Source: Acidobacteriota bacterium (GTDB taxonomy: Bacteria > Acidobacteriota > Terriglobia > UBA7540). Taken from it: a DNA stretch of 44,062 bases. The notes beneath the pieces are model-generated. The model had not been told where the DNA came from. It saw nothing but the letters and a program-made list of their open reading frames with translations, and did no database searches. Location of the stretch: the NCBI GenBank assembly GCA_902812415.1, contig CADDZJ010000023.1, positions 1 to 44,062 on the forward strand. The letters run 5' to 3'. The translations under genes and the position numbers were made by a program. Positions 1 through 44,062 of this stretch are shown piece by piece (positions within the stretch are counted from its first letter, which is position 1; every line of letters starts with the position of its first letter).

Positions 1-172
1 GGTTCATCGCCCGTACCGCCGTTTCGCAGCCTGGCCGCTTCCATCGGTTCATCGCCCGTACCGCCGTTTCGCAGCCTGGCCGCTTCCATCGGTTCATCGC
101 CCGTACCGCCGTTTCGCAGCCTGGCCGCTTCCATCGGTTCATCGCCCGTACCGCCGTTTCGCAGCCTGGCCG
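1..172. repeat. 45-bp tandem repeat array, about 3.8 copies, cut by the window edge
   Basis: Three full units (1-45, 46-90, 91-135) and a 37-bp partial unit (136-172) follow head to tail, with no differences I can see. The unit starts GGTTCATCGCCCGTACCGCC and ends CTTCCATC. Because 45 is a multiple of three, a translated reading would give a 15-residue repeat. All three plus frames and two of the three minus frames stay open through the array. Plus frame 1 stays open until the TAG at 196-198, so the array could be the end of a gene lying left of the window. Equally it could be a non-coding minisatellite. The near identity of the copies suggests recent expansion. Confidence 0.93.
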
Positions 173-243
173 GCAATGGGGCAATTGCAACGGTGTAGTT
201 GATCCAAGCTCCACCCAAGCTCGCTTTCGTTATAAGTTACATC

Positions 244-271
244 TTGACGCCCAAGTTGTTTGTGCTATAGT
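244..271 (+). promoter_or_regulatory. sigma-70-type promoter for the membrane-protein pair
   Basis: A -35 box TTGACG (244-249), a 16-nt spacer and a -10 box TATAGT (266-271) lie just upstream of the gene at 305. A GGGAGG ribosome-binding site at 291-296 follows. Both boxes match the consensus in five of six positions. Confidence 0.7.
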
Positions 272-304
272 TACTGAGCGCGCCCTCGACGGGAGGCGCT
301 GCTC

Positions 305-1057
305 ATGATAGCTTCCCTAGTCGTCCACGGGTTACAGTACATCGGCTACGTCCTTGAGGTGTTTGTGCTGGTCGTCTTGATGACCCAGGGACGCTGGAAG
401 AAATATCCTGAGTTTGCGCTTTTTGCGGTAGGTTACGCATCGATCGATGCAATCCTACGGCCTTTTATTCTCTTCCATTACGGCCAGACTTCTCTTCAGT
501 ACCGATATTGCTATTGGCTCTCTGACGCAGCGCTGACGTTAGGCGCTTTTCTGTTGATCTCCTTCTTTTTCAAGCGGGCCTGCGCCGAAAAGAAGGACCA
601 TTGGCCTCTTCTGCGTTCCATCCTAAGCTCCGTCTTTATCCTCATCACGCTGATTTCTGTTTTCTCAATTTCCTCGCACTATCATCGCCTGATCGGCGAC
701 TTCATTGTTGAGTTCCAGCAAAATCTGTATTTTGGCTGTCTGGTGTTGAACACGCTGCTCTACGTGATGCTGACGCAGATGGAAAAGATGGACGAGGAGC
801 TGAATCTTCTGGTGTGCGGTCTCGGGGTTCAGTTTGCTGGACCTGCAGCCATGATGGCGCTGATCTATCTGACTGGCATCGGCGCGCAAGCCCCGGCGTT
901 CTTTGAGCTTTGCGCTCAAGCATGCACTCTGGCTACGTGGCTCACGTGGCTTTACACTTTGATCTGCAAACGGAGCGAGGAATCTGCTTCCGTTCGAGAG
1001 CGCGAAGAAACCTCTGCTTTTGCCAAAGTTTCAATGCGCAGACTGAGTGAGGTCTAA
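305..1057 (+). CDS. seven-helix integral membrane protein of unknown function
   Basis: This 250-residue protein is mostly hydrophobic. About seven membrane segments can be drawn, near residues 8-27, 36-55, 70-90, 104-122, 140-158, 170-193 and 203-222. A charged tail of about 28 residues rich in Glu, Arg and Ser follows. I see no catalytic motif and do not recognise the family. The ATG at 305 has a good GGGAGG site about 8 nt upstream and a strong promoter before that. The next gene starts 1 nt after its TAA stop, so the two are almost certainly co-transcribed and translationally coupled. A sensor-like or scaffold role is possible but unsupported. Confidence 0.8.
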   Translation: MIASLVVHGLQYIGYVLEVFVLVVLMTQGRWKKYPEFALFAVGYASIDAILRPFILFHYGQTSLQYRYCYWLSDAALTLGAFLLISFFFKRACAEKKDHWPLLRSILSSVFILITLISVFSISSHYHRLIGDFIVEFQQNLYFGCLVLNTLLYVMLTQMEKMDEELNLLVCGLGVQFAGPAAMMALIYLTGIGAQAPAFFELCAQACTLATWLTWLYTLICKRSEESASVREREETSAFAKVSMRRLSEV

Positions 1058-1058
1058 A

Positions 1059-1535
1059 ATGGTTGTCGCAACTCTTATTCTGATTCTCTCAACAGCATTA
1101 CTGCTGTTTTATCTCCAGGCGATCTGTCAGAAGATCTTGCGCCGCCGCGCGCATCAGGAGTTCTACCATTCGATTGTAAACGCCAATCGTCTGGAATTCC
1201 CGTTTGTTCGCAGCGCGATCGAAGACTACGACGCCCCACTTGACTATTCAAGGTTTCGTATGCAGTTGAAGTGCGATTTCCTGGCCCTGACTTATCTGCT
1301 GAAAAATGCCGCGAATTCCAGCCAGAAACTCTCGGCGGATGAAAAACTGCTCATCCTGAACTTCAGAGTGCTCTTCTTCTTCCTGGGGGTCTTCCACCTG
1401 GTAGGCATTGGTGAAAAGGTTTTTATGCTGAAGCTGACTTCCATTCTTCAGTATTTCGGCAACGTGCTGGGTGAGCGCGTCAGCAAAATCCGTTTTGGCA
1501 ACATGACGGCTTCAGAATATCTCCTGAGCCTCTGA
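1059..1535 (+). CDS. single-pass membrane protein of unknown function
   Basis: The protein has 158 residues from the ATG at 1059. An in-frame GTG at 1047 would add four residues, but it lies inside the GTGAGG that serves as the ribosome-binding site, so the ATG is preferred. Residues 1-20 form one strong membrane helix. The rest looks like a cytoplasmic domain, with a hydrophobic stretch near residues 105-125 that may be a second, weaker helix. I do not recognise a family. Its start abuts the stop of the seven-helix membrane protein, which suggests the two products act together. Confidence 0.72.
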   Translation: MVVATLILILSTALLLFYLQAICQKILRRRAHQEFYHSIVNANRLEFPFVRSAIEDYDAPLDYSRFRMQLKCDFLALTYLLKNAANSSQKLSADEKLLILNFRVLFFFLGVFHLVGIGEKVFMLKLTSILQYFGNVLGERVSKIRFGNMTASEYLLSL

Positions 1536-1582
1536 TCAGTTGCTGAAAAACCAGTTGGCATATCAGCGAACGCCCCAGCCTG

Positions 1583-1610
1583 CCATTCTGAGCGGCAGCG
1601 AAGAATCCCC
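1583..1610. repeat. dispersed intergenic repeat, CATTCTGAGCG type
   Basis: The stretch CCATTCTGAGCGGCAGCGAA followed by GAATCC matches a degenerate palindromic element also seen at 27584-27744 and 32234-32330 in this window. It lies between two convergent genes and holds no ORF worth calling. Confidence 0.5.
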
Positions 1611-1634
1611 GCATTGATTCTCCGAGTCCCTTCC

Positions 1635-2363
1635 TCAATTAATCCACCGGTCGGGGTCATCCTTTTTCTCGTGCTTGCGCATGTAAACTTCAAACTGTTT
1701 GCGGAGCCGCGCCCGGCGCCAATCCTCGTAATTCCGCCGGAGCCCTGAAGGAAGCCTGAATCCTCGCAGATAAAGGTACCCGATCAGCATGCCGCTCAAG
1801 TGAGCGATGTAACTGACGCCTGTTCCCGCCTGGCCGAACAGACTGACAAACTCGATAACGCCCATCAGCGCCACAAACCACTTGGCTTTGATGGGAATGA
1901 AGAAGTACATGTAGATGGGGCGTTCAGGGAACAGGAGGCCGTAGGCCAGCATCAGCCCGAATAAGGCTCCCGAACAACCGATGGTCATCACAATGCTGTG
2001 AGGACCCAGGAGGACGTCCACCACCCCGGCGCCAACGCCCGTCAGGAAATAGTAAAAGAGGAACTGCTTGCCGCCCCACAGGCTTTCCAGGTCAGGCCCG
2101 AACATCCACAAAACAAAGAGATTGAAAATGATATGGAAGAAGCCCGCGTGGAGGAACAGATAGGTGAAAGGCTGCCACAAAAACAGATCGTGGGTCACCA
2201 AGTACGGACGGAGGCCGAAGAAGAAGTAAGGATACCCCCAGTGCGCAATTCGAGCCGGGAAATAGGTGAGAACAAACGCCACCGCTGTGGCGATGATGAG
2301 CCCCTTAACCTTGGGAGTGAGAGGAGGGCCAAAGGATATGGAATATTCACGGTAACGAACCAT
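1635..2363 (-). CDS. rhomboid family intramembrane serine protease
   Basis: This 242-residue polytopic membrane protein should cleave other membrane proteins within the bilayer. It shows the rhomboid signatures in order: H77-IIF-N81 in the second helix, GCSGALFGL with the presumed nucleophile S131, and AHLSG with the presumed general base H188. Six membrane segments fit the basic bacterial fold, followed by a basic C-terminal tail of about 45 residues rich in Arg and Lys. The substrate is unknown. A second rhomboid, fused to TPRs, lies at 12489-13910. The gene converges on the membrane-protein pair and is not obviously in an operon. Confidence 0.92.
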   Translation of the reverse strand: MVRYREYSISFGPPLTPKVKGLIIATAVAFVLTYFPARIAHWGYPYFFFGLRPYLVTHDLFLWQPFTYLFLHAGFFHIIFNLFVLWMFGPDLESLWGGKQFLFYYFLTGVGAGVVDVLLGPHSIVMTIGCSGALFGLMLAYGLLFPERPIYMYFFIPIKAKWFVALMGVIEFVSLFGQAGTGVSYIAHLSGMLIGYLYLRGFRLPSGLRRNYEDWRRARLRKQFEVYMRKHEKKDDPDRWIN

Positions 2364-2394
2364 TTTTTAAGCTTACCTCATTTGCCCCGCCATT

Positions 2395-2445
2395 GCGCAG
2401 CGCGGCAAAGCCGCAACCGCAGCCAAATTTCAAATTTCAGATTCC
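2395..2445 (+). repeat. 51-bp dispersed repeat, copy 1 of 2
   Basis: It matches 7003-7053 in the same orientation at 45 of 51 positions by eye. Both copies start GCGCAGCGCGGC and end GATTCC. Both are intergenic and lie close to a gene end. Confidence 0.8.
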
Positions 2446-2651
2446 GGGCAGCGACCGTTACGAAAACAGGATACGGCTCGCGCGACTTCCGGCGACAATT
2501 GCTCGCTGTAGCGACGCTTTCCCCAGCGCCGAAAATTGGCGGCGGAGACCCCGGCGATACAGATTACGGATCGCGGGAGGCGGCCGGCGGTCAAGCCGCT
2601 TTTTGCGTCGCCATGTTCAACCGGCCTGGGGAGCGATAATCGCAGATGGCC

Positions 2652-2679
2652 GCGACGACTCCAAAAGCGGAGTTGTCGC
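2652..2679 (-). terminator. strong hairpin just downstream of the yqeY-like gene
   Basis: An 11-bp stem (one G-U in the RNA) with a 6-nt loop starts 9 nt after the stop of the yqeY-like gene: GCGACGACTCC pairs with GGAGTTGTCGC. No U-tract follows on the minus strand, so it may stabilise the 3' end or be a repeat element instead of an intrinsic terminator. Confidence 0.4.
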
Positions 2680-2687
2680 ACAGGCTC

Positions 2688-3137
2688 TCACGCCGTCAGC
2701 CGCGCCCGGACTTTTTCGCTGACCTGCTTGCCATCCACCGTTTTTCCGGCCAATTTAGCCATCACCGCTTTCATCACCTTGCCCACATCTTTGGCTGTGG
2801 CGGCTCCAGTCTCGGTGAGAGCTTCGGCGACAGCGGCATCCACCTCCTGGTCTGTCGCCGAGGCGGGAAGATAGCTTTCCAAAATCGCAAGTTCTGCAAG
2901 CTCCTTCTCAGCCAGCTCATCACGCCCGCCCTTGCGAAATAACTCCGCGGCATCCTTGCGCTGCTTCACTAGCGTCCGGAAAACGGCGAGAGCCTGTTCA
3001 TCCGTAAGCGATTTGCCGCCCTCAACCTGCTTGTGCTTGAGCGCAGACTTCATCATGCGCAGAACGCTTAGCCGCAGCGCATCCTGGCTCTTCATAGCCT
3101 GGACAAGATCCTTATCAACCTGTTCAGTCAGCAACAT
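2688..3137 (-). CDS. GatB/YqeY domain-containing protein
   Basis: This 149-residue, Lys- and Glu-rich cytosolic protein matches the YqeY family along its full length. The N-terminal half is helical with the typical LRMMKSALKHKQVE region, followed by a RKGGRDELAEKELAELAILESYLP segment and a C-terminal region resembling the tail domain of GatB (KVMKAVMAKLAGKTVDGKQV). The tail domain contacts tRNA in GatB; the role of free YqeY proteins is not established. The ATG has GGAAAGGA about 9 nt upstream. It lies 92 nt downstream of ligA on the same strand and may be co-transcribed with it. Confidence 0.93.
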   Translation of the reverse strand: MLLTEQVDKDLVQAMKSQDALRLSVLRMMKSALKHKQVEGGKSLTDEQALAVFRTLVKQRKDAAELFRKGGRDELAEKELAELAILESYLPASATDQEVDAAVAEALTETGAATAKDVGKVMKAVMAKLAGKTVDGKQVSEKVRARLTA

Positions 3138-3229
3138 CAGTCTTCATTCCTTTCCATGAGGATTGAAAGCGCCCCTCGTCATCACAACCCATCTTAACCT
3201 TTTGCCGCAAGCAAAGACCCGATCGCGAC

Positions 3230-5251
<2,022 letters not shown>

Positions 5252-5278
5252 TTATTGGAATATCTGGATTCATTAAGG

Positions 5279-5306
5279 ATTATGGCACAGTGGTATCGAA
5301 CCTCAA
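5279..5306 (-). promoter_or_regulatory. probable sigma-70 promoter of ligA
   Basis: On the minus strand TTGAGG (5306-5301), a 16-nt spacer and CATAAT (5284-5279) lie about 40 nt before the TTG start of ligA. Confidence 0.5.
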
Positions 5307-5333
5307 GGGTGGCAAAAGCCGGGTCTGCCCGCC

Positions 5334-5362
5334 TTGACACGATAAAATTTCAGAACTAACTT
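5334..5362 (+). promoter_or_regulatory. possible promoter for the small secreted protein gene
   Basis: A perfect -35 box TTGACA (5334-5339) is followed after 17 nt by a weak -10, TAACTT (5357-5362). It lies 76 nt before the ATG at 5439 and diverges from the ligA promoter. Confidence 0.4.
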
Positions 5363-5438
5363 TTGAAATGGAATCAGGCTTTGAGGAACGCAGGCGCTGA
5401 TTCCAAGAAAATCTCGATTCAGGGGAACATGGAAAGGA

Positions 5439-5837
5439 ATGAAGCGAGGATTTATTTTGTCTCTGATCATTTTAACCAATTTAACTCTTGCTCTCCCCGG
5501 ATGGGCGCAGCGCACGACCGCTCCCCAAGCGCCCGATAATGCGCGCTTTGGGATTCCCACGGGTGGGCTTGCCGCCGTTTACCAGGACTATCTCTTTGGC
5601 GTGGTCTCCAAGATTAAACCTGATGAACTGGTGCTCGATAAAACCAAGTACGGAGTCCCTCAGACCATCCACCTGGACCGAAAAACCAAGTATATTCATA
5701 ACGGCAAGCGAAGCTCGCTGAGCGAGATCAAGGTGGGCGATCCCGTCTATGTTGATGTCAAAACAGACAAGAAAACCGGCTCCATGTTTGCCAAAAAAGT
5801 GGTGAGCGGAGTCAACGCCACCCGTGGGTCGACATAA
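5439..5837 (+). CDS. small secreted protein, DUF5666-like
   Basis: This 132-residue protein has a clear Sec signal peptide: MKRG, a hydrophobic core (residues 5-20) and a likely cleavage after PGWAQ near residue 24. The mature part has a compact beta-rich segment with the pattern VVSKIKPDELVLDK ... IHLDRKTKYIHNGK ... IKVGDPVYVDVKT, resembling small OB-like DUF5666 domains found in exported bacterial proteins. Their function is unknown. The purine-rich GGAAAGGA touches the ATG directly, and GGGGA lies further upstream, so the translation signal is not ideal. It stands alone, divergent from ligA. Confidence 0.78.
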   Translation: MKRGFILSLIILTNLTLALPGWAQRTTAPQAPDNARFGIPTGGLAAVYQDYLFGVVSKIKPDELVLDKTKYGVPQTIHLDRKTKYIHNGKRSSLSEIKVGDPVYVDVKTDKKTGSMFAKKVVSGVNATRGST

Positions 5838-5962
5838 GCTCCGCGCATTCCGAAGTGCGTTTGACGCCGCGAACTGCGATCTTTTCACCCAGGCCCGGTC
5901 CTGGATCAGGGTGAGGAGTGAAGGAATTTAGTCGTACGTCACATCAATACCTGGACCGAGCC

Positions 5963-6045
5963 CACGGGCGGGACGCCCGTGCCACGATTGTGGCATGGCC
6001 ATCTTGGCCATGGCCACACCTTGTCCAGAAACGTTAGTGGCCCAT
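5963..6045 (+). repeat. 83-bp dispersed repeat, copy 1 of 2
   Basis: It matches 43289-43371 in inverted orientation. Both copies begin CACGGGCGGGACGCCCGTGC, which itself can fold, and end AACGTTAGTGGC. The copy overlaps the upstream end of the lipid kinase ORF and supplies the ATG at 5995. Confidence 0.82.
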
Positions 6046-6081
6046 AACCAAAACTGCTCTGAAGCTGTCCTGACGCCCGCC

Positions 6082-6999
6082 TTGAAACGCGCCACCCTGA
6101 TTTACAATCCGGTTGCCGGCAGGAATCCCTCGCGCCGTGAACGCCACATCCAACACGCAGGCGAGATCCTGCGAAAATCCGGCATAGAGATTAAACTTGC
6201 GCGCACCGCCGGTCCCGGCTCCGCCACGGAACTGGCGCGCCAAGCTGCGGCGCGCGGCGATGAAATTATTCTGGCCTGCGGCGGCGATGGAACCATCAAT
6301 GAAGTCATTAACGGCATGTGTCCGGGTAATGCAGCCCTGGCCATTTTGCCCGGCGGCACGGCCAACATCATCGCCAAGGAATTAAGACTTCCTCATCACC
6401 CCGTGCGCGCGGCTCGCGAGTTCCCCAACTGGAAGCCGCGCCGAATCGCGCTGGGGCGCGTGACCGGGGCTCCCATTCCTCAGAATGCTGCTTCTGGTCC
6501 CGTCCGGCGATACTTTTTGAGTGTGGCCGGCGTGGGGTTTGATGCCTACGTCATTCATCGGCTGACCTTTGGCTTCAAAATGTCTCTAGGAGTGGCGGCT
6601 TACGTCCTGGAGGGCGCGCGGCAATGGGCGCGCTACTCATTTCCTCCTGTGATGTGTCACGTGGACGGGCGCGAACAGCAAGTCACCTTTGCGATCGTAC
6701 AGCGAACCAGCCGTTATGCAGGATGGTTTCGCACGGCTCCTCGGCAGTCCATCATCAACTCTCATTTTGGCGTCTCTCTCTACACCAGCCCCCGTCGTCT
6801 CCGATACGTCGCTTATGCTCTTGGCATTTTATGCCAGCGACGAGTCCGGGACGTCATCGAGATCGAGACCGGCAACGTGGGCTTCACAGCGGTGCAGCCT
6901 GAACCCTCGATTTATTTTGAAGTGGATGGGGAGCTCGCCGGAACGCTTCCCGCCAGCTTTGAGGTTGTGCCGGACGCGCTGACGCTTTTTATGCCATGA
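6082..6999 (+). CDS. diacylglycerol kinase family lipid kinase (DagK/YegS type)
   Basis: The catalytic-domain signature GGDGTINEVINGM identifies a lipid kinase of the DAGK family, which phosphorylates diacylglycerol or a related lipid at the membrane using ATP. A second family motif, LPGGTANIIAKEL, follows, and the C-terminal part has the usual SVAGVGFDAYV and EVDGE motifs. Family members start with a sequence like MKRATLIYNPVAGR, which here begins at the TTG at 6082, giving 305 residues. An ATG at 5995 (334 residues) and a GTG at 6037 are in frame, but both lie in the 83-bp dispersed repeat, so they are less likely. No start has a clear ribosome-binding site, so the start is uncertain. Confidence 0.88.
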   Translation: MKRATLIYNPVAGRNPSRRERHIQHAGEILRKSGIEIKLARTAGPGSATELARQAAARGDEIILACGGDGTINEVINGMCPGNAALAILPGGTANIIAKELRLPHHPVRAAREFPNWKPRRIALGRVTGAPIPQNAASGPVRRYFLSVAGVGFDAYVIHRLTFGFKMSLGVAAYVLEGARQWARYSFPPVMCHVDGREQQVTFAIVQRTSRYAGWFRTAPRQSIINSHFGVSLYTSPRRLRYVAYALGILCQRRVRDVIEIETGNVGFTAVQPEPSIYFEVDGELAGTLPASFEVVPDALTLFMP

Positions 7000-7002
7000 C
7001 TC

Positions 7003-7053
7003 GCGCAGCGCGGCGTAGCCGCAACCAAAGCCAAATTTCAGATTTCGGATTCC
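7003..7053 (+). repeat. 51-bp dispersed repeat, copy 2 of 2
   Basis: This is the second copy of the repeat at 2395-2445. It begins 3 nt after the stop codon of the lipid kinase gene. Confidence 0.8.
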
Positions 7054-7172
7054 AGAGAGTCAGCCGCCTAAAGAACATGGCACATATCACAAAAATGCCT
7101 GCCCGGTGACTCTCAATAGAATGCATTCCATCGCTGAGCATTTTTCCTAATAAAATCTTATTTTTGAGCTTA

Positions 7173-7201
7173 TTGACCCTTCCCAAGGCCAGCGATATAC
7201 T
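7173..7201 (+). promoter_or_regulatory. strong sigma-70-type promoter of the HEAT/haem gene pair
   Basis: TTGACC (7173-7178), a 17-nt spacer and TATACT (7196-7201) give a near-consensus promoter 52 nt before the preferred ATG at 7254. Confidence 0.72.
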
Positions 7202-7253
7202 GAGCGTCAGCATGATCGTTCAATATTAGATGAATGATCCGAGAGGAATCGCT

Positions 7254-10200
7254 ATGAGTTCTGCTCGCGGGCACATTTTCCGAAAGAAAGCGATTGCACT
7301 CTATGTAGCGACGGCTGTAATCGTCTTGTGCGCCTGGCATCTTGCCCCTTCGCGCGCCGCATCCCGAGGCTTGCTCCCGGCAAGCCCCGGGGCCTCTTCT
7401 TTGAGCTTTGACCATACGCTCCAAGGCTCTATTCATCCTGGGCAGACGCTCGCCTGGCAGACTCCGGAGCTGAAAGCTGGCGCGCTCTATTCGGTCAACA
7501 TCAGCCTGGATTCGCCGGCCAGCCTGACAACTCCCGACGAGCTTGTACCGCGCAAAATCGCTTCGCCCATTACCTTCAACGTGGTGAAGAAGGATATCGT
7601 CCCCATCGTGCCGCGTGTTGTGGTCCATTTTGATTCCGCCGGCAATCCGGAAATCAGCAAGAAACTCCATTCCGGCGACCCGGGAACCTATTTTATTATC
7701 CGCGCCGCTCAGGCAGGGCCGGCCCGCCTTACGCTGGATGCGCCTGCCAGCGCCCCATTAACGCCCATTCACTTCGAGGCTGAAATCCGACCGCTCAATG
7801 TGAGCCAGCAGAATCAGGCGCAAATTGTTCCCAATACCGCCCGCGACTGGCAGCACGCTTCGCCCATGATTCTGGGCAAAACTGTTTTTGGAACCTCGGA
7901 TGACATCGAATATCTTTACAACACCGATGAAGGGAAGGTGGGGTGGCAGTGGCTCACGTTCGATTACAACCTTCCCAAGCCCAAGCTCGTTTTCTTTGAG
8001 CTCGACCTGCTTGACCGCGACGTGCCTTGCACGCTGAAGATTTATCGCTTGGAAAATGGCCCGCAGGGGCCGCGCCTGGTGGAATACACGCAGGGAAAAG
8101 ATCCCACCGAAATCCGGCATGATGACCAATCGGATGAATTAGTGGACTTCAAGATGATCACGCGCGTGCTGACGCCCGGCCGCTATTATTTGAGCGTCAA
8201 GTCTAATCATCCGCGCTGGAGCCTGCGCACGACGCTTTACAACGTGCCGCCTTATCAGGATCCCCATGAAGCCGTGCAGGTGGCGATGCGCTACATGGTG
8301 GACGTGGGAGACTCCTTCTTCTCAAACACGCCTCGCAAGGGCGCGGTGCGAACGCGGGCTGAAAATGTGACCGATGAAACGGAGCGCTGCATCACATGCC
8401 ATCCTGCGCAATTCACCATGCTGAGCGTGCTGAGAGCGCAGCATCACGGTTATTCCGTGGCGAACAAGCCGGAATACAAGTTCATGATCGACAAGCTTTA
8501 CAACGCGCCCGCGCCGTTTTACGGATTCCCGAATACCTACTGGCTGCGGTTTGAACTCGCGCCCACCAACGGCATCAGCCGCCTCGGAAAATTGCTTCTG
8601 ATGTATGAAGACGGGGTAAGCCATCATCCGACTGAAATTCCGGGCGACAGCGCCAATTACATTCGTCTGGTTTACGATGCGCGCAATCTTCTGCCCCGGG
8701 TGGATAAAGCGCACTTCGTTCCTGAGTTCGAGCCGGCCAAAACCCGCAATTATGAATTCGACGGCAATCGCCCCATCAGTGATTTCCGGGTGGCTTCGGA
8801 CTCGTGGTTTGACCTGAACGACCTCGCCCAACGAGATCATAACGCCGCTTATGCCCGGAGCGCCGCTCACCTGAAGGCCCTGATGACCACGGCGCCCACG
8901 AACGATCTTGAAGATCTCGTCGAGCAAACAAAGGGCATGGTCGATATGGGCGACGCGCGATTCAAGCCGATTATCGCGCAGAACATTCAAAAGATCCTTG
9001 CCAAACAGCACACCGACGGCGGATGGGTGACCGCCGAGTATATGTCGAACGAGCAGTTTTTCGACGCCGCTGCGCGCGCGCCCTTTGAGAAGAAGACCGA
9101 TCCGAGCCTGCAATTCATGACCGGTGAAGTGCTCTACACCTTGAAGATCGCCGGCTACAACATGCAGGACCCGCGCGTGCAGAAAGCCATCCACTGGCTG
9201 CTCGGCTTGCAAAAACCTTTCGGCGGCTGGCTTGACAACAAAGGCGAACTCTTCCTTCAGCCGCACAAAGAGACCTGCTGGGCGCTGATCGCGCTTTCCA
9301 GCATCTATCCGGAATCCAATCCGCCGCTCGCGCCGGCGCCAGCTCCGCCTGCCAGCGTCCGCGACGCGCAGAACACACCCCTGGTTTCAACCCTTCAGTG
9401 GCTGGACCAGGTTTGGTATGACCGGAATGTTTCCGATTTGAAGCTTGTTCTGCCGTTGCTCAAAAACCCCGAGCCGCTCATCCGCGAGGCGGCGGCATCC
9501 GCAATAGGCCGCATGGCGGTGGATGCACCAAATCCTGCTCCTTTCCGCGCGGCCGTTCAGCCATTAATCGCCCTGTTGGGTGACCACACCAAGATGGTGA
9601 GCCGCGCCGCTGCGTGGTCGCTGCGGCAACTGGGCAATGACGGTGTGGGCATTGACGCGATCAAAGTCGCGCTCAACAGCCCCGATGATTACACGCGGCG
9701 GGGCGCTGCCCGCATCTTTTACCAATACTGGTATCACATGATTCCGCGGGAGGACGTAGCCCGAGCTCTCATCCAGCACGTGAACGATCCGGATATGCTG
9801 GTGCGGATTGAGAGCCTGAAGGCGCTCTGGCGGTGGTGGTATCGGACGCCGGATTTTGCTCTGCGCCGGCAGATTGAGCGCGCATTTCTGGAGCGCGCTG
9901 CAGTCAAACGCGAAGATCCCGTGGTACGCCTGAATGTGGCGCAGGCTCTTTACAACATTCTGGACGATAATACAGTCCAATTCCACCGCAACTGGCTGCG
10001 ATCCATGGCCCTTCAGAAGGACCGCGACCGGGCGGAAGCCGCGCGCATCGCCAACGTCGAGCGCCCGCTCGCTGAAGAACTGGCAGCAGCGCTTCGTTCT
10101 CCAAATGTCACATCACGGCAGACTGTCCTGACCGCATTGGATTACTACTTCATGCGCGGCGGCATCGGCAATGATTATGACTCGATCATGTTTTATGATC

Positions 10201-10535
10201 GCCAAGCGGCTGAAACCGTGGCCCGCGCGCTTCTGCCGCTGATCAAGTCGCCAGACCCGCTGATTGCCGGGAAGGCCCTGGAAGCGGCAGCCGTTGCGCG
10301 CGATGCGCAGGACCGTGACCTGTTGCTGGCCGTGATGGACCATCTGACCTCCAAGGATGCGCGCGCGCGCGAAGTGGCTGAGGAAGAGCTGAGCAAGTTC
10401 CCAACGCAATACGCGCCCTTCAGTCCGGCGCTCGCGAAAGATCGGACGGCCCCGAGTCGGAAGGCTCACCGAGGGAAATCGAACCTTCAGGTTGCAACCC
10501 AAACAACAGCCAGCGGCGCGGGCGGGGGCCGGTGA
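7254..10535 (+). CDS. exported composite protein: one c-type haem site, toroid-like repeats and HEAT repeats
   Basis: The ATG at 7254 has AGAGGA 8 nt upstream and is preferred over the ATG at 7230, giving 1093 residues. A basic N-terminus and a hydrophobic segment (about 10-28) suggest export or a membrane anchor. Residues 40-360 look beta-rich. A single haem-binding motif CITCH lies at 379-383. Residues 575-700 carry two motifs like those of the alpha/alpha toroid of squalene-hopene cyclases (QHTDGGW, about 586-592, and LQKPFGGW, about 651-660). I see no cyclase active-site DxDD motif. From about 730 to 1075 there are HEAT/PBS-lyase-like helical repeats. The partner gene follows after 70 nt. 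I do not recognise a named family. An extracytoplasmic redox scaffold is an inference. Confidence 0.85.
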   Translation: MSSARGHIFRKKAIALYVATAVIVLCAWHLAPSRAASRGLLPASPGASSLSFDHTLQGSIHPGQTLAWQTPELKAGALYSVNISLDSPASLTTPDELVPRKIASPITFNVVKKDIVPIVPRVVVHFDSAGNPEISKKLHSGDPGTYFIIRAAQAGPARLTLDAPASAPLTPIHFEAEIRPLNVSQQNQAQIVPNTARDWQHASPMILGKTVFGTSDDIEYLYNTDEGKVGWQWLTFDYNLPKPKLVFFELDLLDRDVPCTLKIYRLENGPQGPRLVEYTQGKDPTEIRHDDQSDELVDFKMITRVLTPGRYYLSVKSNHPRWSLRTTLYNVPPYQDPHEAVQVAMRYMVDVGDSFFSNTPRKGAVRTRAENVTDETERCITCHPAQFTMLSVLRAQHHGYSVANKPEYKFMIDKLYNAPAPFYGFPNTYWLRFELAPTNGISRLGKLLLMYEDGVSHHPTEIPGDSANYIRLVYDARNLLPRVDKAHFVPEFEPAKTRNYEFDGNRPISDFRVASDSWFDLNDLAQRDHNAAYARSAAHLKALMTTAPTNDLEDLVEQTKGMVDMGDARFKPIIAQNIQKILAKQHTDGGWVTAEYMSNEQFFDAAARAPFEKKTDPSLQFMTGEVLYTLKIAGYNMQDPRVQKAIHWLLGLQKPFGGWLDNKGELFLQPHKETCWALIALSSIYPESNPPLAPAPAPPASVRDAQNTPLVSTLQWLDQVWYDRNVSDLKLVLPLLKNPEPLIREAAASAIGRMAVDAPNPAPFRAAVQPLIALLGDHTKMVSRAAAWSLRQLGNDGVGIDAIKVALNSPDDYTRRGAARIFYQYWYHMIPREDVARALIQHVNDPDMLVRIESLKALWRWWYRTPDFALRRQIERAFLERAAVKREDPVVRLNVAQALYNILDDNTVQFHRNWLRSMALQKDRDRAEAARIANVERPLAEELAAALRSPNVTSRQTVLTALDYYFMRGGIGNDYDSIMFYDRQAAETVARALLPLIKSPDPLIAGKALEAAAVARDAQDRDLLLAVMDHLTSKDARAREVAEEELSKFPTQYAPFSPALAKDRTAPSRKAHRGKSNLQVATQTTASGAGGGR

Positions 10536-10605
10536 CGATAAGTCTTCCGGTCGCTGCCAGGCAGGGCCTCATCCCTGTGCCCATTTTCATTAAGGAACGA
10601 CTTTC

Positions 10606-12297
10606 ATGAGGTTTTGGGTTCAGAGTCGAAACTTCATTTTCCTCGCGCTGCTCGTCGTCTGTGTCGCGCTCGTCCTGAGCGGACCGAAGTCGAGATCAAC
10701 ACCCTCAAAGTCGGAACTCACTCCGGGAACCCGTTCTTCAGGTCCTGCCGCGAATCCCACGGCGGATCATGGGATTGTCTCCACCCTGGAAGTCCTACTG
10801 CGCAGCCCACAACCCGATGTAAGAGCCTCAGCCCTGGAGTGGATCGCGCGAGATAAGCGGGCGCAGAATCCTGAATTCGTCTCTCAGATTTTTGCGGCGC
10901 TCAAAGACAAGGATGGGAACGTTCGAGATAAAGCGTTAACCAATATGGGTTGGATACTGGATCGATATCACGGTTCGACCACCGGTGACCAGGCGCTTTC
11001 CACAATCCAGAAGGCTTTGAAACAGACCTCGGATCACGCGGCTCAGTTGGCCGCTCTCGACCTGATCGGGGGCTCCGGGCAGGGAGGAGTTTACTACAAT
11101 GCGGACGCAACTCACGAAGATCCATTGCTGATCTCTGACCCCTCGATTCGCAGCCTGCTTGTTTCCATGCTGGCGAATCCCCAAAGCTCGCTTCGCCCTC
11201 AGCTTCTGCGGCTAGTCAGCGGATCGCCCAGCTTGCAGTCTGACCCGGCGATGGTCGGCGCGGTGGCTGCCGCTCTGAATGACGATGACTTGAGCGTGAG
11301 GAGCGATGCAGTCGATTTGCTGGTCAAGATTTATCAGCAAGGCCCGCCGATCCTGCGAGCGCAAGCGAAAAACCGCCTGCATGTGGCGCTTGAGACCGGC
11401 GATCCCAATGTTCAATTGCGGGCGTCGCGCGCGTTGGGCGTTCCGATTCCCCCGCCTCGCCCCCAGCCGCGGCTGGTTTCTTTAACGGGCGAAAAAGTTT
11501 CCATGGCCGATGTGCCCTTCGACTTTAACTTCTTCACAGCTTTCGTTCAGCCTCTGTTCGTGAAGCGTTACGGCAACGCCGCCTGCGTGGATTGCCACAC
11601 GCCGGAGTCGAACACATCAGGAAAATTTCGCATCCTTGCGGCCGGGCCAGGCGGCCATTATACGCTGGAGCAGTCCCGGATCAATTTTGTCTCCGTACTT
11701 GCGGTGATCAATCGCAAAGATCCGATGAAGAGCAAGCTGCTGCTCAAGCCGCTCGATCCCACCACACGCGAAGGCACAATCCGAGGTTTGAATCATGACG
11801 GCGGCGTGTTCTGGGAAAACCAGTATTCTCCCGACTTCGAAATTGTGGCTGACTGGCTTAAGGGAGCCAAGCTTCAAACACCTCCGGAAAAACAACTGGA
11901 TTTTGCGTATTTTGAAAAGCACATCGAGTCGATCTTTTCCACTCCCGGCCCCGATGGATTCGCCTGCATTAATTGCCACTCCACCCATGCCATCCTGCAT
12001 CTCGAATCACCTGAAACTCGCAACGGCAAGCTTTCAATCGAGCAATTGATCAACAACTATCAGTCGGCGCACCGCGTGGTTGATGAGGCAGCGCCCTCGG
12101 ATAGCTACATCGTTCGCAAACCCACCAGCCCGCGCGAAGGGGTTCCGGGCGGGCTTTCTCATGCGGGCGGCGTCCGCTGGCCAGACAAGAAAGAATCGTG
12201 GCAGTATAAGGCCCTCATCACCTGGATCGGCATGCCGAATCTTGCCAAGAGTCCGACTCAAACAGCCAAGGCCAGGGCGGAAGGCTCATCCTACTGA
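10606..12297 (+). CDS. exported HEAT-repeat protein with two duplicated c-type haem modules
   Basis: This 563-residue protein starts at an ATG with AAGGA about 9 nt upstream. Residues 8-26 form a signal or anchor helix. HEAT-like repeats occupy roughly residues 55-285. Two cytochrome-like modules follow: CVDCH at 327-331 and CINCH at 454-458. Each is followed by a segment ending GLxHxGGVxW and a Trp-rich helix (GLNHDGGVFW, GLSHAGGVRW), so the module is an internal duplication. The conserved His could be the distal haem ligand, as in the cytochrome-like domains common in planctomycetes (inference). It lies 70 nt after the other HEAT/haem gene and almost certainly shares its promoter. The two products may form one electron-transfer complex. 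Confidence 0.87.
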   Translation: MRFWVQSRNFIFLALLVVCVALVLSGPKSRSTPSKSELTPGTRSSGPAANPTADHGIVSTLEVLLRSPQPDVRASALEWIARDKRAQNPEFVSQIFAALKDKDGNVRDKALTNMGWILDRYHGSTTGDQALSTIQKALKQTSDHAAQLAALDLIGGSGQGGVYYNADATHEDPLLISDPSIRSLLVSMLANPQSSLRPQLLRLVSGSPSLQSDPAMVGAVAAALNDDDLSVRSDAVDLLVKIYQQGPPILRAQAKNRLHVALETGDPNVQLRASRALGVPIPPPRPQPRLVSLTGEKVSMADVPFDFNFFTAFVQPLFVKRYGNAACVDCHTPESNTSGKFRILAAGPGGHYTLEQSRINFVSVLAVINRKDPMKSKLLLKPLDPTTREGTIRGLNHDGGVFWENQYSPDFEIVADWLKGAKLQTPPEKQLDFAYFEKHIESIFSTPGPDGFACINCHSTHAILHLESPETRNGKLSIEQLINNYQSAHRVVDEAAPSDSYIVRKPTSPREGVPGGLSHAGGVRWPDKKESWQYKALITWIGMPNLAKSPTQTAKARAEGSSY

Positions 12298-12488
12298 TTT
12301 TCCTTGCTGATGCCTGGTTCCAACCGACGCGCGAAAAATGCGGAATGGTACAATAAAAGTGAGGGAAATTGTCAGGGTTAAGCACTCTGCTCGCATTGAC
12401 TCTGAAAGCGGCCGCGATGTTCCTCGCTTCTTCGCGTTAACCTGACGGATCGATCTCTCACAGTCTGCTGATCTCCATTTGAAAGTCT

Positions 12489-13910
12489 ATGGAGCCTGAG
12501 CTTACCCATCGTCAATACCCTGTGAATACCCGCGCCAGGCGGCGCTATTATCCCACGGTCGCAACCTACGTCATTCTTTTCGTCAACGTCCTGATTTTCA
12601 TTTTGATGACGGTTAAGGGAGGTTCTGAAAATGTCGATGTTCTGTTGAATTTCGGCGCATCTTACGGGCCTTTTTTCCGATCGGGAGAATACTGGCGGCT
12701 TGTTATGCCGATGTTTCTACACATTGGCTGGGCTCACCTGTTTGTGAATATGTTCGCGCTCTATCTGCTGGGCAATTTCCTGGAGCCGCTCTATGGGTAC
12801 GGGCGTTTCACTTTGCTCTACGTGGTCTCAGGGATGGGAGGTTCACTGCTTTCGATGGAGGCATCCCCTCACATCGCGGCAGGAGCTTCGGGCGCAATCT
12901 TCGGAATCGCCGGAGCCATGCTGGTGACCGGGATCCTTCATCCCGAAGCAGTTCCGCGAGGGTGGAAGAATGTTTTTGGAATTGGCATCCTGCTGGTGAT
13001 TGTGGTCAACCTGGTTTTCGGCCACTTCGTCCGCCATATCGATAATTGGGCGCATTTGGGTGGTTTGATCACGGGTCTCGTTCTGGCATGGATCGTTCCG
13101 CCGGCGCGCCTTGAAACTCAGGCAATATCACTGCCCAGGCGTTCCGCGCAACCGATTCTCGCGCTGCCCATCATACTGGTTGCCGTTGCCATGGGCGCGA
13201 CCGCCAATCACTACCTGAAGACACAGCAGGTCACAAGGCTGCTTAAGGATAGCGCGAGCCTGGAGGCTGCTCATCGGCCAGACCGCGCGCTGGCGATCCT
13301 TGAAGAAGCGCGACGAATCGCTCCGCACGACCTCCGCGTGCATGAAGGGCTTGGAGCTTTGTATCTTGGGATGAAGCAATATGCCCCCGCTATTCGAGAA
13401 CTCGAAGAAGCTCTTCGCCTTAATCCCACTTCCCCTGAAGATACGCTCCGCCTTGCAGCAGCTTACCAAGGGGAAGGCGATCTTGTTAAAGCGCGGCAGA
13501 TTCTCGAATCAGCCCAGAAAAGGCTGCCGCAGGATGTGAGCACGCAGGAAGCGCTTGCGGATATTTACGCAAGTCTTAAACTTGATCCTGATGCGATCCG
13601 CCAATACGAGGGAGTGCTCAAGAAAGCGCCCAACTCCCCAATAGCCCACAACAACCTGGCCTGGCTCCTGGCAACCACTGATAATCCCCGCTATCGGGAT
13701 CCCCGCGCCGCCCTTCAACACGCGCTTCGCGCGGTGCAACTCACCAGCTGGAAACAGCCTGATTTCATCGATACGCTTGCCGCGGCGCTCTCCGCTAATG
13801 GCAAGTTCAAGCTTGCAGCGGAGGTGGAAGCCAAAGCCTTGCAGATTGCCCCCCAAAATCGCCTGTTCCAGGAGAACTTCGATCGCTATCGGAAAGCAGC
13901 CGAGATGTAA
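12489..13910 (+). CDS. rhomboid protease fused to C-terminal TPR repeats
   Basis: The 473-residue protein has a six- or seven-helix rhomboid domain at about 23-235 with HLFVNM in helix 2, AGASGAIFG carrying the presumed nucleophile S134, and WAHLGG with the presumed catalytic H189. After a further membrane helix (about 217-234), residues 240-470 form about five TPR-like helical pairs (for example EEARRIAPHDLRVHEGLGALY and EEALRLNPTSPEDTLRLAAAY). The TPR part probably binds protein partners or substrates. No strong ribosome-binding site precedes the ATG, and no good promoter is visible in the 190 nt upstream. It is downstream of the HEAT/haem pair on the same strand, but the gap argues for a separate unit. 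Confidence 0.9.
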   Translation: MEPELTHRQYPVNTRARRRYYPTVATYVILFVNVLIFILMTVKGGSENVDVLLNFGASYGPFFRSGEYWRLVMPMFLHIGWAHLFVNMFALYLLGNFLEPLYGYGRFTLLYVVSGMGGSLLSMEASPHIAAGASGAIFGIAGAMLVTGILHPEAVPRGWKNVFGIGILLVIVVNLVFGHFVRHIDNWAHLGGLITGLVLAWIVPPARLETQAISLPRRSAQPILALPIILVAVAMGATANHYLKTQQVTRLLKDSASLEAAHRPDRALAILEEARRIAPHDLRVHEGLGALYLGMKQYAPAIRELEEALRLNPTSPEDTLRLAAAYQGEGDLVKARQILESAQKRLPQDVSTQEALADIYASLKLDPDAIRQYEGVLKKAPNSPIAHNNLAWLLATTDNPRYRDPRAALQHALRAVQLTSWKQPDFIDTLAAALSANGKFKLAAEVEAKALQIAPQNRLFQENFDRYRKAAEM

Positions 13911-14030
13911 AGGGCATAGGATCGAGGCGCTTTGCCGCAAGCGATCGACAGTCTTGACGTGAGACCGTAGGAGGGACTCTCATGATTCTTGATTAAAGAG
14001 TCTTGGTTGTAGACAGTTGTTTAGAAGATT

Positions 14031-14825
14031 CTAAACCTTGGAATGGAGGACGCGAATGGAGGGCGCGCCGTCAGGCTCATCCACCAACTCAATATCCGCA
14101 AAGATGTTGGGACTCTCTCGTTTGAGCACACGGCAAATTTCAACCGCCAGAAGACGAATTTCCATATCCGCATGAGGGCTACCACGCAATTCCAGAAAGT
14201 GCCTCCACGCCCGCGAATTGCCCGTGACAAAGATTTTAGTCTCGCAGGCGTTCGGCAGGATGGACCGGGCAGCCTGCCGAGCCCATTTGCGCCGGTCGCG
14301 CGGAGCCATTGCGGGGAACTTCTGCTGAACGTATTGCGTCGTGGCTTCCGCCAAGTCAGCATACGCCTTGCGGAGATACTCAATCGTCTGCTCCCATTGC
14401 CTTCGTAGAGCCTCGTTTTCCTGATAGAGCGGGGGAACCACGTATCGCGCGTCGCTTTCGTCCACATAACGCTGGGAGAGTTGGGAATATCCGAATCCGG
14501 CGCGGTGCCGCACCAGTTCATGAGTGAGCGAGCGGCTGACGCCGGTAATGAGAAGATTCCAGACGGCATGTTCCAGCACGCTTCCATGTTTGGAACTGAG
14601 GATATTCTCCAAATACTCCTGGTTGGACTTCCGACCTTTGCCGAAAGACAAGTAGCAAATGCGGCCTGCAATCTCGTTCAGCATCTCGGCGGCGACAGGC
14701 GTATCCGTTGTGAATGTCAACCCTTCATCGTTCAGGAAGCGGGCTAATTCCTCCTGGACGATGGCCTGCCGGCCTAACAGATAAACTCGCGGTTTGGTGA
14801 GGTAAGGATTAGAGGATGTCGTCAT
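14031..14825 (-). CDS. thyX: flavin-dependent thymidylate synthase ThyX
   Basis: ThyX makes dTMP from dUMP using methylenetetrahydrofolate, FAD and NADPH. The signature RHRAGFGYSQLSQRYV is the RHR(X)8S form of the ThyX motif, which binds dUMP and flavin. The conserved start of the fold is PRVYLLGRQ and the end is typical (SRAWRHFLELRGSPHADMEIR). From the ATG at 14825 it is 264 residues long. A GTG at 14879 would give 282 residues and overlaps the stop of the PPOX pseudogene upstream in a GTGA arrangement. Neither start has a good ribosome-binding site at standard spacing. No thyA is present in the window. Confidence 0.95.
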   Translation of the reverse strand: MTTSSNPYLTKPRVYLLGRQAIVQEELARFLNDEGLTFTTDTPVAAEMLNEIAGRICYLSFGKGRKSNQEYLENILSSKHGSVLEHAVWNLLITGVSRSLTHELVRHRAGFGYSQLSQRYVDESDARYVVPPLYQENEALRRQWEQTIEYLRKAYADLAEATTQYVQQKFPAMAPRDRRKWARQAARSILPNACETKIFVTGNSRAWRHFLELRGSPHADMEIRLLAVEICRVLKRESPNIFADIELVDEPDGAPSIRVLHSKV

Positions 14826-14875
14826 GGTTGGCGAGATTTCGGGAATATTAGCTGCCTCGCATGAATCAGAAATGT

Positions 14876-15303
14876 TCACGCATTCAGCTTATCCTGGGTG
14901 AATTCCATGGTGATCGCAGGCTCATTGAAATTACTGTATCGCATCCAGTTGGGACGAACGCGAAAATAGGTGATGCCAGGCCAATTCTGTCGTTCGGAGC
15001 CGTCTGGATAAACGGCAAAATATATTTGCTTCAATCGATCAAGTTCCCGCCCCCGGGGTTCATCCGCGATGCCTTCATATTACACCGTGATTTCGTCATC
15101 CCATCCAATGACGAACGCGATTTTAGGATTCCTGCGAAGGTTCACACATTTCTGTGTTGTGTCGATCGTATCGAAGATCATTTCCAACTCGTCGGTGACT
15201 GCGACTCCGACAACCGCGCTTCCGGATCGCCTGCAGGTGACACGGTTGCCAAAACTCCAAGTCGATGCCCCTTCAGGAAGTTAAGCAACTCAGTTCGTGT
15301 CAT
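14876..15303 (-). pseudogene. broken PPOX-family (pyridoxamine 5'-phosphate oxidase-like) gene
   Basis: Reading the minus strand from the ATG at 15303 gives MTRTELLNFLKGHRLGVLAT and then VSPAGDPEA, the typical start of a PPOX-class split-barrel flavoprotein. A one-base deletion near 15215-15221 shifts the frame. In the next frame the protein continues VGVAVTDELEMIFDTIDTTQ up to IGWDDEITV. A TAA at 15082-15080, probably from CAA (Gln), interrupts it. The same frame then continues YEGIADEPRGRELDRLKQIY to the end MEFTQDKLNA and a TGA at 14878-14876. The reconstructed protein is about 142 residues, the normal size. Its stop overlaps the alternative GTG start of thyX. Two lesions make decay more likely than a single sequencing error. 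Confidence 0.82.
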
Positions 15304-15394
15304 GCGCTCTGAATATTCACCGCGAGCCTGATTCTCACTTCGAGCTCACTTCAGGCCGGGGAAAAAGGTTCAGCTTAGGTGCGGAGTCTGGAGC

Positions 15395-15634
15395 TTAAGA
15401 AGAGCTGGCTTCTGTGGCGACCGGCTTGCGAGCTTTCGCAAATTTCTTCTGGAAACGTTCGACGCGGCCCGCGCTATCCACAAGCTTCTGCTTTCCGGTA
15501 AAAAACGGATGGCAGTTGGAGCAGATTTCGATATGCAGAACGTCGCTCTTGTAGGTTGAACGAGTTTTAAAAGTGTTTCCGCACGCGCAGACGACAGTCA
15601 CGTCATGATAGTTAGGATGAATATCCTTCTTCAT
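15395..15634 (-). CDS. rpmE: 50S ribosomal protein L31
   Basis: The 79-residue protein matches bacterial L31 from [14 protein letters not shown] through the end of the family ([15 protein letters not shown]), with a short Ala/Ser tail. Four positions CAC and CSNC (residues 16, 18, 38 and 41) show the zinc-binding C+ form. L31 sits at the intersubunit bridge of the ribosome. It has its own strong promoter (15715-15743) and a leader of about 75 nt with a hairpin. Cells with this zinc-containing form often carry a zinc-free paralogue for zinc starvation, but none is seen here. Confidence 0.97.
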
Positions 15635-15672
15635 CGAATAGATTTCCTTCTCGGAATATGGAAACAGTTCGG

Positions 15673-15693
15673 GACCCCTTGAAACAAAGGGTC
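15673..15693 (-). promoter_or_regulatory. hairpin in the rpmE leader
   Basis: In the transcript GACCCTT pairs with AGGGGTC over seven base pairs (one G-U), with a 7-nt loop. It lies between the promoter and the start codon. It may be a ribosomal-protein leader element, but I could not match it to a known L31 leader. Confidence 0.45.
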
Positions 15694-15714
15694 AGAAGTG
15701 AAGACAACACTTTT

Positions 15715-15743
15715 ATTGTACCGGCGCCCGTTGAAACTTTCAA
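15715..15743 (-). promoter_or_regulatory. strong sigma-70-type promoter of rpmE
   Basis: On the minus strand TTGAAA (15743-15738), a 17-nt spacer and TACAAT (15720-15715) give a near-consensus promoter about 80 nt before the start codon. Confidence 0.7.
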
Positions 15744-15821
15744 CCGCGTTTGAGACCACCCCGCCGTGCGACCTATCCGTCTTTCGCGCATCCGTGGTTA
15801 TAATACTCGCTTGGATGATCC

Positions 15822-16910
15822 ATGGAACCTGATTCTTCATTGCCCACCGAACAGTCTGACGCAGGAATGCTGCGGGGATTCTGGTATCCAGCTCTGTTAA
15901 GCGCCACCGTCTCCCGGGGGAAAATGCGCCAGGCGATGCTGCTCGGCACGCCGCTGGTGATCGGCCGCGACGCGCAGGGCCGGCCATTCGCCTTGCGCGA
16001 TAGCTGCCCGCATCGCGGCATGCCGCTCTCCTACGGATGTCTTGAAGACCATTTCCTGGAATGCTCTTATCATGGCTGGCGGTTTGATGTGCACAGCGGC
16101 CAGTGCCGTGAAATCCCCTCATGGGTGACTGGCGATAAGCTCAAGGTGGATCGCATCTATGCAGTTCACTTCCCTGCTGAAGATCAGGACGGCTACATTT
16201 GGGTCTATATGCCCGACTCGGAAAAGCGCGACGAGCCCGTGCCTCCGGCGCCCAGGCTTCCGGTCTTCAGTTCCCAGTATCGCCTGACGCATCTCTCTGC
16301 CGACCTGCCGGTCAGCGTCGATCACGGAATCATCGGATTAATGGACCCAGCCCACGGTCCTTTCGTCCATCAGGCGTGGTGGTGGCGCACACGCCACAGC
16401 ATTCAGCAGAAGGAAAAGACCTTTGAACCAATTCCCAACGGGTTCCGCATTCAAGCGCACAAGCCCTCCGCCAACAGCGCAGCCTACAAGCTGCTGGGCG
16501 TTTATGGTCAGCCGATTACGACGACTATTGAATTCGTGCTGCCAAACATGCGCTTTGAGCAAATTCACTGCGGCGACAATTGGTTTTCCAGCCGGGCCAC
16601 TGTCACTCCCATCACCGCAAGTCAGTGCCGTATCGATTTTTGCGCCGCCTGGAACGTCTTTCGTCGCGTCCCTTTCATGGTTTCCATCTTTCGGATTTTT
16701 GCCCGCATGTTCATCGGGCAGGATCAACGGACCATGCAGAAGCAATCGGAAGGTTTGAAATATAACCCCCACCTCATGCTCATTGACGACGCCGACCGTC
16801 CTGCAAAATGGTACTTCCAATTGAAGCAGGCGTATCTTGAAGCCAAACGCACCGGGCAGCCCATGAGGCACCCGATTCCCGGTCCTATCACATTGCGATG
16901 GCGCAGTTAG
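15822..16910 (+). CDS. Rieske 2Fe-2S aromatic ring-hydroxylating oxygenase
   Basis: The 362-residue protein has the two-domain layout of a Rieske oxygenase alpha subunit. The Rieske cluster ligands are C62-x-H64 and C81-x2-H84 (SCPHRGMP ... LECSYHGWRFD). The mononuclear iron site is in the segment IIGLMDPAHGPFVHQ, with the two His residues and an Asp further on as likely ligands. The sequence resembles single-component oxygenases of the VanA and pheophorbide/chlorophyllide oxygenase type more than multi-subunit dioxygenases. It may therefore demethylate or hydroxylate an aromatic or macrocyclic compound, with an unknown substrate. No reductase or ferredoxin gene lies nearby. It diverges from rpmE. 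Confidence 0.92.
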   Translation: MEPDSSLPTEQSDAGMLRGFWYPALLSATVSRGKMRQAMLLGTPLVIGRDAQGRPFALRDSCPHRGMPLSYGCLEDHFLECSYHGWRFDVHSGQCREIPSWVTGDKLKVDRIYAVHFPAEDQDGYIWVYMPDSEKRDEPVPPAPRLPVFSSQYRLTHLSADLPVSVDHGIIGLMDPAHGPFVHQAWWWRTRHSIQQKEKTFEPIPNGFRIQAHKPSANSAAYKLLGVYGQPITTTIEFVLPNMRFEQIHCGDNWFSSRATVTPITASQCRIDFCAAWNVFRRVPFMVSIFRIFARMFIGQDQRTMQKQSEGLKYNPHLMLIDDADRPAKWYFQLKQAYLEAKRTGQPMRHPIPGPITLRWRS

Positions 16911-16955
16911 CATACTCTGCAAGGAAAAAGAGCTTCCACGATGGCCGAACCCCTA

Positions 16956-17822
16956 TCAGAAAAACCTTCTGGAGAATGCCGACCGCAAGGTTCGATCTCG
17001 TCTGAGTTTCTCCTTGAGAATTGAAAAAGCTTCTTGCGGGCTATCAACATAGTGAACCAGGCTCATGTCATCGTCATCGATGGTTCCTGTCTCACGCATC
17101 CACTCAAAATTGATTGCGCGCTTCCAGTAATCAGAGCCATAGAGCAAAATGGCAGCCCGATGGCCCATCTTGCCCGTTTGGACCAAGGTCAGAAACTCCC
17201 AGAGCTCATCCATGGTGCCAAATCCACCCGGAAAAACGATGAGTGACTTCGCGGGCTGGGCAAACCAGAGCTTGCGCATAAAAAAATAATGGAACGTAAA
17301 AGAAAGTTCGGGAGTAATGTATGCATTCGGCTCCTGCTCCTTCGGGAGCATAATGTTTAACCCGATTGACTTGCCGCCCGCTTCAGATGCGCCGCGATTG
17401 GCCGCTTCCATGATCCCCGGGCCGCCTCCCGAGCAGACCACCAGAAAACCGCTGCCGCGATTCAATTTCTGCGACCAGCGGGTGATAAGAAATGCAAGCT
17501 CACGAGCTTCCTCATAGTAGCGCGACATCTCTACCCCCATCCGGGCAGCCCGAAGCTGCTCTTCGCTCGGCTGAGGGCCCGATCCGTCCCTGGAACTCTC
17601 GAGCTTCCGCAGCCGTTCGAGGGCGACATCACGCGGAAGAATGCGCGCCGAACCAAAAAGAACCACGGTATTCTGCACGCCTGCGCGCCGCAGTCGCACC
17701 TGGGGCTCCAGATACTCAGAGAGAATTCGGATGGGGCGAGCTTCCGCCGAAGATAGGAATCGCTCGTTATTATACGCGAGCTTCGCGTACGGGTTGGATG
17801 AAGAACCCTCCGTTTTAGACAT
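16956..17822 (-). CDS. TIGR00730/LOG family Rossmann-fold protein
   Basis: The 288-residue protein carries the family motif PGGFGTMDELWE and the nucleotide-binding GGGPGIMEAANRGA. LOG-type enzymes are phosphoribohydrolases that split nucleoside 5'-monophosphates, including cytokinin precursors in plants. In bacteria the natural substrate is usually unclear. Residues 1-50 are an extension beyond the core. The sequence belongs with the longer bacterial lineage that includes PpnN-like nucleosidases rather than the short plant type (judged by length only). A GAGG lies about 13 nt upstream of the ATG. A small ORF upstream overlaps its start by 8 nt. Confidence 0.9.
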   Translation of the reverse strand: MSKTEGSSSNPYAKLAYNNERFLSSAEARPIRILSEYLEPQVRLRRAGVQNTVVLFGSARILPRDVALERLRKLESSRDGSGPQPSEEQLRAARMGVEMSRYYEEARELAFLITRWSQKLNRGSGFLVVCSGGGPGIMEAANRGASEAGGKSIGLNIMLPKEQEPNAYITPELSFTFHYFFMRKLWFAQPAKSLIVFPGGFGTMDELWEFLTLVQTGKMGHRAAILLYGSDYWKRAINFEWMRETGTIDDDDMSLVHYVDSPQEAFSILKEKLRRDRTLRSAFSRRFF

Positions 17823-18033
17823 TGCGATCTAAGACCTCATGGGCTGAAAACGTGCTGGAAACAGTAAAAGAAGGCGTTGCGACAGGAGATTCAGGAGATT
17901 TTCGCAATTCAGATGTGAAAGAAGTTTTGGGCTTTAGCTGGATAACAGCAACAAGAGACTCGCGTTTTTTTCCTGCAGGAGGCATCAACAGAGCGCCGCT
18001 TTTAAATCGATCCTCAGGCTCCCAGTTTGCCAA
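17815..18033 (-). CDS. possible small protein of unknown function
   Basis: The 72-residue ORF starts with TTG 3 nt after the stop of the gene at 18037-18327 and ends inside the start of the LOG gene (ATGTCTAA overlap). Such packing is operon-like and is the main argument for it. The product is Ser-, Lys- and Pro-rich with no motif I recognise, and there is no clear ribosome-binding site. It could be a spacer with an open frame. Confidence 0.3.
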   Translation of the reverse strand: MANWEPEDRFKSGALLMPPAGKKRESLVAVIQLKPKTSFTSELRKSPESPVATPSFTVSSTFSAHEVLDRNV

Positions 18034-18036
18034 TCT

Positions 18037-18327
18037 TTAAATCGTGCGAGGCCGCCGATGTGCAAATGCGACAACCAGCGCAGGCTCTGGGGACGGGGAC
18101 TCTTCCGGCAGATTCTGCCGCCCGAGGCACTCAGGACAAACCAGGATGATGCTCGCCACCGGATGATTCTCCATCCTTTGCACATCCCAGCCCTCGCTCA
18201 CAGCTTTGGCTTCCTCCGGCAGTTTGAGATCGCAATACCAGCAACGCCCCTTTCCGGTGGAGCAAATGGCATGCAGGGCCTCACGGACATCTACCGGCAA
18301 TCTTTTCGGTATGGGGGAATTATTCAA
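18037..18327 (-). CDS. small zinc-ribbon-like protein of unknown function
   Basis: The 96-residue protein has two cysteine pairs, CWYC (about residues 29-32) and CPEC (about 64-67), spaced as in a zinc ribbon, with an additional Cys at about residue 22. The remainder is a mildly basic, low-complexity tail. It probably binds one zinc ion in the cytosol. It sits 240 nt downstream of nrdJ on the same strand and upstream of the LOG gene. I do not recognise its family. Confidence 0.6.
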   Translation of the reverse strand: MNNSPIPKRLPVDVREALHAICSTGKGRCWYCDLKLPEEAKAVSEGWDVQRMENHPVASIILVCPECLGRQNLPEESPSPEPALVVAFAHRRPRTI

Positions 18328-18570
18328 TCTTGCCTCCTATCCCCCTCGGGGAATTTCTCAACGCCGAAATTATAAATCAAAGATTTCACATGCCACGCCT
18401 GCGGTTAGAGAAACACTAACCAAGGCCCTCAGTTGCCACTCTGCCAGCCGCCATCTGAAATTACAGATCGAAAATTTCACAGCACGCAAAACGCCAAGTC
18501 TATGCTACCTGCTCCACTCGCTTCCCAAGAGCTCTTTTTGCTGCCTTCTGCCTTCCGCCTGGCTTTCCCC

Positions 18571-21498
18571 TCACGAGCATCCGCTTGTGCTTCCGCAGTT
18601 CATGCAGCGATAGCACGAGCCGTTACGCACCATGATAGCGCCGCACTCAGAGCACGTCGGCGCATCGTCCTCATGAACCACTCCGGCGAGCTGAGGCTGC
18701 ATGACCGGAGCATGGTGAGGGGCTGTTTCCACTTTCTCTCCTCGGACGGCGCGCGAAAATTGCGTAGCCAACCGGGCAGCATTCACCGCCTCAGCGCCGT
18801 TCGGTGCGGTGACGCTCATGTTTTCCTGCGGCTGGGCATCCTTGGGCAGGAACTTCAGCGCCATCCAGCGGAAGATGTAATCCATCAGCGACTTTGCGTA
18901 GCCGATGTCGCGGTTGCTGCTCCAGCCGCTCGGCTCGAACCGAGTGTGGCTGAATTTGTCGCAAAGAACTTTCAGAGGCACGCCATACTGCAACGCAAGC
19001 GACACGGCCGTGGCAAACGAATCCATGAGACCGGAAACCGTCGATCCCTCTTTCGCCATGGTGATGAAAATTTCGCCCGGCATGCCATCGTCATAAAGGC
19101 CTACGGTCAGATATCCCTCGTGCCCGCCCACCGAAAACTTGTGAGTGATCGCCCGGCGCTCATCCGGAAGTTTGCGGCGGAACGGTCGCGGAGCTTCTGA
19201 TGGCTCTGGAACCGGCGCTTCTGCAACCTCCTCAACAACCTTCCCGCCTCCTGGCTCCGCCGCCTGCTGTTTAGGTTTTGCGTCAGAGGTATTAAGCGGC
19301 TGGCTGCGTTTCGAGCCATCGCGGTAAATGGCGATGGCTTTAATGCCCAGCCGCCAGGCCTCCATATAGGCATTCGCTACATCCTCTACGGTAGACTCCT
19401 CAGGCATATTCACCGTCTTCGAAATCGCGCCGGAAAGAAACGGTTGCACAGCCGCCATCATGCGAATGTGTCCCATGTAATGAATGGACCGCTTGCCATT
19501 GGCCGGCTTTAACGAGCAGTCAAAAACAGACAAGTGATCGGATTTCAAGTGCGGCGCGCCCTCAATCGTACCATGCTGGTCGATATAATTCACGATTTCA
19601 GCCGCCTGCTGGTCGGTATATCCCAATTTGAGCAGCGCCAGCGGCACAACGTTATTCACAATTTTGATCAGGCCGCCGCCCACCAGCTTCTTATACTTCA
19701 CCAGAGCCAGATCCGGCTCGATGCCCGTCGTGTCACAATCCATCATAAAGCCAATCGTTCCCGTAGGCGCGAGCACTGTAACTTGCGCGTTACGGTAGCC
19801 GTGTTTCATGCCGCTTTGCAGGCACTCATCCCAAATCTTCTTCCCCGCTTCCCAAAGCATCTCGGGCACATTCCGGGGATTAATGGCGTTCAAGGCGTTG
19901 CGGTGCATGGAAATGACTTCCAGGAACGAATCGCGGTTGGCGGCGTACCCTGAGAAAGCTCCAATTTCCGCAGCAATTCGCGAAGAAGTCAGATAAGCCT
20001 GCCCGTGCATCACGGCCGTAATCACGGCGGCAAAGTCGCGCCCGGCATCTGAATCGTACGGCACGCCATTGGCCATCAGCAGCGCGCCCAGATTGGCGTA
20101 GCCGAGGCCCAGCGGCCTGAAATCGTGGGAATTGCGCGCGATCTTTTCCGTCGGATAGCTGGCATTATCCACAATGATTTCCTGGGCTGTGATCATCACG
20201 TCCACTGCGTGGCGGAATCCCTCGACATCAAACTTGCCGTCCGGCGCCATGAACTTCATCAAATTGAGCGACGCCAAGTTGCAGGCTGAATCATCCAGGA
20301 ACATATATTCGCTGCACGGATTCGAGGCGTTGATGCGGGCCGTAGCCTTGCACGTGTGCCACTTATTAATCGTGGTGTCGAACTGCAATCCAGGGTCGCC
20401 GCATTGCCATGCCGCCTCAGCAATCTGGCGCATCAGATCGCGCGCGCGATAGGTTTTCACCGGATCGCCAGTCGTCACTTTCCGCGTGGCCCAGTCTTGG
20501 TCGCCTGCCACCGCTTTCATAAAGTCATCGCTTACGCGGACGCTGTTGTTGGCGTTTTGGAAAAAGATCGAGCTGTAAGCCTCTCCGTCAAGCGATGAAT
20601 CATACCCGGCGTCAACCAGCGCCCACGCCTTGCGTTCCTCCTTCGCCTTGCATTCGATAAAATCGACGATGTCGGGATGGTCGATGTTGAGGATTACCAT
20701 CTTGGCTGCGCGGCGCGTCTTGCCGCCGCTCTTGATGACTCCGGCGAAGGCATCATAACCTTTCATAAACGAGAGCGGTCCCGAGGCGATTCCCCCGCCT
20801 GAAAGCGTCTCAATCGACGACCGGATCGGCGAAAGATTCGTTCCTGTCCCTGAGCCCCACTTGAAGAGCATGCCCTCCGTTTTGGCCAGCGCCAGAATGC
20901 TTTCCAGATCGTCTTGAACCGAATTGATAAAGCACGCCGAGCACTGCGGATGGCGGTAGGCTTCCGTTTCTTTCAGGACGCTGCCGCTTGCCGCATCCCA
21001 ATACCACCCCGTTCCCCTCGAACTTCGCTGGTACTTGTGCCAAAGGCCACAATTAAACCAGACGGGCGAATTAAAAGCCGCCTTCTGCCGCACTAACAAG
21101 TGCGTCAACTCATCACGAAAAACCTCGGCATCTTCGCCGGTTTTGAAGTAACCATCCTCGAGACCCCATTGGGCGATCGTATCCGCCACGCGGCTGACCA
21201 ATTGCCGGATGCTTGACTCGCGCTCCGCAGTGCCGATTTTCCCATGGAAATACTTGGAGGCTACAATGTTCGTAGCCGTCATGGACCAATCTTTGGGCGT
21301 CTCAACGTTCCGCTGCTCGAAGATCGTTTCCCCCTTCTCATTCTGGATGGAAGCTGTTCGCAACTCCCATTCAATCTCATCGAAGGGATGAACACCCGGC
21401 TTTGTAAAAACCCGCCTGAAGGAGATTCCGCGCCGTGCGGTCGTCGCACTAATTTCTTTCTCATTTAATAACGTAGAGGTTACCTCTCGCTCGGCCAT
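18571..21498 (-). CDS. nrdJ: vitamin B12-dependent (class II) ribonucleoside-diphosphate reductase
   Basis: NrdJ reduces ribonucleotides to deoxyribonucleotides using adenosylcobalamin to start the radical. The 975-residue protein starts at the ATG at 21498, with GGGAGG about 8 nt upstream; the open frame extends 36 codons further but without a signal. Class II motifs are clear: NPCSEYMFLDDSACNLASLN with the active-site Cys395, and PTGTIGFMMDCDTTGIEPD. The C-terminal part has a TSCPD-like domain (HKFSVGGHEGYLTVGLYDDG) and ends in a zinc ribbon CSECG ... CMNCGSTSGCS that carries the redox cysteines. Two NrdR-like boxes and a promoter lie upstream, with a leader of about 210 nt. Confidence 0.97.
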   Translation of the reverse strand: MAEREVTSTLLNEKEISATTARRGISFRRVFTKPGVHPFDEIEWELRTASIQNEKGETIFEQRNVETPKDWSMTATNIVASKYFHGKIGTAERESSIRQLVSRVADTIAQWGLEDGYFKTGEDAEVFRDELTHLLVRQKAAFNSPVWFNCGLWHKYQRSSRGTGWYWDAASGSVLKETEAYRHPQCSACFINSVQDDLESILALAKTEGMLFKWGSGTGTNLSPIRSSIETLSGGGIASGPLSFMKGYDAFAGVIKSGGKTRRAAKMVILNIDHPDIVDFIECKAKEERKAWALVDAGYDSSLDGEAYSSIFFQNANNSVRVSDDFMKAVAGDQDWATRKVTTGDPVKTYRARDLMRQIAEAAWQCGDPGLQFDTTINKWHTCKATARINASNPCSEYMFLDDSACNLASLNLMKFMAPDGKFDVEGFRHAVDVMITAQEIIVDNASYPTEKIARNSHDFRPLGLGYANLGALLMANGVPYDSDAGRDFAAVITAVMHGQAYLTSSRIAAEIGAFSGYAANRDSFLEVISMHRNALNAINPRNVPEMLWEAGKKIWDECLQSGMKHGYRNAQVTVLAPTGTIGFMMDCDTTGIEPDLALVKYKKLVGGGLIKIVNNVVPLALLKLGYTDQQAAEIVNYIDQHGTIEGAPHLKSDHLSVFDCSLKPANGKRSIHYMGHIRMMAAVQPFLSGAISKTVNMPEESTVEDVANAYMEAWRLGIKAIAIYRDGSKRSQPLNTSDAKPKQQAAEPGGGKVVEEVAEAPVPEPSEAPRPFRRKLPDERRAITHKFSVGGHEGYLTVGLYDDGMPGEIFITMAKEGSTVSGLMDSFATAVSLALQYGVPLKVLCDKFSHTRFEPSGWSSNRDIGYAKSLMDYIFRWMALKFLPKDAQPQENMSVTAPNGAEAVNAARLATQFSRAVRGEKVETAPHHAPVMQPQLAGVVHEDDAPTCSECGAIMVRNGSCYRCMNCGSTSGCS

Positions 21499-21717
21499 TT
21501 CTTCCTCCCTTCGGTTAGATGAACTATGATTCCTGTCGGTTAACTTCGTCAAACATCTTACTGTGGATTCATGCGCAGGATCGTGAGCCCTCAACCTGAA
21601 AATCACCCATACTGATTACTCCGTGCAAACGGAAACCTGACAAGCCAGTCCTGTTTTGCGCGGGGCGATTCTGCCGTTAGCCTTCCGTCTTCTGCTCCTT
21701 TTGCGGGGCTGTCGAGC

Positions 21718-21746
21718 AATTTAGCGCCGCGATCCTTCGCTGTCAA
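21718..21746 (-). promoter_or_regulatory. sigma-70-type promoter of nrdJ
   Basis: On the minus strand a perfect TTGACA (21746-21741), a 17-nt spacer and TAAATT (21723-21718) lie 220 nt before the nrdJ ATG. The predicted leader is about 210 nt, long enough to hold a regulatory RNA. I did not find cobalamin-riboswitch core sequences in it. Confidence 0.65.
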
Positions 21747-21753
21747 GCGAAAA

Positions 21754-21800
21754 ATACAATAGATTGTGGTCTTTTTAAAGGAACCCTCTATATATTGGAT
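21754..21800 (-). promoter_or_regulatory. two NrdR-box-like operators upstream of nrdJ
   Basis: The core of the published NrdR box is CwAtATaTwG. The site CTATATATTG at 21788-21797 matches all ten positions. The site CAATAGATTG at 21757-21766 matches nine. Their centres are 31 bp apart, three helical turns, as is usual for paired NrdR boxes. The nearer box ends about 10 bp upstream of the -35 box of nrdJ. NrdR is the dATP/ATP-sensing repressor of ribonucleotide reductase genes, so the context fits. Confidence 0.75.
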
Positions 21801-21874
21801 AAATAGTTCTCTTTGTTACAGATAATCGCGCAGCGGGAACCGCGCGTCCCGATCCTGGATTTGAGAAAGCAGGC

Positions 21875-22285
21875 TTATTTCTTGAATAGCGCCTCAAAGG
21901 CTTTACGAGGGTCATCCGGCCTTGCAGAATCCGGAGAAGTTTGCTTTTCAAGAGTCACTCGGGGGGCGTAGAAACCACACTCGTTGCGAGCGTCTTTCTT
22001 TACAATGCGCGCAGTGATGGGATGGTTGCACTCGAAGCGGGCAGACGTATCAAAATGGGCGCATTGTTTGCAGCAATGTAAATCGAATCCACAATGCGCG
22101 CAGCGCCCCTGAGGATCAAAACCCGTTGGCAAAACCGTTCCACACTGGGCACAGCGCGAGACGAAATGCGTTCCCGGCATTTGCGGCGTTTTGGGTCCAA
22201 AGTTTTCGACTTTCGGCCGCGGCCGTGTTGGGGAGCGCTCGCCTTCGGAATCCATGTAGCCCCGTTGTCGATATTTTCTTTCCAT
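21875..22285 (-). CDS. cysteine-rich zinc-ribbon protein of unknown function
   Basis: The 136-residue protein has an unstructured basic N-terminus (about 1-40), then a dense set of cysteines: CAQC, CAHC, CCKQC, a Cys in FECNHP and a Cys in NECGFY. This suggests two zinc-binding sites, with the first two CxxC pairs forming one ribbon. The C-terminal 25 residues are Asp-, Pro- and Lys-rich. It lies upstream of nrdJ on the same strand, separated by 377 nt that hold the NrdR boxes and promoter, so the two are probably separate transcripts. I do not recognise a named function. Confidence 0.8.
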   Translation of the reverse strand: MERKYRQRGYMDSEGERSPTRPRPKVENFGPKTPQMPGTHFVSRCAQCGTVLPTGFDPQGRCAHCGFDLHCCKQCAHFDTSARFECNHPITARIVKKDARNECGFYAPRVTLEKQTSPDSARPDDPRKAFEALFKK

Positions 22286-22575
22286 GGCTGTTCCTCATGC
22301 AGGAATTATGACGGATTTCGGGGAATGGGCAGGTTATTTCAGGCACAGGCAGGCAGATAAAGATCAAGCGTGTATCACTCAAGCTGCTGGAAGGCCTGGC
22401 CGCTCTTTCTTGCCAAGCCCCACGTAGGCCGGCTCGACATCAACTTTGGGCATGGCATCCTGGGAGAAAAGGTCCCCCTCACATCCTTGCCACAAAGCTT
22501 CAGGTCTTGCAGTACATGGCAAGATGCTCGGCGCCCTCACATTCGCGGACGTATGCCCTGTGGTCGGCGCAGCAT
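22286..22575. other. 290-nt interval without a recognised feature
   Basis: Short open frames occur in several frames, but none has a family resemblance or a good translation start. I see no hairpin or repeat of note. Confidence 0.4.
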
Positions 22576-22914
22576 CTACTTCTTCTTCGCGCTGTTCAAA
22601 GATCGGAGGTAGTGGACCAGCGCCTGAATCTCCTCGGATTTCAATTTGTTTCCGAAAGCAGGCATCGCCGTCCCTTTTTTCCCATTGGTGATGACGGTAA
22701 TAATCTCCTTATTCGTCATCGAGGCCTGCCATTTCGGGCTGGTAAAGTCCGGCGTGTGGATGGCAGAGAATCCCTTGCCGTCCACTCCGTGACACATGGA
22801 ACACTTTGACTTGAAGAGCTGCGCGGCGTCGGTTGCCGCAAAAGCTGGGCTCCCTAAGACCAGGCTTGCAGCCACGATTGTTAGAACAAGAGCAAATCGC
22901 AAAGAAGTTTTCAT
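22576..22914 (-). CDS. small periplasmic class I cytochrome c
   Basis: The 112-residue protein has a Sec signal peptide (likely cut after PAFA, about residue 26), a haem motif CSMCH at 38-42 and a likely Met ligand in GTAMPAFG (M84). This is the plan of a soluble monohaem cytochrome c that carries electrons in the periplasm. It starts 15 nt after the stop of the gluconate-dehydrogenase-subunit-3-like gene and should be co-transcribed with it. It is a likely electron acceptor for that enzyme. Confidence 0.94.
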   Translation of the reverse strand: MKTSLRFALVLTIVAASLVLGSPAFAATDAAQLFKSKCSMCHGVDGKGFSAIHTPDFTSPKWQASMTNKEIITVITNGKKGTAMPAFGNKLKSEEIQALVHYLRSLNSAKKK

Positions 22915-22929
22915 AGTGATATCTGATCC

Positions 22930-23586
22930 TCAGCTCTGGTGTTCGGGATGCGTGCAGGCTCCGGGGAACGACTCGTGGTAAGTGTCCCCGCCATATTGCA
23001 ATTCCTGCTCCAGCCCGATTTCTGAAGTATAATATCCGAAAAGCGTCCAGTCCTTGATATCCTCGAAGAAGCGAATGCCTGGTTGGTCCTCAGGATTTTT
23101 ATTTTCCAGGTCGGCTAAAGGTTCAAGCAACGATGTTTTCTGCTCTTGAGTTAAATCGACGAAGGGCTTTCCGTACTGACTTAAGGCACGGCCATCCACC
23201 CACGCAAGGCCTTCCAGGAACTGCCGCTGTGCATCAGGTTCCTCGTCATTCAAGAAAAGATCAATGGTGCGATTGACCCGCGCTGCTTTAGCTCCGGGCG
23301 TGTCCGTCTCTGGAATGATCAGATCCGTCAACGCAATGACAGTCTCGTTTTGATGTGGATCGAGGAAGAGAGGTTTCCAGTTGGGATCGGCAGGCGCTTG
23401 GACTCCGCTCGCAGCGCCTCCACAGCAGGCAGGTGCATCCGCGCGGGTGTCAGACTGTTCGAGAATGGGAAACACCGCCGTGGCGCCCGCTCCAAGAGCA
23501 ATCTTCTTCAGCGCCTGCCGCCGTCCCTCATTCTGAACCTTTGGAAATTCACTTATGGCCTGCTCGCCTTTAGGATCCCATTCCAT
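22930..23586 (-). CDS. gluconate 2-dehydrogenase subunit 3 family protein
   Basis: The protein has 218 residues from the ATG at 23586; a GTG at 23601 would add five. A twin-arginine-like signal, RRQALKKIALGAGATAVFPI, lies near residues 22-42. The mature part has the family pattern LTDLIIPETDTPGAKAARVNRTIDLFLND and a helical region with Trp and Asp residues (GLAWVDGRALSQYGKPF). Such small subunits stabilise or export GMC-type flavoprotein dehydrogenases of sugars and other polyols. Here the cytochrome gene follows, but no GMC dehydrogenase gene is present in the window. The TonB receptor lies upstream on the same strand. Confidence 0.85.
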   Translation of the reverse strand: MEWDPKGEQAISEFPKVQNEGRRQALKKIALGAGATAVFPILEQSDTRADAPACCGGAASGVQAPADPNWKPLFLDPHQNETVIALTDLIIPETDTPGAKAARVNRTIDLFLNDEEPDAQRQFLEGLAWVDGRALSQYGKPFVDLTQEQKTSLLEPLADLENKNPEDQPGIRFFEDIKDWTLFGYYTSEIGLEQELQYGGDTYHESFPGACTHPEHQS

Positions 23587-23664
23587 CGTGATTCTCTTCA
23601 CCCAAGCCGGATGTTACAAGGTGCCCGCGAAAAAATCAAGCGAAGTCGTGACGACTGTCAAAGC

Positions 23665-23735
23665 AAAATAGAAAGTTCCGGTTGGGCGCTAACCGAAGAA
23701 GCCTGGAGGGCGACGGAGGTTAACGCCCAACCCGC
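23665..23735 (+). repeat. dispersed hairpin repeat, copy 1 of 2 (decayed stem)
   Basis: The core GTTCCGGTTGGGCGCTAACC, then GGAGGGCGACGGAGGTTAAC, matches 33488-33552. The inverted arms GTTGGGCGCTAA and TTAACGCCCAAC pair with one mismatch. The flank (CAAAATAGAAAGTT) is also shared. Confidence 0.82.
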
Positions 23736-23861
23736 ATTGTGTCGCTGGGGGCACCGCGTTTGGTCGTTCGCCCCCGGGCGTTGTTCCACCCAGAGTTGTG
23801 TTACGTCATGACATTTACCCATTCCAGCCCCCTTGGGGCGACGCGCCCCGATTTTGCGAGT

Positions 23862-26800
23862 TCAGAAGTAGAATTTTCCGGCCAACTGGATCAGCCGGGG
23901 GGAGCGGGCTGCCAGTTCACGGCCGAAGGAAGATGAATTGATGTCCGTGACGATGCCCACCGGATCGAACTGCGTGTGGTTGAACAGATTGTAAAATTCG
24001 AAGCGCAGCTCGATGCGAGTTGCTTCGGTCAGCTTGATGTCCTTGAACAATGCAAAGTCAAAATTATTGATGCCAGGGCCGCGAAGCAAGTTCCGGCCTG
24101 CATTACCGAAAGTGCCTAAAGCCTCTTTAGAGAACGTATTGGGGTTGAACCAGTAATTGGGCAGCGCTGTCGTATTGCCCGGAGTCGTGGCCGCGTTGAC
24201 AAACGAGCTTGTGCGCGGATTGGCATACTGGGGTGGGCTCACGGCATTGGGAACATCGGGGCAGGCATAATAGGTAAAGGCCGTACAGGCGAGCGATCGG
24301 AAGCCGCTATCGACAACGTCAAGGGGAAATCCGCTTTGAAATGTGGTGATTCCCGTAATCCGCCAGCCATCCGTCAGCCTGCCGGGCAGCCAGTCGAAAG
24401 CACTGAAATGACGAATGCTTGGCAACGAGTAGAGATAACTGATCACCAGGCGTTGCGTTGCATCGTAAATCGAAGGGCCATAGTCGAGCTGGCGGTTGAA
24501 GGGGTTCATTCCCCGCAGGCTTCCAAAGCCTCCAAAACCGGCTCCTGCAAAGCCGGCCCCTCCGAATCCGGAATTCTCATACCCTGATCCATCGTCCATC
24601 GCATGAGACCAGGTATAAGCCGCAAGGAATTGCAGCCCGCGCGAGAAATGCCTGTTCAGCGTGGCCTGAAAAGAGTTGTAGTTTGAGTTTCCGGCGGTCG
24701 CCACATTTCCGACGGATCCAATGATGTTTCCCGGGTAAGGGAAATTATCAGGGAAAAAGTAGTTCTGATAAAGGCGGTTGCTGACGCAAGCAGGATTAGC
24801 GGCACAGCCAGCCTGATTAATCCCGGGGTTCATCTCGTAAGCAATCACCTCGTGACGGCCTACTGACCCGACGTAGCCGAGAGAAAGGATGGTGGAAGAG
24901 CCAAGCTGCCGCTCGACCGTCAAGCTGAAGTTTTCCGCGTAAGGAACGCTGATATTCGGGTCATAGACGCTGATGGAAAGAGGCTCAAACAGGGAAAAAT
25001 TGACGTTCTGGCTGGGTTCGTAAGGAAACTTGTTCGGAATAGAACCCCTTCCGGCAACGTCCACCCAGGGATTGGCAAAGCTAGGACTCAGTCCGATATC
25101 GCCGACTCCCTGGGATTGCGCAATGGCATAAGGCGGGAGACCCATGGACTGAGTTGCAGTTTCCGAGTTGAAGCGGTTGAAATAGACGCCAAAGCCGCCG
25201 CGAATGCTCAGGTTGCCTGAGCCGCCGGAAAGCTTTCCCCAGTTAGGGCTATAAGCAAAGCCAAAGCGCGGCCCAAAATCCTTATAATGCGTGACTCCGG
25301 CGGCGTGAACGCCCGGGTCTCCCTGAAACACATAACCCACCGGCGCGGTAGGGAAAATAGTGGATTGCTGGCCCGGACGGAAAGCGGGCATGGCGTGGTT
25401 GTCGTGATAGTTGTCGATCATCGGTGTGTCCACCGTCCAGCCCAGGCCGTAAGTCAAGGTCAAGTTATTGCGGGCGCTCCATTGATCCTGAGCGTAGCTG
25501 TAATACTCTTGAGTCCTTGCGTTGAGAATGTCTCCACTACCCTGGAAGTAGGAATCCGGTATGCCGAGCAGGAAATCAGCGCCCGGATCACCAGTTGAAA
25601 ACGGGCCAACGCCGGCAAAGGAGAATGCGCCGTCGTTGATGTGCAAGAAGGGGTTGTAGACCTGGAAGCGGCGCATATCGAAGCCAAACTTCAAGGCGTG
25701 ATGCCCGGAAATCCGAGTGAGATTGTCGGTCGCCTGATACGTCTGATCGATTCGAGGTTGAGGGCCGTTGGTGGAAAATCCCAGGCTGAAATAGCCATTG
25801 ATGCTAATGACCGGCAGGCTTTCGCCGGCCGTATTCTGGGGGATGATTCCCGTAAAACCCACCGAGGAAGGTGCCACCGGACTCTGTGGGGCAATCGCGT
25901 CAAAGTTGAGCCGGGTGTAACCTAAGCGCGCCTCGTTCAGCGTCGTGGGCGAAAAAATATGATTCCACGCCAGTGTATATTGCTGCTCGTGCGCCCTGTC
26001 GACCTCTGCGAAGCCCGGCAGCGTGGCTCCGCTGAAAGGCAATGTGCTGGTCGTCGGAATGCGCTCCCACAGCCAGTAGCCCCAGATGGAATCTTTGCTG
26101 CTGAAAGTCTCGTCGATGCGCGTAAGATACTGGTCATCCAAAGTCGTGATCGCGGGATTGAATTCGTAGTCCGTACCCACGTTGGGGAGCGGGACATACT
26201 TGCTCAGCAGGTTGGCCGAGATCGAGTTGAAGTCCGCCTGAGGAATATGCCCCGTCGGGAAGATAGTAGAATAGGGTGTGCCCGCCGGATAAACCGTTCC
26301 GTTCTCCCCGGTGAGAGGAACCGGCGACAACGCGCCGGAAGAGGCAATATCCGGGAAAAATCCGTTGCGCTGATCCTGAGTGAAGACCGGCACGGTTCCT
26401 GGCGAAGCGCAGCCGCAACCGGCAGAGCTTTCAGGCCGGTGGTTCCGGGTGCCTTGGTAGGAAAAGAAGAAAAATGTGTGGTTTTTCCAGATCGGTCCGC
26501 CGATCGTAACGCCAAACTGATTCTGATGGAAGACGGCTGGTTTGGGTTGGAAAAAGTTGCGGGCGTTCAAGCTGGTGTCCCGGTAAAAATCAAAGCCATC
26601 GCCATGGAATTGATTCGTTCCTGACTTGATGATGGCGTTCATGATGGCGCCGGAATTTCTTCCGTATTCAGGGTTGATGGTGCTTGTCACCATTCGGAAT
26701 TCGGCGATGGCGTCGGGGCTGGGAACGACCAATACGGTGTTCAGGACAAGGTCGTTGTCATCCGTTCCATTGATCAGGTAACTATTCTGTTCAGCCTGGC

Positions 26801-27344
26801 TGCCATTGGTTGCGTAACTGCCGCGGCCATCGGCTGCCGCAACAACGCCAGGTTCAAGCTGCTGCAACTGCACCCAGTTACGCCCATTGAGGGGCAGATC
26901 CACAATCTGCTTTCCGGTGACCGAAGTCCCCAGTTGCATGCTCGTGGTATCAACCTGCGCCGTATTCGCCTGCACGGTGATCTGCTGGGTAGCCGCCCCT
27001 ACTTCCAACGTGGCATTGACCACATAGACCTGGTTTACGTTAAGGTGGATGTCCTGGCTTTCAAACTTCCTGAAACCATTTTGCCTCACCGCGACGTTAT
27101 AGGTGGCGGGAGCGAGAAGATTCAGGACGACAAAGGTTCCATCCGGTCCCGCGGTCACATGGCGGGAAATGCCCGTGTTAACGTCCGTTACGGCTACTTT
27201 GGCGCCTGGAACCACCGCTCCGGACTGATCTACGACCACGCCTCGAATAGCGCCGTAGACGTTATCTGCCCAGTTCTGACGAGCAACTGCCAGAATCAAC
27301 GAGCAAACCAAAAGGACTATGACCCACAAAGAGATCTTTTTCAT
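23862..27344 (-). CDS. TonB-dependent receptor with carboxypeptidase-regulatory N-terminal domain (Oar type)
   Basis: This outer-membrane receptor has 1160 residues from the ATG at 27344. A TTG five codons upstream lies inside the GAGGGG ribosome-binding site. A signal peptide (1-22) is followed by a carboxypeptidase-regulatory or Cna-B-like domain (about 27-115, GAIRGVVVDQSGAVVPGAKV ... GPDGTFVVLNL). A plug domain with PLNGRNWVQLQQLEPGV comes next, then a large beta-barrel. The C-terminus ends in Phe (KFYF), as expected for BAM assembly. A Gly/Phe-rich loop lies near 925-950. Such proteins are abundant in Acidobacteriota and are thought to import large substrates, but the cargo is unknown. 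No SusD-like partner is present. Confidence 0.94.
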   Translation of the reverse strand: MKKISLWVIVLLVCSLILAVARQNWADNVYGAIRGVVVDQSGAVVPGAKVAVTDVNTGISRHVTAGPDGTFVVLNLLAPATYNVAVRQNGFRKFESQDIHLNVNQVYVVNATLEVGAATQQITVQANTAQVDTTSMQLGTSVTGKQIVDLPLNGRNWVQLQQLEPGVVAAADGRGSYATNGSQAEQNSYLINGTDDNDLVLNTVLVVPSPDAIAEFRMVTSTINPEYGRNSGAIMNAIIKSGTNQFHGDGFDFYRDTSLNARNFFQPKPAVFHQNQFGVTIGGPIWKNHTFFFFSYQGTRNHRPESSAGCGCASPGTVPVFTQDQRNGFFPDIASSGALSPVPLTGENGTVYPAGTPYSTIFPTGHIPQADFNSISANLLSKYVPLPNVGTDYEFNPAITTLDDQYLTRIDETFSSKDSIWGYWLWERIPTTSTLPFSGATLPGFAEVDRAHEQQYTLAWNHIFSPTTLNEARLGYTRLNFDAIAPQSPVAPSSVGFTGIIPQNTAGESLPVISINGYFSLGFSTNGPQPRIDQTYQATDNLTRISGHHALKFGFDMRRFQVYNPFLHINDGAFSFAGVGPFSTGDPGADFLLGIPDSYFQGSGDILNARTQEYYSYAQDQWSARNNLTLTYGLGWTVDTPMIDNYHDNHAMPAFRPGQQSTIFPTAPVGYVFQGDPGVHAAGVTHYKDFGPRFGFAYSPNWGKLSGGSGNLSIRGGFGVYFNRFNSETATQSMGLPPYAIAQSQGVGDIGLSPSFANPWVDVAGRGSIPNKFPYEPSQNVNFSLFEPLSISVYDPNISVPYAENFSLTVERQLGSSTILSLGYVGSVGRHEVIAYEMNPGINQAGCAANPACVSNRLYQNYFFPDNFPYPGNIIGSVGNVATAGNSNYNSFQATLNRHFSRGLQFLAAYTWSHAMDDGSGYENSGFGGAGFAGAGFGGFGSLRGMNPFNRQLDYGPSIYDATQRLVISYLYSLPSIRHFSAFDWLPGRLTDGWRITGITTFQSGFPLDVVDSGFRSLACTAFTYYACPDVPNAVSPPQYANPRTSSFVNAATTPGNTTALPNYWFNPNTFSKEALGTFGNAGRNLLRGPGINNFDFALFKDIKLTEATRIELRFEFYNLFNHTQFDPVGIVTDINSSSFGRELAARSPRLIQLAGKFYF

Positions 27345-27470
27345 GACTATTCCCCTCAATGCGCTGAATCAAACTGCTGAAGAACTCTAAATGCAACCAT
27401 CCTTGCGCTCTGCTCAAGCCAGGCTAGACGCTATGAGCCTTTGGCTCACTACATTCATGAAAACGGCATT

Positions 27471-27549
27471 GTCATTCCCGCGAAAGCGGGAATCCATCTC
27501 TGGACCCTGCTTCCCTCCTTCGCGGAGGACAAGCTTCGCGGCAATGACT
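27471..27549. repeat. palindromic intergenic repeat, CATTCCCGCGAAAGCGGGAATCC type
   Basis: The unit opens GTCATTCCCGCGAAAGCGGG and closes TTCGCGGCAATGAC, so its ends are inverted copies. The first 25 nt form a hairpin by themselves. Repeats of this form occur in many bacteria. Confidence 0.75.
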
Positions 27550-27583
27550 GGCATGGGTGATTTTCGGGAGAGTCGCCGCACCC

Positions 27584-27744
27584 TGTCAGTCTGAGGAGCC
27601 GAATGCGGTCCTGAGTAAAACGAAGGAAGAATCTCTGCATTTGTTTTATTTCGCATATGTGTGTTGGGGTGCCTTGCGGCATTTACCTAACTACAATACA
27701 GGTATTCTTCTGCTTCGCTGCGCTCAGCGCCAGAATGATATGTC
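27584..27744. repeat. decayed long inverted repeat, CATTCTGAGCG type
   Basis: The left part contains GTCAGTCTGAGGAGC and GAAGAATCTC. The right part contains TTCTTCTGCTTCGCTGCGCT and CAGAATGA, the inverted form. The same family is seen at 1583-1610 and 32234-32330. Confidence 0.5.
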
Positions 27745-27784
27745 CGGCGGGTCTTTCAGCAACCCATCAAGTTCCCCTAAGACA

Positions 27785-27955
27785 CTTTGAGATCGATATA
27801 TCAAACAGACAGTCTTCAAGCTAAACTTGGGGGACGCTATTAAATCAAAAGTTAAAATAATTACAATTATGATTTTGTAATATTCAGTCATTATTTTACT
27901 AATAAAATATACATCAATCAAGTAAATTATTCGTAAGTTAAATGAAGTGTTCATT
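27785..27955. other. AT-rich patch
   Basis: About 170 nt of strongly AT-rich sequence, unlike the GC-rich surroundings. It contains the palindrome ATTACAATTATGATTTTGTA (with AT following). The right end, ATTATTCGTAA, resembles the inverted-repeat ends of the AT-rich element at 43399-43522, which may be chance. Confidence 0.5.
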
Positions 27956-27958
27956 TGC

Positions 27959-28001
27959 GGCCCCTCGCCCCTTTGGAGAGAGGGACCGGGGTGAGGGGTA
28001 A
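27959..28001. repeat. CTCGCCCC/GGGGTGAGGGG palindromic element
   Basis: GCCCCTCGCCCCTTTGGAGA leads into GAGGGACCGGGGTGAGGGGT, a short inverted repeat of a common intergenic type. A related stretch is at 43695-43735. Confidence 0.5.
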
Positions 28002-28029
28002 CAGCTCGGCGCCATTCCGAAAGGAAATT

Positions 28030-30723
28030 TCACCGCACGACGCGCTTGGCCTCGACGGAGGGAACCGCTGCCAAAGTTCTTAAAGGCCCTGCCAGATGGA
28101 ATGTGGCGATTCGATCCTGTGGGCCGGCTGGCAGAATGTCATTCACCCATTGCCGCCTCACATGGCTCAAATCCGCCTGGAGCAGGAAGTTTGCCACGCC
28201 GTCAAATCCATAATTCCCGCTCAGCGTAAATTGGCCCCCAGACAGGCTAAACTGCAGCGGTCCCAGCGTAATTTCCTGGTTATCGGCTGCAAGAGCCAAA
28301 TCGACAGAGCGCAACAGCGCCCCGTTGCGATCCGGCTCCAGGGAGCCCCAATCTGCCGCGCGAGCGACAGCCTCCACAGGATCGAAGCTGCCAAAGGAGA
28401 CATTTCTCACTTGCACTTCAGCCCCGCCACGGAGATTGGCGCTTATCTCCTGCCGGGTGAGGCCGCGGGTGACGAAATGTCCTTCTGCAAACACCGAACC
28501 GCGTAGTTCTCTCAGCGCTGATGGCAAGCGCCACGCCATCCGATGGAGTTTCAATTCTGAGAGCCTGAACCCGCCCGCAATCCGCGCCGGGACCTGCTTG
28601 AAATCAATCTGAGCCGAGCCCACTCCCTGCCCGCCCGCCACCTTGAACGCCGCTTCCGATATACGCGCCTCACGGCCTGAAATTACGATGACGGCGTGGA
28701 AATCCTGAAGCTTCAAAGAGCGGAATGTAACCTGGTGGGACTCGAAAATGCCTCGCGCGTTCATGGAGGCAAAAATCGTTCGGCCTGCAAGGCGGCGTTC
28801 TGCCAGAGTTCTCAGACCGGGAATAAGGTCCAGTATCTGCAGAGAAGGCCGATGCCCAAGCACTGAAAACCAGAGCGACGCCTGCTCCAGGCTCAGGCGA
28901 GGCGTCTGAATGCTGAAATCCCAGGGGTTTTTTCGGATTCCTTCATGGCTCAGCCCGCCGGTAAACCGCGTGGCGCCGACTTCGATCGATATCGGCCAGG
29001 CTCTGAAATTTCTCCCCTTGATCTCGAAATGACAGCGCATGAATCGAACAGGCTCTGTCAGAGTCGGCACCAATAAACGCGCGGAGTGGAGATCACCCTG
29101 CCCGCTAAGCTGGGGGCTTGTGAACGGCCAGGCGTTGCCCGATAGTTGGATGGATGCCGTAGCCCATCCCTGAGCGTCCAGATCGCGAGCCGCCTCTACG
29201 TCCATCTGGCGGGCGAGGCGTAACAGATCGTGGAGCGGCGCCTGGTTTACCGAAATCATGAGTTCGTAGCGGCCTTTCACTTTGCGGTCAGGCGTCGATT
29301 TAGTCTTCTTTTGAGCGACCCTTCTTGCCAAAGAGCGCGCGGAGGTATGGGGGAAAATCTCCCCGCTGACCCTCTGCGCGCTGCCGGTCAGCGCCGGACT
29401 CAAGACGCCTTCAGCCACGCATTCAAGATGAGGGAAAACCGTAAAGCGTGTGGGAAGCAGGCGGAGGCCGCGCGGGTCGATGCGAGCCGTGACTTCTGGA
29501 GCCGAAATAGCTAACTGATGTCCCCGCAAGGCCAGGGAACGGATGGTCAGCATGCCGCTGTATTGCCATTCGCGCCAATGGCCTTGAGCCGTGATCAGGC
29601 CGTCGATGCGGCCGGTTGCAGTCCAATCCACGGGATGGCCGGTAAGCCTGCCGCCCATGGCCAGCAGGTTTTCGATCCGCGAACGTTGTATATCAAGGAC
29701 CAGATCCCATTGCGGTGAATCAGGAAACTGATGGATCACGCCCGCCAGGTGCAAGTGAGAATCGGCAAAGGCAGCGTCCCATCGCTTGATGGTCAGTTTC
29801 GCCTGCGGGCGATCCCACAACCCTGCAAAACTGACCTCCACGGGCATCGACGACAGAGGCGGAAGCGATTCCCAGCGATGAAGTTGATCGAGGCGCATTC
29901 GGCCTTCGAGATTCATCTGCTGGAACGACCCTTCTAGTTGCATTTCTGCATTCACAAGCCCATAGAGTTCGGGGTCGCGGCCAGTGACCAGGGGAAGCCA
30001 TCCATAAAGCAGCGAACCTTGGGTCGAGAGCGTGGCATGGAGAGGCCCTTGGAGGTTTCCGCTCGGTTGCCACAAGCCGGAAATCTCCACACGCCCCGGA
30101 GGGGGAAAAGGAAGATCGGTGCGCGCCGGCGTAGCCGCGGCTTGAAACTGGATCAGGCCCCTGCCCGGGTTAAGCGAAAGCCGGGCGTTGACTCCCTCCA
30201 GAATAAAAGGCTTTTTGACAGCGTTCACGGTGAAGCTTACGCGCGCATCCTGAATTTCAAGAGCGAATGGCTCCGAAGCGCTTGCTTCGGTCTGTAGAGA
30301 GCGTTTCCGGGAACTCAGGCTGGTTTGCAGAAGGAAATACTCAACGTTCCATAACCCGCGCCGGTCGCGGACAAAGTTCAGCGTCGGATGGTCCAGCAGA
30401 ATCCGAGCGCAATCCAGATGCGAGCCCCAAAGGCTCCGCCAGCGCAGATCACATTCCAGACGCTCGACGCGGGCGAAAGGCTCCGACCCGAATTGCGGAT
30501 CTTCTTTCACCACCACGCGGTCAATCGAAAACCCGGGATGCGGCAGCAGGCGGAACGTGACTGTGCCCAATTCCACGGGCCGGCCGAGCTTGCTTTCAAG
30601 ACTTGTTTCAAGGATTCGCCGGTAGCGCGCGGCGTGGAAGAAGGGCGGCACAAGCCATCCGGCCAGAGCCAGCCCGGCCAGAACGAGCAGCAGAGTTCGA
30701 GCGTAGCGGCGAAGAATGCGCAT
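28030..30723 (-). CDS. AsmA-like family envelope protein
   Basis: The 897-residue protein has an N-terminal membrane anchor (about 10-28) followed by a long beta-rich periplasmic region. The N-terminal sequence (ILETSLESKLGRPVELGTVTFRLLPHPGFSIDRVVVKE) is typical of the AsmA domain, and residues about 500-880 fit the C-terminal AsmA-like domain. AsmA-like proteins act as bridge-like lipid carriers between inner and outer membrane in characterised bacteria. Its ATG overlaps the stop of lepB by one base (TGATG), so it is translationally coupled to it. It is the last gene of the rnc-lepB operon. Confidence 0.88.
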   Translation of the reverse strand: MRILRRYARTLLLVLAGLALAGWLVPPFFHAARYRRILETSLESKLGRPVELGTVTFRLLPHPGFSIDRVVVKEDPQFGSEPFARVERLECDLRWRSLWGSHLDCARILLDHPTLNFVRDRRGLWNVEYFLLQTSLSSRKRSLQTEASASEPFALEIQDARVSFTVNAVKKPFILEGVNARLSLNPGRGLIQFQAAATPARTDLPFPPPGRVEISGLWQPSGNLQGPLHATLSTQGSLLYGWLPLVTGRDPELYGLVNAEMQLEGSFQQMNLEGRMRLDQLHRWESLPPLSSMPVEVSFAGLWDRPQAKLTIKRWDAAFADSHLHLAGVIHQFPDSPQWDLVLDIQRSRIENLLAMGGRLTGHPVDWTATGRIDGLITAQGHWREWQYSGMLTIRSLALRGHQLAISAPEVTARIDPRGLRLLPTRFTVFPHLECVAEGVLSPALTGSAQRVSGEIFPHTSARSLARRVAQKKTKSTPDRKVKGRYELMISVNQAPLHDLLRLARQMDVEAARDLDAQGWATASIQLSGNAWPFTSPQLSGQGDLHSARLLVPTLTEPVRFMRCHFEIKGRNFRAWPISIEVGATRFTGGLSHEGIRKNPWDFSIQTPRLSLEQASLWFSVLGHRPSLQILDLIPGLRTLAERRLAGRTIFASMNARGIFESHQVTFRSLKLQDFHAVIVISGREARISEAAFKVAGGQGVGSAQIDFKQVPARIAGGFRLSELKLHRMAWRLPSALRELRGSVFAEGHFVTRGLTRQEISANLRGGAEVQVRNVSFGSFDPVEAVARAADWGSLEPDRNGALLRSVDLALAADNQEITLGPLQFSLSGGQFTLSGNYGFDGVANFLLQADLSHVRRQWVNDILPAGPQDRIATFHLAGPLRTLAAVPSVEAKRVVR

Positions 30724-31484
30724 CAGCGTACAAGCTTGAAGGTCCGCCGCCAGCGAGTTTTGGTGAAGAAGTGAAGCAGCAAGTCCCCGGTCTGAGACAG
30801 CCGATCTGAAAAGGAAGTGCGAAGATAGGCGCCCTGCGGCGTCTCATAAGACCAATAAATAATCAGCGGACGCCCGGAGACCAAATCGCGCGGCACAAAT
30901 CCCCAGAATCGGCTGTCCCAACTGTTCTCGCGGTTGTCGCCCATCACAAAATAGCGATCCGGCGGCACCACGAGCTCGCCATCCTTCACATAGCTGCTCA
31001 GGCTTTCATCCCAACTCAAAGTGGAGCCGGGTAAAACTTCTCCGGCGGGAAGAGGGAAGTCATCGCCGGGCCGAACCTCGCCGGGATAGGTCTGATGAAC
31101 GTAAGGTCCGCTGAACACTTTCCCGTTAACGTAGACCTGGCGATGAACGATGCGGAGGTGATCCCCCGGCAGGCCAATGACCCGCTTCACAAGATGGGTC
31201 CCCGGTTCCTCCTGCGCCTCGGTGGAAGGGAACTTGAAAACCACGATGTCGCCGCGCTGGATGTTGCGATAAGGCAAGACGCGCCGGAGCCATCCCGGCT
31301 GGTCCGCAAAACAGAACTTGTTGACCAGCAAATGATCGCCGATCAGAAGCGTGTTTTCCATCGAGCCGGTGGGGATCTTGTAAGCCTGCACCACAAAGGT
31401 GGTTCCGAAAATCGCCAGGACGACCGTGACAATGAGCGATTCAAACGTGTCGCGCGTGGACGATTTGCGATGCGGATCACTCAT
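30723..31484 (-). CDS. lepB: signal peptidase I
   Basis: This 253-residue type I signal peptidase cuts Sec and Tat signal peptides on the outer face of the inner membrane. One N-terminal helix (about 14-34) anchors it. The catalytic Ser is S41 in PTGSMENTL, and the general base Lys is K100 in HLVKRVIGLPGD. The conserved box GDNRENSWDSRFWG follows at about 191-205. The start overlaps the end of rnc by 4 nt (ATGA) and the stop overlaps the start of the AsmA-like gene by one base. Confidence 0.96.
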   Translation of the reverse strand: MSDPHRKSSTRDTFESLIVTVVLAIFGTTFVVQAYKIPTGSMENTLLIGDHLLVNKFCFADQPGWLRRVLPYRNIQRGDIVVFKFPSTEAQEEPGTHLVKRVIGLPGDHLRIVHRQVYVNGKVFSGPYVHQTYPGEVRPGDDFPLPAGEVLPGSTLSWDESLSSYVKDGELVVPPDRYFVMGDNRENSWDSRFWGFVPRDLVSGRPLIIYWSYETPQGAYLRTSFSDRLSQTGDLLLHFFTKTRWRRTFKLVR

Positions 31485-32188
31485 GAAGGGTCTCTTTCCC
31501 TCTCAACAAGCCCCAGCAGAAGGCGGGCGGCTTCCTGTTCGGCGAGCTTCTTGCTCTCGCCGGCGCCGCGCGCCGAGCAGTTCAAGGCGCTGGCTTCCAC
31601 CACAAATATCTTGCGATGTTCCGGCCCGCTTTCAGCCACGATGCGGTAGGAGGCTGAGCCCTGGCGGGCCGCCTGCAGGCGCTCCTGTAAAGCGGATTTG
31701 TAGTCGATCGTAAAGAGATCGTCCTTTGCGCCAGCAAGGTCTTGGGGCAGAATGAATTTCGCAATGAAGCGCTGAGCAGCGCGGAGACCGCCATCCCGGT
31801 AAATGGCCGCTACGAGCGCTTCCAGACTGTTTACCACCAGCCGCGACTTGGACCTGCCTCCCGTTTTCTCCTCACCGCGGCCCAGCCGGATGTAATCGCC
31901 CAATCTCAGGCGTGCCGCCACTTTACTCAGGTGCTCGGCGGCCACCAGCCGCGCGCGCGCCCTCGAAAGCTTACCTTCTGGCTGCTCTGGAAACGCGTCC
32001 GCCAGTTTGAAGCTAACCACAAATCCTAACACCGCGTCGCCCAAGAATTCCAGTTGCTCGTTATCTCTGACTGGCTCGGCGGACTCACGGGCGTATGAGG
32101 AATGCGTCAGCGCTTCCAGCAGCAACTCGGGCTTGTGGAAACGATAATGAATGAGCTTTTGAAGGTCCTCAATGGAAGCTCTTGCCAT
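31481..32188 (-). CDS. rnc: ribonuclease III
   Basis: RNase III (235 residues) cuts double-stranded RNA, including rRNA precursors. The catalytic domain has the signature EQLEFLGDAVLGF with E47 and D51. A C-terminal double-stranded RNA-binding domain (about 158-230) ends with KKLAEQEAARLLL. At the second metal site the sequence is VVNSLEALVAAIYRDGG, with Asn at 120 where the classical enzymes have Asp (D114 in E. coli numbering); E123 is retained. It is the first gene of an overlapping operon with lepB and the AsmA-like gene. Confidence 0.95.
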   Translation of the reverse strand: MARASIEDLQKLIHYRFHKPELLLEALTHSSYARESAEPVRDNEQLEFLGDAVLGFVVSFKLADAFPEQPEGKLSRARARLVAAEHLSKVAARLRLGDYIRLGRGEEKTGGRSKSRLVVNSLEALVAAIYRDGGLRAAQRFIAKFILPQDLAGAKDDLFTIDYKSALQERLQAARQGSASYRIVAESGPEHRKIFVVEASALNCSARGAGESKKLAEQEAARLLLGLVERERDPS

Positions 32189-32233
32189 GCATGGAAGGGC
32201 CCGGCCGGTTGCTGAAAAGAGTTACCAACCCGT

Positions 32234-32330
32234 GTCATTCCGACCCAGAGAGAAGCGATGGGGAGGAATCTCGCTCTGAAAACAAGGGGCTTACGAGATT
32301 TCTCGTCGTCTTCAGCTCCTCGGTAATGAC
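32234..32330. repeat. decayed long inverted repeat, CATTCCGAC type
   Basis: The left arm GTCATTCCGACCCAGAGAGA, then GGAATCTCG, and the right arm CGAGATTTCTCGTCGTCTTC, then CGGTAATGAC, are imperfect inverted copies about 97 nt overall. It lies between rnc and the TPR gene. Confidence 0.6.
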
Positions 32331-32393
32331 AGGCTGGACAAGTTCCTTGGCAACCTGCTATGCGTGTAAACAGGGTTGCCCAAGGCTGAACCG

Positions 32394-33359
32394 CTATTGC
32401 TGTTGGTCGGCCGGAGATGAGTTGGAAGACTTGGCTTTTGCGGCCTTCAATTTCTCAATCATATTATTGGCATATTGCTGGATCAGCGTGCCCTGGCCGA
32501 GTTTCGCCGCCTGAGTAAAAGCATTGATGGCGTCATCCAACTTATTTTCCCGAACGTAAACTTCTCCGAGCCGGTAGTAGTCCTGGGGGCTGGGCTCCGG
32601 GCTCTGGACGGCGGCCTTGAACTCCTGTTCCGCTGAAGCGAGTTCGTTCGCGTCCGGACTCTTGGGGGCCATCACCGCCTTCTCCAGATGCGCCATGCCA
32701 AGCGCTGCATGAAGCTGGGCCTGGATCAGAGCCTTGTTTTTATCAAACTGGGCTTCGGGGATCTGAGGCTGGCGCTGCACATTATTGAGAAGTTGCAGCG
32801 CGTGGTTCGCATCGTTTTCCGACTCGTCGAGCTGTTGCTCCTTCTTTTGATCGGTGCCTTGCAGCGCCTGAGGCAAGGGTAAAAGGCTTGCCACCAGAAT
32901 CAGGCTGCGCAGGTTATCCGGTCGCAACTTCAGGCTCTTCTGACCGTAATCCAAGGCATGGGTCACGTCATTCTTTCGCTCAGCGGCGCTCGCGCCAAAA
33001 AAATATGCATCACTCAGCAGAGAGCTATTCGGATATTTCTTCTCAAAATCCTTAACGAGCTGAAGCTGCTTATCGGGATCTGTCTCCTTCTCGATGGCAT
33101 TATAATCCTGCGCTTCCTGAGGGCTGGGCGGCGCTGACCCAGTTGCTGGTGCATTTCCTGAGGAGGCTGGAGCGGCGGACTGGCCAAGCGGAGAAGAAGA
33201 GTTTTGCTGGGCCGGAGCGTTTTGCTGGGTCGATTGCGGTGGCTGTTGCTGCGACGTCGCTTGTTGAGGTCCGAGCGCTAAAGCAAAAAGAAGTGAAACC
33301 CCAAAAACCTCAATAATTCCTAGAGCTATTAAGACCCAAAATTTAACCCGTTCCTTCAC
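32394..33359 (-). CDS. membrane-anchored TPR protein with a Gln/Pro/Ser linker
   Basis: The protein has a short basic N-terminus, one membrane helix (about 8-28), a low-complexity Gln-, Pro-, Ser- and Ala-rich linker (about 30-85), then TPR-like helices to the end (for example EKKYPNSSLLSDAYFFGASAAERK and PSPQDYYRLGEVYVRENKLDDAINAFTQAAKL). It probably works outside the membrane as a scaffold. The GTG at 33359 is preferred (321 residues), with AGAAGGGAG upstream; the longer reading to 33428 begins at a TTG that looks like the -35 box of the promoter. The function is unknown. Confidence 0.75.
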   Translation of the reverse strand: MKERVKFWVLIALGIIEVFGVSLLFALALGPQQATSQQQPPQSTQQNAPAQQNSSSPLGQSAAPASSGNAPATGSAPPSPQEAQDYNAIEKETDPDKQLQLVKDFEKKYPNSSLLSDAYFFGASAAERKNDVTHALDYGQKSLKLRPDNLRSLILVASLLPLPQALQGTDQKKEQQLDESENDANHALQLLNNVQRQPQIPEAQFDKNKALIQAQLHAALGMAHLEKAVMAPKSPDANELASAEQEFKAAVQSPEPSPQDYYRLGEVYVRENKLDDAINAFTQAAKLGQGTLIQQYANNMIEKLKAAKAKSSNSSPADQQQ

Positions 33360-33399
33360 GCGTGAGACGAACTCCCTTCTATAATTCCCCTTGCCTGTG

Positions 33400-33428
33400 A
33401 GCCTAACCGAAAGGGGAGGGTCTGTCAA
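33400..33428 (-). promoter_or_regulatory. possible promoter of the TPR gene
   Basis: On the minus strand TTGACA (33428-33423) is a perfect -35 box, with TAGGCT (33405-33400) as a weak -10 after 17 nt. It would explain why the TTG at 33428 is not a start codon. Confidence 0.35.
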
Positions 33429-33459
33429 TGTACTCTCAGCCTTGTGTCAAGTCAAAATA

Positions 33460-33552
33460 GAGAGTTTCTGTTCCAAGCATGATAGAACGTTCCAGTTGGG
33501 CGCTAATAGAAGGAGCCCGGAGGGCGACGGAGGTTAGCGCCCAACTGGAACG
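33460..33552 (+). repeat. dispersed hairpin repeat, copy 2 of 2 (perfect 19-bp stem)
   Basis: The arms at 33488-33506 and 33534-33552 (CGTTCCAGTTGGGCGCTAA and its inverse) pair perfectly over 19 bp around a 27-nt loop. The shared region with 23665-23735 extends upstream as CAAAATAGAGAGTTTC. It has the look of a repetitive palindromic element; no transposase is nearby. Confidence 0.85.
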
Positions 33553-33798
33553 CGTCGCCGAGGACGCCGCTCCCCGGCCTGTTGCAAAATCTTCAAACGA
33601 TCCTCATCTTCCCCGCTCAACATCCATCCCTCCGGTTCTCTCATCCCGCCGATATGCCAGAACTCAAACCGGAACTTCCTCCTTTGCTGAAACAGGATCT
33701 TCTTACTTGATCGCGACAGAGAAGTTGTAACGACTTCTTGTAAGAATCCCAGCTCGGCGCTAAACTCGCTATACTCTGTTGCACATAGGTCGAGAGAG

Positions 33799-35097
33799 AT
33801 GGAATCTACCAGGTTTCACATTATGACCAAACCCATCGGGCCTCTCTGCAATCTCGACTGCAAATACTGCTTCTACCTCGAAAAAGAAAATCTTTACCCA
33901 CAAACGTCCGACTGGCGGATGCCGGATGACGTGTTGGAATCCTACATCCGTCAATACATTGAGGCCCAGAATGCGGAGGTGATCAGCTTTGCCTGGCAGG
34001 GCGGCGAGCCCACTTTGCTGGGCGTCGATTATTTCCGCAAAGTCGTGGAGCTTGAAAAGAGATATGCTAATGGCAAACGCATTAAGAACGCTTTCCAGAC
34101 CAACGGCATCCTCCTGGACGACCGCTGGGGCGAGTTCCTGGCGGAAAATAGGTTTCTGGTGGGGCTTTCGATTGATGGGCCCGAGGAGCTGCACGATCGC
34201 TATCGCGTGGATAAAGGCGGGCAGCCCACCTTCGCGCGCGTCATGCGTGGGCTTGGCTACCTGAAAAAGCACGGCGTGGAATTCAATACCCTGACGGTGG
34301 TCGAGCGCCATAACTCGCAGCACCCGCTTGAAGTCTATCGCTTTCTCAAGGAAGTTGGCAGCGGCTTTCTGCAATTTATTCCGATTGTGGAACGAGTGGC
34401 GACGAGGTCGGGCGCCGACGGCCTGATTCTGATCAGCCCCGCCTCAACCCAGCCGGCGAAAGTCTCCACCTGGTCTGTGGAGCCTCGGCAGTATGGCAAA
34501 TTTCTCTGCGCGATATTTGATGAATGGATTCGCCACGATGTAGGCCGCGTCTACGTTCAGCTCTTTGATGTGGCGCTCGAAACCTGGCTTGGCCTGAAAG
34601 CCAGCCTGTGCGTCTTCCGCGAAACCTGTGGCAGCGCGATGGCCATGGAGCATAACGGCGACCTCTACTCCTGCGATCACTTTGTCTATCGGGAAAACAA
34701 GCTGGGCAATATCATGGAGAAGCCACTGGAATCGCTTGTCCGGTCCGCCCAGCAGGTGAAGTTCGGCTTGAATAAGCGCGATACGCTACCGCGCTACTGC
34801 CGCGAATGCGATGTGCGTTTCGCCTGCCATGGAGAATGCCCGAAGCACCGGTTCATCAGGACGCCGGACGGCGAAGAAGGGTTGAATTACCTTTGCGCGG
34901 GCTACAAGCTCTTTTTCCACCACATTGATCCCTACATGCGATTTATGGCGGGCGAGCTTCTGGAGCATCGCCCGCCCGCCAATGTGATGGCTTGGATCAG
35001 GGAGCAGGAAAAGGCTCAGCAACTGCCGGGGCGGAACGATCCTTGCCCCTGCGGCAGCGGTCTGAAATATAAGAAGTGTTGCGGGCACAGCGTCTGA
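33799..35097 (+). CDS. anaerobic sulfatase-maturase-type radical SAM enzyme with SEC-C tail
   Basis: The 432-residue protein belongs to the anSME group, which converts a Cys or Ser in a target protein (classically sulfatases) to formylglycine. The radical SAM cluster motif is C17-x3-C21-x2-C24 (CNLDCKYC). A SPASM-type cysteine set follows (CGSAMAM ... YSCDHF ... [18 protein letters not shown] ... LCAGYKL). Residues 409-432 add a zinc-binding SEC-C motif, [20 protein letters not shown], as an unusual C-terminal extension. Downstream of the stop, 55 nt before the RNA end, lies tmRNA. No sulfatase gene is in the window. A GAGAGAG sequence touches the ATG at 33799, preceded by AGG. Confidence 0.93.
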
Positions 35098-35109
35098 CTT
35101 CGAAAACCA

Positions 35110-35138
35110 TTGGTGGCGTCGCTGCGCCATGTTATAAT
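35110..35138 (+). promoter_or_regulatory. promoter of tmRNA
   Basis: A perfect -10 box TATAAT (35133-35138) follows TTGGTG (35110-35115) at 17 nt. Transcription would start near 35145, just before the mature 5' end. Confidence 0.6.
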
Positions 35139-35152
35139 AATATGAGTGAAAG

Positions 35153-35530
35153 GGGGGCGTATCGGTTTCGACGGAAGCTGTAACGCCTGGAAGGCATGCC
35201 GGGGGCCACACCACCCGTAATCGGCGTGGAACAACACAACTGCCAACAATACGCAGTTTGCCCTCGCTGCCTAATTAGGCAGCGCGTCTTCTTCGTCCGG
35301 CTCGCGGGACGGGGAAAGATGTCGATTCAGCGGGCTGGCCTGGCATTTGCCGCCTGAAAATGCCGGGCGAGGCTTTCCTGAGCAATCGGGAGAGCAATCA
35401 GGCTAGCTTCTGGCTTGTTCTTGCTCGTTCCTGAGAGCCAGGAGCGAAATCCTGAGCGAACGAGATACGCATGTAGTCTTTCAGTTGTAAGGCTTTTCGG
35501 ACGGGGGTTCAACTCCCCCCGCCTCCACCA
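35153..35530 (+). ncRNA. ssrA: transfer-messenger RNA (tmRNA)
   Basis: tmRNA frees stalled ribosomes and tags the incomplete protein for degradation. The 5' end GGGGGCG pairs with CGCCTCC over seven base pairs (one G-U), with A and CCA following, so the mature RNA ends at 35530 with CCA encoded. The T-arm-like GGGGTTCAACTCCCC precedes it. The tag reading frame at 35242-35271 encodes ANNTQFALAA followed by TAA (35272-35274); the ALAA end is the classic degradation signal. The total length of about 378 nt is normal for a one-piece tmRNA. It lies between the anSME gene and the convergent PQQ dehydrogenase. Confidence 0.97.
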
Positions 35531-35614
35531 TAAATTTCAAATCTCAAATCTGCCATCATTGAAGGAGGGGAAAATAAAGATCTCGCCTTCATCATCGAAG
35601 CGCAGCAATGCCCA

Positions 35615-37258
35615 TCACTTTGCAGACTGATGGATGAGGTTCTCTGGCAAGGTGAATGCAAAGAGGAGATCCTGAGCGCTGACGATAAGATACTGTCGGC
35701 CATCCAATTCAAAGGTCATGGGGCAGCTTTCCATGCGGCCACCCAGATTCACGTGCCATAGGGTATGGCCAGTGGCTGGATCGAGGGCGAGGAGATTGCC
35801 CGCATTGTCAGCCGTGAAAAGCAGATGGCCCGCCGTGGTCAGGATGCCGGCCGTGCCTTCTCCCTTTCCGATTTCATGGTCCCAGACGATTTTGCCCGTG
35901 CGATAGTCAATGGCGCGAATTGCGGAATCTGCATAGAGATCGCGGTCGCGACCTGCCCAGCCCTCCGGTTTGCCGGTTGCAGTCAAATAAAAAATGCTGA
36001 ATGTGCGGCGCGCGTTCACATAGAACAATCCGGTCTGGGGATCAAAGCTGGGCGCCATCCAGTTGGTGGCGCCGTCGGAAGCCGGCTCGACCAGCGCGCC
36101 ATCGGGTCTTGGAGCGTAATCCGCTTTGGCAATCGGTCGCCCGCGAGAATCAATGCCGGAAGCCCAGGTTTCGTCAATAAACGGCGCGGTCACCAGATGC
36201 TCGCCGTTCGTGCGGTCGAGCACAAAGAAGAAACCGTTGCGGCTGGCCTGCGCCAACAACTCGCGGGGCTTGCCGTTGAAGGGAGCGTTGAACAGAACCG
36301 GCGTCTCGACGGCGTCCCAATCATGGACATCATGCGGTGAGGGCTGGAAATACCATACAAGCGTTCCTGTATCCGGATTAAGCGCCACAATCGAACAAGT
36401 GAACAGATTATCCCCCGGCCGCACTTCGCCTGCGAGCACCGGATTGGGATTGCCGGTTCCCCAGTAAAGCAGGTTGAGTCTGGGATCGTAGCTGCCCGTC
36501 ATCCAGGTCATGCCGCCGCCATGACGGATGGCGTCGCTATTGCGAGGCCACGTTTCTGACCGTGGCTCGCCGGGCTTCGGCTCCACATACCAGCGCCACT
36601 GGATTTTTCCGGTATCCGGATCCAAGGATTCAAGGAAACCCGGAATGTCTGTCACGTCGCCTGAGACACCTACAATGACGTGATTGCGGATCACCAGGGG
36701 CGCCATGGTGGAAAAGTATCCCAGCTTTGGATCGGCCAACTCCCTGATCCAGCGCACGCTGCCATCTTTCGCGTTGAGCGAGACTAACTGAGCGTCTGGG
36801 GTCGTGAAATAGAGCCAGTCGCCGTACATGGCCACGCCGCGATGGCCGATGTGATCTCCCTCGGACGGGCGCTGATAGTGCCAGATCATCCGCCCGAAGC
36901 GTGCATCCACGGCCCAAACATGGTCAGGCGCCGTGAAATAGAGAATGCCGTTCACTTCAAGCGGCGTGGATTTGATCGCCTGCGTATGGGTTTGGAATAT
37001 CCAGGCCAGGCGAAGCGAGCCAATATTTTTCACATTGATCTGGTTCAACACGCTGAAGCGACGTCCGGAATAGTCGCCGTTATAGGTGGGCCAGGTATCT
37101 GTGGCGGGCTTAAGGAGAGCGCTTTCCTGAAGTCCTTGTGATCTTCCTGCGGGTGGGGAAAAGACAATCCCCCACAAGAAGAGCATCAGCAGCAGCCTCT
37201 GAAATCGAAGGCATAGTTTTGATCCAAGGTCCGAAACTTGTTCTCTACCCCATGTCAT
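35615..37258 (-). CDS. PQQ-dependent dehydrogenase (quinoprotein alcohol dehydrogenase type)
   Basis: The ATG at 37258 gives 547 residues; the frame extends to a TTG at 37321 without a better signal. A hydrophobic stretch (about 24-34) and PAGRSQG suggest a signal peptide with a long n-region. The body is an eight-bladed quinoprotein propeller with repeated W motifs (for example DGSVRWIREL, DTGKIQWRWY, TGTLVWYFQ, TGHTLWHVN). The segment HDVHDWDAVETPVLF carries the presumed catalytic Asp. I find no adjacent Cys-Cys pair, which many methanol dehydrogenase-type enzymes have. The diheme cytochrome gene upstream is a likely electron acceptor. The substrate is unknown. Confidence 0.9.
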   Translation of the reverse strand: MTWGREQVSDLGSKLCLRFQRLLLMLFLWGIVFSPPAGRSQGLQESALLKPATDTWPTYNGDYSGRRFSVLNQINVKNIGSLRLAWIFQTHTQAIKSTPLEVNGILYFTAPDHVWAVDARFGRMIWHYQRPSEGDHIGHRGVAMYGDWLYFTTPDAQLVSLNAKDGSVRWIRELADPKLGYFSTMAPLVIRNHVIVGVSGDVTDIPGFLESLDPDTGKIQWRWYVEPKPGEPRSETWPRNSDAIRHGGGMTWMTGSYDPRLNLLYWGTGNPNPVLAGEVRPGDNLFTCSIVALNPDTGTLVWYFQPSPHDVHDWDAVETPVLFNAPFNGKPRELLAQASRNGFFFVLDRTNGEHLVTAPFIDETWASGIDSRGRPIAKADYAPRPDGALVEPASDGATNWMAPSFDPQTGLFYVNARRTFSIFYLTATGKPEGWAGRDRDLYADSAIRAIDYRTGKIVWDHEIGKGEGTAGILTTAGHLLFTADNAGNLLALDPATGHTLWHVNLGGRMESCPMTFELDGRQYLIVSAQDLLFAFTLPENLIHQSAK

Positions 37259-37344
37259 AACGCTTAGCAGTCTGTTGAAATTGGGCGGGCGTTCGCGGCT
37301 GCCGTTTGCGACAATCCGCAAGGAATGCGGCCCGCCCTGGTTAG

Positions 37345-38139
37345 TTACTTCAGAGTTTCAAGATAAGCAAAGAGGTTGTGAACATCGGCCTGGCTGAGCT
37401 TGCTGAGCAAAGCCCGGTGGGCCGCCAGAGGGTCATGCACCTGAACTTTCACCTGATTCCTGGAGAAAGACCGATACCAGCCTGAGGCATCCTGTAACGC
37501 AACCGAAAACTCATCCAGATGAACAAGCTTGCCTTCCACTTTTTCGCCCGATGGCAGCACGACGGTGACGGTGGAGGTTGCCGCTCCGCGCGGATAAAGC
37601 ATTCGAGCCTCCAAGTCAATCGGCGCATACTTGCTCGCGATGTGCGCCAGGTCGCCTGTGGTCGAATGGCAGGCCGAGCAGCCGCCCGCTCCGTTGAAAT
37701 AAGCTTTCCCTTGCGGCGCATCACCGGTGAGCAATCGCGAGAGCGGGTAGGTGTCCGAAACTCGGCCCGAGCGCATTGCCCCGTGGATGCGCGCGTGAAG
37801 AAAAGCGGCGATATCGTCGATCTGCTCCTGGGTCATGGTAAACGCAGGCATGCCCTTCTGCGGACGACCGTTGCGAATGACCGCGCCAATCAGGTTTCCG
37901 CCCACATCATCTGCGACGAGTTTCGAGCGGATCAAATCCGGTCCGCGCGCGCCCGTGGCGTCGTTCCCGTGGCAGAAGCCACAGTTTGCCTCGAATTGCT
38001 TCTGGCCGCGCTCGATAGCAGCTGCCTGGCCAGAGGTTGATTGCGCAAAGCTGTTGTAATCGGTGAATATCGCCGCAGTGAATGTGATAATCGCGGTGGC
38101 GCAGAGAATAAGGAACTTATGGGTGGTCTTCAGATACAT
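37345..38139 (-). CDS. periplasmic diheme cytochrome c
   Basis: The 264-residue protein has a signal peptide (about 1-32) and two haem motifs: CGFCH at 53-57 and CSACH at 154-158. The first domain has a likely Met ligand in KGMPAF (M97). The C-terminal part carries a small beta-rich segment (VTVVLPSGEKVEGKLVHLDEFSVALQD) before a final helix. It lies immediately upstream of the PQQ dehydrogenase on the same strand (86 nt), so it is probably the electron acceptor of that enzyme. Confidence 0.92.
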   Translation of the reverse strand: MYLKTTHKFLILCATAIITFTAAIFTDYNSFAQSTSGQAAAIERGQKQFEANCGFCHGNDATGARGPDLIRSKLVADDVGGNLIGAVIRNGRPQKGMPAFTMTQEQIDDIAAFLHARIHGAMRSGRVSDTYPLSRLLTGDAPQGKAYFNGAGGCSACHSTTGDLAHIASKYAPIDLEARMLYPRGAATSTVTVVLPSGEKVEGKLVHLDEFSVALQDASGWYRSFSRNQVKVQVHDPLAAHRALLSKLSQADVHNLFAYLETLK

Positions 38140-38292
38140 TCGCAGAGTTTGATTTGTGGTCTCCTCACGTCAGTGTTTTGGAAACCACTCCATGCAGCAT
38201 GGAATCCAAAACAAGCCAAGCATTTTACCGTGAATTGACGCCAGGAAACCAGAAAAATGCGCGGTGAGTTGAGGCTGAGACTTGCGACATGG

Positions 38293-39189
38293 CTACGATC
38301 GTTTTGCAGCCAGCGCTTGCGCTTCCTCCACGCTCCACGCCGGTATCGCCCCAGGGCGGCTTGCAACAAGCGCTCCCACGCGGTTGGCGAAGTCGGCGAT
38401 TTCTGCCGGGCGCCAACCGGCGTTTATCCCATGAAGCAGCGCTGCCGCGAAAGCATCGCCAGCTCCCACAGCGTCGGCAACAGGAACCTGATATCCCTCA
38501 GCTTCCACGTATTCGCCTTTAAGAAATAGCGCGCATCCCGCGCTGGCGCGGGTAATGCAGACGGCATCCAGATCGAACTGGCGCGCAGCACGGCGGCAAA
38601 AATCCTCCAGCGAGGACTTCGGAAAACCTAACATGCGGCTGATTTCCGTTGACTCTTCCTGATTCAGTTTTACAATCGTTGAGAAGCCCATTAATTCACA
38701 CACAAGGTGCGGTTCATAGCCATCCACGCGTAGATTAATGTCGTAAAAGCGGCGGCTCAAAGAATTCGTCTCAACGATCTGGCGAACCAGAGCTTTTCCT
38801 TGCGGGCTCATCTGAAAGAGCGTTCCAAAATAAATCCAGTCAGGGTGTTGAGATTGAAGCTCTTTAAGCGCAGAGTCGGTGAGTTTCGCAAAATCGTAGG
38901 CGGCAGGTCGATGAATTGTGAAATGGGGCTGCCCGGTTCCATCCAGCGCCACCGTGACAATTCCTGTGGGATGACCTTTGACCCGACGAATGTACTGGGT
39001 GGCAAGCGTCATCCTCTCCATGCGGCGCAGAATTCGCTCGCCACGCTCATCCTCTCCTACCGCGCTGATGAAGAAAACGGTGTGACCCAGCCGTTTCGCG
39101 TGAACCGCAAAGTTAAACGGTGCGCCTCCCAGATGTTCCGCGCCCCCGATCAGATCCCACAGCACCTCACCGACGCTGATAATCTTCAT
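38293..39189 (-). CDS. PfkB-family carbohydrate kinase
   Basis: This 298-residue ribokinase-fold kinase phosphorylates a sugar or nucleoside. The conserved catalytic region DAVGAGDAFAAALLHG (about 244-259) has the GAGD anion hole and the catalytic Asp. The N-terminal part has LGGAPFNFAVHAKRLG and fits sugar kinases such as fructokinase; the exact substrate is not clear. AAGAG lies upstream of the ATG. It is in the same direction as the alcohol dehydrogenase gene, 137 nt downstream of it; co-transcription is possible. Confidence 0.93.
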   Translation of the reverse strand: MKIISVGEVLWDLIGGAEHLGGAPFNFAVHAKRLGHTVFFISAVGEDERGERILRRMERMTLATQYIRRVKGHPTGIVTVALDGTGQPHFTIHRPAAYDFAKLTDSALKELQSQHPDWIYFGTLFQMSPQGKALVRQIVETNSLSRRFYDINLRVDGYEPHLVCELMGFSTIVKLNQEESTEISRMLGFPKSSLEDFCRRAARQFDLDAVCITRASAGCALFLKGEYVEAEGYQVPVADAVGAGDAFAAALLHGINAGWRPAEIADFANRVGALVASRPGAIPAWSVEEAQALAAKRS

Positions 39190-39326
39190 GAACTCTTGGC
39201 TATTTCAATCCGCAAGAATAAAAGAACGCTTCACTACCCTGCTCGGTTACAGAGCGCCTCGCGGGCGGCAGCGAAGACGCGCGGGCTTGTGGTCCGCCGT
39301 CCTGCATGAGAAAGGTCAGCAAACTG

Positions 39327-40334
39327 CTAAATCACCTTGAGCACGGCGCGAAACCGGGCTTTGCCTTGCATCATGTGCTGGTAAGCGGCCTGGACCTCAG
39401 CGAGAGGAAATGTTTCAATCTGAGGCCGGATGCCGTGCAACTGCGCGAAGCGGAGAGTATCTTCGGAATCTGAAGCTTGACCTGAAGGCCAACCCTGAAT
39501 TCTGCGCCGTCCGCCGATCAGCAAACCAGATCGTATCGTGATGGGATCGGGCGAGGCACCCAGAACAACCAAGCAGCCATTGCGACCAAGCCCGTTGACT
39601 AACTCCGAAGCAGCTTGTCCGGAAACAGCAGTCGAAAGGATCACGCTGGCCCCTCCCAGCTTTTGTAATCCCTTGATCATATCCCCTTGCGTTGCGTCGA
39701 GATATTGGTGCGCGCCCAGCTTCTTTGCCAAGTTGGCTTTCTCCGAGCCGCGAGCGATGGCCACCACGTAAAAACCCATGGCTCGCGCAAATTGCACGCC
39801 CAGGTGTCCCAGCCCACCCAAGCCATGGACCGCAACCACATCTCCTGCGCGCGCTCCGGAATTTCGCAGCGAATTAAAGGTGGTGATTCCGGCGCAAAGC
39901 AGAGGAGCAGCCTCGGCAAAATCGAGGCTTTCGGGAATCATCGCCAACGCCGAAGCCGGAGCCAGCATATACTCTTCATAGCCGCCATCGAAGCTGATGC
40001 CGGTGACCGGGCCGTTCTCGCAGAGCACAAAATCGCCCTCCCGGCAGGCACGACACACGCCGCAATGGCCTCCATACCATCCCACGCCGACGCGCGCTCC
40101 GGGCTGGATGTGACGCACGCCCAGACCTACGGCATCCACCACTCCCGCCACTTCGTGTCCCGGAACGCGAGGCAGTTTGAGACTGGGCCAGATACCCTCC
40201 ACTACAAACTGATCGCTATGGCAAATGCCGCAAGCATGCACCTTGATGCGAACCGCCCCCTCGCCCGGCTCGGGAAGTGGGCGTTCTTCAAGAACGAGGG
40301 GCTCGCCTTTCTGCTTCGCAACGGCTGCTTTCAT
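39327..40334 (-). CDS. zinc-dependent alcohol dehydrogenase
   Basis: The 335-residue medium-chain dehydrogenase oxidises alcohols with NAD(P)+ in the cytosol. The catalytic zinc ligands fit C35 (in ACGICHSD) with H60 and E61 (PGHE). The structural zinc site has four Cys at 91, 94, 97 and 105 (CGVCRACREGDFVLC). A Rossmann motif GLGGLGHLGVQFARAMG lies at about 170-187. GGAGG precedes the ATG at about 8 nt. The substrate is not evident. It resembles the AdhA group of bacterial zinc alcohol dehydrogenases. Confidence 0.94.
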   Translation of the reverse strand: MKAAVAKQKGEPLVLEERPLPEPGEGAVRIKVHACGICHSDQFVVEGIWPSLKLPRVPGHEVAGVVDAVGLGVRHIQPGARVGVGWYGGHCGVCRACREGDFVLCENGPVTGISFDGGYEEYMLAPASALAMIPESLDFAEAAPLLCAGITTFNSLRNSGARAGDVVAVHGLGGLGHLGVQFARAMGFYVVAIARGSEKANLAKKLGAHQYLDATQGDMIKGLQKLGGASVILSTAVSGQAASELVNGLGRNGCLVVLGASPDPITIRSGLLIGGRRRIQGWPSGQASDSEDTLRFAQLHGIRPQIETFPLAEVQAAYQHMMQGKARFRAVLKVI

Positions 40335-40506
40335 AAAACCTCCGAATGTTGTTGTGATTATTGATCGACGACCCCGGCGGAGGCTCCACTCCCCGAGTCA
40401 GCGAGCCGATGCCCCTCACCTGTCCCGCGATGGGAAGCATCGCCCCCAATGACCAACCCTTTCCCGCTATCGAAGCGGGACAAAGCGAAGAGCGGTCAAG
40501 AATTGA

Positions 40507-41475
40507 TCAGGCAAGGCTCAGGAGACTCTGCGCAAACGGCCATTCCTCGTCCACCCATTGAGCTTCGCAGTGGAATCCTGCGCGTTCGGCCATCTGGATC
40601 ACTTCTTCCGGCGTGTACTTATAGGAATTCTCAGTCCAGATGGTTTCATCCTCTTCCAACCTGAAAACCAATTCTGCCCGGCGAATGGTTACGGTCTGGG
40701 AACATTTCGAGCGGAGGTGCATCTCAATGCGGCGCTCCCGCGAGTTATATAACGCCACGTGCTGGAAATGAAGCAGGTCAAAATTGCCTTCTAACTGCCG
40801 ATTAATGCGCGCCAGCAGATTCAAGTTGAACGCCGCCGTGACTCCCGTGGGGTCATTGTAAGCGCGCACCATCTGTTCGATAGGCTTGACTAAGTCGGCG
40901 CTCAGCAGGAGCGCATCACCCGGCGCAAGAATATCACATATCTTCCGCAGGAAGTCCTCCGCAGGGCCTGGATCAAAGTTTCCAATCGAACTCCCCAGAA
41001 ACAACACCAGCAGGCGCTGATTCTGGGCGCGCCGGCTTGCTGCCCGCCGCAGGCCGTCGAGATACTCCGTCTCAAACCCCAGAACGCTGACGCCTTCCAG
41101 ATGGTCGATTTCTCGTTCGCATGCAAGCAATGCCGAATGCGAAAGTTCGATGGGGCAATAAGTGGTAGGCTGGCGTCGAGCAAGGGACTTTAGAATCCAC
41201 TGCGCCTTCTTGCCGTTGCCGCTCCCGAGCTCCACCACCATCACCGGCGAAGTCGTTCGCGCGGCAATGGCATCCGAGTATTTTCGCAACAAGCGCTCGT
41301 CCGCGCGGGTCAAACCGTATTCCGGCAGCAGCGTTATAGCCTCAAAGATCGCAGAGCCGATTTCGTCGTAAAAATATTTGGAGGGCAATTCCTTCTGCTC
41401 CGGCCTGGTCAAACCGGCGCGGACGTCCTCGGCAAACATTGCAATGGGGTCCGTTTTTACCGAAGTGATCAGCAT
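40507..41475 (-). CDS. egtD: L-histidine N(alpha)-methyltransferase EgtD
   Basis: EgtD trimethylates the alpha-amino group of histidine with SAM to hercynine, the first step of ergothioneine synthesis. The 322-residue protein has the family entry YDEIGSAIFEAITLLPEYGLTRADERLL (about 36-63), the SAM-binding VELGSGNGKKAQWI (about 81-94) and the family-specific FLGSSIGNFDPGPAEDFLRK. It lies 196 nt downstream of egtB on the same strand and is probably in the same unit. No strong ribosome-binding site is visible. egtA and egtC are absent from the window. Confidence 0.96.
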   Translation of the reverse strand: MLITSVKTDPIAMFAEDVRAGLTRPEQKELPSKYFYDEIGSAIFEAITLLPEYGLTRADERLLRKYSDAIAARTTSPVMVVELGSGNGKKAQWILKSLARRQPTTYCPIELSHSALLACEREIDHLEGVSVLGFETEYLDGLRRAASRRAQNQRLLVLFLGSSIGNFDPGPAEDFLRKICDILAPGDALLLSADLVKPIEQMVRAYNDPTGVTAAFNLNLLARINRQLEGNFDLLHFQHVALYNSRERRIEMHLRSKCSQTVTIRRAELVFRLEEDETIWTENSYKYTPEEVIQMAERAGFHCEAQWVDEEWPFAQSLLSLA

Positions 41476-41671
41476 GGAGGCACTGCATTCGTTGCTTGAG
41501 GATGTCGCGGCGATTTTACATCGCCGCCAGCCCTACATTTTCAATGAGACTGTAAAAATGCGAAGAGCTTGCTTGCTGTAGCGGCACTCGGAGCCTGCCC
41601 TGGCGCAGCAAGGGAGCGTTGATTCAAAGGCCCATAGCGGCGTAAGAGCGATCCTGAGCGCTCTTTGCTTC

Positions 41672-43009
41672 TCAGCGCGCCACGCAGCGGAATTTGGCAT
41701 ACGCATAAGGATAATGAGCCTGAAACCAATTACGGAAAGATCGCCGCAGCATGCACGCCGCCGTTCGCGGCGAGCCGCCTTTCATCACGTAGTGCTTGCC
41801 GTCAAAGAAGTTGGCAGAGTAACCCGGGTAGAACGCGAAAGGCTTGAATCCCGGAAAGGGCGAGAAAGTCGTGGCGGTCCATTCCCAACCGTTGCCCACC
41901 ATATCCATCACGCCAAACGCGCTAGCTCCGCGCGAGTATGAGCCCGCCGGAGATGGATCCCACTGGCGGAAGTCGAAATTACCAAATGCGGCTGAAGGGG
42001 CTTCGGAGCCCCAGGGGAACGGCCGTTCGCCTCCTTCCGGCGCGCCAAAGGCGGCGCGATGCCACTCCGCCTCTGTGGGAAGCGACTTTCCCACCCAGCG
42101 AGCATAGGCTGACGCTTCCGCGTGACTCACATAGACCGGCCAATCTAAAGGCAGTGGCGTTTCACGAAACATCGTCCGATAAAACCAGTCATTACCATTC
42201 CCCGTCCAGAAAACAGGATGGCGAATCCCTTGCCGGGTGATCCACTCCCAGCCTTCATCTGTCCAGAGACTACGATTCTCATAGCCTCCGGTCTGGATGA
42301 ATTTCAAATAATCATCATTCGTCACGCTATGAGCGTCCAGCGTGAAGGCCGGCACCGTGACGCGATGAATTTCAAATTCGTTATCCCACCCAAAGTTCTC
42401 AGCTTCTTGGCGGGGCAATCCCAGAGTCGCTTCTCCGGAAGGGATTTCGACCATGCGGCGCTCAACGGGGTTCACCCGATAGGAAAGCGATTGAGGAAGC
42501 AGGGGAGCCACTTTCCGATGGAATGGAAGCTGGTGAAACATATAGGCCAGCGTTTCCGCATGCATCAGGCGGTGCTCAATGGCAACATTCAAAAGCATGG
42601 CAAGCGACGGCTCTCCGTTCGCCAATTTCGCTGAACGCATCGCCTTTCCCAGCGCTCCATCCAGCCGTCCACGCACCTGCTGATTGTAGTCATCGATCTC
42701 TTGCACCGATGGCCAATCCTGCGGCCGGTCTGAAGGAAGGCCGCCGCCCACAGGGTCAATGCCGAAAGCAAAAAGTTTGTCAAATTCCGGATGAAAAATT
42801 TTTAAGCCCAAGACTCGTTCGGAAAGCAGATTCCAGTCAAAAGCCTCCAGATGGCCCAGATAAAAAATATTGCGATGCCGCTCGGGAATAGGACGATCGT
42901 AGAAGGCTTCTGGACGCAGCAGACGGAAGAGATCATCGGTCCTCACGCGCGCGTCAGCCAAGCGAGACAAAAGCGCGTCTGAAAGCGCCATTCCAGGAGA
43001 TGCTGTCAT
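41672..43009 (-). CDS. egtB: ergothioneine biosynthesis protein EgtB
   Basis: EgtB is a non-haem iron sulfoxide synthase that joins a thiol donor to hercynine. The 445-residue protein has an N-terminal DinB-like domain with iron ligands that fit H53 (FYLGHLEAFDWN), H146 and H150 (EHRLMHAETLAYM), and a C-terminal formylglycine-generating-enzyme-like domain (about 190-445, ending GGSPRTAACMLRRSFRNWF). GGAGGTC lies upstream of the ATG. The gene is followed by egtD. Without egtA or egtC nearby, a cysteine-using EgtB, as described for Chloracidobacterium, is possible but not shown. Confidence 0.96.
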   Translation of the reverse strand: MTASPGMALSDALLSRLADARVRTDDLFRLLRPEAFYDRPIPERHRNIFYLGHLEAFDWNLLSERVLGLKIFHPEFDKLFAFGIDPVGGGLPSDRPQDWPSVQEIDDYNQQVRGRLDGALGKAMRSAKLANGEPSLAMLLNVAIEHRLMHAETLAYMFHQLPFHRKVAPLLPQSLSYRVNPVERRMVEIPSGEATLGLPRQEAENFGWDNEFEIHRVTVPAFTLDAHSVTNDDYLKFIQTGGYENRSLWTDEGWEWITRQGIRHPVFWTGNGNDWFYRTMFRETPLPLDWPVYVSHAEASAYARWVGKSLPTEAEWHRAAFGAPEGGERPFPWGSEAPSAAFGNFDFRQWDPSPAGSYSRGASAFGVMDMVGNGWEWTATTFSPFPGFKPFAFYPGYSANFFDGKHYVMKGGSPRTAACMLRRSFRNWFQAHYPYAYAKFRCVAR

Positions 43010-43288
43010 CCTGACCTCCGCTTCTCTTTAAGATGCCTCACTCCTCGAATCCGCTCCACTGAAAATTCTGTGTTGCAACTCTGAAAGATCGATGGCGATG
43101 AAGAATCATAACGGAAGTGATGAGTGAAAAGTGGCGAGTGACAAAAACCGCCAAACCGTCGAAAACGATTTTTTGCCCGTCACGAATCACTGTCCACTCG
43201 TCACTGCCTTTCTGATTCTTCGCGACTGCTCAGTCTGCCATGTCGCTTTGCGACACCCTAACCACGGTTGCGCTACCCCTCTCTAATC

Positions 43289-43371
43289 ATGCGCCACTAA
43301 CGTTTCTCGACCATGCGTGGTCATGGCCAAGATGGCCTCGTCACAATCGTGGCACGGGCGTCCCGCCCGTG
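43289..43371 (-). repeat. 83-bp dispersed repeat, copy 2 of 2
   Basis: This is the inverted copy of 5963-6045, with the same ends and the same internal GGCCATCTTGGCCATG block. Confidence 0.82.
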
Positions 43372-43398
43372 CATTCAGTCCAATTACTCTCATCCATG

Positions 43399-43522
43399 AC
43401 GAACAATTTCCCGATTTTTCCGCTAAGCCTATTCTTTTCTGTTTGTTAGTATATAACGAACAAATTAAATCCATAAGTCATTTAATTTCTTTAAGATACA
43501 ATAAATCTCGGAAATTGTTCGT
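43399..43522. repeat. 124-bp AT-rich element with perfect 13-bp inverted ends
   Basis: ACGAACAATTTCC (43399-43411) and GGAAATTGTTCGT (43510-43522) are exact inverted repeats. The motif recurs inside as a palindrome, TTTGTTAGTATATAACGAAC then AAA (43442-43464). It has the build of a miniature inverted-repeat element or a multi-site operator. No target-site duplication is evident. Confidence 0.55.
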
Positions 43523-44062
43523 AAAAGGCGTTCGAATAACAAGCCAATAACCTACCTGCTTTCAATGCGATAGATTCTTTTTTGCGTCCATCAACCCTAA
43601 ACATTCTTTTTTTCGCGAAACCCTGGGGTTTAAGCCAGCGGCTACAGCCGGGACACGGCTGAAACTATGCCCAAAAGGCCCTCGCCCACCGCTTCGCGGT
43701 TCCCATCTCTCTGTGAGGAGAGGGGTGAGAGCGGCTGCACTCCTAATCTTTTCTGCCCATCGTTTCGTTTCCGATTCCATTCCGATATCTCTCCGCCCTT
43801 TCCCTCACCCACGACCGTTCAGGGCGGTGGAAGCAAGGTGTAGCCCCGGGGAGCACTTTCCTATATTAGGCTACTATAATAGGCTAAAACGGGTCAAGAC
43901 CCATGTCATGGGCTCACGCTTGTCGGAACGGGGCGAAGATCCAGAACAACAACCGCGCGCCGTTGTCGCGGCGAACTATGTTCGCCGAGGTTTTGGAAAA
44001 CCAAAATCCGGCGATCAAAGATCAGGAGCGTCGGCGATCGCAGATCGCCGCTACAGATCGCC

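Follow-up and report, generated by a model that had tools for sequence, protein, structure and literature searches.

Two adjacent genes of a soil acidobacterium, here called genes 1 and 2, probably encode the subunits of one membrane-anchored, periplasm-facing c-type redox complex or scaffold with three haems. Sequence comparisons indicate that the pair represents a single protein in split form; two paralogous lineages carry it as one chain (types B and C below). The relatives that join both halves in one chain suggest that the two proteins act as one complex, and electron transfer by this two-subunit scaffold is its most likely function. Little is known of the periplasmic redox proteins of the Acidobacteriota, a phylum abundant in soil. 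The lineage-restricted proteins described here, of 1000–1600 residues with predicted c-type haems and in split and fused forms, are a concrete target for work on haems and partners.

The gene pair and its single-chain relatives

The window, i.e. the whole stretch of DNA analysed (44,062 nt), carries the pair as plus-strand open reading frames at 7230/7254–10535 and 10606–12297, and both gene calls were confirmed. The start of gene 1 at 7254 is favoured over that at 7230 because the sequence AGAGGA stands shortly upstream of it. A gap of 70 nt separates the gene 1 stop from the gene 2 start, and the terminator scan showed no terminator-like site in it. The preliminary description had credited the pair with a strong shared promoter; one sigma-70-like candidate is present (Table 1), but the word strong is weakly backed, as five promoter-like matches were found in the region around it compared with 2.5 ± 1.5 in shuffled sequences. 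The dN/dS of the pair (0.06–0.10, with dS near saturation) indicates purifying selection. Other genes in the window include a tmRNA gene (35153–35530, tag ANNTQFALAA) and, on the minus strand, a gene of the gluconate 2-dehydrogenase subunit 3 family (22930–23601) and a PQQ-dependent dehydrogenase-type gene (PF01011) adjoining a cytochrome c gene with two CxxCH motifs (Cytochrome_CBB3; 35615–38139).

Table 1 Features of the gene pair, in window coordinates.
Feature	Position	Strand	Remarks
Sigma-70-like promoter candidate, TTGACC-17-TATACT	7173–7201	+	10/12 consensus matches; consensus match only
Gene 1	7254–10535	+	1093 aa: TM helix, two predicted jelly-rolls, CxxCH, partial alpha/alpha toroid, HEAT solenoid
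N-terminal hydrophobic helix of gene 1 (signal or anchor)	7272–7343	+	residues 7–30, structure model
Beta-sandwich (jelly-roll) region of gene 1	7389–8243	+	residues 46–330, fold like SIDT1/SIDT2 ectodomain
Alpha/alpha toroid of gene 1, squalene cyclase type, incomplete	8262–9323	+	residues about 337–690
CITCH of gene 1, predicted haem c site	8388–8402	+	residues 379–383
His457 of gene 1, candidate distal ligand of haem 1	8622–8624	+	invariant across the family; putative ligand
QW motifs in gene 1 toroid	9006–9026 and 9210–9230	+	QxxxGxW at residues 585 and 653
HEAT solenoid of gene 1	9330–10403	+	residues 693–1050
Gene 2	10606–12297	+	563 aa: TM helix, HEAT solenoid, two tandem haem modules
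HEAT solenoid of gene 2	10768–11442	+	residues 55–279
Haem module 1 of gene 2	11518–11880	+	residues 305–425; CVDCH 11584–11598, HDGGVFW 11794–11814
Haem module 2 of gene 2	11881–12240	+	residues 426–545; CINCH 11965–11979, HAGGVRW 12160–12180

Among the genomes of the family-level set, gene 1 has three kinds of relative. In type A, the split pair, gene 1 is about 70–80% identical to that of the window; type B is one open reading frame of about 1590 residues with the gene 1 and gene 2 parts in the same order and three CxxCH motifs; and type C is one open reading frame of about 1440 residues, with two CxxCH motifs and without one of the gene 2 haem modules. A type C gene is also present in the window's host genome, on a short contig (C205) where it is cut at the contig end. 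In the tree of the gene 1 part, the root of which is not fixed, a well supported branch separates each of types A, B and C from the rest, and B is closest to A. Because types B and C both have the fused form, the simplest history is that the chain was split in the lineage leading to type A.

Seven of the 39 genomes of the family have an orthologue of gene 1, and exactly these seven have one of gene 2. The two genes are adjacent in G000, G161, G177, G182 and G183 (the G183 contig ends within gene 2), while in G160 the end of gene 1 adjoins gene 2 on contig C115 and the rest of gene 1 is on C16. Genomes with the two genes apart, which the preliminary description counted against its proposal, are represented by one case, G159 (gene 1 on C60 with other genes downstream, gene 2 inside C9), in which both genes are nonetheless kept. 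Linkage is therefore not absolute and retention is joint.

Scanning a single genome from each species, in a set that may omit records of the window's own genome, gave 49 loci, 47 of them in Acidobacteriota records; the family was found almost only in this phylum. The others are a type C locus in a metagenome-assembled genome (MAG) labelled Rhodanobacteraceae (L095), which is probably mis-binned, and a cyanobacterial locus (L121) that matches over the HEAT part only. The fused form is carried by the cultured Acidicapsa dinghuensis and Occallatibacter savannae. In two MAG contigs (L095:8884–13182 and L108:200–4505) the type C gene is broken into two open reading frames.

Domains and predicted haem site of the first protein

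As the preliminary description had stated, both proteins combine HEAT repeats (Pfam HEAT_2, E-values of 1e-15 for gene 1 and 2e-13 for gene 2) with CxxCH motifs, one in gene 1 and two in gene 2. It had also taken both proteins to be exported; each does begin with a hydrophobic helix, but these helices could equally be uncleaved membrane anchors.

Structures were predicted with AlphaFold2 from alignments of loci fetched from genome contigs, and the models are without haem. The model of gene 1 (mean pLDDT 74.7, pTM 0.79) consists of a helix at residues 7–30, strands at 56–330, toroid helices to about residue 690 and HEAT repeats to about 1050, with low pLDDT in the CxxCH region (residues 359–382). 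The region from residue 46 to 330 has no Pfam match and is predicted to form two jelly-rolls, with a fold like that of the ectodomain of SIDT1/SIDT2 (VIA Z 12.6, 195 residues aligned, rmsd 4.6, 7% identity). A role in RNA transport was not adopted from this likeness, which is read as a shared jelly-roll arrangement or fold only. The rows of the fold search cover residues 46–351 and 693–1050 of gene 1 and 13–282 of gene 2 and barely extend to the toroid and the haem modules, and for these regions no cytochrome fold is among the matches listed.

The toroid-like QW repeats without an acid motif, noted earlier from the sequence, are borne out. SQHop_cyclase_C (PF13243) matches residues 577–682 of gene 1 with 31.3 bits (cut-off 26.1), two QxxxGxW motifs are present, and a motif search of the whole protein revealed no DxDD. 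HEAT/ARM repeats and squalene cyclases dominate the PDB sequence search with gene 1. The profile match and the QW motifs would be expected if gene 1 encoded a terpene cyclase of hopanoid metabolism that has degenerated, which we regard as extremely improbable: DxDD is missing, the match spans about 106 of the 319 profile positions and the score against the NCBIfam squalene-hopene cyclase model is 27.2 bits, with a cut-off of 322.7. A terpene cyclase function of gene 1 was rejected on the absent DxDD and the partial match.

The single CxxCH of gene 1 (residue 379) has a residue-shuffle P of 0.0006 and is unchanged in 28 relatives of about 30–80% identity. It is isolated, and no cytochrome model matched it in the Pfam scan, as might be expected if the CxxCH motifs bound a metal such as zinc, or formed disulphides, instead of carrying haem. 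This is most unlikely given the N-terminal export or anchor helices, the cytochrome c assembly proteins encoded by the host genome, and the resemblance of class I cytochromes to the modules of gene 2.

Predicted haem modules of the second protein and genomic neighbours

The CxxCH motifs of gene 2, at residues 327 and 454, were obtained in 0 of 20,000 residue shuffles. They lie in modules of ~110 residues that are tandem duplicates of each other (E-value 1e-12), and in each module an HxGGxxW motif follows 65–70 residues after the CxxCH, a spacing kept in types B and C. The conserved HxGG at this distance leads to a prediction of His/His haem ligation. Each CxxCH sits within a compact module of ~100 residues, as in class I cytochromes c, and from the sequence we infer that the modules are His/His-ligated class-I-like cytochromes. 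In the AlphaFold2 model of gene 2 (pLDDT 68.8, pTM 0.46) the HEAT part is confident and the haem modules are of low confidence.

The modules have CxxCH, Pro, His-x-Gly and Trp in common with other cytochromes of the Acidobacteriota. The gene 2-type module was found in 8 of 119 sampled Acidobacteriota genomes, where it stands alone, single or doubled, or is joined to a YVTN propeller or a helical region. Fusions, N- or C-terminal, to a YVTN/YncE-like propeller are seen at L017:367–1872, L018:544–1977 and L023:517–2217. Cytochrome_CBB3 matches related modules below its cut-off, and the module itself falls below the cut-off of every curated Pfam or NCBIfam model tried.

Several type C loci have genes for a di-haem CCP/MauG protein, a CarboxypepD_reg protein and a YVTN propeller upstream, and two PQQ_2 propeller-type genes divergent; the upstream set is seen at L086:5519–8661. 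DUF1501 and PSCyt2/PSD1 genes lie near the type C gene of L090 and PSCyt genes near that of L095. The CCP/MauG, propeller and PSCyt neighbours tie the family to periplasmic haem chemistry. They are also what might be expected of a haem enzyme rather than a relay, with haem 1 by the toroid pocket catalytic (peroxidase- or synthase-like) and fed by the C-terminal haems, analogous to the set-up in hydrazine synthase (HZS) or MauG-type systems. Among PDB chains, the neighbouring CCP and propeller of type C match the gamma and beta subunits of hydrazine synthase, and HZS-like alpha/beta-gamma sets have been reported outside anammox bacteria (PMC12758564). Such an enzyme is nevertheless unlikely, as these neighbours have ordinary CCPs and an S-layer propeller, rather than HZS, as their best PDB matches; HZS_alpha matched neither of the two proteins (to E 1) nor the fused forms (to E 0.05); the split pair is without these type C neighbours; and CCP_MauG (PF03150) has no match in the window's host assembly, which is 96% complete. 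A hydrazine-synthase-like complex at the window was rejected for want of a CCP in the host genome and of an HZS_alpha match. We give little credence to the related idea of a hitherto undescribed haem-enzyme family, in single-chain and split forms, whose terpene-cyclase-like toroid would have become an active site with haem c, connected by HEAT solenoids to bis-His cytochrome modules.

The neighbourhood comparison revealed no conserved third gene beside the split pair. Three genomes have a serine hydrolase gene of the beta-lactamase family (PF00144) next to the pair, on differing sides (L073:6305–7732, L076:13808–15916 and L061:3226–5280); it was rejected as a conserved third gene because these genomes represent two genera and it is absent at the window. 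This gene, the glycoside-hydrolase-like genes near the pair in some genomes, and the binding-type folds that make up most of both proteins would all suit a surface or periplasmic capture scaffold whose jelly-rolls, toroid and HEAT repeats bind polysaccharide or peptide, the haems being accessory or structural. We think this improbable, since the neighbours are not conserved and mere decoration would hardly account for three CxxCH motifs accompanied by a conserved second His.

Proposed function and comparison with known systems

The preliminary description had guessed at a haem-bearing scaffold for periplasmic or outer-surface electron transfer. A scaffold made of both proteins fits the fused homologues, the co-occurrence of the genes and the conserved CxxCH and HxGG motifs; the outer-surface part of the proposal is not backed by any conserved gene for an outer-membrane partner. 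In the electron-transfer scaffold that we favour, each protein would be anchored by its N-terminal hydrophobic helix. The jelly-rolls of gene 1 may bind a ligand or partner and its squalene-cyclase-like toroid, without the cyclase acid motif, would hold one haem, and it also has a HEAT solenoid. Gene 2 would add another HEAT solenoid together with two class-I-like modules that are predicted to be His/His-ligated and would lend themselves to electron transfer. The HEAT solenoids of both subunits would pack as in the single-chain relatives, so that haem 1, near the toroid pocket and perhaps the site of reaction or entry, would line up with the two transfer haems; these may exchange electrons with a carrier in the periplasm. 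The scheme builds on the observed sequence features, family, fused forms, co-occurrence and selection, from which haem attachment, complex formation, ligation and any direction of electron flow or substrate are inferred.

A literature search for HEAT repeats with cyclase and haem found nothing relevant. The earlier statement that no named system has HEAT repeats with CxxCH sites was too strong, as PVC-type proteins that join Piru_Ver_Nterm (TIGR02604), HEAT_2 and the CxxCH domain TIGR02603, such as Lac161_ORF7, have been described (PMC5342196). Like the pair, they have both HEAT repeats and, at the C terminus, a CxxCH cytochrome domain. By contrast, the pair has jelly-rolls and a cyclase-like toroid in place of the dehydrogenase domain, and consists of two separate subunits with two tandem HxGG modules. 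TIGR02604 and TIGR02603 matched neither gene 1 nor gene 2 (NCBIfam, to E 1) nor the fused forms (to E 0.1), and PSCyt1, PSCyt2 and PSD1 domains (PF07635, PF07583 and PF07587) were absent from genes 1 and 2 to E 1.

Squalene-hopene cyclase (PF13243) shares with gene 1 part of the alpha/alpha toroid and the QW motifs; gene 1 differs in lacking DxDD, in having a CxxCH in or beside the toroid and in a match that is not full-length. The di-haem Fe(II) oxidase FoxE (PDB 5mab) aligns with the gene 2 module profile through one haem domain only (E-value 3.3e-4, with a marginal domain i-Evalue of 0.007). The FoxE haems are reported to have Met distal ligands (PMC10654088), whereas the gene 2 module has a conserved His near the MPPG of FoxE, the HxGG region lying opposite it in a weak alignment; a HEAT half is absent from FoxE. 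Hydrazine synthase (PDB 5c2v) and HZS-like operons have a similar parts list, in that type C relatives adjoin CCP-like and propeller genes, but no homology to the alpha subunit was detected and these neighbours are absent at the window. The haem-module proteins of the Acidobacteriota (L013, L017, L019 and L026) share the ~110-residue CxxCH...HxGG module and are without the gene 1 half. The combination of HEAT repeats with c-type haem is thus already known; what is new is the toroid, the jelly-rolls, the split and fused forms and the HxGG module.
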